From positions 29,650,333 through 29,714,332 of the forward strand of contig OX419756.1 in the NCBI GenBank assembly GCA_948567375.1: a DNA stretch of 64,000 bases, in the 5' to 3' direction. The notes under the pieces were generated by a model that ran no database searches, was not told the origin of the DNA, and saw nothing but the letters and a program-made list of their open reading frames with translations. Origin of the DNA: Lunularia cruciata (taxonomy: Eukaryota > Streptophyta > Marchantiopsida > Lunulariales > Lunulariaceae). The position numbers and the translations under genes are program-made. Position 1 is the first letter of the stretch, and each line of letters opens with the position of its first letter. This document shows, one piece after another, positions 1 through 64,000 of this stretch.

Positions 1-719
1 TGATCATTCTTGAAGGTACATATTTGACTTTGCCTCCATGGTCATCTTGATCTCCCAAAACTCATTCAACATCCCTTGCATTCCTTGTATCAACTCTTGC
101 AATTTGGATCCATGATTCTTGCACACAACAACTGCTCAATCACTCTTGATTGCTTGAATAGAGGGTTAATATGATCACTCAAGAGGAGGTATGGACTATT
201 GGGACTACCATTGAAACTTCAAAAGCTATCACTTGTTCATAATATTCCTCACCAAAATTGCGGACTACAAAATCTCTAAACATTACTTTTGGTCTCACAA
301 CATAATGGATTTCTACTTGAGTGTTAAAAGTGAGAGGTTTTGGTATATTCATATCCATCACAATAAAATGTAGATTTTCAAGTCCCACTCTTTATTGTAG
401 ATCACCACTGGCAAAATCATCGGGTTTGGTGAATTCATCACTATATCCATGAACTATGCTCCAAAATGGAAAATGAGATATACTCTCACTTGTTTAGGCT
501 AGATATACACAATCTTGATATGAAATAGATTCAAGAATGGAGAGCAAGGTGCAGGATATTGTCCTCCCAAAGCCTCTATCCCATCCTCTCTTCTCTCTAA
601 TATACTCCTAATCTATCAATTGCACTACAATTTCTCTTCTCAAAATTACTCAATTTTGATAGCCCATGTTCTTCCAAGGTGATCCACTCTCTTGGATTGA
701 ACACCTACTTTAATACCAT
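1..719 (-). pseudogene. Ty3/gypsy family A, gag start and leader (left copy, partial)
   Basis: This is the 5' part of a minus-strand LTR retrotransposon that continues past the left edge of the window. It aligns base by base, with scattered substitutions, to about 15270-15983, which has the same order of gag, leader, PBS and LTR. The longest open piece (179-388, minus) encodes 69 residues. Its stretch PKVMFRDFVVRNFGEEY is also readable in the right copy, which suggests this segment was once coding. No domain that I can name is visible; gag is inferred from its position next to the PBS. Stops and frame breaks mean it cannot make a full product. Confidence 0.6.
704..718 (-). other. Primer binding site, family A left copy
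   Basis: Read on the minus strand this is TGGTATTAAAGTAGG, a decayed form of the plant initiator-Met tRNA PBS (TGGTATCAGAGC). It sits one base inside the LTR border, exactly where a PBS belongs. The equivalent site in the right copy is at 15968-15982. Confidence 0.6.
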
Positions 720-1456
720 TTTAATCTTCCAAGAATAAGAGACCACAAGAGAAACACAAGCTTAGCACTCAATAGTCCGATGCCCCAAAGGAGCACCTTG
801 ACTTTATCATATAGCAAAGAGGATTTTACCTCAAAGGAAGCTCCACCCTTGGATCAAATACATGGATAGGTGACCTGGCAAGGAGCTCTACCCTAAGATT
901 AGTTGCATGGATGGATGACATGGTGGTCTTGGTCTTATCTGGTTGGTCAAACAAGCTTTGACCAGAAAGAATCTTTAGGGATTCTTCATGTAGGAATCTC
1001 AAAATTGCATGGGTGAAGTACTGTTGGAAAGTTCTCAATGAAACAAATAAAGGGGAAGGAAAGGCCACCATTTTCCCCATTGGATAGAAATCAACACATT
1101 TTCAAGGACTAATTCATCCATTTAGGCCTCTAAAATTGGCTCTAAAGTTTTAAGATTATTTTTGACTCCTACCCTATTAGTAGAAGTACTCTCTTTGTGA
1201 TACCTCTATCTAGTCTACTTAGTTCATTATCTATAACATCCTTCCAAATTTCACCAAGCCAATTTCACCCCTAGATAATATGTTTAGCTATTAGTATTAC
1301 ATTTTTAGATTATTTTCAACTCTTCCTCTAGTAGTAGAAGTGCTCTTTTGGTGACATCTCTATCTAATCTACCTAGCTCATCATAACTAACATCCTTCTA
1401 GATGTTATCAAGTCAATTTTCAACTCTAGATAATATATCTAGCTATTGGTATTACA
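720..1456 (-). repeat. Family A LTR with a duplicated end
   Basis: The LTR proper runs from 720 to about 1301 and matches the 590-bp LTR at 15984-16573. Its outer end is TGTAAT on the minus strand. A second copy of the terminal 155 bp (about 1302-1456) follows directly and ends with the same ATTACA. The extra unit is not in the right copy, so it arose after the two LTRs diverged. The inner border has decayed from TGTAATC to TTTAATC on the plus strand. Confidence 0.65.
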
Positions 1457-1739
1457 ACCTCTAATGGAATAAATGACTTAATGGGGTTATAGAGTGGTAG
1501 TGTTTTGGTATATTTTTCAAATAGTTTTATATGAATGTGAATTTAATTTGTGCATATGTTACCATGTATATGTTTTAGAGGATCTTGCTGCCATTATGAG
1601 AGGAGGTGAGAGCATGGTAGCACATGTTGATGTTATCTAGAGAGGTGGTGAGGAGTCTAACACATTACTTGAAGAGTGCTCTAAATTATCTCATCAGAGG
1701 TCACTCTTGAATGATCTTCTTTCCTCATCATTTGTATTT

Positions 1740-2500
1740 GAGCAAGAAGGAGAGCTAAGAGATAGTATAGAGTGAGGAGTATCTCACTTAGAGCATAATG
1801 GGAGAGAGAACAAGATTTTGGAGAGAATGAGGTCCATGAGAGAGAGGGAGAGCCCAGGTTAAGTGAAGCAAGTCCCAAGAGTGCAGAGCTGGTCTTTATA
1901 GAATCCCATCTATTGGAGAAAAAGGAGATTACCTTGACACATAAAGAGAATGCAGTTTGAGAGCTACCACTACTAGAGGTACTAGACCCTTAAGAGAGAA
2001 AGTTATAGATTATATTGTGGCTATTAGTCCTAGAGTGCTTGACTCTATTGAGAGAGAGCAAGTTCTTATTAAGAAAGACCATTTAATGGAGGACTCAGTG
2101 CAAAGAGAGCACTTGTGCATTATGGGAGTCTTTGAGAAGGACTTGGAGCAAGGAGAGAGCACATTGTGGGAGATAGAGAAGAGAGAGATAATTTGTGGGA
2201 AGAGAGAAAGTGCTTTGGGTGACTTAGATGAGAGAGAGTGCATTAAGAGACATAGATGAGAGAGAGAGCAAGTTCTTGGGGGGAGAGAGAGGGAGCAAAG
2301 CAAGAGAGGATTTGTACTTGATATTGGTAAGAGCAGACAAAGATAGATTAGATTTGATGAGGGCATATGATACCCTTGAGGCCAAGAAATAGATTGCAAT
2401 AGTGGCTTGTAGGTTGCAAGTGGTTGCTTACCACCAAGAGTTCCAACTCTCCGTGGGAAAGTGCTCAGGCCTAATTGGTGAGATCTTGGGGTAAGCTCAA
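1740..2500 (+). pseudogene. Degenerate charged, coiled-coil-like coding remnant
   Basis: On the plus strand several frames give a run of short Glu/Arg-rich units such as SIEREQVL, SVQREHL and LDEREC. The best open piece is 1957-2259 (100 residues). The DNA shows this as irregularly spaced GAGAGAGAGCA-type blocks. A further charged stretch, RADKDRLDLMRAYDTLEAKK, follows near 2330-2390. Upstream, 1740-1930 reads in another frame with a similar composition. It looks like a broken coiled-coil protein, perhaps carried in a transposon, but I recognise no family. It could also be purine-rich low-complexity sequence that happens to translate this way. Confidence 0.3.
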
Positions 2501-5500
2501 ACAACCACATCTTTTGAGGGAGCTTATGAGGATTCCATCATCTTCTTTTATGAGTTCCCTTTGAGATGATCACCCAAAGAGTTTGCTATGCATGAAGAGA
2601 CCTAAATAGAACATTTTGATATGATTAGTAAGGGGGCTCATATAAACTTCTCCTTTCTCTCTTTGGGAATACAGTGGGTGCCTAGTTGTGGAGCTTACAG
2701 ATCAGAGGTTTTATGTAGATCTATCACTACTACTTTGAGCACACATGTTTACCCAAACTCAGCACCTTCTACTCCTATTTCTAGTAATTTTTTTCTACTA
2801 GGTAAGGAAGTAATGGGCAACTTGAACTATCATCATAACAGTACGGCGGTCTACTTGTCGTCACTTCCAACATTACCAAGGAGAAACACACAAAAAATTT
2901 AGAAAGAACCTAACAATAATCTCCAAACATCAATCCAAGCCAATTGGGCATACAATCAAGCATGCAAGCATAGAGAGGATCCAAACACAAAAAATTTAGC
3001 AAAAAATCTCCATGCTTTTGGTGGAAATGAGATTCATAGCCTTCTTGCTTTGTCCAAAAGTCGATTTCAATCTATACTCCAAGTTGCATCCAATCTATCC
3101 TCCAATCTTATATCAAAATTTCACTCCAAGTACGGAAATTCTAAGCCATTTTGATAGGGTAATGTTTTTGAGATTAAGATGAGAATATGTTTTTGTAAAT
3201 AAATTTTTTCTAGTGATATTAAATAGAGCTCCTTGACAACTACAACTCCTTTGACAAGGTCTTAAACTTGGCCAAATTTTTGTAGTTATAACCCTAATTT
3301 CAGAATCTTGTGTAGGGCTCAAGTCTTGATTCTTGCACAAGTTTTGCCCAAATTCTTCCTAGTGATGCATGTAAAACAATAAGAAACATTGAAAGAAGCT
3401 ACAATACTTCCAATCATGACTTCAAATTGCAATTAGATATGATTATGAAAAAAATTTCAATAGAGTTTGTTGGATTAACTCTCACTCTTTATAGACCTTA
3501 AGTAAACCAAAATTTTCACAATAATTGGTTGTACTCCTATCTAAACCTTGATGAAGTTTGAAGGCTTAATACAATTCCAATTGGTAGATATGGAGCAATT
3601 ATATAGTTGAGCTAACTCGTGAGCTCTATAGACCCAAATATATTGGATCCAAGACATTGAATTCTCTATGTAAGGAATCTATATGAAAATTTTTCACTCA
3701 AATGCAAGACCTAACCAAAAATGATACTGAAAATTTTCCTGAGCTGATTCAAACCAAAACCTGAGAAGCAAACATAATCCCAAATTTGATTATCATCTCC
3801 TCAACACCTTGATTTCCAAAGCTCCAACTTCAATTGATCAGATCTGATTTAAGATTTACTTAAACATGAAATTTCTTGAGCTCAACACCACAAACACTTG
3901 GTGTTCTCTCCAACCCCATTGAAAGATTAAAAAATGTGCCATGAGACTCTCACAATCCTTCAATTTGTGCACATGGGTATGAACTCAATCCCTTTTGCTT
4001 CAATTGACCATATCTCATTAAGAATTTACTCAAATTACTCATTTTTTTATCTTTAATTCATAACTATCAGCTCCCCTCTCCAATGGTTATCTTCTTTCTC
4101 CAAAAGCCTTTTATTAGCTCACTCAATTATTGAAAATACTAGCCTTTCCCTCTTGGGACCCAAGCACTTGCAATTTTGTCACGTAGCTTTTTCTCTTTTT
4201 GACAAATGGACCCTACAACTCTACCTTGAAGCTCTTGAACAAGATTAAGTCCTTCTCTTCCTATAAGAGCACATAATTGTCAAGTCCTAGACGTACTCAA
4301 GAGTAAGCACCCAAAGGACAATAGGATCTGGGTTCTCCATCATTGATTTTATGAATGCCGCCCCAAAATGCACCACCATCCTATCCTATAAGCAGTCATG
4401 GTGTAGAATCTAAAGCTTGACAAGAAAAGAATTTGAGAGTGGTAGATAGGGAGCATGGGACATCTCCTACTCAAGTGCTTTCTCCAATGCTCTAGTGCAC
4501 ACATTTTGGTACAAATTTCATTCTTGATGTACTCTTCCTGCTCAAGACTCCTAAAACTAGAAACACACCTCCATCTATCAACTCTCTACCACTCTACCAT
4601 ATAAAAAATAACCCTCAAAGAGAACAAGACCAAAATCCACATGGCCGATCATATACATGTGCATAGATTGCTCACATGGCAATAGTTTTAGTATAGGATC
4701 TGTCCTACAATAATGTGGAGATAACCTATACTAAACTCCTTTTTCACCAATTATGCAAACCACAACATGACCCACTTTTCAGCAAGCAAGACCTGCACAA
4801 AAATTGGTGTGAAACTGCTATGAAATCCCACTTTTTTAGCCAAATCCAATCTCTTATGACATGAAACCAATGTTTTTTTCAAAACGTAAACAAGCATGGC
4901 ATGAAACCTCACTTTTTCTGAAATGAGACTGACAATGGCACAAACCTCCAATTTTCAATGCACTCATACCAAGATATAAGAGACATAGAAACTCACTAAC
5001 AAAGCAACTTTTGTATGTAAAGCAATGGAGTGAAAACACACCATTTGAAGTAGCAAGTCACTCTTTTAAAATCATGTGCACTTCCAATCCAAGGAACAAG
5101 GAAAGGAAACATCATTACAATTGAGTTGCAAGGAAATGTCACAAGTATTTTAGCTGCAAAGAATGTATTGAGATGCAAGTCACTCCTTTATATTGAATTC
5201 CAATTACATTAATCATTATCACTTGAGCATTCCATGAATGTATTGTGGCGAAATGCATCTATCATTATTGTAACTCTTCATTGGCATAGGAGCTATATCT
5301 ATTGTAGTATCTACATTAATATCATACTCATTATGCTTTTGATTTCTTCAACCATCTTCTCCACTATTGCTAATTCTAAAATTATAGAATGAAACCTCCT
5401 AGATTTTGAGGTCCTTTCTTTAATTATTTTCATCTTTAACTTGGAGAATAAAGCTCTTTTTTCAACTTCATCTTTAAGTTGTAACTTTCCATCTTGGAAA

Positions 5501-5560
5501 CCTTATGTGCTTCAATTTTAGCTAGTTTATATCTATGGCTTCAACTAAATTGCTCCTCAA
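2501..5560. other. Non-coding AT-rich stretch, nothing recognised
   Basis: There are only short chance open frames here (2621-2902 plus, 3113-3340 minus, and several of 60-66 codons at 4751-5178 minus). None has a motif I can name. CpG is rare, as in the flanking retroelement debris, so this is probably more decayed transposon sequence. Confidence 0.5.
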
Positions 5561-6560
5561 ATTAGTCATATTTAAAAGATCTTGTGCAAAAGCCAAGATA
5601 GTAGTAGATGAAGGTGTTTTTGAAGTGGGTGTCTTGGTTCTTGTTGAAGAAGAGGTGTCTTAGCTCAAGAAATTTTTGTTTACTTTTAAGATTTGATCTC
5701 TCATTCTCCATCCCTATAACCACCCTCAAGGTCTCCATCTCTATCTGCTTCTTGAGGCGGTTCTTCATCTACAAGGTAGTTGGTTGAGCCAAAAAGTCTT
5801 CAAAATCTGTATCTTGATTGACTCTCCTCCTCTTGGCCCTGCACATTATACTCCTTGAATTTGTGAGAGAATGGTACATAAGAAAATGACTCATGGGTGC
5901 TAGAAATAGAAAACCCTTGTGTTAGCATTGTTGTACTTGGGTATCAAGTGTTGGTTCTAGGTATTTCTTTTACATAATCCTCTAATAAGGGTTTGAATAT
6001 AACTCAAAATTTCATTTTCTCATGTATGACCACTTTAGAGAATTTTTTTTCAAATCCTAAGATGCAAGAGCAAGTGGAGAAATGTTAGTTCTTGCACCAA
6101 ATAGAAGATCTGTTCTCAAATAGTGTGGAAATTGATTACTTAGTTTATCTTCAATGGTCTTCCATCCTTGTTTGAGGTCTTTCTCTATGAGTCCTTTTCT
6201 CGTGCACTTGTCCTTCCAATTTCAAGTAGTTTTTATAAGAAGCCATGTACATGGCACGCTTCTTGTATAATCTTTCTCCATTCATAGATTCTGGAAATCA
6301 TTTTACAAAATTCACAAGATAGGTGCCCATGTCACAAAAGGTAGTACTCTTCTAGGCAAGTTTCTTGCAGCTACTTCCATGGATTTGCTTGAAATGATAT
6401 GGATCTTCTAAATAATCAGAAATTTGACTATAATGGTGAGATACCATTTTAAACCTATCTTCATCTCCTACTTTTGACTTTGAACCCAATGAAAGTCCAG
6501 ATGGACCCAAGGAAACTATATTCAAAAGGTCTTGAAAGTTCACTATAAAAGGAAAATGAG
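5560..6560 (-). pseudogene. Degenerate minus-strand coding remnant, unrecognised
   Basis: The minus strand holds readable but broken protein-like pieces. One is 6352-6543, which contains KVGDEDRFKMVSHHYSQIS. Next, around 6180-6300, comes a Lys/Tyr-rich piece reading MNGERLYKKRAMYMASYKNY. Near 6080-6190, in another frame, is EKDLKQGWKTIEDKLSNQF. The last is 5562-5768, a Lys/Glu-rich piece. The frame changes and stops between them mean it is dead. The order and composition suggest one ancestral gene, possibly the gag of another element, but no zinc knuckle, protease or RT motif is visible to confirm that. Confidence 0.3.
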
Positions 6561-7712
6561 ATGCAATGGTAGAAGAATCTAAAGTAGAATCAAATGGAAT
6601 AAAATTGATACTTAATATAGAACTCCCCCTTCATCTTCAAGGGTAAGGGCTTTGTGCACTCCATATTTTCTACCACACTCAACCTCCAATTATCAATTCC
6701 CTTCAAAGCCAATGCACTTACTTTCTCTCTGCACTCTCCAAAATGATTGACTGCATGCTATCAAGTCTTGCCTGCTCAATCAGTAAGATTCAGCATTTTT
6801 ACTGTATATTTTAATTCCAAAAACCTCCACAACATACTGTGAACTAAAAGATATGTAAAACTACCATCAATTCTCATTAACAATCTTGCTACCAAACTAG
6901 CAAAAACTTCTTGAAGAAGTAAGATTTGGAGAAAGTGCCAAAGGAATCCTTGGTTTTTAATTTTGCATTGGTAATTTGGAATCAGATGGTGCAAGGATTG
7001 CAATTCACATTATACATAGGGAGTCCTTGTGTGGTAGCCACATTACATTCATTCATTGGGGGCCTTGTGTATACCAAGGAGTCCCTACACAATCACCACG
7101 TTACATTCATTCTAGGCTTGCATGGTGCAAAGTCCACTATCTATAATCATATTCAGTATTTAATCATTAATATTCATTAGGAGTGGTTCTTGATTTGTGT
7201 CTTGTTACCTTGAATCTTGTAGCACAGATGGGAGATTGGAACTGATCCATAAAAAATATTATAAATGGTTCCTTTTTTAATGAACTTCTTTTACCATGCA
7301 CTGTGAAATCTTTTATGGAAATTTCTCCGTCACCTATGAATATCCTATGAACTTGTTTTTGAAACCCTTCATTGTCCACCTCTTCATCTACTTCATTTTT
7401 TGTCTTCCTTCAAAGAAAAATCTTCTACTAGAGGGTTTCTCCTTACTTTCTTTGCATGACATTTTGGTCTTGATAAAGGAGTGCTCCTCTTCTTTTTGGG
7501 ACTATATCCTCCTTCAGTTCTACAAACTTGCCCAAAAGACAAACTCCTTGTATGCTTCTTGAATCTTTTGATTACTCCACTCCCTTTAGGTTGTGAGAAA
7601 TATTCTTTGGGGTGGAAGTGGGTAGTGAACTTCTTCCTCTCCTCCTTGATCAGAAAATTGGTACCCATGTAGACATGGATGGAAAAGGGGGCCAAATTGG
7701 TAGCTCTCTTAT
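6561..7712. other. Non-coding stretch with a small internal duplication
   Basis: No gene is recognised. About 7018-7120 contains two diverged copies of a unit with GGAGTCC followed by TTACATTCATTC. A minus-strand frame at 7393-7782 (129 codons) is rich in Lys and Arg, matches nothing I know, and runs into the family B LTR, so it is probably a chance frame. Confidence 0.4.
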
Positions 7713-8085
7713 TGTCTAAGACCAAGACTAAGGAGAGAAATAGGAGAATAAAAGACCAGAGTGGAAGATTGTATTGGGACACTTGAATGAGAGAAACTTC
7801 AAGTGCCTAACATGAGCTTATGCTTTGGTTATAGGGAAGCATACAAGATTCTTGAGAAGCTTCTCAAGAATCTTCCTCAAAGCCGCTTTCTTAGAGTGCA
7901 AGTCAAACTAAATGGGAAGCTTCTCAAGAAGCTTCCTTCTAGAAGCTACTTACTTGGCATGCAAGCTAAGCTAGCCAAGAAGCTCCCAACAAGCTTCCTC
8001 CTATGAATCACCACTTGGAAGGTATGTTACCCAATACTTGGAAGGTACCAAGAAGCTTCCTAGATGCTTTTAGAATATTCTAGCT
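7713..8085 (-). repeat. Family B gypsy LTR, 3' copy
   Basis: This aligns with 12161-12570 over nearly its whole length, including the same GAAGCTTC and TTCTAGAA modules (7856, 7916, 7928, 7937, 8052) and a GAATATTC at 8073. It lies downstream of the integrase in the minus-strand reading, so it is the 3' LTR. The TATA box seen in the 5' copy has decayed here (GGTTATAGGG). Its right border abuts integrase coding sequence directly, without a visible polypurine tract, so the element probably suffered an internal deletion at this junction. Confidence 0.65.
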
Positions 8086-8889
8086 TAGAACAAGTGGGTC
8101 TTGGCCAAAATTAAGGAAGAAGGGAGAGAATATAGTGCTTTCCTATTCAAAAATATTGTAGGAAAACTCAACAACTACAAGACATGCATCCTAGTTGATA
8201 TGGTGAATGTTGACAAAAGCACAAAGTATATCTTCTAAGGTGCAATTTGCACATTCAATTTGTCCATCAGTTTAAGGATGATAGGCCATGGATAAAATAA
8301 GCTTGGTGTTGAGTATTTGGAAGAGTGCATGCCAAAAAAATTTGGTGAAATGAGGATCACGATCAAAGATGAGTACACAAGGTATTCCATGATGCTTAAA
8401 GACATTATCAAAGTAGATCTGGGCCAATATTGGAGTATCCATTGTACCAAAGGTAGGTTCTAAATGGATTTTCTTACTAAGCTTATCCACAAACACCATG
8501 ATTGTTGTGTGACCTTGCTTTGTCTTGGGCAAGGATGTGATGAGATCTAAGCTCACATGTTCTCATTGAGCACATGAGATGGGAAGTGGTTGAAGGAGTC
8601 CACTTGGTTTTTGGTTGTTGGCCTTGTTGTATTGGCAGCTCTCACAAAATTGGACAAACTCTCAAACATCTTGTGCCATGTTGGGCCACCACCATTGGTG
8701 TTGTAGGGTATCCAAGGTCTTGTCCATACCTAAGTGACCAGCAACTGGTGTCATGGGCTTCTTGAAGGCACATAAGTTGAAGATCACCCTTGGTTGAAAA
8801 ATATATCCAGTTCTCACAAAATAGAAGGCCTTACTTGAGGGAGAAGGTGTTGAATCCTTGTTGCATGCTGCAAGATGACAATAGATCAT
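8086..8889 (-). pseudogene. Family B Ty3/gypsy integrase (broken)
   Basis: This inserts retroelement DNA into the host chromosome in an intact element. The minus-strand frame 8662-8889 carries the end of the N-terminal zinc-binding region with GHLGMDKTLDTLQHQWWWPN. The frame 8272-8556 is the catalytic core: it has SLDLITSLPKTKQGHTTIMV with the first Asp, the second Asp region CVLIFDRDPHF, and the conserved MAYHP at its end. Frame breaks separate the pieces. Past the core a last trace (vEFsYN, then FGQDPLV in another frame) runs into the LTR near 8085. No C-terminal or chromodomain region remains. The family assignment is secure from motif order. Confidence 0.85.
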
Positions 8890-9225
8890 TTGAAATAAGG
8901 GATCTTGTTGTAAAGCTATCCTAAACTCAATTTGGACTTTGGAATCAACTTACATCATCATAATTGCCACCATGATGAGAGGAAGAGACTCTAAATTAGG
9001 TAATTGTGCTAGAGCACTAGAGATGACATGGAACCAATCAAGTCTATACTCAAGTTTGCTGTAAAAAATTTTTAGTTCTTCCCATCAATGATGTCTACTC
9101 TTTATGTGTTCAAAATGTAATGTCTACAACAAGGGTTTGTCATAGGTTTGCATGATCACTTGTTTCTCCAAGAGATAATGCCTCCATACCTTGGTGGCAT
9201 ATACAATTGCTAGTTGTTCTTGATC
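8890..9225 (-). pseudogene. RNase H to integrase linker, family B (decayed)
   Basis: This lies between recognisable RNase H and integrase pieces of the same element and must be their former linker. No frame longer than a few tens of codons remains and I see no separate feature. Confidence 0.5.
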
Positions 9226-10300
9226 TCAAGTAGAGTAATTCCTTTCTATGGTATTTAGTTGGTGAGACACAAAGGCAATGGGATGTAACTCATTTGGGAA
9301 CTCTTGCTGTAATACGACTACAATTGTAAAGTTAAAAGCATCAAAATCAACCACACAAGGTAGTTGAAGGTCATATGGTTGAAGAACGGATCTTGAAGAC
9401 ATCATATATTCCAAATTTTGGAATGTTTTTTTGTGCTTGGTGGTCCTTTGAAAGCTCAAGTTCTTCTCCAAGATGTTGGTCAATGGTGCAGCAACATGAG
9501 CATAGTAGTGGATGAATTGTAAGTAAAAACTTGCAAATCCATTAAATGCTTGTACTTCTATAGCATCCTTTGGAGTAGGCCAATCAGTAATGGCCTTGAT
9601 TTTTTCCTCTTCCATCTTGATCTCCTTTGATGAGATCTTGTGATCCAAGAAGGTTACTTCCTTTTGCCAAAAGGTACACTTTGACTTCTTGTTGTATAAC
9701 TTCCACTTACATAGTCATCTTAGGACTTCTTACATGTGATTTGCATGCTCTACCTCTACCTTGGTATAGATTAAAATTTCATCCAAGAACACCATCATGT
9801 ATCTATCCAATAGCCCATCCAACACCCAATGCATCTGATCTATGAAGATTGTTTGAGCATTAGTGAGCCTAAAAGGTAGAACTCTCCACTCAAAATACCC
9901 ACACCTTGTATGAAAAGCAGTCTTTTGCACAACTTCTTCATCAATGAGAATTTGCCAATAGCCAATTTTTAAATGCAACTTGCAGAAGTATCATACTCTA
10001 CTCAATTGATCGAGCAAGTCATTAATTAGAGGCAAGAGATACACATTCTTCACTGTTTGTTTATTGAGACCATGATAAGCAATATAGAAGTAAAGCCATC
10101 CATACTTCTTTGGAACAAATATTAATAGTTCTCCCCAAGGTGATGTACTATTTCATATGAAATCCTTTTCCAATAACTCTATTAGTGTTGTTCAAATCTC
10201 ATCCAACTCCTTTGGTGAGAGCAGATAGATTGTCTACTCATTGGAGTACTTCTTAGCAATAACTCAATTTTGAAGGACATACCATAATCAGAGTGTAATC
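9226..10300 (-). pseudogene. Family B Ty3/gypsy reverse transcriptase and RNase H (broken)
   Basis: In an intact element this copies the RNA genome into DNA and degrades the RNA strand. Reading leftward on the minus strand, about 10290-9980 gives decayed finger and palm motifs (LIFVPKKYG, YHGLNKQTVKN, LPLINDLLDQL). The frame 9730-9978 gives GYWQI and KTAFHTRCGYFEWRVLPF, then the catalytic box as FLDEILIY, where FLDDILIY is usual, so one catalytic Asp is lost. The frame 9226-9648 gives the connection region (ITDWPTPKDAIEVQAFNGF) and RNase H (VVDFDAFNFTIVVVLQQ in place of the usual TDAS motif). Stops and frame breaks add to the point losses. Confidence 0.9.
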
Positions 10301-10960
10301 CCCTTAGTAAACACATCTGAAAAATCCTAGACTATTTGATCAACCATTGCTTGATGAGGCTTCTAGCCCTCCTCAGTTTCTCTTTGCACAATTTGCTTGA
10401 TCCACACTAAAAAAATAGGCTTATCTTCCTCCAAAGCTTGCTCAATGGCTACTTTATTGACAAACTTCCCATCTTGGGATTTGTCTTCCTTCAAAGCTTG
10501 CTCTATAGTTGTTTTCTTTGCAAACTTCTCATCTTGGGATTGATTATTCTTAGGTGTCCTACTCAAAGGTGCCACAACCTTATCTGAAATTCTTACCTTG
10601 GTGTTGTACTTGAATTTGTTATTGGGTCCAATCAAATTGAACCTTTGTGACGTTTAAGCTGAGATAAACCTAGAATGATATCATAGTGTAGAAGTGCCAC
10701 TACAAACCTCATACATTCCATATACTCCTTCCCAATCTTGAATGTAATTGGATGTGAGGTACAAAATGCAAAACTCTTTCTACCATTTGCCATCATCAAT
10801 CTACTTCCAATTATTACCTTGATAGGAATACTTAATTCCTTTGCTAATTGCATGGACATGCAATTCTTTGAAATTCAAAAATCCACCAAAATCCTACAAC
10901 CACAATAAGATATCATACCTTGTAATTTAAGCAAACTTGCATAGGCCAAGCCTTCAATCC
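10301..10960 (-). pseudogene. Family B protease and protease-RT spacer (broken)
   Basis: The minus-strand frame 10632-10859 reads like the second half of a retropepsin: a Met-Gln-Leu-Ala-Lys start followed by DIILGLSQLKRH, the form of the usual DxILGxxWL signature. Just upstream (near 10890) the active-site segment reads RILVDF and then a stop, where DSG or DTG would stand. The frame 10363-10635 is the spacer and contains two imperfect copies of an 18-20 residue unit (KFAKKTTIEQALKEDKSQDG and KFVNKVAIEQALEEDK). Confidence 0.65.
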
Positions 10961-12134
10961 CATTGGAACTAATCAAGTTCCCAATAGATTGCACAAATTT
11001 TCCTACCAGAATTCCTCATTTCTTGATCATTCTACTCCATAAACTCCATTTGAGCAATTTTTCAAGGTCATTCATTCTTGAGTGGACATTCAACAATATG
11101 ATGTCTAATTTAGCAATAATAAAATATTCACCATTTTGTCATAATCTTTCTCTATCTACAATGCCAAGTGGTCTCTATTGGATGGCATCAATCTCCATTG
11201 TTGCCATCTCCTCCACCTGTGTGTAGTGTATTGGTAGGTTTTGTGGAGTTCAAGGTCAAGACCTAATTGTTAAAACCAAGGAATCAAAGTGTTTAGCCAA
11301 CTGCATGGCTTCCTCCAAGTGTTGTGGCTCTTGCATAATCACCTCTAATTTGGTTCATGATTTCAAGCCCTTCACAAATAGATCTAGAGCTTCACCTTCA
11401 AGTATAACTTGAATTTGCATGATGGTGTTTTGGAATTGCATGATGTAGCTTCTTATGTAGCCAATCTACTTCAATTCTTCCAATCTATCTCAAAATCTTG
11501 GAATCTACTAATTATTGCACTCTTGAATTTTGCCCATGTCAAGATTGGTCTGAAAAATTACCGTTCAACTTGCTCCACTTGAAACCACCACCATAGTTTT
11601 GCTACTCCATCCTATTGGTTGGAAGCAAAAAGAATCTATTTTTTTCATCTTGAAGATTTATAGTTTCAAAGTAATGTTTGTAGTCAAACACAAAATCTCC
11701 ACTACACCTAAGAGAATCTTGCCTTCAAATACCTTGGACTTTGGAAATTGGATATGCTCTTCTCCTTCTCAAAATAGTGCTCTCTCTACCTACTCTTTCC
11801 ATTGATGATCTTATTCTTCCAACAATCAAGTAAGGTGCTCGATGTATTACTACATGGCAATGATAACCTCAGGCATTGCGGCCATGACTAATACTCTATA
11901 AAACTACTTATATTTGATTTAAGTTAACATATAGATGCAACACACCCACCATTCTACATAAGTTACAATTGGAAGTACTAAGGGTTCATTGAACAAGGTG
12001 ATCATATTCAGAAAAATTTACCCAAAGTGTGAAATCATGAACTAAATGAAATGATGCTCGGGTAATATATGGATATAAAAATCCCAATGGTTTGCCTGAA
12101 ATAGATTTGGTGGTCCATAAATTACATCCATCCT
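10961..12134 (-). pseudogene. Family B gag region (heavily decayed)
   Basis: This fills the space between the PBS and the protease of family B, so it is gag by position. No frame of useful length survives on the minus strand. The place near 11100 where a CCHC knuckle would be expected has no intact cysteines. The longer plus-strand frames here (10963-11226, 11599-11805) are on the wrong strand and are chance. Confidence 0.45.
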
Positions 12135-12138
12135 ATTC

Positions 12139-12153
12139 CTACTTTGATACCAA
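12139..12153 (-). other. Primer binding site, family B
   Basis: The minus strand reads TGGTATCAAAGTAGG, closer to the initiator-Met tRNA PBS than the family A sites. It sits one base from the LTR border at 12155, which sets the element orientation as minus. Confidence 0.7.
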
Positions 12154-12267
12154 TGTAAAAGATCAAGACCAAAGAGAGAAATAGGAGAATGGAAGACCAA
12201 AGTGGAATATCACATTAGGATACTTGAATGAGAAACTCCAAATTCCTAGCATGAGCTTGGGCTTTGG

Positions 12268-12275
12268 TATTTATA
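12268..12275 (-). promoter_or_regulatory. TATA box of the family B LTR
   Basis: TATAAATA on the minus strand, with the GAA/TTC array immediately upstream and the PBS about 115 bases downstream. Transcription would start about 30 bases downstream, near 12240. Confidence 0.5.
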
Positions 12276-12306
12276 AAAAAGCAAACAAGGCAAACAAGAC
12301 CCTTGA

Positions 12307-12565
12307 GAAGCTTCTTCAAAGCTATTTTCTTAAATACCGGTCAAACTAATCAAGAAGCTTCTCAAGAAGCTTCCTTCTAGAAGCTGCCTACTTGACATGC
12401 AAGCTAAGCTAGCCAAGAAGCTTCCCAAGAAGCTTCCTTCTAGAAGCCACCTACTTGGCATGTAAGCTAAGCTAACCAAGAAGCTTCCTCTTTTGAATCA
12501 CCATTTGGCATGCACGCTATCCAATACTTGGAAGATACCAAGAAGCTTCCTAGACACTTCTAGAA
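12307..12565 (-). promoter_or_regulatory. Array of heat-shock-element-like modules in the LTR U3
   Basis: Ten 8-bp inverted modules of type GAAnnTTC or TTCnnGAA lie within 260 bp: GAAGCTTC at 12307, 12354, 12366, 12417, 12429, 12480 and 12542; TTCTAGAA at 12375, 12438 and 12558. Heat shock factors are known to bind inverted GAA/TTC units. Some neighbouring modules are spaced by one or four bases instead of the canonical two, so binding strength is uncertain. The symmetry of the sites makes strand irrelevant. Confidence 0.45.
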
Positions 12566-12570
12566 TATTA

Positions 12571-13300
12571 TAGGCTAATTTGGCCTATCTGCTACTTTAT
12601 TAGTTTTGACTAATTCATTGGTAAACTCCATATTGTTATACTTGTCCTCCTCTAGTTAAAAAATTGTAGATTGAGTGTTGATAGAACGTGGATGTCCAAT
12701 TTGGTATTGCTCCTTCATATACTTGGTCAAAGAAGATTGCTTGGTTGATTGAAAGATAAGTGGTTCTCTTTGGTTGGAATATGTGTATGAGTAAAGATAC
12801 TATTGCTCTTTTGGCTAGGTCTTTGTAGCTACAAACCCTCCAACCATTGTTGGGTTTTCTTGGCTCATTGAAGGAGTTGGTTATGAGGGTGTTGATCTTC
12901 TCTCCCATATCTCCAAACTTGGTATCTAATGTGAGTCCTTTTGAATGTCATACCTCTACCTCAAGGACTATGCTCTAGTATTCCTCACTCCACTCTCTTG
13001 GATTCTATATAAGTTTCACACTCTCTTTTCTTCTACTTCTCATTTCATGGAAGGTGAGTTGAAATTTCATTACAAGAGCAGAAGGTTAGATGCTTGGTCC
13101 AAAGGAATTTTCTCTTAAAAAATATTCCACCATTTTGTAAAGGAGTATTACTTTTGGACTCTCCTCATCAATCTTTCCCCTCTCACCATACTTATTGTCA
13201 AAGAAATTGCTAACATCAATCTCTACTCTTTCTCAAAAATGTTCCTTGCTAAAGACAAACAAGCCCACAAGAAAGTTCTTGCAAAAGAACAAATTACTCA
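12571..13300 (-). other. Unassigned block between the family B LTR and family A RT
   Basis: A 90-codon minus-strand frame at 12636-12908 starts MGEKINTLITNSFNEPRKPN and includes NNGWRVCSYKDLAKRAIVS. It matches no retroelement motif I know. The position where the family A RT palm, RNase H and integrase should follow is occupied by this block, so it either belongs to a third element or marks a rearranged junction. Confidence 0.3.
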
Positions 13301-13701
13301 CACCAGCTCTGATTTTGTAGTCAAGAATATTTTGCAAATGTACCTTGTAGGTGCACAAGTCCATCCTTGCAGGGTAAAGGGTATTTGTTCTTCATTGTTT
13401 GTTGATTTAGGCCCCAATAGTCAATGCACATGCACATTGTATTGTGCTTTTTCTTCACAAACAAGATAGGAGCCCTCCTATATGGTCATACATTGGGTTG
13501 GATAAATCCTTTCTGCAACATATCCTTGATTTGAGCCTTACACTCCTCCAACCCATGAGGTGATAAATGATATGGAGCCTTACAAGGAGATGTCTTCCCA
13601 AGAAGTATCTTGATTTTATTGTATATTCTCCTTTTTGGTGGTAATCTTGAGAGTAGGTCATTTGAGAAGACATCTTGAAACTCATTGACCACATCTTTCA
13701 A
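13301..13701 (-). pseudogene. Family A Ty3/gypsy reverse transcriptase, N-terminal part only
   Basis: The minus-strand frame 13486-13701 gives a clear gypsy RT start: VVNEFQDVFSNDL, RLPPKRRIYNKI and KDMLQKGFIQPNV. Past a frame break (about 13480-13370) the next motifs can still be read: [11 protein letters not shown], then [19 protein letters not shown]. The sequence stops resembling RT near 13300, before the catalytic YxDD box. The palm, RNase H and integrase of this copy are missing. Confidence 0.85.
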
Positions 13702-14310
13702 TTTTCAACTTTCATCTTTCTTAGGAACTTGTCCATTGAGCTATGCACTCTAGACTTCTCTTATTAGACCCATGAAACATCTATCTATCTTATAGATAGC
13801 TATTATCCTTATGACATAAAGAGGTAATTCTTGCATGTGTGTTGCTCTATCTTTAACCCCAATGATCTTCCATGGGTGATTTCTCACTACTTTCTTCCTC
13901 CAATTGATTGTGGGGTTGTAGTGCTTTATCCATGGCAAATTCAAAATTGCATCATAACAAGCTAACCATATTAATTGCCATTCAATTGCTTCTTGATACC
14001 CTTTTAAAGAGAGTGCTACCTTTCTAGGTAACAACTCAATCTTCTTTGGCTACCCATTAGGTAATTCTACTTCTTCATTCTCATCCTTCTCTAGATCTAT
14101 CTCCAACCTTATTACAATAAAGTGAGACAAGAAATTCTTTATTGCTCTAGGGTCTATCAATACTCTCACTTGATTACCTTCTAGGACTTCATTTACAACA
14201 ATCAATTGTAAGTTTGTCTTCCTCAATCTCTGCACACTTGTTCTCTTCCTTTCCCTACTTTTCTTCTTTTCCATTAAGCTAGTAAGGTTGCTAGGTGCAT
14301 TTATTGGCAA
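13702..14310 (-). pseudogene. Family A retropepsin-like protease (broken)
   Basis: The minus-strand frame 14050-14310 contains QVRVLIDPRAIKNFLSHFIV. This is the active-site block of a gypsy protease, normally VLIDSGASxNFIS, with Ser-Gly changed to Pro-Arg. The frame 13750-14034 continues with AILNLPWIKHYNPTINW, the DxILGxxWL and downstream region. Both lie in the expected place between gag and RT. The active-site Gly is lost and frame breaks divide the gene. Confidence 0.75.
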
Positions 14311-15960
14311 TCTTTATTTTCTGATATGTTTTCCACATCCTCTTCTTCAATTTGTCTTTCCATGTTGTTCAAAGATTGCTTGTATAGAGGCTGAGGGCAT
14401 TAAGGAAAATGAGCACAACAATTGATAGCTAGGTGCCCAATTCAACCATAATTATAGCAATGATGTTTTTTTTTGCTCAAGTCCGTTCCCCTCATAGAAC
14501 TCCATCTCTACTTTCTTTGACCTGACCCCTTTCTCCTTGGAGCGGTCGTGCTCCCCATTCTCAAAACCAAATATTGCCTAACATAGGAACTTGTCCAACA
14601 AAGTGTTATGTTTTAGTCCAATAATGTGGAGTTGGAACTACCCCTTCACCTCCTCCAAGCACTCCTACTATTCTCTAAGTGCAATCAATGTCTTCAAAAA
14701 TTGTGCAAGGGTTTTATATTATTACTTCTTGGAAAAATTGCTTTTTTAACCCTCATTTGAAATTATCCAAAGCTTTTGCTGGAATAATGTCAATTATTGT
14801 GACTTGCAAATCAAGGAATGCCTCCACATACAATTATACACTATTCTTTTGCTTCAATCCCATAGTTGGATTCGGGCCATCTAAACAAAATCCACAGATT
14901 GGAAAATCTTCAGCAATTCTTCTTGCATGGCAGTCCAAGTGATCTCTCTTCCTTATGCAAACATTGATTGTTCCCAAGTGTCGTACCACATAAGGCCCTT
15001 ATTGGTCAAGTACCCACATGCAAACACACCGGTAGAATGATTGGTGATTTTTATTGTGAACAATCAAAAGTATTGATTCATTCTTAATATCTAATTTTCC
15101 ACTACTGCCATGGACTATTATTCCTTGTAAGGCTCAATATTGCATGTCTTCATCCATAGTAACAATGTGGCTTCATTGTTGATTATTGTTGGTGTTCTTG
15201 GCATGAATGACTCTCCTAGTACTTTGGCTATTGGTATTGGAATTTGAGACAAATCCTTTTCTTTCATTACTTGATCATTCTTGAAGGTATGTGCTTGACT
15301 TTGCAATGCCTCCATGGTCACCTTGATCTCCTAAAACTAGTTCAACATCCCTTGCATTCCTTGCATCAAATCCTACAAATTTGGATTCATAATTTCCTAC
15401 ACACAACATTGCTCAATTGCTACTTCCTACTTTAATAGAGGCTAATATGATCACTCAAGAGGGGGCACTAACTTTTGGGACTACTATTAGAAGCTATTAT
15501 CTGTTAATATTCCTCACCAAAATTGCGGACTACAAAATCCCTGAACATAACTTTTGGTCCAACCACATAAGTAATTTCTACTTGAGTGTTGAAAAGGAGA
15601 GGATTTAGCTCATTTAAATGCATCTTAATAGCATGTATATTGTCAATTCCACTCTCTATCATAGATCATCATAGGAAAAATCATTGGGTGTGGTGAATTC
15701 ATCATTCTTTCCATGAACTCTACTCCAAAATAGAAAACAAGATATACTCTCCCTTGCTCACATTGGATATATATAATATTGATGTGGAACGGATTCAAGA
15801 ACAAAGAGCGTGGTGCATGATATTGTTCTCTTGGAGCCTCCATCGCATCCTCTCTTTAATACACTCCTAATTTATCAATGGTACTATGATTTCTCTCCTC
15901 AAAATCACTCAATCTCAATAGCCCATGTTTCTCCAAGAGGAATGATCCACTCTCTTGGAT
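14311..15960 (-). pseudogene. Family A gag with a decayed zinc knuckle
   Basis: Gag is identified by position between PBS and protease and by a CCHC knuckle near 14413-14463, read on the minus strand as CYNYG-stop-IGHLAINC. The second Cys has become Tyr and a stop interrupts the motif. An N-terminal piece at 15118-15321 is open (MTMEALQSQAHTFKNDQVMK at its start). The region 15270-15960 repeats 1-718 of the window. No continuous frame remains. Confidence 0.65.
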
Positions 15961-15967
15961 TGAAACA

Positions 15968-15982
15968 CCTACTCTAATACCA
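15968..15982 (-). other. Primer binding site, family A right copy
   Basis: The minus strand reads TGGTATTAGAGTAGG, matching the initiator-Met tRNA PBS at most positions. It is one base from the LTR border at 15984. Confidence 0.7.
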
Positions 15983-15983
15983 T

Positions 15984-16573
15984 TGTAATCTTCTGAGGAT
16001 AGGAGACCTTAAGAGAAATACAAGAGAAAACACAAATCTATGCACTCAATCTCTAATGCCCCAAAGGAGCACTTGAACTATATTATATGGCCAAAATGAC
16101 ACATCCACAAGGAGCTCCATCCTTGGATCCAACACATGGATTTATGACATGTCAGAAAGCTACACCCTTAGATGAGTTGCATGCATTGGTGACATGTTGA
16201 TTTTGATCCTATCTAGTTGGTCAAACCATATTTGATTAGAGAATCTTTAGGGAATTTTCTGGTAAGAATCTCCGAATTGCATGGGTGAGGTACCATTGGA
16301 AAGCTCTTGATGAGACAAACTTGGGGAGAGGGAAGGACAACCTTTCCTTTATTGGGGGGAATCTACATATGTTCTAGGCCTAATTCATCTATTTAGGCCT
16401 CCAAAATTGGCATTAAAGTTTCCAAGTTATTTTTGGCTCTTGCACTATTAGTAACAATTCTCTTTTGGTTACACCTCTCTTTGATATACCTAGCCTATCC
16501 TATATAACATCCTTCCATTTGTTACCAAGCCAATTTTCACCTCTAAAGGATATGTCTAGTTATTTGTATTATA
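15984..16573 (-). repeat. Family A LTR, 5' LTR of the right copy
   Basis: 590 bp, starting TGTAATC beside the PBS and ending ATTATA (ATTACA in the left copy) on the plus strand. It corresponds to 720-1301. Many substitutions separate the two, so these are old copies. Confidence 0.7.
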
Positions 16574-19439
16574 GACTTGGTATCATCAAGATCCAAAGTT
16601 CAAGATCTTTGGATGAAGAAGTGCAATATATTAATGAAGGCAAATAAGTTGAGTAAAGTAGAAATCAAGGTCAAAGTTAACAAGAACATGGCATAGTCTT
16701 TTCTTGTTTAGAAATTATGCAAATTCTTCAAAAAAATTTAGTCGAGCCCCTCTAAGGTTTTACATTTTGATCATGAAGTGATGTTGCAAATCTTACATTA
16801 ATAGTCTCATAGCAAGGCCAAATTGAAAAGTAGGTGTTTACAAGTAAACTTCAAGGATACCTTTGTATAATCTTACCTTTGATAGTCTCTTAGCAAGGCC
16901 AAATTGAAATCAAGGATACCTTTCTATAACTTAGTGAAGAGACCACACAAAGTACGGGAATGAAATTAGATTTTGAAAATATTTTGGTGTATATCAAGTC
17001 ATTATATTCTACAACTCAAAAATGAAATATTTGAAGGAAATGGTTGAAGTGGATCTTGTGAAGATGAAGCAATTGGAAGAGATTAGTTACAAAGTGGGTT
17101 GACTTCAAATAGAGGTCAAATCTAGGTTGAGTAGTGGATATTTATTCTTTGTAAGTTTTTTAATAATCTTCGAATTTACTTTTCACTTAAGTAAGCTTAG
17201 TTTAATTTCGTGAAAATTTGGGCCAGAAAGAGGAACCTAAGGAAATTGGTGTGGGATCTAAAGAGGAAAAAGATAATTTCTAGAATTTTCTATTAAAAGA
17301 TTGCAATTATAATGGCTCATTTTTTAATTGTATGTAAGGGTTGGAGCACTAAGTATAGTTTAACTTAATCCCAACCAATAATGTTAGGATTTTGGGATGT
17401 CAATTTAGACTTCCATTATGTTTATGCTTTTTATGGAACACTATTACTTTGATATGTTTCTCACTTTGACATCTTTGGTGATAAGTTTTGAGATAAGTCA
17501 ATTTATAATATGTAGTGTAGTGTTTCTTAGTAAGAATGCTATATTGAAAGTATGTAAAAGGCTTTCTTCAAAAAGAGCCTAATTGGTCAAGCACTACTTG
17601 CCTATTGGCTCTTACATCCCTTGGACCTTCCAACTTAGGTATTGAAATGCTTGCTAGAAATAGTGGATTCTTCATCATAAAACACTTTGGTTTTGGGCAC
17701 TCAAGGCAAAAGTTGTCATCAAAGTCACCAAGATCAGGATATATAGTTCAAAGATAGAAGTTTCATGTAATTTTAATGGCTAAGAAAGGTTTGGTTGATT
17801 TTAATTTGTATCATCATGTGAGGAAGAATTTTAGAATCCTTCTAGATAGTAGAGTACTAATTCTCTTAGTAGAATTTTGTGATAATGAATTTTGCACTTA
17901 TATCTATATTTTGAGTTAAAACATATCCTTAAAAGTATGTATCTTGCATATTTAGTACCATAATTTCACAACCTAAGTCGGAATCACAAAATATGTTTTG
18001 AGTTTAAAGGTTGAAAGTAAGAATTATCTTCTTACTTTGGCATGTGAGCAATTAAGAAATTGACTTGCAACTTTAAGTTTAATCCCAAGCACATATGAAA
18101 AATATTTGGATGTGGATTCTAAGTTGGAAGATGCAACTTCACTTTGGATTTATTTTCATGTATTTATTTTTCACAACGAATGTTACAAATTTTTTTACTT
18201 AGTTAGACCAAATAGTACTTTGGATGTGATCTTACATTGGGTAAGCCAAATAAAAAGATTTTTTTTTGTTTGAGACAAAAAATAAGTAAATTTAGTGCAA
18301 TAGATGAATAAATATAGTCATTTCTTAGACCAAAAATTCCTCCTTGCTTTCTTAAATAAATAAGTGTTTCATCTATGGGAACAAAGTATTAGGAAGTGTT
18401 GTAAGCAAAGGAGAATTGAAAAGTAGCTAATCATATCTGAGCAACCAAAGGTAACAAGAAAACCTCTATGATGTTGAAGCAAAACTTTATGAAATATCAT
18501 ATTTTGTAGTGGATATTTTAAATTAAATTAAATTACCAGAAAAATTTTTTTAGGAAATGATCTCAATAAGATGAGTGTTAGAAAGATATCTCAAATTGAC
18601 TACCTTCATTTGGAGTCTTTTGGCCTTGATTTTAGTAGTTGTGTTTGCTAATTTCTACTACATGCCCAGAAAAAAATTATTTTTGCTTTTCTCATACTTC
18701 CTTTTTCTGACCTATCTTGTTGGTCAAATCCCTCATATATTTGCAGGTTGAGAGGCAATAAAAGACCTATGGGTACTTGAAAAGCTAACCTTTTTTCTAT
18801 TGGCTACCAACACAATTCGTTCATGCCTATTAAAGAACCTTTAGAGGCTAATCACTAAAAAGTTGTATAAGGTAGAAAATTTATGTTGCAAACAAACCAA
18901 TTTGGAAGAAGACCTTAACAATAAAGAGGATAAAGCTACTCAAAGCAAACACCATATGATACAAAGGAATCATCAACATAGGATGAACTGGATGAAGGAT
19001 ACAAGGATCATGGTCCTCAAAGAAGGGATGCCAAGAACCCCAAAAGCCAAGAGGCTTCAAGACAACATGCCTAAAGCTAATAGAAACCTAGTAAATGGAG
19101 ACCAAACACTTACCAAAAGAAGTTGGAAACTCCTTAGCACTTTAGATACTCAACTAGCATTTCTTAAGTATTCATCTTAATCCTCACATTAGAATTCAGC
19201 TCTGATAAAGTAAGGATAGCTAACAATTGGTATTGTGTTACAAGAATTTATTGGAATGGTTGTACTAGGTACCTTGATCAAATTTAATAAAAAAAATTAG
19301 TTCAACTATACCAAACAAATCTTAAAATAAAAGACTATGAGATCAAATTATATCTCTAGATAATGAGTATGACATAATCTCATAAAGCAAGACCAAAAAT
19401 ATCTATCTATTTTTTATCCCATATATAATAAACAGTTTT
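16574..19439. other. AT-rich non-coding stretch
   Basis: No gene is recognised. A 105-codon plus frame at 18863-19180 is Lys/Asn-rich and without a motif. CpG is very rare throughout. I see no LTR pair bounding this stretch. Confidence 0.5.
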
Positions 19440-21790
19440 CTACAAATATAAATTAAAATAGTTTCAAGCTTGTCTTTTACTCAAGAGAAACTCTGCATAT
19501 ATTTTGTAAGTGAAAATGTGTTGGAAATAAGATCTATATATTATCAAATACCACCAAGAAGAAAACCTAAAAGGATTCATTCTTCAACTCACTCATTGAG
19601 AAATAACTCTAATTTTCAATATACTCTCTTAGGCTTAAATTCCTCTTATATTGCTCATAAAGAAAGGTTAGGAGACCCTTCACTAACCTTCACAATGAAG
19701 GTCTTTCAGAGTTATAGGAATTTTGTGATTAATAAAAAAGTATAAGCACTCTCAAGTAAAAGATTTTACTCTTACTCAAAACGCATGAATAATATTTGCA
19801 AAGTTTCACTCCACTCACTCCATGTCTCTTCTTTAAGCATCTTCTTGTCATATTCACCAAAATTATCATGGTAAAAACTTCATAACTTGGTAAAGTTAGA
19901 TTACAAAGCTTTTGCATGGGGTTTTTGCCTCATGTATCTTCCAAAGGATACTTCTAAGTATTTTTATAAGAATCAAGAATCATCTGTTCATAAAAAATTA
20001 CACAAAACTCTAAAGTATTCAAAATTCAAGTCAAATCAACCTACCTTGACTTTCTTACACCCACAAAGGTCATCCTACACGACCAAGCCAAAAAGAACTT
20101 GAAAAAAATTTAGACACCAAGTCAAATTGACCAGTGTAAGGTACATATCTTACACCAATATAATTTAAAATAATCGCCTCAAAGGTACCATTAAATTCAA
20201 TTCAAAGACTCTTTCTTTAAGTATGCACAAAAATTGAAACTCAATTTGTTAAACTCATGTAGAGAAAGTACTCTCTTGAATCAGTTATACTTTGGAAAAC
20301 TGTTGGATATTTATGATAGTAAAATCTTTTATAGTCAAATGAGGCATAACCCTAGAATTACATGCAACAATTTGGCCCAAACCAAATAGACAACTTTTAT
20401 AGCACCAAGTGGACTATCTTGCACAGAAAAGTTCAGAAATTCTCAAAGAAAATGATCAAATTTAGAGAAAATAGTTATCTTTATAAAAATAACCTGAAAG
20501 TTTACTCTTCTCATGATAACTCTCTCAACTTTGGCCTTTGTTGTATAGGGAAATTTCTAAACCCAGAACTCATTGCTCAAACATGAAACATTTATGACTA
20601 CTTTATCTCCAAGTAGCACATTTACACTTTAATAGCATTAAAATTTTAATAGAAAATAAAATTATATCTCAACACAACAACCTTTTTACCTGACTAAGAG
20701 TCTTTATTTATCTCATGTAAACAAGGTATACATAAAAATTTCAAGATTTTAAGATGTTCAATAGAGTAGAAGTATCTTTCCTCATTCTTCAAGAGTAAGT
20801 TAATTTTCTCTTTTTCTAACGTTTCTCAATATGGAAACATGTGTATCTTGATAGCATCTTGGAAAATGAAACATTGCACTTGATACATGTACACTCCTAA
20901 GAGATCACATCAATAAAACAAAGACTATATAAAAACAATACCAAGCTTGCCTCTCATAGACAAGATGACTCTAATTTTCTATGAAAATTGTGTTAGAAGG
21001 GATAACCACATAGTATTGAGTACCATCAAAGAAAACAACTCTAAAGGATATCTCTTATTTACTCCTCAAATCAGTCATTAAGGAGTTATTATACTTATCA
21101 ATATACTTGGTTGGCCAAGGCTCCTTGAAATTTAATCATGAGAAAAGGTTTCAGCAGTGTGAATAGTTAAGATCCCTCTCTCATACTTCTGTAGGTGTCC
21201 TCAAGAATTAGAACTTTCTCTTGATCACTAATCATGATAATAGTGTTTTCCAAGTAGAAAAGATCACTCTTCATCTGATAAATACAGGTAAAACTCACAG
21301 AGCCTCATCAATTTATTCCGTCCATTGTCTAGCCTCATTAAGAAATAGTTGTCTTATCTCTTGTAAACTACTCTTCATACACTCACAAACCTTTGATCAA
21401 TAAATACCTTTTTAACTTGGTAAAATCTTCTCTTTACCTAAATTACCTTAGGTAAAAGAATACTTTGTAGATAGTCTTCACTAAAGTTGTTCATCTTATA
21501 TGCCTCCTTTTGATACTTCTATGCATATTCTATAAGCATCTAGAATTTCCTTTCATCAAAAAATTACAAAATACTCTTTGAAAGTATTTCAAATTGAAGT
21601 TAAATCTACCTACTTTGATCTTCCTCCATCCTCAAAAGTCAGGTAACATAATAAAAGCAAGAAAAATTCATACATCTAAGTACAAGTCAAATTGACCATG
21701 TAAATTATAAGATAGAAGTCTCACTCCAATATAATATATGATACTATTCACTAAGAAATTATACTTAAATAAAATTTAATTTGAAAGTAC
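19440..21790. repeat. Diverged direct repeat, about 0.8 kb, period about 1.48 kb
   Basis: About 19440-20230 and 20930-21790 follow the same order of landmarks: an AAGCTTG start, an ATCAAA and ACAACTC block, AACTTGGTAAA, AAAAAATTACA, CAAGTCAAATTGACC and CCAATATAAT. Many substitutions and small gaps separate them. No PBS, polypurine tract or coding motif is visible, so I cannot say whether these are old LTRs or a tandem repeat. Confidence 0.4.
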
Positions 21791-23042
21791 CTTAGAGATC
21801 CTATTATCAGAAAATTGATTATTGGAACTTTATTTTTATTTAGCTATACAAATTATATTAAAATATACCTCTAACTAAGTTATTTCTAACCTTAGCTAAT
21901 TTTAACAAGCTCATTGCAAAAATATATGATAGAGTCTAAAATTCACTTTGGATATTATAGTCCTTATTTGGCAAATTACAAAACCAAGATCTAGGGAATT
22001 CAATGAAACACTGTAAGAAGAGGTAAAAAGTTTCACTCAAAGTCAAGTCAAATCTTTGTTATGGGAGAGGAGACACTACTATAAAAGAGGCTTTGGATGA
22101 TCTAGAAAAAATCATCAATTTTGACCTAAATCTAACAAGCAACTCTAACAATAATATATAAGTTTGGAATTCTGGGTAAGGTTCACACCTTGATCACCAA
22201 GGTATCATCAATAAGTACAAGTACCTTAGATCCTAGTAGAAAAAATCCTATTAATTGATTTTAATTTTTTAATCCTAAAGATATTTATGAAAATTTAATC
22301 TGGTAATATAATGTGCTTACCAAGCTTTTTCTTTGTCAAAATCATACTAATTTTGATCAACTAGTACCAAAAAAGATAGCAATAATATTGGACAAAATGG
22401 GGATACATCTATAAAATTATTTTTTATAATTATTGTATATAAATAGTTATCAAACCTATTCTCAAACTGATTATAGTTTGCAAAAGGGAGAAAGTACTAA
22501 TTCCAAAGACTTTAGAGTGATTTTGTAAGCAATATAAGATAATATTTACATTTATAGAATGCATAGATAAGTGAATAAAGCTTGGCTACCAAGTACAATC
22601 TAATTATCACCCAATAGTAATAACGCCTCAATTGCTTCTACTTCTTCTTTGTAAACTACAATTATGAAAACCATCTCTTGAAATGGAAATTTACATATTC
22701 CTGCTTGCTATATTACTTGTATAAATTTTGTTGATGTCTTCTAGAGGTATTTTTTGCATGGCTTTGAATCACCAACTATTGATACTTCTTTGGATCATAT
22801 ACTTTCATTCACCAACTATTGATACAACTATTGATGCAAACATTGGATCTAGAACCTTTGTAGTTATCTTTGGCTATCCATTACTACTTGGGTCTATTTT
22901 GTATTTGATCTTTTAGAATAGCACTATTTTTTTGAATGAGGGACGATCAGAGATAGTAGTATCTAAAAAAATATTGAGTAGCCTTGAGTGCATCTTACTT
23001 TTGGAGTCTATATTGAAAAAATCTGTGTATAAGCATAAATTA
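21791..23042. other. AT-rich non-coding stretch
   Basis: Nothing recognised. Near 22760-22830 a short phrase, CACCAACTATTGATAC, occurs twice about 40 bases apart. Confidence 0.5.
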
Positions 23043-23144
23043 TAATGGTATAAGAGCAAGGTTCCTTTTCAATGAGATTCTATCATCCTCTTTCAAGAGG
23101 ATGATATCATCTCATAGAAAAGGAATCATGCTCTTATACCATTA
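23043..23144. repeat. 102-nt foldback with about 50-bp arms
   Basis: The left arm starts TAATGGTATAAGAGCA and the right arm ends GCTCTTATACCATTA. About 44 of 50 positions pair, and the loop is only a few bases around 23092. Neither arm is seen elsewhere in the window. It could be a miniature foldback element, a fragment of a small-RNA hairpin, or a local inverted duplication. Confidence 0.6.
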
Positions 23145-24921
23145 ATAATAATCATAATAATTAGGAAAGAGAGAAAGTGGAAAAACTTGCTATAAAGGTT
23201 TGCAATGGCCATGACCTAGAGCAAGGTAGAAGGGATATACTATAAATTAAGTGAATTTTAGAAGAAATTTAAATTTTAAAATTCAAATTCAAATTTTGAT
23301 AGGAGATAGAAGGAAATGAAGTAGAATCAATGATCAAAGATTGTTCTTTATTCCCAATTTCCTTATTCTAAATACTTTCCATATATCAATTTAGTTTGTG
23401 AATAACCAATTTTGAGACAACATAAATTTAATGACCTAACTGATGGCATTCCCAACTTCTATTGATTGAAAAAAATGTAGTATTTATATTCTTCTATGAG
23501 TTTGAATATAAAGCCAATTATAACATTCAACACCCAAGGTTATATCGATTATGCTTGTGTGTCAAAAGTAGTATGAAAGGTTTGGATTATTTAGAGGTTT
23601 AGTTATAAGAAGTATAATTTTATGAGATTTTCAATTCATATCTATATATATATGGTAGTGAATGCTTTGTGCCTTCCATTTTGGTAGCTTTGCATGATGA
23701 AAAAATGTATTTTATGTAGAGTGGAACAAGTAGAATTACAATTTACTATATTTTATTTTGAGGAAGAAAATATGGATAGATCATTACTATAAAGATTATT
23801 CCAATAGATGGAAGAGATGAAATCAGCTATGTAAGAAACTAAAGCTAACACCAAGCAATCGATAAAAAAAACTATTAAGCAGTAAGGTTCAAGAAGTGTA
23901 TCAAAATAAAGGACTTATTGCACCATCAAAATCAAGAGAAAGACAATAAGACATGCATGCAAGCTCCATTAATAATTATGCTTGGTGACAAATTTTTCAA
24001 AAGATTATAAAGGATTACAAAGTTTAATTTCATTAATGGAACCAAAAAACCCAAGTACTAAAAAGATAGTTGTATTTTATGGAAATCATTTTCCCTTATT
24101 TTTTTCTTTTATTTACAATATGGTTATATTCATTTTATGAATACTGTCCTAAGGTTGAGGGAATTTTTTGTAGTCCAATAGAATGGAAAAGTACACTCAA
24201 AACTTCAACTATAATTGATAAAATTCTCCTCAAAACTACATGTATATGTGTTATACATAGAAAAGGAATAAGATGTATTACATGGAGAAGTCCAATCAAA
24301 CATTCAACCATGATTGGTAAATGTCCACTTAATAATCTTAGAAGAATTTCTTCATGATAACAAACTCTAACCACAACTGTCGTCACCAATTATTGTGATT
24401 ATATTTGAGATTTGGCATTTCAGAGGACTTTTTGGTAGTACATAGAAGGTCTCCTAAAAAATCTTATGAGAAGTTTAGATGGAAAACACACTCAAATGTA
24501 ACAACCATACCATAATCACTAGATGCCACCACCCAACAATCCAAATGGTAAATAACAAGGTACCACCTTTTAATTCCACCCAAGTACTTTTAAGTTTGGG
24601 AGCTAGATTAGTAGAAAGTGTAATATATAACTTTCCATCACAATTATATATTGCAATCACATGATGTACTCTCATGAACTACACATCATTACTTATTGCA
24701 TCATTGGAGGAAGACATAGGCAACTTGATTGGTCATTACTCTAATCTGACTACCAATAACACATTGGAGCATTAATAATCTAAATATCAAAGCAACTCAA
24801 ACAAACATAATAATTCACATAATTGTGATAGTAGCAAAATGTTAACAAAATATTATAGTAAAATGGCTAAAATGTCTAGTCTAAAACAAGCAAGTTAGCC
24901 TTCTAAGCCTTTGTAGCCTCT
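23145..24921. other. AT-rich non-coding stretch
   Basis: Overlapping frames on both strands (24070-24389, 24475-24675) are short and unlike any family I know. Nothing else is seen. Confidence 0.5.
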
Positions 24922-25060
24922 CAAACCTGTAGATGTCTTTACTAAATCCTCACCAATTTGGATTAGCCTACAATATCTATGATATTCTATCAAACCTATA
25001 GATATCTTTACTTAATCCTTGCCAATTTGGATTAGCCTACAGTCTTTGTGATATTCTACC
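24922..25060. repeat. Tandem duplication, 69-bp unit, two copies
   Basis: Copies start at 24922 and 24991 (CAAACCTGTAGATG and CAAACCTATAGATA) and share CCAATTTGGATTAGCCTACA. A third, incomplete start (CAAACACATTTGG) follows. Confidence 0.7.
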
Positions 25061-26739
25061 AAACACATTTGGTTGGTAGACTTTTTTATCACTCTAAAAT
25101 CCTTGCCAAATGAGCTAAATGTGGCTCTCAAGTCCTTACCAATTTGGGATATCTTTGGAAAAATCCTCACAAATTTAGGGAAATCTTGCCAACTTCAATA
25201 TATTTTGTTAACCCTAAATCCCTAATCATGATTGTATACCCCAATTTTGAATGTTATACTAAGTTTGACCCCAAGTTTTTGTTGTGAGCCGGCCTGTCTC
25301 TCACTCAAGATGAACCTCTGATGGCTATTATCGTAACGCACGATGGACTAAGAAAGCAAGGAACCCCAACTCCATCATACTTCTCCAAGGCTAACACTCC
25401 AAGACTCAAGACATTGCTCACTAGAGAACTCAATGAGAGAGAGATAGTTGCAAATGAAAGGATGATGAGTACCTCTCACCCCTTGTCTATATACTTGTGA
25501 AATAGTTACATACCAAAAGTTACTAAGTACCGTAGTAACTCAAGTTACTAAACTAAAAGTCAAGTCAAGTCAAAAAGTAGAAAGTAATATCCATTCACAT
25601 GGGCATATTCCAATAACATGTGATCTTATCTTAGCTTGACCCAACCACTAAATCAAGGATTCCCTCACATGGGCTATCCTTGGACTATAGAAAAATCCAA
25701 AACAAAAAGGCTTGCGGGCCCAAGAGTTCTCAACTCTTTCCTCAAAGCAAAACACCTAGGAATAATACCTAAGTCAACGCACTAGAATCCAAATAGTGGT
25801 GCTCACCTTTTCCACTTCCTCTAAATTAAGGTCCCCCCTATCTTAGCTATGACTAAATTTAGCTAATCATGACTAATCTAGAACCATGCTTTATCTCTAT
25901 ATAAATAATATCTCTCAAGTACTTGTAATACCAAGCTAAATATCACAATACCACACACATGCACAAAATGGATGTTAAAGTGCTTCTTAACTACAATTGT
26001 CCACTTTATCCTTTAACATAATACCTCAATTTCCATGTTTTACATAGAGATTAGAGCTTTTGCTTTAATATTACTATTACTTGATCTAATTTACAACTTT
26101 GGTAGAGGTTTTGCCTCAATTTCACCATCATTTGATCAATTATCTAAAATCTAACAACACTTCTTATGATACAACTACCAAAAGATAAAGAAAATGGTAT
26201 CAATACCATCCAAAATTGGAGATATTACCAAATCCCTCTTTTAGATCATGAATTTTTACTCACTTCCTTTGTGTAATAAAAATCAAAAGAAAAAACTCTA
26301 CCTACCACTAACCACAATTATACTTAATAAAGCCAAACAAACTCTAACACTATAAGATCCAAGTTACACTTGCATGCAATTTCTACTATAGCTAGGAGCT
26401 CAAGAGACTCAACATAGAAGAAGTGAACTCTTAGAAGCTCCAACCTAAAGTATACTCCTTTTGGAAGTATATGAAGCCCAACTCTTACCGGCATATAACT
26501 ATCTTTGTTAAAAATTGTAGGTCTAATGGTGCTCAAGTGAACCATAATAGAGTATCCAACCACTACTAAGTAATGTTTTAATTTTCTTTAACAGGATTGT
26601 GATTCCCAAGATAACAATTGAAACATCTTAGCAAATTAGCTAAGTTGCTACAAATGATGTGATTTTACCTTCAATAGTACATGGAAATTTGCAAAAGGCA
26701 TATTGGTCCATTTACAATGATAACACAAGTAGAGATAGT
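25061..26739. other. Non-coding stretch with a small CpG-containing patch
   Basis: No gene is recognised. About 25285-25350 has CpG and GC well above its surroundings (GAGCCGGCC, ATCGTAACGCACGATGG), which suggests a younger insertion or a surviving promoter patch of an element. A short plus frame at 26659-26880 lies at the end and overlaps the next repeat. Confidence 0.4.
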
Positions 26740-27000
26740 GGCTTATTGCTTGGAGTTGCCCCCTCTCTTGAAACAAAATCCTATGTTTCATATATTATTT
26801 GGTTGAGGAAGTATGAGCCCTATCCTATGCCTTTAAATATACATAAAAATTTCTTAAATTTCATCATCAATAAAAGTTGACATATTGGCTTATTACTTAG
26901 AATTGCCACCTCACATGAAAAAACATGCTATGTTTCATATTTTTCTATTGAGGACGGTATGAAGCTCATTCATTATGTGTTATAAATGTCTATCAACTAC
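26740..27000. repeat. Diverged tandem duplication, about 147-bp period
   Basis: GGCTTATTGCTTGGAGTTGCC at 26740 recurs as GGCTTATTACTTAGAATTGCC at 26887. Both are followed by CTATGTTTCATAT and a TTGAGGA phrase. Confidence 0.6.
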
Positions 27001-27168
27001 TATCCTTGCCTCAATTGTAAGAAGATAGATCATGAGGAGTTAAACATAAAGCAAATCTTCAAGAAGTGTATAATTAGTCATCACCATTAAAATTTGAGTA
27101 CTTGTTCCAATATAAAGAAATTTTATTATATGAAGAGATGTAGAACCTTCCACTAATGCACTATTTAT

Positions 27169-27541
27169 AGATTTCAAAAATAATGTAATAAGGATATTAT
27201 AAGTTAAATAAGGTAGATTTAGAGCCATCTTTAGTTAGTCTAAAAGAAAGTTACAAGGTTCATCTAGTTAAGAATGTTAGCTAGTAAAGTACTAAGGAGA
27301 CACTTGTGTGTAAAGTTAAGCATAGACTTCAAGGTAAAGTTTAGAGTAACTAGTGTAGATTTCAAAAATAATGTAATAAGGATATTATAAGTTAAATAAG
27401 GTAGATTTAGAGCCATCTTTAGTTAGTCTAAAAGAAAGTTACAAGGTTCATCTAGTTAAGAATGTTAGCTAGTAAAGTACAAAGGAGACACTTGTGTGTA
27501 AAGTTAAGCATAGACTTCAAGGTAAAGTTTAGAGTAACTAG
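27169..27541. repeat. Near-identical tandem duplication, 188-bp unit
   Basis: Copy one is 27169-27356 and copy two 27357-27541, both starting AGATTTCAAAAATAATG. I find about one substitution (ACTAAGG against ACAAAGG) before they diverge at the end. This is far more similar than other repeats nearby, so it is a recent event. Confidence 0.85.
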
Positions 27542-28914
27542 TGAGTGAAGTTAAGTATAGAATTATAGATAAATTCAAGAATAGCTTGCATGAGACAATC
27601 TATATTTGTACCTCACCTTTTTGGTATTTATAACTCAACCCAAATTATAGCTAAACTAGTCATAATTTACCAACATATTCTTAGCATGGTATAATTGTAC
27701 AGTTTTTTGATAAATATCCATTATCATCTATCCTATAGAATGCAAGTGGCAGATGCTAACATATTTGATCAATTTTATGCAAATTTGTACACTTTTATAG
27801 CACATGATGCACAAGTTGTGTGGTATGGGTCTAAGTGGTGAACACAATGGAGTATGGAGTTGTGACCTACTACTTAATGAACACATCCTTGAACTTTTCA
27901 TGAATCTAAACCCAATAGGTTTTAATTTGGAGGGTGAGATACAAATGCCAAAAAGATGAGGTACAAACACAAATCCCAAAGCGCCCTTAGTCAAGACTTG
28001 CATATGAAGTCTTTGACTAGTGTGTTAATTATGCATCTTATATATCATACCATTTGCTTTGTGATAACATTCCAATATGATAAAGAATGGAGAATGAGCT
28101 TTAGAGTATCTTACATTTGGAGTTTATTTTGGAAAAGTCTTCAAGCAAATCTTATTCACAATAGAATTTGATTTAAATATCTCATTATTTAATTCTCAAT
28201 CTCTAAGTTCACTTTTCCTTCTCTTCATTTCTTAGTATTCATACTACTTTTACTCTAAACTATCTTCTTTGATAATTCTCAAACATTTAGGCTTCCTTAA
28301 TTTATTTTTTTATTCCTCCTCAAACTCCAATCATATGTGCTTAGATCACCTATTGGCTTACTCTGACCAATATTTGAAGAGTATTGAAGGCCAAGCTTAA
28401 AAAGAATTTGTGGAAAATATCCATATCATATATATTAGACTTAGCACCCTAAGTACCCTTTTCTGAATTTGCCACAGTGGCCAAGTTATCTAGAAATATC
28501 TATCACTTGGATATAGAAGGTCTTTAGATAATTTTTCCCTTCATCAATAGAAAGGAGAATATTTTTTACCTTAAATTGGCATTAAGGATACACTTTTTTC
28601 TACTCAAGGAAATGCACAAGCTGGGAATATTGAGATGGATAGAAATCACTATTTTTTGTTCTGAAACTAGACATTTTACTTTGTAAGAATGAAAATTTTG
28701 AGTTACAAATCAGACATTGACTTTGTGAAATTCAATATCTGAATTATAAAATTTACCTATTTGGTGAATAAAATAGATATTTGAGAAAAAACACATTTTT
28801 TGCAGAGTGGATATTGAAATTAAAGAAGCCTAATTTTCATAAATATGAAAAAATTAAACAAATAAAATAGTTTAGCATAATTATTACAATCAAACATGTC
28901 AATGATAAGATACG
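27542..28914. other. AT-rich non-coding stretch
   Basis: Opposed short frames at 27728-28003 (minus) and 27956-28171 (plus) have no recognisable motif. Nothing else is seen. Confidence 0.5.
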
Positions 28915-29256
28915 TCTTCCTTAATAAAGACCTCATGTTGAATATAATTCTTTTCCTCTAATCATCTCTTTTTATAAAAACAAGTGTAAAATCTAAATAA
29001 AATTTTATGCCTAACAAGGGATAATCATGTCTTCCTTACTAGAAAGCTTACATTGAATATAAACTTTCCTCTAATCATCTTTTTTTCGTAAAAACTAGTG
29101 GAAAATCTAAATAAAATTGTATGTCTAACAAGGGGTAATCATGTCTTCCTTACTAGAAAGCTAACGTCGAATATAAAACTTTCCTCTAATCATCTCTTGT
29201 TATAAAAACTAGTATAAAATACACATGAAATTTTATGCATAACAAGGGATAATCAT
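28915..29256. repeat. Tandem repeat, three units of about 115 bp
   Basis: Units start at 28915, 29030 and 29144 with TCTTCCTTA. Each carries TTTCCTCTAATCATCT, then TAAAAAC, and ends AACAAGGGATAATCATG or a close form. Units two and three are closest to each other. Confidence 0.8.
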
Positions 29257-30050
29257 GAGAGTCATGATTAGATTATGGTATGATAATACACCATATGAGA
29301 TTATAAAATTTACGAATATGAGTTAAACAAAATATAAGCTATTTCTAAAAATGGCCAATAACACTCTAGAGGAGAAATTATTGAAGAGAGTACACTCTCT
29401 CTTTTACTCTTATTCATGACAACCATCTTTGTATTAGTAGTACTATAAATAGAGCTTGTTATCATTAAGATAAATAGAAGACGTTCTTATCTCTTGATCA
29501 GCCAAGGTCTTTTAAATAATAAGTGATTTCTTTGAGCATTCCATCAAGAATGGTAATATTTTATGGTCTTATCTAAACGTCCAATCTACAACTGGCTTCC
29601 ATGATCTCCTTAGGTAAAGAGATCGACAGAATTTGTAAGTTGATGATGAGTATAAAGTCTCATCATATGGAAACATGAATGACTCTTTGAGAAGTAATTG
29701 TAAGTTGTACCCCTTGGAAATGCTCAAGAAGGGATCATTGGATCAAATTTGTCCCGTGAAATGTAAGTTATATGTTTCAAAATTATTTATTAGAGATGCA
29801 TTTGTTTCCCGCATAAACTATGTATTAGTACTATTCTAACTTTGAGATGTTTTGGTGAAATGTACTCATTCCAACAACTACAAAATCCAAAATATAGATA
29901 ATATTTTTTCACGTTAGAAGAAATTAGTTTAAAATAGTATATTAAATTCGTATGAGCTTGATGATTATTTTCTCTGTCAGGTGAGCTAAGATCTGATTTC
30001 ATCAAAAACATTTATTGCAATGGAACTGCTCATTTTATAGGACATGTTTA
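29257..30050. other. AT-rich stretch before the composition boundary
   Basis: No gene is recognised. A TATA-like CTATAAATAGAG lies at 29443-29454 on the plus strand without an obvious transcript. CpG remains rare until about 30050, where the composition changes. Confidence 0.4.
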
Positions 30051-31237
30051 TCGAGAATTCGCAAAATTGATAGGAATTGGAGTTGGCCTAGAATCGACCT
30101 CTATGCAAATTCATTGTCCTCGATCATGGATTTGCTTAGAGTGTGGTGACCATATGCACTGCATCTTTTGCGTCCATTGATGAAGTTAGCTAAGGATTTG
30201 TGGATATGAACGAAAGTCCATGTTTGCTTTAATTATCCTAATTGCAACTTATTTTGGATATGAGCATGCTGCGTTTAAGCAATTTAGTAGAAGATATTAT
30301 CAATGCAAACAAGAATCGTCTCAAGCATTGATCTTACGGAACGCATGATGCTTGTCATGTGGTGGTTATTTAGGATGGTCGTCTATTCTATTGTTGGGCG
30401 ATTGCATATGGGTACTTCATGTGGGTACTCCTTATATGACCAAAGATCAGTTGGGCGTGGATCCGACACTCTCGCGAATATGGCATCGGCTCCTAATTGT
30501 GCTCGGAGGAGATGAGTCCTAAAAATACATGCCATGATGTCGATGAGACCCAGGGACTATAGACGTTATCTGAACGGTGGCTGATCTGTGGGCGATTGTT
30601 AGTGCCAGCTCCCATTACGCAATGTGGTGTTGTTCATACTGTAGTAGGTACTGTATAAGCCGCAGTCTTGTTGGAATCGTGCAGTATGAAACAAGGGAGT
30701 ACTGGTGGAGATGTTTGATTGAGATAACGTAAAGGGGGAAAAGGCGAGTATACTTGATGATCGAAACTGAGGGAATGGTTGGGGTTTATTCTAGCGGGTA
30801 GATGTGAAGATTCCCAGTTCGTTCTGGGAAGCGTAATAGAGCGGGCGGGAGCATGAGAATATTTGGTCTATCTTGTTGAAAAACATGCCGACGTTGCGAG
30901 ATTACTGGCTGAGTCGTTGGCAACTTGGGAAGGACACCCGACACTGTTGACAGAATATTATGATGTTTTCAAGGGTGTATACTGTCGTCTATTGTAGCCA
31001 GTCATGGGGCAGATCTCAGTCAACATGAACTACCAGTGTTATCGAGCAGTAAGGAAAAAGAACGTATCTTCTCTTCCCGTACACCAATGTTTGTAGATAG
31101 ATACCAGGTCGTCCGAACTAGGCCACATAGAGAACTGGAAGAAGCTGCAGGGACACATCAGAGGCAGGGGAGCGTTTTACTGCAACGATTAAACATACCT
31201 TTATGGCACTAATCATGACGAGAAGAACGCATAATAA

Positions 31238-31260
31238 TACTGTACTGTACTGTACTGTAT
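31238..31260. repeat. TACTG pentamer microsatellite
   Basis: Four and a half copies of TACTG, giving three GTAC cores at 31242, 31247 and 31252. Related TACTGTAC or TACAGTAC phrases recur later (about 59205, 60945, 61018, 62509). Confidence 0.8.
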
Positions 31261-32132
31261 ATCAATATGCCAATCCCTCCCACGTTCAGGCAGTGGGTAC
31301 TGTGTAGATTCGTTGGGAATGTTCCTCACATATGGGTAGATATCATCCTATAGCTTGCAGCTACTAACAGATCCTGTAGGCTGCTCTCCCCTCTCTAACG
31401 CTTTAAAGATGATATTTACTCCGTTCACTCGGGGTCCATGCTCCAAACCGGTCATCGTAAAGCCTCAAGCAAGCGAGCATTTGCACCATTTCATCTCTCT
31501 AGTCTGCTCATGACACGGTACGAACCGTACGGTTTCAGAAGTGTAGAGTTAATCTGCAAATGGTCTCCAATCCGAGTGCTCGATGCGCTCCTGCTTCTTC
31601 TATATCGTTGTGGTGTGGCCTGATATGTCTAGATGTTTGAGCTGGCTATAACTTGTCCCATGGATACCTGAATCCGCCTAATAATCTAAGGCGATGCACC
31701 GCAAAGTTCCCGGTGCTCCCCGGTATTGACTTTATCACGCACCCACTCTTCTCCTCGTGTGCTAATTATGCGGTAGAACTAATTAAAGCTTTCAACCCGA
31801 GTGAAATCACAAACACCAAAAATACATAAACAATCAATAAGTGAGGTCAATAAGGATAACAGTTTGAGTGGATTATCAAATTTAGACGCCCTTTTCACTT
31901 CTATTCCGCCATTTGCGCATTTACGTCCAGACCTAAATTTAAGTGAGGACAAACGATGTCTCCCGCTATTCTGAGCTCGTCCCACATTCTGCGCTGGCGA
32001 GCTGCCCAGCACGTCCCGCTAAGTCCTACAGTCCGCCCGTTATATTCCACCGTTCCACTTCTGAATATCATGCATCATAGGGACTACATTGACCTCCTTG
32101 TTGGTAAACGGAAAGTGAAGTTCTCGGTGGGG

Positions 32133-32183
32133 AGATCGATCGATCGATCGATCTATCCCTCTATCTATCTATCCATCGATGAT
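32133..32183. repeat. GATC/CTAT tetranucleotide microsatellite
   Basis: A run of GATC units passes into CTAT units, ending in ATCGATGATCG. Immediately after it is CGTACAA at 32184-32190, matching the core of the known SBP-domain binding site. Confidence 0.75.
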
Positions 32184-32457
32184 CGTACAAGTAGAAAGAA
32201 AGAAAGAACCCACCTCGATACGTTTTCTTCTTTTCTGTGAGTAAACAAGAGGAAAGACCAGCATGCCTTTGAGGAAGACGAGCACTCAAAAACGAACGGC
32301 GGCCTATTTCTTTACCTGTTTCTGTTCATGTCTTTCCATGCACCTCAACTCGCTGTCCGTCCTTCTTGACGTGACAGCCATGCCCAGCCCAGCCTAGCCA
32401 AGCCAAGGCCGGAACAGAACAGAGCACAACGAAGAGAAGATTCAGAGAAGAAGAAAC

Positions 32458-32479
32458 GTCTGTCTGTCTGTCTGTCTGT
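32458..32479. repeat. GTCT tetranucleotide microsatellite
   Basis: About five uninterrupted GTCT units. Confidence 0.85.
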
Positions 32480-32851
32480 TCCGGTGGGCCGGGTCTTACC
32501 TCTCTTGCCTGGGCTGCCGAGAAGCTAGCTCACATTCATTGACGTCTTTGGTGGAAAGAGAGAGAGATTGATAAGGTCCGAGAATGGATCATCCGACGAA
32601 GCCAGTGAAGTTAGGAAACCTGCACGAATGGATGAGAGCAGGCGATCACGATCATCCTCTTCATGATCTTACCAAGTGAGCTGCACTGAGCGTTGCTAGC
32701 GCAGAAGTGGGAGAGATGATCGGGGAGCTCAGTCATATATGGAGTGAAGAATGAGAGCTGACGGATGGATGCCACACACGCCGCCGCAAGGGCCGGCCCC
32801 CGCACGCCCACTTCCTTGCCTCCTCTCGAGTGAAGAAGCGTTCCTCCTGCC

Positions 32852-32858
32852 TATAAAA
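32852..32858 (+). promoter_or_regulatory. Candidate TATA box of the miR529 primary transcript
   Basis: TATAAAA in a pyrimidine-rich GC context, about 430 bases upstream of the first hairpin. A start site would be expected near 32885. No protein frame begins just downstream that would compete as an explanation. This is a motif call only. Confidence 0.45.
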
Positions 32859-33271
32859 TCCACTCTCTATAACTTGTTTCTCCACCGAACCTTCATCACC
32901 GATGTTCAGTCTCAACCTGAAGGTCAATGTGGTCCCTCCTCTCATGCCACACCCCGAGAGGATGATGCCGAGGGCACGGTCTGTTGACGTAACTTGCTGT
33001 CTTTGCAATTGGCTCATGCACTAGATAACCAGTGTGTGTTTCCACGTTCGCCTGCATCCTCTAATTGGCTACACCGACGAGCACTGTTAGTAGAGACGCT
33101 GCTGTAATAGCAGGGATTACAGTCGTAGTTTCCTGTCGGATCAGATCCCTATCCTGTCTTACGAGCTGCGATTCGTCATTATAGCTCACATCCAAGAGCC
33201 ACGCAGGCCGTTGGTCATGACCCCCTATTATGGCCGAGGCATGTTCTCCACATCGGCTACTTAGACAATAA

Positions 33272-33377
33272 TTCACGAGTGATGGAAGAAGAAGAGAGAG
33301 AGCACAGCCCTGTGCTCATGACACTGCGTTGTCGTGCTTGGCTGTGCCCTCTCTCTTCCACTACCGGCATCCGTGAG
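33272..33377 (+). ncRNA. MIR529: miR529 precursor hairpin, first of two
   Basis: The 5' arm carries the miR529 mature sequence at 33290-33310 (AGAAGAGAGAGAGCACAGCC plus C). The 3' arm carries its star at about 33340-33360, starting GGCTGTGCCCTCTCTCTTCC. Pairing covers 18 of the 21 positions of the duplex, with a mismatch at mature nucleotide 12 (33301), and continues below as a lower stem to 33272/33377 with a few mismatches. The loop is about 30 nt. miR529 guides cleavage of SBP-box (SPL) mRNAs at a site overlapping that of miR156. The family name comes from recall of the mature sequence; the foldback itself is directly visible. Confidence 0.9.
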
Positions 33378-33421
33378 CCTCTAGCCCATCATCATTAACG
33401 ACAGATTGAGTGCCCGCCCGC

Positions 33422-33546
33422 ACATGAATGATGGCAGCAGAAGAGAGAGAGTACAGCCCCTTGTCACTTGCGGTACTCAGATTTCTCTGCGTTTCTCAAC
33501 TGGCTCACGGGCTGTACCCTCTCTCTTCGACTGCCGCCTTTCATGT
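33422..33546 (+). ncRNA. MIR529: miR529 precursor hairpin, second of two
   Basis: The mature position is 33439-33459 and differs from the first hairpin by one base (C to T at nucleotide 14, giving GAGAGTACAGCCC). The star at about 33510-33530 has the compensating change (GGCTGTACCCTCTCTCTTCG), so the pair is kept. The mismatch at mature nucleotide 12 is again present. The lower stem pairs cleanly from 33422-33437 to 33531-33546 with two mismatches. The loop is about 50 nt and unrelated to that of the first hairpin. The compensated change argues that both copies are functional. Confidence 0.9.
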
Positions 33547-33655
33547 TCAAAGTTACCGCTTCAGTTCTCGTGCAGATTATTGTAGAGAGCGAGATTCTCT
33601 TTCCATCGAGAGGAAAAATCAACCCGGCCTACACACCCAGATGGCCATATGACAG

Positions 33656-33661
33656 GTAAGC
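33656..33661 (+). promoter_or_regulatory. Candidate 5' splice site downstream of the miR529 hairpins
   Basis: GTAAGC after ACAG, a strong match to the plant donor consensus, 110 bases past the second hairpin. The acceptor cannot be chosen from sequence alone. Confidence 0.35.
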
Positions 33662-36240
33662 GTCCATCAACCTACCAGGAAGCATGCGGATTGGGAAGCC
33701 TGTGTGCCCTTGACACTCGTTTGTAGCACATGCACGCGGAATCATCATCTGCGTTTCGTTGGCGGAGAGGAGGGCAGGTTCTTGAATAGCATGAGGTCTC
33801 CAAGCCTTGGGAGTGTGTAGAGAAAAGTCATGGCGTCTGAAGACGTTCAGCATAAGCTGAGAGGGTTTGTCGAGACCTTTTCTGGATCACGTGTCCTCGT
33901 GTACAAGTATAAACACGTCGCAACTAGGGGTGGATTGTAGTAACATGAATCGATGAGAGAACAGGTGCAGCCTACTTCACGCACTTGCGCATTTAGTGGA
34001 TGTGCAACAAGGTATAACTCTTGTTACATGAATCCAAGTTGATTGATTATCAGGTGTCTGGGGATATTCAGACTGATGCTAAATCTCCTTTTGCCTTAAT
34101 CAAAGGCGAAAAGTGATTTTGCTAGGAACTCACTCCATATCGAGCAGGGGGTTGTTTCCGTCGACGCTCGTTTTCAGACTGCCGTAAAGGAATGGTTACA
34201 TTATATCATTCCTGAATTGAGAGAAATGGTACGCATCCATACCATTCATTCCGTGCTGTGGGTAGAATGTGAGGATACTCTCTAGTGCTCAAATGTGAGG
34301 GTGGTTCACCTAGTTACTCGTCAGTCAAACGTTATTCTTAGCATTGTACAAATGTAATGAGTTGGGGTTGAATTCTTTGCGGAGAACGCTCACAACATTG
34401 TGATTTAGAATTCAATGTAACTAGCAAAGGAAGTTTTATCTAGTGGCTAGAGCAAATGAACTGCAGTAATGGCTATCTGTGTATCCAACTACATCATGTG
34501 AAGACATGAAATGAAAATCAAATTCAACCAATTTCTATACGGAGGAGTTTGATCTGAACTGTATACATCTCGTAATATAAATCGTGGAATGGAATATCCT
34601 CTGAAACTATGAACTGATGCAGTCCAACTATCTAACCTGAGTGCACTTTGAGGTGGGATGAATGACAGTCTGTAACCTACTGTCTAGTGATTGCTTGTAT
34701 CGCCGTGACTGGAATGTTCAGTGTAAATAATTGTCGCTGATATTAGATCTTGAATGTGCACTTGATAGTAGTGCATATGAACTGAACATGAAATTTGTAT
34801 AATCACATTATTAGATTGTCGGTAGAAACATCAAATTAAAAGCCATCATAGCTTTGTTAATTTCAAATAACAAAATGTTTAAACTCCTCGCTATAATATG
34901 TAAATCTAAATTGCATACTACGCATGTGAAAAATTTATAATATATCTATTACTTTTCCCAGAAAACTACAGTTTATTTCGGTACATTCCTGTGGGAAGTC
35001 GATACATGTGAGAGACAGCCTTCTATGTTGTGCAAAATTCTCTTTGGATGTTTTTTGTGCATTCTCGTTCAACATCACTCTGTATAAGTTTGTAATTCTC
35101 AAGATCGAGATCTGATAAATAAATTGATGGTATAATTGGGTGAAAGTACAGTTATTCTTTATATGTTAGTACATTTTACCTCCGTCTCAATCATTCGAAC
35201 TGACTGACAAATTGTACAGTTCACTTCAGATTCAACATTGTAGAACCATACTAAAACAAACAAGGCAGTTTGTACCCAACAATGTAAACTCATCTACAGC
35301 CGAGAGAGATAATCAACGGCAACAAGCAATGGACCGTACCATTTTTTCACGTCCTTGCGAGAGGGTGTAGGAAGATCGGGAGTGGAGCGAACGGAAATGC
35401 TAAGCTTTGAGTATCCACCGTTCATAAGTGTATGCAAGTCGAGGTCGCAACGGACTGCTAGCGTGTTTGCGACAAGGCGATGCAAGACTAAATTGGCCGA
35501 TACACGTTACCTACAATGAATGTTTTAGCTCCTTCGCTACATCGCGTCTCCTTGTTATTATAAGACTATGTCAAGGCGTCCAGATGAACACGCAACATAG
35601 AAAGAGAGATACAGATAGAGTCTTCATGAGACTTGGTCTGCTAGTTCCTTTAAAGTGCATGCACACGATATTAACACGTCAAAAGCCAACATAGCCAGCG
35701 TAGTTGTTAGCCTCCATCTATCATTGTGAAAAAGACTATATGCATCCGAAAAGAAAGACTGCCGAGCTATTAGCTGGGGATCTGGTTGAAGATGGTGAGT
35801 ATGCCATCCACCGTTTATCGTCACCTGTTATGGGTCGGGGCCTTTTTTTTTCGATTCACAGACCTGGACTGTGAAGCATCAGTTATACACCATCAATGTC
35901 ACAGGCGAGGGAAGAAATTGTAGTAATACAGTATGTTATGTTTAACTCCGGTCAAGTCAAGTAACATTCAGAGACCTTATCTGCGACTGCAGAAGGGTTC
36001 CATGTTAGTATTCTCAAAACCAAAACATGAGAATGAAGGGATAGATATAAGAAAGAAACAGTTCGTCCAAACGATCATCCACCTCAGTCTTGAGGAACCA
36101 ATTCTCTGTCCTTCCTAGGCCATAGTTTACCAATGTTTCATTCTTCTTACATGATCAATGAAAGCCCAGTCTGAGTAGGTCTTTCATCACTGAGCACTGT
36201 TGAAAGCCTGTGTGAAAAGTCGGATTGTGAAGAACACAAG
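33662..36240. other. CpG-containing intergenic sequence after the miR529 cluster
   Basis: No gene is recognised. It may contain later exons or introns of the primary transcript. A G-box CACGTG is at 33888-33893. An AT-richer part runs about 34750-35250. Confidence 0.45.
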
Positions 36241-36530
36241 TTTGTAGCTACGTGAACAATAACGCAACGCAAACGGATTTCGCTACATGATGCCAAGCAA
36301 TCTGCAATCACAGTTTCGTCAGAGACAGATCTGATATACGCAACAACATGGATGTTAAAGTCGGCCGTTCCTGTGGTGAAGCCCAGTTTGTAGTTAAACG
36401 AAGATACATCGCAAACTAAACCAATATTGGCTACAAGACGTCAAGCAATCTGCAATCACATTGCTGTCAGACAGATCTATGCACAAAAGCATCGGCGTGA
36501 AAGCACCCCGTGCCTGCTGGTGACGGGATA
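36241..36530. repeat. Diverged tandem duplication, 146-bp period
   Basis: Two units start TTTGTAG at 36241 and 36387 and share GTCAAGCAATCTGCAATCACA (GCCAAGC in the first copy) and CAGACAGATCT. About a quarter of positions differ. It lies in single-copy-looking sequence outside any retroelement. Confidence 0.65.
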
Positions 36531-39500
36531 CAGTTAGTGTAAGACACAAGGAAATTAGCTGTGTGTCAAATGACAAGCATCAATATCTACAGTAGTTCTA
36601 CAACGTTTGCCTACTGGCCGTCTACACCAGACTTGACCAATACAAAAAGAGATGGAGCTGATGAATCAAACTGTCTGTATCCATATTTCAGTGAGATACC
36701 GATGCAAATCAACCCATCCTATCAAGAAAATACGACTTTAGACTGTAATACATGCACATAGACCCACAGGGTTGAGGAGATGAACTCTAGCCCAGTCCAG
36801 GAAACTCACTGTCCAATGCTTGAAGACTGGATAGAACTGAGTTCAAGAACCACCAGGTTTATGCTCTCAAATAGTATACGTGCTGGTTACAGGATTTGCA
36901 CAAAACCATAACAGGGGAAATGTTTAAACTTCAGCGGGGTCAATCAGAAACGATCGGGGGAAGGGACGGAGTGAGAACAGAATAAACTGGGACTCAGACT
37001 GATAAATGGTTGCGCCGTTTCTGAGCACTGTTGTTTACGTTCTTCTGAGCGGTTGGAAACAATGCGTTGAAGATAAGCTTGTTGCTGCAGTAGTCTGAAT
37101 GTCTCATATAACCTAATCATTCAGTACTGGTCAGCTTAACAGTTATGGAAAGTTTATGCTCATCATGTGTGACTTCAGCGTCTGCATTGTCTATTTACGT
37201 CAACGGTGTTGAATGTTGCGGGATTCATCGACATCGTCTCGGAAGACTTGGGTATATCCTCCCATGCCAACATCAATCAGATTAGAGTTGTAGTAAGCTA
37301 GCCAGTGCCGTGGTTATATTTAGAGAGAAGGAAAGGTTTTGATATACGGAGCTCGAGGCAAGGGCTATGCCCAAATCGAATCCTTATCCATGCAGTTGCT
37401 GCCTTTAACATGAGAAGGGATGAAAAATCCATTCCTATGAATCATTGCGAGCATGCCTCTCCAATATACGCGCCATCTAGGCCTGGCACTGACAATGACT
37501 CAGGACCGATGAAGAAATGGCCCCAGACTAAATAAATAGATCGCATTCTAGCATGATCTTCTTTCTTATCAATAGCAACTCAAACATAACTGTCACGTGG
37601 CACGTGATCTCCTTAACCTTGCATGATATCTTGCTAGTTTTGCAATGGATGATGTATTGCAAGGCTTGTATTGTAACAATATAATGGTCACGGCCACATT
37701 GGACATTTTAAATATTATCTGTAAGGCCTCTATGTACATTTGAGGATGTTGCTCAACGATATTTGAATTTGAAATAAGTTGCGTTTTTCCATTTTTTGCT
37801 TAAAGACTTCTGAGTCAATATGCTTCACAGCAACTGCAATGAGAACATTATGCAGTCACATAAGTGGATATGCATGTATATTGATTGGTTGCATGGCTCC
37901 TATTCTAATATCATGGCTATAATATAGAGCTAGCCGTATTGGAATTTCAGGGCAGGTAATATATTAGGACAATAGAAACTATGCACAATTATAAATAAGT
38001 TTAAACAAATGTAAATAGCTCTCGAAAATCAAAATTTCAGGAAATGAGATATCAACTCCAGCAGAACGTTGTCAAGACTTAACTCTAATTTATGATTTAC
38101 ACAGACACTTCTAGGTTTCTAATGTGTACATATACTTCAATAGCAGAACCCTGTAGTTGCTCAATATCTTAAGGTTAGAATCTGAAGGAAAAACTTGCTT
38201 GTCCAAATTGAACTATAACTATGTTTTAAAAAAATGTACATGCATCCTGATTATTTAACTCAAAAATTGTCAGTCCTGTCAACACATATTACATCTGGAG
38301 AACATGTACACGAATTTTCGGTTTTTGCGATGAAGACATGGCACACCTGGGCTGATTTAAGTAAATAGAAAAGAATATAAACTTGGATGTGTGCGAGCGT
38401 ATGAGCTGCCTGTTGGAAAACTGGGATTAGGAATATACCTCATCCGTACGCGTAAACTTCGCCATGTTTACACCAAAGAGGTGAAACGACGCAATATACC
38501 GAGCGTTGTTCTTTTCAATGCTTCAAAGATGAATCTTTGTCTGAGACCTCGAAGCTTTGACCTTTTCCACTATCTCAAAACGATAACCTTCTCCACGATA
38601 CATTTCATGGAAAAGTCTCGAATACAGACAGGCGAAAGAATCCATTGTGTAACTTTTTCAAGTCATGTAAGTGATGTTATCATCATTCGAAAGAATAAAA
38701 ACGAATAATGCAAACGTAAGGAACCGACTTCCATTGTTCTGGTAAAGAGCACTATTACACGGTCTCGAATTTCGTTTGTTAAATCCGCATGTGTCATGGG
38801 TCTCGAGGATTGGACAAAAGATTTTGGAGGATAGTTCGAAGGCTTTCGATGTGACATCAAATCTTCTATATTTTTCGGAGTATCGACGTAGTGATGTTTC
38901 CTCCCCTACGTGATGTTAGATCTTGACGTGAAATATAACTCTCATGATCACGCTGTTACGTTTTGGATTCCGCAACAACCGCGCAGATGTTTGAATTTAG
39001 AGTTCATATGTTTTTGTAAACAACGAAGGACTCTCCTGAAGAACGCAAACGGATACATATGTAGGCAGACGGTTCCGATATTGTATGATAGAATGATCTC
39101 TGTTGAAACTTCATTACCTAGAGTCGATAAAAATAAAAATCAATCCAAAACTTTGAGAGTTGTGAAGAAAAAGAGGTAAGCTAAGTGCTTACTCGTGTCA
39201 AATTTGGCTAGAAGGGTACCATACTATCTCCGCTCGTGCTCCAAAGCATGGCTCATGAACACGATGACAAACGACGGGATGATAATGTTTGCCAATTCAA
39301 TATGAAAAACAGGGAATATTTGGAAACTTGTGGCTCTTACGTAGACGGTGATTACGTTTATATGTATTCTATGGTTTATGTGAGTAAAGAGAGCAGAAGG
39401 CGTTCCTAGAACGCGGGATCGTCACCCACGTAGTATAGTTCTCTATAACATATAGTAAACACTAGATAACACATTGATTGCCACCTATCTTTTTACAATT

Positions 39501-42500
39501 TCATATTCAGATGTGTTCTCTCTGATGCAAATATTCCATGTCAATCACAAGCATCGGTGGAATGACTTTTCGAACCCCTCTTACTACTCGATTGAACATA
39601 ATATGGAGAGGATCCAGAGTCAATTTGTGAACATCGTGCAGTTTGACCTGCTGCGGTTGATGTTAGCAAAGGGATTCGCTCGTGCCAATTTGATATTCTT
39701 TTGGTCCACATGTGGCCTTCCGGGTTGAACTGGACTTTGAGAAAATGCGTTCTTACATTACATCCATTCATCTTGTTTTCACTTGAAATGATTAGAATTT
39801 TCTTACTTACGTCTTCAGATTGCTTGACCTTGAGGTATGTTAAATTCTAATTCTCTAATTTGCTCTCACTGATTACCTCCGATATCTTTCCCCTAAGACA
39901 TGAATCTCCCCTTTCGGCCTTAGAAAGGCAGGTCAAACTCCACCTCTTCTCCGTCCTTAACGTGAGTGAATTCCAATACGTTGTTGTCCTTTTTTCTTGT
40001 TAAAGCGCATTTGGCTTGCTGCTGTGTTTCTCGGGTTTGTTTCTCCTTTTCAGTTTACAATAAATCATCTCATGCTAGTGTGTCCTATTCTATCATCCAT
40101 ATGCACCTGACTTTTGGCTTGACTCTTTTAGCTTCTTGTATTCACTCGATTCCAGATGATGTTCATTTGTGTTTAACGTCTCTCCAATCTGATACACATG
40201 CTTGGTGTAAATCTGCCTTGCTTGTAGAGCCAAACCCGCTCTTTGTCAAGCCTCTACTGGCTTTTGACCGATCTATATCGTCATGGTTACATCGACGGCT
40301 ACAAAATATGACAGATTTAGACCCAACATGACCTCAGAAATTCAGATGCACTAGCCTATAATGGATGGACAAAAGAAATATTAGTCCATTCAAAGCCCCA
40401 GAACCTTGACAATGTTTACAAATGTATACCTTGATGTGTGTCGTTGATCAGAATCCGTGATTGACAACAACGTCGAAGCAGCCTGTCTGCTTCATTTATA
40501 CCAATATTGACGATCATATTCCCAACTGGGGAAACACTCAACTACTGAGATAGACTGAGTGAGCCTTCAACGCTCGCGTTCTACAGCAAGGCTAAATTAC
40601 CTTGAATCAATCTTACATACCGGATTCTTAACTGTAAGAACTCTCTTCAGTAACGTGATTTTCCTTGACGTACACCAGGTCCTGCATTCTATATGTGACA
40701 GAATTATCAGCAATATTATTTTTTGTCCCGCCTCCGTTTCATCTCAGGAAATCTAAGTAGAATCGAGTATCAAACCAGGCAAATCTTGGAAAAGATTGCA
40801 CCTTTTCTGCATGAAAATTCAATCCTAGGTGTACTAACACCAATGATTCGGGTCAGAGTGGGATCCCATCCCTCCTGCGCAGTTACCTCGTGGGTGTACA
40901 TGTTCTCACAAGATAAGAAAGCTGTTTGGATGATCAGCTATGTAGAATACTGCTTTAGAACAATACTAGAGATATCTATAAGCTCCTCTCATCTTGAGTT
41001 ATTCCCAAATTTGTAGTTAAACCTTGAGTCCTAACAACCAGGATAGAAGCTGGATCACTCCACCAACTGCTTCTTTTAAACATGACACACCAGTTAGTTC
41101 CATGCTAATTTAGCCGTACAGGAGTGCATGTGCGAGTTCAGACAACTGTTACACTTGAACGCATGGAATTACTGTGACATAGAACAGTATACTGCTGAGA
41201 ACTTTCAGGATTATGGGAAGGCTGGGAAACGAAATCTAACGACTTCCTCATCTTTACCAGCGTCTCGCTTTTACTCTATCCTGGGTGCACATACGTAAAG
41301 GTTTGTCTATGCCATTCGTTTGAAAGCATCGTATTACTGTTATGAGCTTTGAGACGGAATGTAGATCAAAATGTTATGTAAAGCTAAGTATCAAATATAT
41401 GTCGTAAGCATTCAGAGTTGAGATGCATCTGCGCACTAGGGTGAAACCGCCCCTTTTACCTGATGAATTTTGATCTGAATTTGTTCAAACAACAACAAAA
41501 TATAGTGAGTAATGTAGTAGGCACAAAAGCTAACAACTCGTTCACGGAGATACTGAGAATCTAAAGGGCTGGCATCTCCGTAGTAGATATCAGTCGTGTC
41601 TGATGCCACATCAGTACCCGCAAAATGAACTAAGACTTAATCAATTGATATTTAAGTTTAAGATGGAGAGCCGACATGAACAAATCTGGTATAGGGATGT
41701 GCGCTTATGCTTGCTCCAGGCTTCTCCAGCTTACCTGTACGCTCGAGGCACGTCTTATACCAATGGGAGACTACTTAAAATCGAGAATGAAAATACTGTA
41801 CATGGTATTGGGGTGATTACGTACGCTTCTGCACGAACGACGTAAAGCATGATACCGATACTAAGTACTGGACTAATATTTGTGCTAAATGCGACCCACA
41901 TCCACTACTGATGACTTACCCGAACAACAATGGTTTAGACAAATTCGAAGCCATCGTCATCTTGTTTGTAGTAACATCTTTGTTAATATTACCATATATC
42001 CATAAGTTACACAAAGGCCCGGCCAAGTCAAAGTTTATCTCCGGAGGCCATGGGGCTGTCAGGTAAATTATTCTTCAGTATTGTTTCAAACTTGACCCTG
42101 AACATTAGCCAGGCAAGCAGAACGTCCATGGCAAATGTTTCCTTGCTAAGAAGTTTGCAACCAAGATAGTTGCGACAACATCGGCCAGTTTAAATGCGAA
42201 ATGATTGAACAGTTCGTATTTCTGGTTTTTGGTGTCGGATTCGCTACGATAAGACAGATTCATTGAGAACTCACTTTAAGCTTATACTGATCATATTCCT
42301 TTACCCGGAATAGGAGCAAAGAATACAAGTGCTGAACACAGAAGTGAAGTAACATTAGACCAGAGTTTTGTCGTTACCTCGTATCCAGCCTTCAGCATTT
42401 GAAACATTCTCTTGCGGGATGTCTCAAGATCGTTCAAGCATGATGGAAGGCCTATCCAAGGAGTGGTTTGAGGTGTATACTAGAAAACAAGGACACAAAA

Positions 42501-44370
42501 TATCACAGATTTATGATACTTCCAGGGAGAGGAGAACTGTTCCAACTGGAATTTAGGTCTATCACGCTTATTCCCATGCCTTGGGTGCTACAAAAGACGA
42601 GGTCAGTATCGAGAACTTCCAGGAACCAGACATATCGTATTTGCACAGGGCTTGACGGATGGTCTTGTAAAGACTGGAGCATTGTCTACTTACCAACTGT
42701 CTGCTCATTACAGGCAGGCAACTGCTTAACGAAGAATACTAAATTAATGAACTTGCCAATGCACAGGAATGTTCACAAAAGAAACGCGGAGCAACGGATA
42801 GAATAGAAACGGAGCTTAATTTGCAAGTGGCAGTGATAGAGTTGAAAAGGAGCTTCAGAACGTAGGAGCCAGGCTTGGATCAGGAGCAGAAAGTGTTCAC
42901 CGAAGAAACTGAGATTCGGATGTTGAGAGGCTCTCAGGTACAGTGTTATAGGGCCCACGTGTTATGAGGATGTGATATCAACTGTGTGATCTCCCTGACA
43001 GCATGGAGATGCACAAAAGGTTCGATTAGATAACGCGTGACCGAGCGACTAAACATGAGGTGAGTTGACTACGTGGTGTTATAGCTAGACCGCAGTGGCT
43101 AGTTTTGAGACTTCATTCTTGTTCTTCGTAAGAGTAGTCTAGTACGTCAGATAGTTTCGCAGATATTACGTCGGTAGTAAGATCGCTCTCCTCATCAACG
43201 TCGGCGATTGGCCCCAAGGACGTATACTGTTACGTAAACGATGCTGTTTTTGTTTTGGGCTCTGTATGTCACGCGTAACGACAATTCTTTCCGGGTAGTC
43301 AAATCGCCTGATACCAGATTCATAATAGTTTGACAGAGACAAACCGACCTCTAGATTGACCCACTTGACTAATTGCACCAAGATAGGGGAGAAACTCAAT
43401 GGCGTGTATATCATGACACCACTCATCGCCTGAGTGTTGTAGATTTATCTCCTTGCCCAGAACCATACACTGAATCTCAGCAGCACAGCGCGGCCGATGA
43501 ATATCAGAATGAAATAAGCTAGCTAGTATATGGAAACATAAAGAGCCGCACATGGCGTGTTTGTAGCTCATAATGTAGGTGGGAATATATGTGACTGTCT
43601 ATCTGGCATGTAAGTTCCTAATATGCAAATGTCTGTATTTCACCGCAGATGCCTTTCTATGTCGGTCAGCAGTGTACATGATTGGCTAATCAGCCACAGT
43701 TAAGTATATTAAACTCGTGAAAAGCGATCCATCTCACCCGGCCTGCAACCGCTTCTTTGAGGTCGCAACACCTCTGTCAATAGCAACCTAGGGTGGTAAA
43801 TTGTAGAGATAAGCGTTTGGTCCTGCTTCCGGACACCCATAACATGTCACATGCCCAGAAAGTAAACCAATGTAGGGACAAACGGATCTGGTCCTCTACG
43901 AGACAGAACAGTTCATCCCTGCACGAATTTCCAAATTGACGCTTGGCTGCTCCATGATGAGCGTTTACATGTTTAATCTCACACTTTCTTGAATAGTTCT
44001 TGTTTACTTTCTGGCTTTGAATTTCACGAAGAGTGAACCTCGATTCATCCTGCAAGGATGCAGCTGCAGGATTAGCCTGTTTGGCCTGCAACATGAGACA
44101 ATCCTACCGTAGGCCTGACCATAGGAGCTGTGCAACACGGCTTCCAACCACGTGGCCAAGCGTTTCAGCTCTTGGACGTCGAGAGCTTTGGTCTTACTCG
44201 AGCTTGTGGTCATATCTTAGTTGCTGTCTCTTCTCGCTACTCATACATCCTTGCCCTCTCTACTGCCTCATCATATGCCAGTCGGGGCTGCCTACACATC
44301 CAGAACGATAATGATGTAAAATTGAGATCTTCTTGATTTCTTTGAAAATTGATATTTTTTATTCTATTGT
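36531..44370. other. CpG-containing intergenic sequence without a recognisable gene
   Basis: I looked through the frames of 60 codons and more (for example 37305-37535, 38391-38708, 39966-40331, 40723-41016, 42468-42806, 43777-44094) and none shows a domain, repeat or signal I can name. Most overlap frames of similar length on the other strand, as chance frames do. Two G-box cores are adjacent at 37594-37606. Short exons of an intron-rich gene cannot be excluded. Confidence 0.4.
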
Positions 44371-44378
44371 CGGATACT

Positions 44379-44437
44379 GGAGGAGAAGTCAAGTTCATCC
44401 CAGTTTTCAGGTTTGGGATGAACTTCACTACTCCTCC
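44379..44437. ncRNA. Short hairpin with a 24-bp stem (candidate small-RNA foldback)
   Basis: The arms are 44379-44402 (starts GGAGGAGAAGTC) and 44414-44437 (ends CTACTCCTCC); 22 of 24 positions pair and the loop is 11 nt. The stem is as good as that of many plant microRNA precursors, but the loop is short and the lower stem is weak. I do not recognise either arm as a known microRNA. A short inverted duplication is the main alternative. Confidence 0.4.
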
Positions 44438-44925
44438 TCGCACAGTCGGGCTGTACCCATATTTGTCCAGACTGGAAAAACTCTTTCCCGATAGCAGCTT
44501 GAGAAGCTGCAATAGTCATACCTTCTAGTCTTCTCATAATAATAAAAGAAGTTCGCTTGTTCAATGATTGGTTTGAATAGCAATGACTTCTCGTCCTTTC
44601 TTAGAGGGATGACTTATGAGCTTGACTTATCCATAGTCCCAATCAGGCACTCAAATAATGTTTTGAGAACTTCACAGCATGAACTCGAGTTTGAAGCTAG
44701 GACGAGTTTCAGTCCTTGTGGTATGGCTGTAAAGAGGGTTTATCAACTCGGACTTGCCGAATATTACCTGGGTAAGCACGTTGAGAGATTTCACGCATTC
44801 AAAGCTGACGCTCCTTCTCGCATGGATCTCCACAGGTGAACCTTACCTGTCAGGAATGTCGAAGAGGGTGGGATCCTTGAGATCCCATCTTCAGCTACCA
44901 ACATGGTGTTACCATGCTGATATGG
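44438..44925. other. Left flank of the copia insertion
   Basis: CpG-containing sequence with a 91-codon frame at 44564-44839 (plus) that I do not recognise. It ends abruptly at the copia LTR. Confidence 0.4.
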
Positions 44926-45128
44926 TGTTGATAGAGTGTCTCAAGCTAATATTCTTAGCGGCTAATGTCCGCGAGAAAGTTTAATCTTTACTCACCATTT
45001 TAAATTTATGGTGAAGATAGACTCAATTCACTAGTATACTTCTCTCCCTCTATATATTGTAATAGTACTAGTGTCCTACAGACCATTCTTCTGTGAACAT
45101 TGGTTTCTCACTCTCATTTTACACTTCA
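44926..45128 (+). repeat. Copia 5' LTR
   Basis: It starts TGTTGATAGAGTGTC and ends TTCA. It carries TATATA near 45052 and shares CAGACCA, CTGTGAAC/ATGAACTG and CTCTCATTTT blocks with the 3' copy. It has about 10 to 15 bases near 44945-44960 that the 3' copy lacks. Confidence 0.8.
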
Positions 45129-45133
45129 TACTC

Positions 45134-45145
45134 TGGTATTAGAGC
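45134..45145 (+). other. Copia primer binding site
   Basis: TGGTATTAGAGC, one base from the initiator-Met tRNA PBS, a few bases after the LTR end. Confidence 0.85.
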
Positions 45146-45245
45146 AGAAGAGAGATTGTGAAAGCCTTTGCGTTCAAATTGGTGAGAAGATCTGATTGCT
45201 AGGCAAAGATCTGATTTTGTGTGTAAACTAAACCTCAATACATAT

Positions 45246-45283
45246 GGTTGCATCACACCAGTGATGCAACCATCACTGGTGTG
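45246..45283 (+). promoter_or_regulatory. Two overlapping, mutually exclusive hairpins in the copia leader
   Basis: GGTTGCATCAC pairs perfectly with GTGATGCAACC (45246-45271, loop ACCA). CACACCAGTGATG pairs perfectly with CATCACTGGTGTG (45254-45283, loop CAAC). They share 45254-45271, so only one can form at a time. They lie between the PBS and the gag start. Confidence 0.6.
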
Positions 45284-45309
45284 AGGTCTTGACAGATAAG
45301 CATTTCTGA

Positions 45310-45585
45310 ATGTCTACCTTCTTGAAAGACCAAGAATTGTTTGATCTTGTCACAGCGATTGAAACTTGGCTGGTTGGTGCTCCTTCACATCCTCATGTAC
45401 GTGCTTGGAAGAGCCGCGCTGCTAATCAAGCCGTGTATTATCTTTCTTTGTGTGTTTCACCATTATTGTTTGCTTCCATACAAGATGTTCATACTCCCAA
45501 GGAGGTTTGGGAAGCAACGGGCAAATGCTTTCCAGACATCGAACAAAGGCAAGAAATTAATGAAGCAGCAACTAATAGGAGGTAA
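45310..45585 (+). pseudogene. Copia gag, N-terminal part
   Basis: A 91-residue open frame typical of the copia-type gag family: WLVGAPSHPHVRAWKSRAAN, then a hydrophobic stretch (YLSLCVSPLLFASIQDVHTP) and KEVWEATGKCF. Gag packages the RNA genome into virus-like particles in an active element. The first ATG at 45310 fits, coming soon after the leader hairpins. The frame ends early at 45585 compared with a usual gag of several hundred residues; a frameshift separates it from the remainder. Confidence 0.75.
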
Positions 45586-46560
45586 GAAAATATAAGCATC
45601 GCCTATATGTTTATCACATTTGTGGTTTAGTTGAACAGCTGAATAGCATTGGAGTTAAGGTTGAAGATAATTATCTAATTCCATATAATATTCAAGATCT
45701 ACCAAAGAAGTATAAACCTTTTGCGACGTCTATAGCCATCAGAGATATTTATCCTCTATGTAACAAGCTAATCATGATATTAGTATCCCAAGAGATGCGG
45801 TTGCAAAGGTGGTGGCAATGGTCTTGTCCCTCTAGATCAGGTTTTGCTTGCTGGAAGAGGTATGCGAGAGGCAAAGGACGCAGAACATACTTCATGGAGG
45901 TGCCATTGGCAGAAGTCAATCCTCATAGAAATATCAAAGTCCACAAGGCAAGTAAGTACATGATGATCGAATTATTGGTTCTGCAATTATTGTAAATAAT
46001 TGCCTCATTATGAGAAGACCTTTTTTAAGAAGCAAGTGCAGGTAAACTCACTCGATAGAACTATATGGAGAAAGATTCTTACTCCAAGAATCATCTACTA
46101 GTGATGATTCATATAAATGCATTGAGGACAAAGAGTGAAGAAGAGTGGTTCATAAATTCTGAATGCTCAAACAAACATGACCCATCAGGTTAGTTTATTC
46201 AGTTCCAAATAAACAATTATTTGAAATTTTAGTTGTGAATATGGGTGATGATCTTGAACACACTATCACTTGCACATGGGAACTATTCCATTCTCAACTC
46301 CGTTGTGGAATTTTAATGGTTTAGTAGAAGTACTTCATGTGCCTACAATCACCAAGAAAGAACCTAGTGTTTGTCAGCCAAATTATTGAGAAATTTTTCA
46401 GGTTTTATTTAACAAAAATGGTGTTGTTAATAAGTAAAAGAAATGTGCTATCCAAGGAAGATGCAAATTTGTATCCAAAATAAGGAGGATGGTTAAGTTA
46501 GACATCAAGATCCCCAATGTTACAAATCAGAATACTATGTTTATTCACGGCTTCACTGCA
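45586..46560 (+). pseudogene. Copia gag C-terminus and protease (broken)
   Basis: Near 45975-46045 the sequence reads as a decayed CCHC knuckle (FCNYC, then HYEKT after a shift), with the final Cys lost. At 46139-46185 it gives EEWFINSECSNKHD, the copia protease active site, normally WxxDSGCSxH, with Asp changed to Asn and Gly changed to Glu. The loss of the catalytic Asp alone would inactivate the enzyme. Confidence 0.65.
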
Positions 46561-47260
46561 CTTTTTGGTATAAAGTATTGCATAACATGAACCTAAAAAG
46601 ATTGATGATGCCACCTATCTCTGATTTAGTTAAGGGTCTTCAACATTTTTTGATCTTTTGCCTATATGTTTTGTGAGCTTGTCAATTTGGTAAGTAAGCT
46701 AGACAATGTTTCAAGCATCATGATACAAGGGACTCAATGGTGTTAAAATTGATTCACTCCAATGTATAGACTTTTTCAGAAGAGTGTTTGACCAGTTCTA
46801 AATAGTTTATCTTATTTATTGATGACATTTCAAGGTATAAATGGGTTTTTGAAAAAAAATCAGATGTCCTTTTGGTCTTCAAAATATTCAAGCTACTTAT
46901 GGAGAATTAATATGGTCATAATATCTTATGTCTACATTCTCATGGGGGAGGGAGAGTTCCTTTCATATCATTTTGATGCATTTTTACATGAGCAAAATAT
47001 CAAGCAAGAAGTTACTTGCAGCTACACACCAACAAAAAGGAGTTGTTGAGTGGAAGAACCAACATATTGCAAACGTTGCAGAAGCCGTGCTCAGCATGAA
47101 GGCACCCCCAAGTGCTATTGTGCAGAAGCAGTTAATTGTGTGATTTACTTGAAAAACCAATCTCCTCCTACAATGGTGCAAAAAAATGCCACCTTGTCAA
47201 GCTCTTACACATAAGAAACTTGATTTATCAAATCTAAAGGCTTTTATTTTTATTTTCTTT
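46561..47260 (+). pseudogene. Copia integrase (broken)
   Basis: By position this is the gag-pre-integrase and integrase region. Pieces visible are a KYKWVF-like phrase near 46830, then HSHGGGRVPF and TPTKR, the latter near where YTPQQNGVVERKN is usual (AATHQQKGVVEWKNQHIANV is read across 47020-47080 in another frame). The catalytic Asp positions cannot be placed with confidence because of shifts. Confidence 0.65.
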
Positions 47261-47860
47261 GTTCATTTTCTTGATGAGAAAAGGCAAAAAATAGACTTTT
47301 GAAGCATAAAAATAAAAATTTGTCTTTCTTGGATATGCTTCAACTTCAAAAGGATATAGTTGTTTCTATTATTGATAGATAGGTTATATTGAGGAGTTTA
47401 ATCTTGGCATCAGGCTCTTACAAGTTGCATACCTGATTTACCACTAATTGTACCCTCTATTTCTTCCATTGTTCCCTCTATTTCTTCCATTGTTCCAACC
47501 AGTAATTTTGTTCCATAAGTTGGTATTCAAGTTCCACCAATGTTTCTAGTGAGCACTCTTGTTTCTCATCCATTTAAAAATCCTTGGTCAACCTGTCAAA
47601 AGGATTCTCAACTCAAAAGAAAATTACTCTCTACTTTGTACACTAATATTTCTAATACTTTGTTGGAAAAAATTGGCAGATCAACCACCTAGTTCAAAAG
47701 TTCCAATTCCTTTACATGAAGCTACAAATAATTCTTCTTAACCTAAACCTATGCCTCAGAAAAGGATAATTCCATAAGTCAAATATCTAGTTTGACTCTT
47801 TCAACTTTAAGCATTTTTAGCACAACACCATATATATATGGTAAAGGCTATCTAAGAACA
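47261..47860 (+). pseudogene. Copia integrase to RT spacer (decayed)
   Basis: A Ser/Pro-rich linker is expected here, and Ser/Pro-rich short frames are seen (47559-47741). A phrase TCTATTTCTTCCATTGTTCC is directly repeated at about 47456-47497. There is no other feature. Confidence 0.45.
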
Positions 47861-48660
47861 AGAACCAAATCTCTTGAGGAAGTGATGGATCATGCAGATT
47901 TGATGCAAGCCATGGAGCGTGAAGTTGCAAACAATACATCAACAACAAATATGGGAGTTGGTGAATTTACCTCCCAGTAAGGCAATTTGCTACATGTGGA
48001 TTTTTAAGATCAAGAGAAATTTCAATAATTTTGTGAGTAGATACAAGGCAATACTTATGGCAGAGGGCTACTCACTACAATATGAAATTGATTTTGATAA
48101 GACATTGGTACTTATTTTCAAGATGTTATCAATTTGTGATCTCTCAACTTTTGTCATCTTACATAAGCAAAAGCTCTATCCAATGGACTTCAATCACGCT
48201 TTCCTCAATTGAGATTTGGAGGAGGAGGTCTACATGATCCAACCACTTAAATATGAAGATCAAAGATGCCCAAAAGATAATAATTTATTGTAAAAGGAAG
48301 AGGTCTCTCGCCTTGGCCACCTTAAATAAGTGGAAGCTCTATCAAATGAACTTCAATAATGCTTTCTTCAATGGAGATTTGGAAGAAAATTTCTACATGA
48401 TCCAACTATTTAATAATGATGATTCAAAATATCTCAACAAAGTTTGTCATTTAAAAAATCTCTTTATGGACTTAAGCAGGCTCCATAAGCTTGGAATTCC
48501 AAAAAGTATCTATCTCTTATCCATTAGATTTCAAGTTTGCAGTTCAGATTCTTTGTTGTACCCATCACATGCTGGTGAAAATATTGTTTTGTTTATCATC
48601 TATGTTGATGACCTTATTATCACAAATAGCTATCAAGATCTCATTATGTAAGTAAAAGAA
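47861..48660 (+). pseudogene. Copia reverse transcriptase (broken, YVDD intact)
   Basis: Motifs in order: LEEVMDHADLMQAMEREVAN and NNTSTTNMGVGE (the W-AM-E-N-TW region), a kWvfKIK-like WIFKIKRNFNNFVSRYKA, GYSLQYEIDFDKT, then FNHAFLN and a second FNNAFFNGDLEENFYMIQ, and finally IIYVDDLIITNS with both catalytic Asp residues. Stops interrupt the first of the two FNHAF copies, and frames shift several times. The doubled segment is listed separately. Confidence 0.85.
48136..48425 (+). repeat. 163-bp tandem duplication inside the copia RT
   Basis: AAGCTCTATC occurs at 48171 and 48334. The following bases give the same RT motif twice (DFNHAFLN-stop-DLEEEVYMIQP and NFNNAFFNGDLEENFYMIQ). The copies differ at roughly a fifth of positions, so the duplication is old. 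Confidence 0.75.
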
Positions 48661-49404
48661 TAATTGAAGAAAGAGTTTGACATGAAGGAGAACTACAACA
48701 CTTTTTGGATATTGAATTTATTCAAGATAGAAATAACATTGGGTTATTATAATGCTAATATTTTCTTCATATGTTGGAGAACTTTAGAATGATTGCATGT
48801 AAGCCTATTTCTACTCTTTTAGCGGCTTCTATTAAGTGCCAAAGTAGTGAGTTGTTCGTTGACCAAAAAATGTGTAGACATATTGTTTGAGGTCTGATTT
48901 ATTTGACTATTACTTGACTATATCTAAGCTGCACTCTTGGATTAGTGAGTCAATTTTTACAAGCATCAAGGAAGCCATATATTGATATACATCTTGATAT
49001 CTTAGTAAGGTCTGAAGGATTCTACATTAGGTTAAGTTTACCATCCAATTTAATCTTCATTATTCAGTTGGTGGATTAGCTATTGTACAAGGTTTAGTGA
49101 TGCAGACTGGGCAGGAAATGTTCAAGATAGAAGGTCAACATCAGGTTATATTTTTAACGTTGGAAGGTCCACAATTAGTTGGTCATCAAAGAAGCAACCT
49201 ACTATTTCAGTACTATTAAACTTGCTAGTTATCTTATATTTTATGTCAAGACCAAACATATTGAATTTCATCATCGTTTTATGAGAGAGAAGATATTGGC
49301 GGGAGAAATAGATATATATTCCTACACATCAATAAGCCATTGGTATTTTGCACCAAAGTTTTACCATGAGATAAGTTTGAATATTTCTTATCTCATCTAG
49401 ATGT
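48661..49404 (+). pseudogene. Copia RNase H and C-terminus (broken)
   Basis: Across 49080-49230 the sequence gives the copia RNase H signature: [19 protein letters not shown], then [17 protein letters not shown] across a frame change, followed by the closing [12 protein letters not shown] region near 49258-49295. Stops and shifts precede it from 48660 on. Confidence 0.8.
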
Positions 49405-49419
49405 TAGCTTGAGGGAGAG
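49405..49419 (+). other. Copia polypurine tract
   Basis: AGCTTGAGGGAGAG directly before TGTTGA, close to the CTTGAGGGGGAGTGTTGA seen in many plant copia elements. Confidence 0.8.
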
Positions 49420-49613
49420 TGTTGACAGAATGTCACTAGCGAACCCGGGAAATATAATAATCTTTAGTCACCATTTTTACGGTGAAGAGAGACTCGATTC
49501 ACATGAATACTTCCCTTCCTATGCATATTCTGTAAATATTGGAGCAGAATCAGTGTCCCGCAGACCACTCTTTGATGAACTGTGGTATCTCCATCTCTCA
49601 TTTTCGTAATCCA
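49420..49613 (+). repeat. Copia 3' LTR
   Basis: It starts TGTTGACAGAATGTC after the polypurine tract and ends near AATCCA. It aligns with the 5' LTR along its length apart from a short gap near its start. Confidence 0.8.
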
Positions 49614-51141
49614 TAGGATTGCTAGATAAGATATAGTCAAAGAAGAATGATTGTAATGCCCGCGTCCATCAGAAGATCGGAGCCGGAGAAGAACTTGCAA
49701 AATCATAAAAGACTACGAGATCTACCGAACTGACCATCAACGACGCAAGCATCAGTACCAAAGTAAGCTGGCTCATACGATTCTCACTTATCGTGGGAAC
49801 ACGAGACTCTTGGTTAGACAAAAGTAATTTTTTACATGGAAAATTTCAGATATGCTCGATGGATCAAGTCTTCTTTCCTACTCCCCCACATGGACCTTTG
49901 ATAAACCCAACGACCTTAGGTATATGTGCGCTCTCAAATCAAAACTTCATAGAACTGCGGGTTTTCAAATCATTTCTGACTCCAGCTCCGTAGAACCTAC
50001 ACGCCTGGCGACAGAAGTTTAGATTCTAGAGCCATTGATGCTCAAAAGTCGATTATAGATGGCATCTCATCTGGCATAACTGGAGACTGCACCGTCAAAT
50101 AAAGGTCTGAGGGAAAATTCTATCCTTTAGGGTCCACCGCGCTATGAGTAAAGCAGCCATACACACTGCAACGTCATTCGCGAATAGCACCAACAACGCG
50201 AGATCGAAATCAGGGGTAGCCTGCGTCACGGGGGAAGTGGCCTAGAAGACAGAACGCTGAAAATCCCCTAAGACATTACAAAAGCAAAGGAGATGTATGA
50301 AGGAAATAGTATCGGCTATATTTTTCCCTCGTCTACAGATTTCCTTCCTTGTTATATTGGTATTGAGATAAGATAACCGGACCGTATCGTGACATACAGC
50401 GCAGTCCAGTTTGGAATATTATTATTCATGGGATTGATCAGATTAGGAATCCATAGATGCATCGGGGAACCGCAAAGATTTCGCCAAATCTGTGGGAGAA
50501 AGAGAGAGGCAAAATCCCTTCATTCGAGAGTATACTAGGTAATCAAACGGAAATATATCGTTAATATTTTATTTTTTGAATAAAAGAATTTATATCAAAC
50601 TGATAGTTACAAAGAACTATTAGATTGACATAGATATGAGAATATTGACATTTTCTAAGGTTTTGAATCATCATTTCAATTCCAAATGAATGAGATTTTT
50701 TATTTCTAATTTCTTTGTTTCCCTACCTTGGTTTCTTTGTTGTTTTCACTTTGGTTTCTATTGGGACCACGTGTTCAAAGTCAGGTTGCAAAAGACTTTA
50801 AGCTAGATTTTATGAGTATTTATTCACCTGATATAGTTTTGATGGGTTCTAGTTTTAACTATTCATGATTATAGAATGGATTATATTTTATTACTATCAT
50901 TCTCTTTGTACTAGGTTTCACCTCCGATTGATTGCTGTAAGTGGTATGAGATACATCATATTCATTTTAGTAGATTATTTCGATTGCAAGTGGTAAAGAA
51001 ATATACCTGAAAGATGACCAAGTATTTTAATTGTACCGACTGGGATACTTAGATGAGGCTTGGAATTGTATTTAAATCATTTACATCCAAGATTAATATG
51101 TTACACTATCTGTGGTGTACCGATCAAGTTGTGAGATTGAC
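49614..51141. other. Right flank of the copia element and second composition boundary
   Basis: 49614-50550 is CpG-containing like the sequence left of the insertion, with no gene recognised. From about 50550 the sequence becomes AT-rich and CpG-poor. Confidence 0.45.
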
Positions 51142-51375
51142 TAACATCCCTAGAACTATGTAAGATTAGTTTTTTAGGTTAACTCTTATTCTATAAGCTT
51201 GCTTGTGAATTCTATGATGAAATGAGGCATATGTTTTCTTACCTTTTGATATATTACTAACATCAGTAGAACTGTAAAAGATTAGTTTTTAAAGTTAACT
51301 CTTATCCTTGTCAATTAGAAATTAGATTTATTTTTTTTTACCTTCTGATTTATTGGCATATAATTCTATGGATGA
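51142..51375. repeat. Diverged tandem duplication, 116-bp period
   Basis: TAACATCCCTAGAACT at 51142 and TAACATCAGTAGAACT at 51258. Both are followed by AAGATTAGTTTTT, GTTAACTCTTAT and, further on, TTACCTTTTGAT or TTACCTTCTGAT. Confidence 0.65.
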
Positions 51376-51879
51376 GTTAGCATTGTTTTTTACTCTCACG
51401 ATGTTTTTGTTATACTTAAGATAAAGAAGCACATTTATTTGGGCATAAGGCGACACTTGCTTATTTAGGGATTCTAAGTTGAGTATTGTGATACATTAAA
51501 GGAGGATTCTATTTGAGTTATGCATGTTAGGAGATAATTTAGTCATAAGAGGAGTTGATTGTTAAGTTGCTAAGTTGTTAAGTGAAGTTGTTACGAGACA
51601 GATTATATCGTAGAATATTATGAGTTTATTTGGTTAAAATGGTGTATGATTTTGGGTCAAGCTATGCAATAAAGTAGGACTGCATGAACCCTACACCCTT
51701 TGTTCATTGCTAGTCTTACTTATTAAACGATTCTCTGCTTATACTTTTTATAAGATTATTTCTTCCTTACACTTATTACATCCTCCAACAAAGTATTTGC
51801 CAAAAGAATCATTATGTTTTGGGTAATTTATAATTATAACGATTATATCAAAATAAAATTATTTTAGAAAATTTATTAT

Positions 51880-52103
51880 TACAATTTTATAATTTTTATT
51901 TTTATTTTTTATTTTTTATTTTTTATATTGATTGAATCTTAATTTTGACCCATCATTCTAGGGTGATTTAAATTTCATAGATTTTATAATACAAGAATTA
52001 ATCATATATCAAATAAATTATAATTATAAGCAAGTTAAGAAATTTAGAAAGCTTTTATGATTTATATATTTATATTTATATTTATATTTATATTTATATA
52101 TTA
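51880..52103. repeat. Low-complexity TTTTTA and TATATT tracts
   Basis: 51894-51929 is a run of TTTTTA-like units and about 52062-52100 a run of TATATT hexamers. The rest is plain AT-rich sequence. Confidence 0.75.
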
Positions 52104-53011
52104 TTGAGAAAAATCATTAGTAAAAAGATGAAAGCTGCAATAGACTCCACAATGTCATGGATTTTGAAGACATTGGCTAAAAAAGATAAGTTTGTATACA
52201 CCAAACCTTTAAATTTACAAGTGGATTTTTTCCTAAAAGAACAAAAGTCTGGTCTAAAAATTTTCAGGAACTTCAACATTAAACATCGAATGTCACAAAT
52301 AGAAGTATTATAATGCATCCAAAACCCTTTGGTTTACCCTTGAACATTTATACTATAAGAAGATAGAAGTCCATGTAAGAATTCAAAAGGATTCACTCAA
52401 GTGACATTTTGCAAAAAAAAACCAGTTTTTTAGTATATGTGCATGAAGATATTGAATATAGAATCCTACAATAATTAGAGATTTTTGCAAGCTAACAATA
52501 TAAATAAACCTCTAGACTTAGCAAAGTACTTTATTTGGTAAAATAAATCATCCAAAACAAGCTTAAAAAACTTTAAGTTAAATAAGGAGATTTTTAAGTA
52601 TCTATTATTTACTAGGTTTTTGGATAAGTTTTAACAGTCATTTGAGGAACTGCTCCATCAGATTGAATTTCGGGTTATGTATTAAGCTTATTAGTTAATA
52701 TAACTTCTCCATCACAATATAAAAATTTTCCATGATGATTTTACAAGTTTAATTTCTAAGTTATTATCTTCTATTAAGTACAAAATCAAAGGGTAACAAA
52801 GCAAACATTGATATACCTAACACTTCCTTCTTGAATCTAAATGTCACTTCATTCACTTGTTGGGAAATTAATGCAAAATAACTACCAACCCAAGATTTTG
52901 CTATAAATCATTGGACCAAAACTCTCTCAAGAATTGTCTTACAATCCTTAATGGACAACTATATTGGCAATCAAAATTGGCTTCTTTGTATGACCATTTT
53001 CTAAAACCATA

Positions 53012-53013
<2 letters not shown>
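52104..53013. other. AT-rich non-coding stretch
   Basis: Opposed frames of about 70 codons at 52094-52318 are read on both strands and match nothing I know. Confidence 0.45.

Positions 53014-53079
<66 letters not shown>
53014..53079. repeat. AT dinucleotide microsatellite, 33 units
   Basis: An uninterrupted AT run. Long AT runs are typical of moss and other AT-rich plant genomes. Confidence 0.95.
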
Positions 53080-53082
<3 letters not shown>

Positions 53083-54974
53083 TTGGGAATTTCTTATAGC
53101 AACAAAGATGATGAGTATACCTTGATTGCCTTCAACTCATTTGTGGTAGGATCTAAATACACAAAACCTTCTAAACATGATTTTATATTTGACAGGTGTT
53201 GGTATATCCAAAGTGAAGTGATCGCTTGGAGTACATGTAGTCCATTGGCAAAGAGAGATATCAAATTTTCTATATTTTTCCTTTCATCTAATTAATATCA
53301 TAGAACTTAATAGAATACATATTTTATGGGTGATATGCCATAAATTAGCTTTCTTTGACTTATTCTTCAAATAATAAAATTACCAAGGTGTCCATGTAGA
53401 CTGTATAGTTCATTATTGAGTCATTTAACACTCATAGTTTTTATAACCAATATCTTATAATTGAGATGATTCAAAGTAAATGATGAATTTCCAAATTTTC
53501 ACTCCAAAATTGGATTCTTTACTAGAAGAATGGAAGAAATTTTTTAAAAAATATTATATTTCATTTCGAATTTTGAATTTCTGTCTTTTCATTCCTTGGT
53601 TTTTCTTTTTCATTAATTACTATAATAGTTCCTTGGTCTTCCTATTCAATAATTATTATAAGAGTGGAAAAACAATTTAAATAAAAATTATGTCATTATT
53701 TCTTTTTTGGTTTTGAAATTTCTATCTTCTATTCCTTGGTATTCCTTTGTCAATAATCCATTTATTTAAATATACTGCTTGAAGTTTGTATTTCTCAATA
53801 TATATAATTAGTTAATTTGCCAAATTCTTAGTATTGTAGTTCAAGAAAGTACATTCTAAGGCAAGAGGATCAACATAATAATTAATTTAATCTGAAAAAC
53901 TTATTACCAAAGTAAGGTCCATTGAATCAACAAGGGTTTGGATGTTTATACTTGGTCAAATCATGATAATTTGTTTCTTTGGGACCCTCGTATGAAAACA
54001 AATAATATGCTCGACATAACTCTTATCATCAAGGATATTATAGTGATACTGACAACAAAATATTTATTTATTTTCCAATCACATAATAAATTTGTATTGG
54101 TGAAGTTGAAGTAATATCAATCAATACTTCTTCATGACTTTCAATAAGAGCAAGATGTATTGGTCTCTATATCTTAGAACAAGGTTAATAAAATAAATTT
54201 TCAAATTTTTCTATTTTCTTGATTTTTAATTTAATATGATTCAAAATTATTTTGTTATAGTATATGCATCATGCATGTACAATTGCATTGTTCTTTGAGC
54301 ATGATGTACAGTTGCATTGCACATCATGCTCAAAGTGCATTAATATGGATTGAGAATTTGCTTTTGTAATATAGTGCATACTCCTACATTCTGACACATA
54401 AACATATTAGGGGGTTTTAGAAGTAGTTTTGACGGATGTCTAAGGGATAAATAACAAAATTTGTAACTATTTTTAGTGAACTCTATAAGGAGATGAGTTG
54501 CTAATAAATGAACACCTCGTACATTGTTTTATGGTATATCACGTGCAATTTGCATTCATTTATAAAAAATCAGGCACTATATTACGGATGTTTAGGATTT
54601 TTGTCTTGAAATAAATGATTGTCAAAAGAGATGATGTTGCTTCTTGAGAGAGTTGCCACGTTTTTATGGTGTGTGATTCTTAGAATGGGATTTAAGAATT
54701 TTTTTTGGCAGATCCAAAATGCAGCTCTCAACTATTTGAATTCAAATTCACCATCTGCAAATGCAAATGCTGCTATCAGTAAACTAAACCAATGGGTTTT
54801 GTAGTTTTATATTCTGTGGTGGTTCATTTCCATGGATTAGTGCGGCAAGGGAGATAGCACGAGTTATGGAAAATGATTTGCATCACCTTTCGGCAACCAA
54901 GAAATTAATTGAAGCTTGAAGGAATTCACTCCAAAAGGCAACAAAAATTTAGCAAAGGGAGATCAAGAACCTGA
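53080..54974. other. AT-rich non-coding stretch
   Basis: No gene is recognised. It includes a perfect 15-bp inverted repeat at 54293-54307 and 54321-54335 (CTTTGAGCATGATGT, 13-nt loop). Confidence 0.45.
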
Positions 54975-55180
54975 TTGCAATGGAGGCTCACATTTGGATG
55001 CAAAGTCAACAGGTGCTATCAAGCAGCTACCAACGGCAACAAGCAACTACCAATGGCAATGAGCGGCTTTGGGTGCCAACGAGTGACTACAAGCAATGAC
55101 AAGCAACAACAAGCAATGGCAAGCAGCAATGAGCAGCAACAAGCAGCGATGAGCAGTGACAAGCAATGACAGGCAAAATC
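54975..55180. repeat. Degenerate minisatellite of CAAxGxCAAG-like units
   Basis: Short units such as CAATGACAAG, CAACAACAAG, CAATGGCAAG and CAGCAATGAG follow each other in varied order. In one frame (54975-55169) it reads as a Gln/Ser/Asn-rich peptide, but the repeat length is not a multiple of three throughout, so coding is unlikely. Confidence 0.6.
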
Positions 55181-56560
55181 TAATTTAATCCTAAATTAAC
55201 ACATTACACCAAAGGGCAACTAGTGCAGACCAGATTCACCTTAAACCAGGCACTTTGTTAACCCTAATATGTAATTAATGCATTATGGTGTGACAATGAA
55301 AAACTCCATATCCCTTATTTTCTCCAAATTACCTCTTATGGAGTTTGTAAATAATAAGAAACTTGGCCAGAACTCCGTAGGGGACTCTTTCTTCCTCCCT
55401 CTCACACCCCACATCAATTTAGTCCACACTTCATGATAATCTATATGAAAATATATAGAGTTCATAAAACTATTTTTGAACCCCCTATTGTATACATTAT
55501 GTAATACATATGAACATGTTATCTTATATATGGATTAGGGTAATTCACGTGCATGACCCAAGTACATATATAACTCGTGGAGACATGCATCATCTTTGTA
55601 CAACATCCTTCGTCCCCAACTAGAGTTACGTCCATCATCCCCATCCTCAATCCTCCACCCTCATCCCCATCCACTGTCCCATCCTGTCCATGTCCCAAAG
55701 GCAGTTCGTGGATGGGACTGCACTACCTACACTACTACTATAGGTATCTACTTTATTATAGTATGCAACAAACTTCTTTTCAAAGTAAGATTAAAGTGTT
55801 TAAAGTGTAAGATCAAAGATTCCAAGTGTATTAATGCATATTAAAAAAATTTTCATGTATGATCAATATATATTAACATATTGCCTTATACTTTCATAAT
55901 ATTCAATGTATATAAAACATTTAATATACTTAATATAATGCACATTAGCTGTTTCATATATGGATATAATGTTCCAAATACTTTAGCATTTGTGTATGTA
56001 ATGAACTCAAGATGTTAATACTATCATTTATTCTATTGGTGTGATTTGCAACCCATAAGCATTAGATTAGAAGTGAAAGGAGAGGATAAAGAGTTAAAGG
56101 TTGTTTTATAGCTCCTTAGCATATAGTTTTTAAATCATTAATTAGGATATAGTGAAGTGTATACTCATACTATGCTATGAGAAGAGTTATAATGTGCACA
56201 AAACAAATCATACATTTTATTCTTGAAATAAAATACATCTTCTTTCATGTCTATGATTATGATTAAATGAATGACATATATTATGTACAAAGAGCTAATT
56301 TTGATGAGCCATTCAACAAATAATCATTATTTTTGAGAAATAGTTGTAATTTCCTTTTAATAAAACTTCTTGTATACATTTTAATATATTAATATATTTC
56401 AAATAAAATATTATGGATTATTTTCTATTTAGATTATGACTCTAGCAACTGATGTAATCATTTTTTAGTTTTGAGTAAAGGCCCAAATGAGAACACATTG
56501 GTGCACAGTTTGAATTGTTGATTAATAATTAGCTTTTTCTTATACTTTGTGCAAAGCTCT
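55181..56560. other. AT-rich non-coding stretch
   Basis: Nothing recognised apart from a C-rich patch at 55605-55710 that opens two overlapping Pro/Ser frames on the plus strand, probably by chance. Confidence 0.45.
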
Positions 56561-56900
56561 AATCCTCTTCCCAAGGACCTTCTTAAGGACGATTATGACT
56601 ATCTTAGAGATCTTTTATAAGCTAAGGATCCTTCTAGTAGTTTCATAGAGTTGTTCCAAATGATTGTAATCAAGTAATAGAGATCACTCTCTCTATAAGT
56701 AGAATGTATGTACTAGTTGATTTCTTACAATGAAGAAGTATATAGGCTATTAGAAAATCTATTATTATGGATGTATTATTGGAGCTTGTTAGCTACATTA
56801 TTTTTTCCAATATTATTCTCACTTCTACTAGCACCTTTGTCATATTAGTCCAAAGTCACTACACCAAAAGTGATAAGCTAGCATCTTATGATATTAGAGC
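56561..56900 (+). repeat. Possible old LTR end with a decayed PBS
   Basis: TGATATTAGAGC at 56889-56900 differs by two bases from the initiator-Met tRNA PBS. The sequence before it has the look of LTR leader (TATAAGTAGAATG at 56693, then TTACAATGAAG). No partner LTR or coding motif is found nearby. Confidence 0.3.
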
Positions 56901-58270
56901 ATTGTGAGATGTCTATTCTACTGGAGTAATCTTACAAGTGAATGTTGAGAACATATTTAATAATAGCTCATGAGTATCATTCTTTAAATAGCTTAAGAGT
57001 GCTATGTACACTTGACCAGTCTAATTCCTCTAGTAGTTCATCTATGGTTTTTTTTCTTCATTTGCTAGAACTTTTCATAAGAGGAAGTTATTATTGTTAA
57101 ATCTTGACAAGTTGATATCTTATGAGTACACATATTTACCATATTTATAGCTTGTGGCATTTGCCTTGCCAAGTTGTGACTTTTCTTCCTTGATGGAATA
57201 TATGTATATAATCATATACCTTGTAAATCAAATTAGGCAGCCTTGAGTTTAACTTGGTTTATCTTCCATCTACAAGATTGTTATCCATTATTGTCTATAG
57301 TAATGAGATTTTCCCCGGATTTGCTCTATCTATCTATATCTTCATAATTGAACTGTGAGCATTGTACTACCTTGGATGCAATTGAGATCCATGTAATGTA
57401 GTGCCGTTGAGGACGTGGTTTTGCAGTCCCATGGACAGTGGGTTCTTCATATAACATGAGAACTGGTTTAGGGTTGCTCTACACTATACACAGCATGAGA
57501 TAGAAGAAAATTATTTATGATCCAAGATGATTAGGTTATAATAGCAAACATCATGGTTACAGATCTCACATGCAATGTAATTTTGGAAGGGTTGATCACG
57601 CACATAGATACCATTTTGGAGGTGTTATTACCTAACATCTTTTTGGCAGCAAGTAGAGCAAAAGTAACCAAAGTCTCCAAGTACATATATATGCTACAAG
57701 GTCCCTTATTTATTGCTCTCACCTTGGAGTTTTATGGACCTATGAACACAAAGTTCAACAAGTTTGTCAAATATTCCCTAGAGCTTACCGTACTAAGCAT
57801 TGATTTGCATAATCACAAGAGAAGAAAACACATTAGTTAAGTGCTTCTTTGAATATTCCGTTGATATGTTAACCGCTTTCATTACATACTTTAATTGAGA
57901 AAGAGTAATTCACGTGGAAGACATGAACATTCAATCAGTCGTTCACATTTTGATATGGATAACCTATGTTATACTTTTCTCGTCATATGATTTTATAATG
58001 TCTGCTCATCCCTTATGCAGTCATTATCACATCGTGGTAGCATGTAATATTTATTTTTGTATCTTTTTGAGAATATATCATGGCATAGCATGTAAATCAT
58101 TGAATAATTTCTGTTATATGATGATCAAGATTCAGCGCACACACGATATTGATAGATAAGTCATTGATAACCTCACTATTATGGATACAAGTAGAAAAAC
58201 CCATTATAAATGAAGCTGATAAGGTGTAATGGTAATTGTATCTATAAATAAGATGGGATGCTACACATGA
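56901..58270. other. AT-rich non-coding stretch to the third composition boundary
   Basis: A 95-codon plus frame at 57553-57840 (MVTDLTCNVILEGLITHIDT at its start) is the longest here. It has hydrophobic stretches but no domain I recognise, and I do not call it a gene. Confidence 0.4.
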
Positions 58271-61200
58271 TTTGGGAATTTGACATATAGAATCTAGCAA
58301 AATTCCCGAACATGCTGTTAGTTTGCATCAAGGTATGCTTAAAGTGCAAGCTATCTTGGTTTCTGGCTGTACAACTTGAAAGTATCTCCCTTGTAGACTC
58401 TCTGTCAACTGCCTCAATTTCTCAACCTCCAAATGAACAGCTTATGATTCTCAAAGGCTATCAGATTCTGAGTCTTTCCGCTCGTTTCAACGCATCATCA
58501 GAGCACAAAATATAAGCGTGCGGGGAATAACGTTGCAGAGAGCAGTGGAGATCTGTCTCCTAAAGAACGGTTGCTACCTACTAAAGTACTAAATTACGCA
58601 TTTGACATTTGACTTGAAATCTTTCGGTGCTGTTGATTCAGAAGGATGTCTTCCTTCCCCGCTGGTGTGCACAAAAGAATACTTGTGCTTAACGGATGTC
58701 GGCAGAAAGCGGGGCACGCAACACGAATTTGTGCAGGGCGTGGGTACCTGCTTTTGCTCGAGTCCACGTGTTTCAGTAACGATTTGGAAGACTTTTAGAT
58801 TCGTCAAATGGGCTTATCAATATGTCAAGGATCAACTTCCTATGAATGCACTTTTTTAATCCGTTGACGGCTTGGGTTATCCTGTCGAAACTCATTTCGC
58901 ACATTCGTAACTAAAAGAAACGCAAGGTTTTCCTGCTGATCGGCATGGTGTGATTGCAAGTTGTGATACATTCGACAGGGCATGTGCAAAGAGCGGTGAT
59001 AATGATGACTATGAAAAGGGGAGAGTGCCTCATTCCCTTAATCATGGAGAGACATCTAGAGCATGTGCTAACGAGAGGTTATCATGATGGACACGAAAAT
59101 AGAGTACAGTATGCCTCCCCATGCTCTTCATCGTGGACACATCACAAGTTGGGCTTGGGGGGGGGGGGGACATGTGAATTCAGAACTTAGGAAGCAACCT
59201 CATACAGTACAGTAGACAGAATTTATGTTCTTGATCCCATCTTAGCGGTCGCCTTTTTCTCTCTTAGCGTAACATTTTGTCTTCCATATTACAGCGTATT
59301 CATGATCAAGACCTCTGTACTGTAGAATACAAATCTCATCAGACTACAGCGGATGTTTGCCGAGTATACAGTACACGATTACTGCCAAAATTACTGGCAG
59401 TAATTTTGGCATTACCGTTACGTCATTGTGGTTGTAACAGGACCAGGGAGTTGAGGGTGGTAATCTAGATTTGTTCTCCTTCTATTGGGTCCACGGAAGA
59501 TTATTTTCAATCTTCATGGATTGTAGCACAGTATCTATTGATGAGATAAAATGCTTTGAAAATGAAGATTGACTATGCTTGAGATGTGTGTTACGCGCGC
59601 GCTTGGTAAAGGATTATCGTTTAAAGGCTCCAAAACCTGTCATCTTCGTTGTCCTCTTGTGGAGAGTATTTGCAAATTTGTATTGTGTAGCTACAGTGTT
59701 GGGAGGCGAGTTCTCTTTGTTCAATGGAGAAGTCAACTGTCAAGAGCACTTTAAATAAGTTACATGGGGTATTTAACTTTGTCCACGGCACTATGTTCAC
59801 GAAAAGGAGAACGATCCAAAGTTTTATGAGCTACTCTCAGTGAGGATTAACTTCTCGGAGAAAGTGAACACCTTATATACCGCATACTGGAATCGCTTAA
59901 TTGGATCAGGTCTTCGATGTTCTGCATAGTGCAGAGGCGGGAAAGCCACGAAGTTTTGTGGAGCTGGTCATCCTCCAAGTTCTCCGTTTGAACATGTGAT
60001 AATAACACGTCGGATGAAGCTTCTGCAAGTAGAATGGTGCTCAAATTGTGTCCACAATACATGTTTGAGCAATTTTTTATGTTTATATTTCGTTTGGACC
60101 TCTCACATGTAAACGACCAGCCAAAACAGCCACGCATAAATGACGCAAGACGTCTAGGTCTGCGTGCGAGAAACAGTTAACATGTGATAACTTGTGAGAA
60201 AAATCGACTTTTTGTAAGGTACTAGTGTTTGGATTGCTGACAATCGCATCATATTCTTCTCAACGATTAAAGAAATATCTTGAAAACCCCAGTTCGTCCT
60301 TTTCTGTGTTCCAGTCGTCCAAATATGGAATAGGATGTTTGTTGTATATTTCGACACGAGAACTTGAAGGACACGAGTTTCTCCAAATAGGAAAGTTTCT
60401 CCCTGCAAAAACCGCATAAGTATGTGAACAGAAGTCTAGATGTTGGTAATTGAAGGAGGGAGCAATGAGCAGCATGCGAGCCAGCAGTTCAGCGGCATGC
60501 AGTGGAAGTCCTCAAGAACATCATCACCTTCGTCTGCTAGAAATCTTCTGTACTGAAGATATGACTTCAGACCATTACCATGAATTTCACAGTCGGTAAT
60601 CTATGGTGTCCTGCTATCTACGTACGTCTCTTAGCAGCCGAGCCTTCCTTCTTCTTACTTTCACCACGTGGGTACATAAGGAGATTCCAAATTGTCGTCC
60701 CGTTGAAATTGCCCTTCCACACTTTCCTGGGGCACATTAATTTCCCGAGTCCCATCCTTCCTGCCCTTTACTGGGACAGGCTTTTTCTAGCCGGGCTGCA
60801 GTACTTAGTTATGTCACCATTCCTTCGCCCTCCACTTCCCCATAAAGTTTGAAGAAGACTCCAATTTGAGACTGACTGACAGTCTCCTCGAAGAGGCAGC
60901 AAGAAAATTTTCCTCTCCACTACTCACAGTAGTCCCACACTGCAGTACTGTACTGTGATTATATTCCTGTACAGAATCCACGTTGAAGAACGAACCTACT
61001 CAACATTCTAACCTCGTACAGTACACATACGTCCCCTTTACTTGCACGGCACCCTCACAACCTCGCCTCTCCGCTCCTCTGCTCTTTTTGGGCGGCTCCA
61101 AACCTCGATCAGGCTCTGAATGCGATTGGGAACATTCGCTGTCGTCGTCACATTCATGAGTTCAACATCTAGGCCAAGTCAAACCGAGTAGGAGGCGGTG

Positions 61201-61280
61201 TAGACATTTCTCCTTCTCTTCTCGATGCTCGAGATTCATCACACTCGACTCTCTCTCTAATTGTCATAGCTAGTGTAAGT
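58271..61280. other. CpG-containing intergenic sequence
   Basis: No gene is recognised. Frames such as 58602-58859, 58954-59190 and 60580-60852 overlap others on the opposite strand or lack motifs. A run of 13 G is at 59157-59169. A perfect palindrome-like repeat is at 59383-59411. The part 61030-61260 is pyrimidine-rich and could be promoter or leader sequence. Confidence 0.4.
59383..59411. repeat. Perfect 13-bp inverted repeat, 3-nt loop
   Basis: TGCCAAAATTACT, then GGC, then AGTAATTTTGGCA. Pairing is complete. No T-run follows, so it is not a simple terminator of any recognisable gene. Confidence 0.7.
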
Positions 61281-64000
61281 AGCTCAAAAGTAACCAATAA
61301 CCAAGCAAACATTATAGAGGATTACTCGGGGAAGAATAAGAAGGTACAAAAGACTAAGATTCCTTTATGAAACTTTTCATTTATATATTAGTCGGTCAAC
61401 ATACAATGTCACTTCATTTCAGTGTTATAGCTACATTTGACATTCCAATGGTGAATTATGTAGCTAACACTCAATGATTGCTAAGGGAGATCAAGGGAAA
61501 AGCTTTCAACTTTTTCAAATCCACCTGTTTGAACTCTCACCAATCTAACTACGAGTGTCATCAACCAAAGTCATGCTTGATGTGATACCGGGTTAGTTGA
61601 CAAGTGGGAAATTGTGTCAAGACAAGACGTCTTCCGATGTGGGCTAGAGCTGCGCCAGAATTTGTCTTTCTCATGTCATAGAACCTTCATCTATAAGAAA
61701 GCTCCTACGGAGACATCATTTGTTTGTCCTTTCATAGTTTCTTCACAAGCTAACTTACATAGGATCGAAGGATGTCTTCAAAAGACATCATACCTATTTG
61801 CATTGTCATATCTTAAATCGATTGTCTTTTCACCACTCACGACATATCGTCGTTTCTAATTTCGAGTTCGAAGATGTTGATGAATTCGGTTCGATGCGGA
61901 AACAGTTGAGCCCTTCTGTACACTCTTAAAGACTTTATCTTCAGTCCCATGGAGGGAATACCGGAGTTTCTAGTGAAGATCCATAGATTACAATCTCTTA
62001 ACAAAATAACTGAAGAAGTTCAAATTGTCTACTCATTCAAAGCTTCATTTCATACATTGGATGGATGGAAAGATCTCGGAACCATTTGAAGTGCTTATTT
62101 GGTTCATACTCTGAGGAGAAGGTGTTGCGGGCGGGGGGTTGGAATCATTTCTTTCACAAAAAAGGTAGCTAAATATGCTTACACGACATCTCTTTATCCT
62201 TTCCTTCTATAATATTACTCGAAGTATCTTTATCCAGTCCCTACATTCAAAAGTTAAAGTTTACCTGTTTATCTCTTATACAGTAGTCAGTTTTAAAAGG
62301 AAGAAGTGAGAAAAACACCCTTCACTTAGCAATATAGACTATGGAGAGACAACGATCATAGATCAGCTTTTTTAACTCCTCAAATTATTACCCAAATCCT
62401 AGAGTTCAAGTTTCCATATTCTATCTTGTGTGTCAGTTCACTCTTCAGTCCATAATAATATAGATTAAACATGGACAGATAACAGCTTTCACTCGTAGGG
62501 GGACGGGCTGTACAGTACAAGAACATCATTGGCAAAATCCACAAGCGCATGTCATGCTCTCGACTGCACGCTCGGGTTTCTGTTAGAGCGAGGGGCGAGA
62601 GAAGGAAGGGGTGGGGTAGTATGCAAAAAAGGGTAGTATGGGTGTAGTGCAGAGTTCTGAGCAGCTTCTGAGAAAGACAACTGTAATCGCCGCAAGATGG
62701 AGAGTCACCACCTCGTGAAGAATGCACATCTGACCCTGTTTGTGTTCTGTAGTGAGGCAGGCAGATAAAGTTTGTTAACTACTGTACGCGTAGTGAGTGT
62801 ATGACAAACTGCGGTCAACGGATTGGGGACATACGAGTTAAAGCTCCACTTTCTGTTCTCGATTCCCATCCTTTATTAGTGTCACTGTTTGTTGTTTCCG
62901 TGATGTGATGGCCGGACCGACGGAGCACAGAGATATAGATCGTTCTGCTGCTGCTGATAAGAAACTCCTCACTCCTCAAGACGGCGTGCAGCCAGCCAGT
63001 TGGGCTCAGCCTCAATTCAACATACTGTATGTCAGAGATTCACAATCGTCCGTTCCTGAGCTGCTGCTGCACTTGACAACCTACGTGGGAGAGGAGGATA
63101 CAAATGAGCTTCAGATTCTCCGAGTGAATGAAAGCTGGTGATGGATTCAGGAGATTCTTTGTATCGAAAGGAGTGAGTAAGCCAGTGTTGGTAATCGAGA
63201 ATCTTGGGACTCCCCAAAGCCTCGAATCATTGGATACTAAGAACGAGAGTCACGTGGGCCCTCACTCTTCAATCACGGGTGCTTGTCAGGTAAGGTTTTC
63301 GGCTTAACGACGGTATGTTGTGCCAGCAGCTTCCGTCTGCTAACAAGGTCCTCCTGCTGCACTTGTCTAATACGCAGTAAGTAGCTTTTCTTCACCTCTT
63401 CTTCCTCCGCCTGCATCATTACTACTGTGAAATTAAATCTATTTAAATGTCGAACAAATCATCAAGTTTATACCGGAAACCACGCATCGGCAAGTAATCT
63501 CCTATCCCCGGACCTTCTGATCCCAATGAAGAATTGCACTCAACTTACACGCTTACAAGAGATCATACCATCCGGGAAAGTACAGTGTCAACACACACCA
63601 TGTCAAACTAATTCTAGATTCTACAGATCACATGCCTCGCTAGAAACAGCTGGTAAGGTCGTTCTCACAGGAATCCATTATTCCGGCCGTGTCAAAGCTG
63701 ATCTGGAGACTATTCTCAATCTATTCCGGAGCTGTATAGTGGAAGATGCGGTCTTGTTTCGCGCGGGATAGAGACAAGCAGCGCCTGCTTTAGACAAATT
63801 TGAAATTACTCGGTGTCTGCCCCAAAACTGGGCCATGATTATCACTGCAGGAAACATTCAGATCACGGAACAATCACCAGGCCAGGCTAGACACATCTCA
63901 GACTGTACCTGCTCAGACTCGTAATCATAGGACTCCTGTACATCGAGACATTCGCTAGTAAAATACCTTTTTAAAAGGTACCTCCTTCGCATGTAGAAGC
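61281..64000. other. Right-end intergenic sequence, possible 5' UTR material
   Basis: 61281-62330 is AT-richer, the remainder CpG-containing. A candidate splice donor (CAG then GTAAGG) lies at 63289/63290, with a G-box CACGTG at 63251-63256. The frames 62905-63141 (78 codons) and 63427-63771 (114 codons) on the plus strand have no recognised domain. A gene starting past the window or a non-coding transcript could explain the donor; neither can be shown here. Confidence 0.35.

Follow-up and report, generated by a model that had tools for sequence, protein, structure and literature searches.

Analysis of the window, that is, the whole 64,000-nucleotide stretch of Lunularia cruciata DNA presented above, revealed two neighbouring foldbacks that by sequence and structure form a true tandem MIR529 locus of an ordinary kind. 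The locus supplies two predicted mature miR529 variants. Overall, it is quite likely that the pair is a locally duplicated MIR529 pair, carried on a single transcript and processed to two miR529s acting on matching mRNAs. The mature identity, the foldbacks, the duplicated arms, the stem-keeping changes and a third member upstream were all seen in the analysis; the shared transcript, its processing, the loading and the targets are inferred. Features of the locus are given below with their window positions and strand.

33272..33377, plus strand: hairpin 1, MIR529 precursor; fold -54.2 kcal/mol; Rfam MIR529 E 1e-9, 45.9 bits
33421..33547, plus strand: hairpin 2, MIR529 precursor; fold -68.6 kcal/mol; Rfam MIR529 E 2.2e-12, 54.9 bits
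33290..33310, plus strand: predicted mature miR529 on the 5' arm of hairpin 1; 18 of 21 positions paired
33439..33459, plus strand: predicted mature miR529 on the 5' arm of hairpin 2; 19 of 21 positions paired
33341..33361, plus strand: predicted 21-nt star of hairpin 1, placed as the pair partners in the fold with a 2-nt 3' overhang
33511..33531, plus strand: predicted 21-nt star of hairpin 2, placed in the same way
32852..32858, plus strand: TATA-box-like TATAAAA about 415 bases upstream of hairpin 1; the sole plus-strand TATAWA in 32001-33290

A 2-nt 3' overhang is the rule by which a star is placed opposite its mature strand.

Identity and folding of the two hairpins

The predicted mature of hairpin 1 (33290-33310) reads AGAAGAGAGAGAGCACAGCCC and that of hairpin 2 (33439-33459) reads AGAAGAGAGAGAGTACAGCCC. 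The letters of the former are printed in a table of PMC5426797 as a fern read matching ppt-miR529d 5p with an E value of 0.002, the same value as that table's other perfect matches, and the letters of the latter are printed under ppt-miR529e in a table of PMC12027079. The likeness to the Physcomitrium (P.) patens MIR529 family thus extends to the same 21-nt letters as printed for the ppt-miR529d match and for ppt-miR529e. Hairpins 1 and 2 have predicted stars that start with GCTGTGC and GCTGTAC, respectively; the former letters also open a fern miR529 3p read compared in PMC5426797 with ppt-miR529d 3p. In Rfam, MIR529 (RF00908) scores best for each hairpin on the plus strand, ahead of MIR535 and MIR156. 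Grass MIR529 shares this family model, with the difference that the hairpins analysed here score 54.9 bits (hairpin 2) and 45.9 bits (hairpin 1), both below the gathering score of 75, which is a library cut-off and not a defining feature of a microRNA family; at gathering level, the Rfam scan of the window listed zero families. The family name, given in the initial annotation on the strength of the mature sequence, is supported by the printed mature letters and by the best Rfam family, with scores below gathering. As is characteristic of MIR529, each mature occupies the 5' arm and pairs with its star at all but a few positions (3 and 2 of 21 unpaired). Mature positions 1 and 12 are unpaired in both hairpins, which have in common an A.C mismatch at position 12, and position 21 is additionally unpaired in hairpin 1.

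The same annotation had described two foldbacks with a miR529-like mature on the 5' arm, a well-paired star on the 3' arm and long lower stems. Its coordinates for the two matures proved exact, and the lower stem measures 17 nt in each hairpin, with small interruptions; the spacing it gave as 44 bases is in fact 43 bases (33272-33377 versus 33421-33547), with both hairpins on one strand. Folding of both intervals, which it had proposed as a check, agreed with the described structures. Hairpin 1 with its flanks (33262-33420) reached -57.2 kcal/mol (z -4.24), hairpin 2 with its flanks (33405-33560) reached -70.5 kcal/mol (z -7.19) and the two folded jointly reached -126 kcal/mol (z -8.36); none of 200 shuffles was as stable in any of the three cases. 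When 3194 overlapping 130-base windows of the plus strand were ranked by energy, hairpin 2 occupied the second and fourth ranks and hairpin 1 the fifth and sixth, ranks 1 and 3 being taken by a separate inverted repeat near 23 kb. This repeat (23043-23144) has a MITE-like look, with 34 of 36 arm positions paired and -68.9 kcal/mol over 130 bases, and matched no Rfam family at gathering score.

With up to 3 mismatches allowed, the mature pattern has four matches on the two strands of the window, namely the two matures and the two star complements; shuffles gave a mean of 0.01 matches and none of 100 reached four. An ungapped-arm scan (36 nt, at least 30 pairs) found four placements in the 64-kb window. 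Two are the hairpins themselves, another is the 23-kb repeat, and the remaining one pairs the hairpin 1 3' arm with the hairpin 2 5' arm. Five shuffles gave 1, 0, 1, 2 and 0 such placements, with at most 31 pairs. Because shuffled sequence also yields 36-nt arm placements, mature identity together with structure is more informative than arm length by itself. These counts, and a genome rich in CT-rich near-matches to the miR529 core, are what speaks for chance foldbacks within a CT/GA-rich stretch. We consider the probability of that reading close to negligible, since 0 of 200 shuffles were as stable, per hairpin, and 0.01 mature-pattern matches are expected in the window.

The 3' arm of hairpin 1 and the 5' arm of hairpin 2 are 74% complementary, which makes a competing fold possible; when the two hairpins are folded jointly, the minimum-energy structure keeps them separate despite this cross-pairing potential. 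The complementary strand folds equally well or better (-55.9 kcal/mol for hairpin 1 and -73.4 kcal/mol for hairpin 2) and scores nearly equally for Rfam MIR529 (45.4 bits for hairpin 1 and 54.2 bits for hairpin 2). The strand assignment therefore rests on the mature letters.

Duplicated arms and a third hairpin

Alignment of the two hairpins revealed that their arms are direct repeats (5' arms, 37 nt at 86%; 3' arms, 36 nt at 81%) and that their loops do not align. Further direct repeats of at least 14 nt were not found in 32800-34200. Search of the genome for the mature pattern with up to 3 mismatches gave 22 places versus 8 for the reversed control pattern, and six of the 22 fall in three foldbacks, that is, the tandem pair and a third hairpin. 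Neither mature of the tandem pair has a further perfect match in the genome.

C2:29614997-29615075, same strand as the pair: third MIR529 hairpin, 68.6 kb upstream of the pair

The mature of this third hairpin reads AGAAGAGAGAGAGCACAGCCU, with CCU at its end. BLASTN of 6 kb around the pair against a 10-kb stretch with hairpin 3 gave four matches at E < 0.05, each between one hairpin arm and another. In the three-hairpin alignment, standard pairs occupy 94 of 103 pair cells (91.3%), and slid structures are 40.0-48.4% paired. Changes on both sides were observed in five of 35 pairs, including C-G to U-A at mature position 14, and the covariation score was reached by two of 500 shuffles, a count that comes from three sequences only and from a structure derived from those same three. 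On this evidence, the similar arms, the unalignable loops and the paired changes that keep the stem identify the hairpins of the pair as two duplicated precursors.

The places with weaker folds among the matches, L013 and L020 (18 and 17 paired positions) and L012 and L018 (16), were left out as MIR529 hairpins. A covariance model of the three hairpins, run on the window and 21 of 69 loci (162 kb), gave eight matches at E of 1 or below. Six of these are the three hairpins on both strands, which match by construction, and the other two are weak (L035:9274-9324, E 0.09; window 45254-45283, E 0.28). The hairpin count of three is therefore that of the mature-pattern search at up to 3 mismatches, combined with the folds of its matches.

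Genome-wide distribution also bears on whether the pair is an inverted-repeat siRNA locus or a transposon-derived foldback that merely resembles MIR529. A minus strand that folds equally well and a second long foldback in the window near 23043-23144 would suit such an origin, but we regard it as very improbable: two matures of the family are present and unique in the genome at zero mismatch, the mature arm is not dispersed (22 places at up to 3 mismatches) and the stem changes are compensated.

On the complement of the three hairpins, the mature arms code for CALSLL or CTLSLL, like an SPL target site. Plant microRNA genes can arise from their own targets by inverted duplication, and the occurrence of CALSLL/CTLSLL on the complementary arms fits such an origin.

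Probable shared transcript, predicted processing and known arrangements

The close spacing on one strand (43 bases) is best read as a bicistronic gene, and the tandem pair probably lies on one primary transcript. The TATAAAA at 32852..32858 could conceivably be the promoter of this shared transcript. Under the proposed mechanism, local duplication of one foldback would have produced the tandem precursors and RNA polymerase II would make one transcript bearing both hairpins. The DICER-LIKE1 enzyme would make its first cut about 17 nt above each base and its second 21 nt further. The products would be two miR529 variants differing at position 14 (C or U), both presumed to be loaded into an ARGONAUTE1 complex. 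The loaded complex would then cut mRNAs with a matching site, which in related plants are those of SPL (SBP-box) transcription factors.

It is also conceivable, but unlikely, that both hairpins are MIR529 precursors with separate transcription or with only one of them still active. They are indeed unlike in loop length and in score (45.9 versus 54.9 bits); against this, a second promoter has little room in 43 bases, and mature-star pairing has been kept in both through paired changes.

The sequence around the pair, called gene-free in the initial annotation, is gene-poor as far as tested, but retroelement remains are present and short spliced exons could escape a frame scan. Two stop-to-stop frames of at least 150 aa occur in the 64 kb, one of which is a retroelement RNase H, and a Pfam scan of 20 of the 227 frames of at least 60 aa found only retroelement domains passing the curated cut-off, in two of the 20. 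Remains of LTR retroelements were observed at 9226-9714 on the minus strand (RNase H domain; Pfam RT_RNaseH_2, 2.3e-15) and at 45310-48209 on the plus strand (copia-type pieces; RVT_2 3.5e-11, with Retrotran_gag_2 below its own cut-off). The hairpins coincide with a local G+C peak, 51% in 32001-34000 versus 26-44% in the remaining 2-kb bins of the window.

A tandem miR529 arrangement is already known for moss, since PMC4409300 reports, as data not shown there, three miR529 pairs among seven genes less than 100 nt apart. The tandem hairpins analysed here likewise lie less than 100 nt apart. According to PMC9291395, polycistronic miRNAs make up 25% of those in P. patens. For Marchantia, the one polycistronic locus named in PMC9291395 is MIR390/MIR11676. 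The same general tandem-precursor layout is seen in the tandem MIR156 genes of rice, where the pairs named as tandem are miR156 and the two miR529 genes are described as segmental duplicates. A tandem miR529 locus in a liverwort was not described in the titles and abstract openings of the open-licence literature among the matches listed. The tandem pair and third copy in a liverwort suggest that expansion of the family took place outside mosses too.

SPL genes and candidate targets

SPL genes number one to four in streptophyte algae, hornworts and liverworts, and those targeted by miR156/529 belong to SPL Group 2, most members of which have in common a motif containing ALSLLS, which the miR156/529 site encodes (PMC10796333). 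Marchantia is presented with miR529 and without miR156, and its miR529 holds back the switch to reproduction (PMC10796333, PMC10721683); miR529c acts there on MpSPL2 (PMC10796333). The liverwort Pellia is listed in PMC9291395 with miR156, miR535 and miR529; the main text of the Pellia paper itself (PMC4368373) is without the word miR529. miR529 is also reported to target TAS6 loci in moss (PMC3565333) and, in Marchantia, MYB genes (PMC8541648).

A total of 565,766,749 bases on 74 contigs, of which eight contigs of 60-85 Mb make up 558 Mb, were used for the genome searches. SBP domains were searched for with Pfam SBP at E 0.001 and E 10 and with two SBP protein queries at E 10, and the best first-look candidates were scored. 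Three SBP-box genes were found, at C1:37588034 (minus strand), C1:38514033 (plus strand) and C12:32942594 (minus strand); a fourth did not appear at E up to 10 among the best first-look candidates scored genome-wide. Weak extra matches lie at C12:13384393 (E 1.5) and C8:53727871 (E 4.4, with an internal stop), and inspection of the sequence of another, C2:32608640, indicated that it is not an SBP domain. The nearest solved structure is SPL7 for the C12 gene and SPL12 for both C1 genes. By eye, the gene at C1:38.5 Mb has an ankyrin-like frame downstream, and the gene at C1:37.6 Mb carries letters that we take to be typical of SPL8, a member of Group 1.

Analysis of 20 kb around each SBP gene revealed no convincing miR529 site, the lowest sense-strand penalties being 7, 8 and 8; this search covered ungapped, unspliced sites, and the gene at C1:38.5 Mb may extend beyond its 20-kb stretch. 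The same penalty score applied to 50 kb of other sequence gave three places at 7 or below, which are the two arms of hairpin 3 and one repeat-like place. The gene at C1:38.5 Mb codes for ALSLL once and its penalty-8 stretch coincides with this motif. The stretch was not counted as a site because the other two genes equal or better it without the motif; it could conceivably be a decayed miR529 site. SBP-box target control, which the initial annotation had put forward, is thus known for the family but was not confirmed in this genome, in which no convincing site came up in the 20 kb around each of the three SBP genes found.

Likeness to the MIR529c-MpSPL2 module of Marchantia polymorpha consists of miR529 without miR156 and a small SPL set. 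The miR156 mature pattern gave no match in the whole genome at up to 1 mismatch, and the miR535 mature pattern gave none at up to 2 mismatches. Together with an SBP set of three genes found, this sets the genome apart from that of P. patens and agrees best with a liverwort. The two species differ in that Lunularia has three MIR529 hairpins, two of them in tandem, and that an MpSPL2-type SPL, the type regulated by miR529 in Marchantia, was not found among the best first-look SBP candidates genome-wide. This gene is more likely to have been missed through a gap in the search or the assembly than to be truly lost. It is decidedly doubtful that the lineage retained and amplified MIR529 (three hairpins in 69 kb) and lost the Marchantia-type SPL target, so that the microRNA acts on other transcripts, an LTR-like repeat with a G:U-wobble core site being a possible partner. 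If the SPL loss were true, this genome would be a natural test of the role of a conserved microRNA without its main target.

Other candidate sites were sought by genome pattern searches, with a complementarity score calculated for 48 matched loci (L005-L022 and L040-L069), several of which are overlapping MIR529 copies. The lowest scores outside MIR529 loci were found for L005 (1), for L008, L014, L019 and L021 (2 each) and for L017 and L022 (2.5 each). Judged by eye from their motifs, the frames at L019 and L022 resemble trihelix/SANT DNA-binding proteins and the L021 frame resembles an F-box protein. Plant genes often have CT-rich 5' ends, and for this reason none of these places is claimed as a target. 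The short stretches L072-L074 have a complementarity score of 5. L074 reads CALSLL in one frame, and no SBP domain came up near it.

Search of the genome for the 18-nt miR529 core with up to 2 mismatches gave 4278 places versus 123 for the reversed pattern. Judged by their flanks, L008 and L014 are copies of a dispersed LTR-like repeat (also represented by, for example, L042 and L044), many copies of which are about 5.87 kb apart among the matches listed. Its core site is probably one CT-rich repeat by chance, and its copy number may be high enough for the repeat to be relevant as a miR529 target or decoy. The repeat carries CTGTGTTTTCTCTCTTCT or close forms, which correspond to a core miR529 site in which one or two pairs are G:U wobbles, and its flank ends near GTATTACA.
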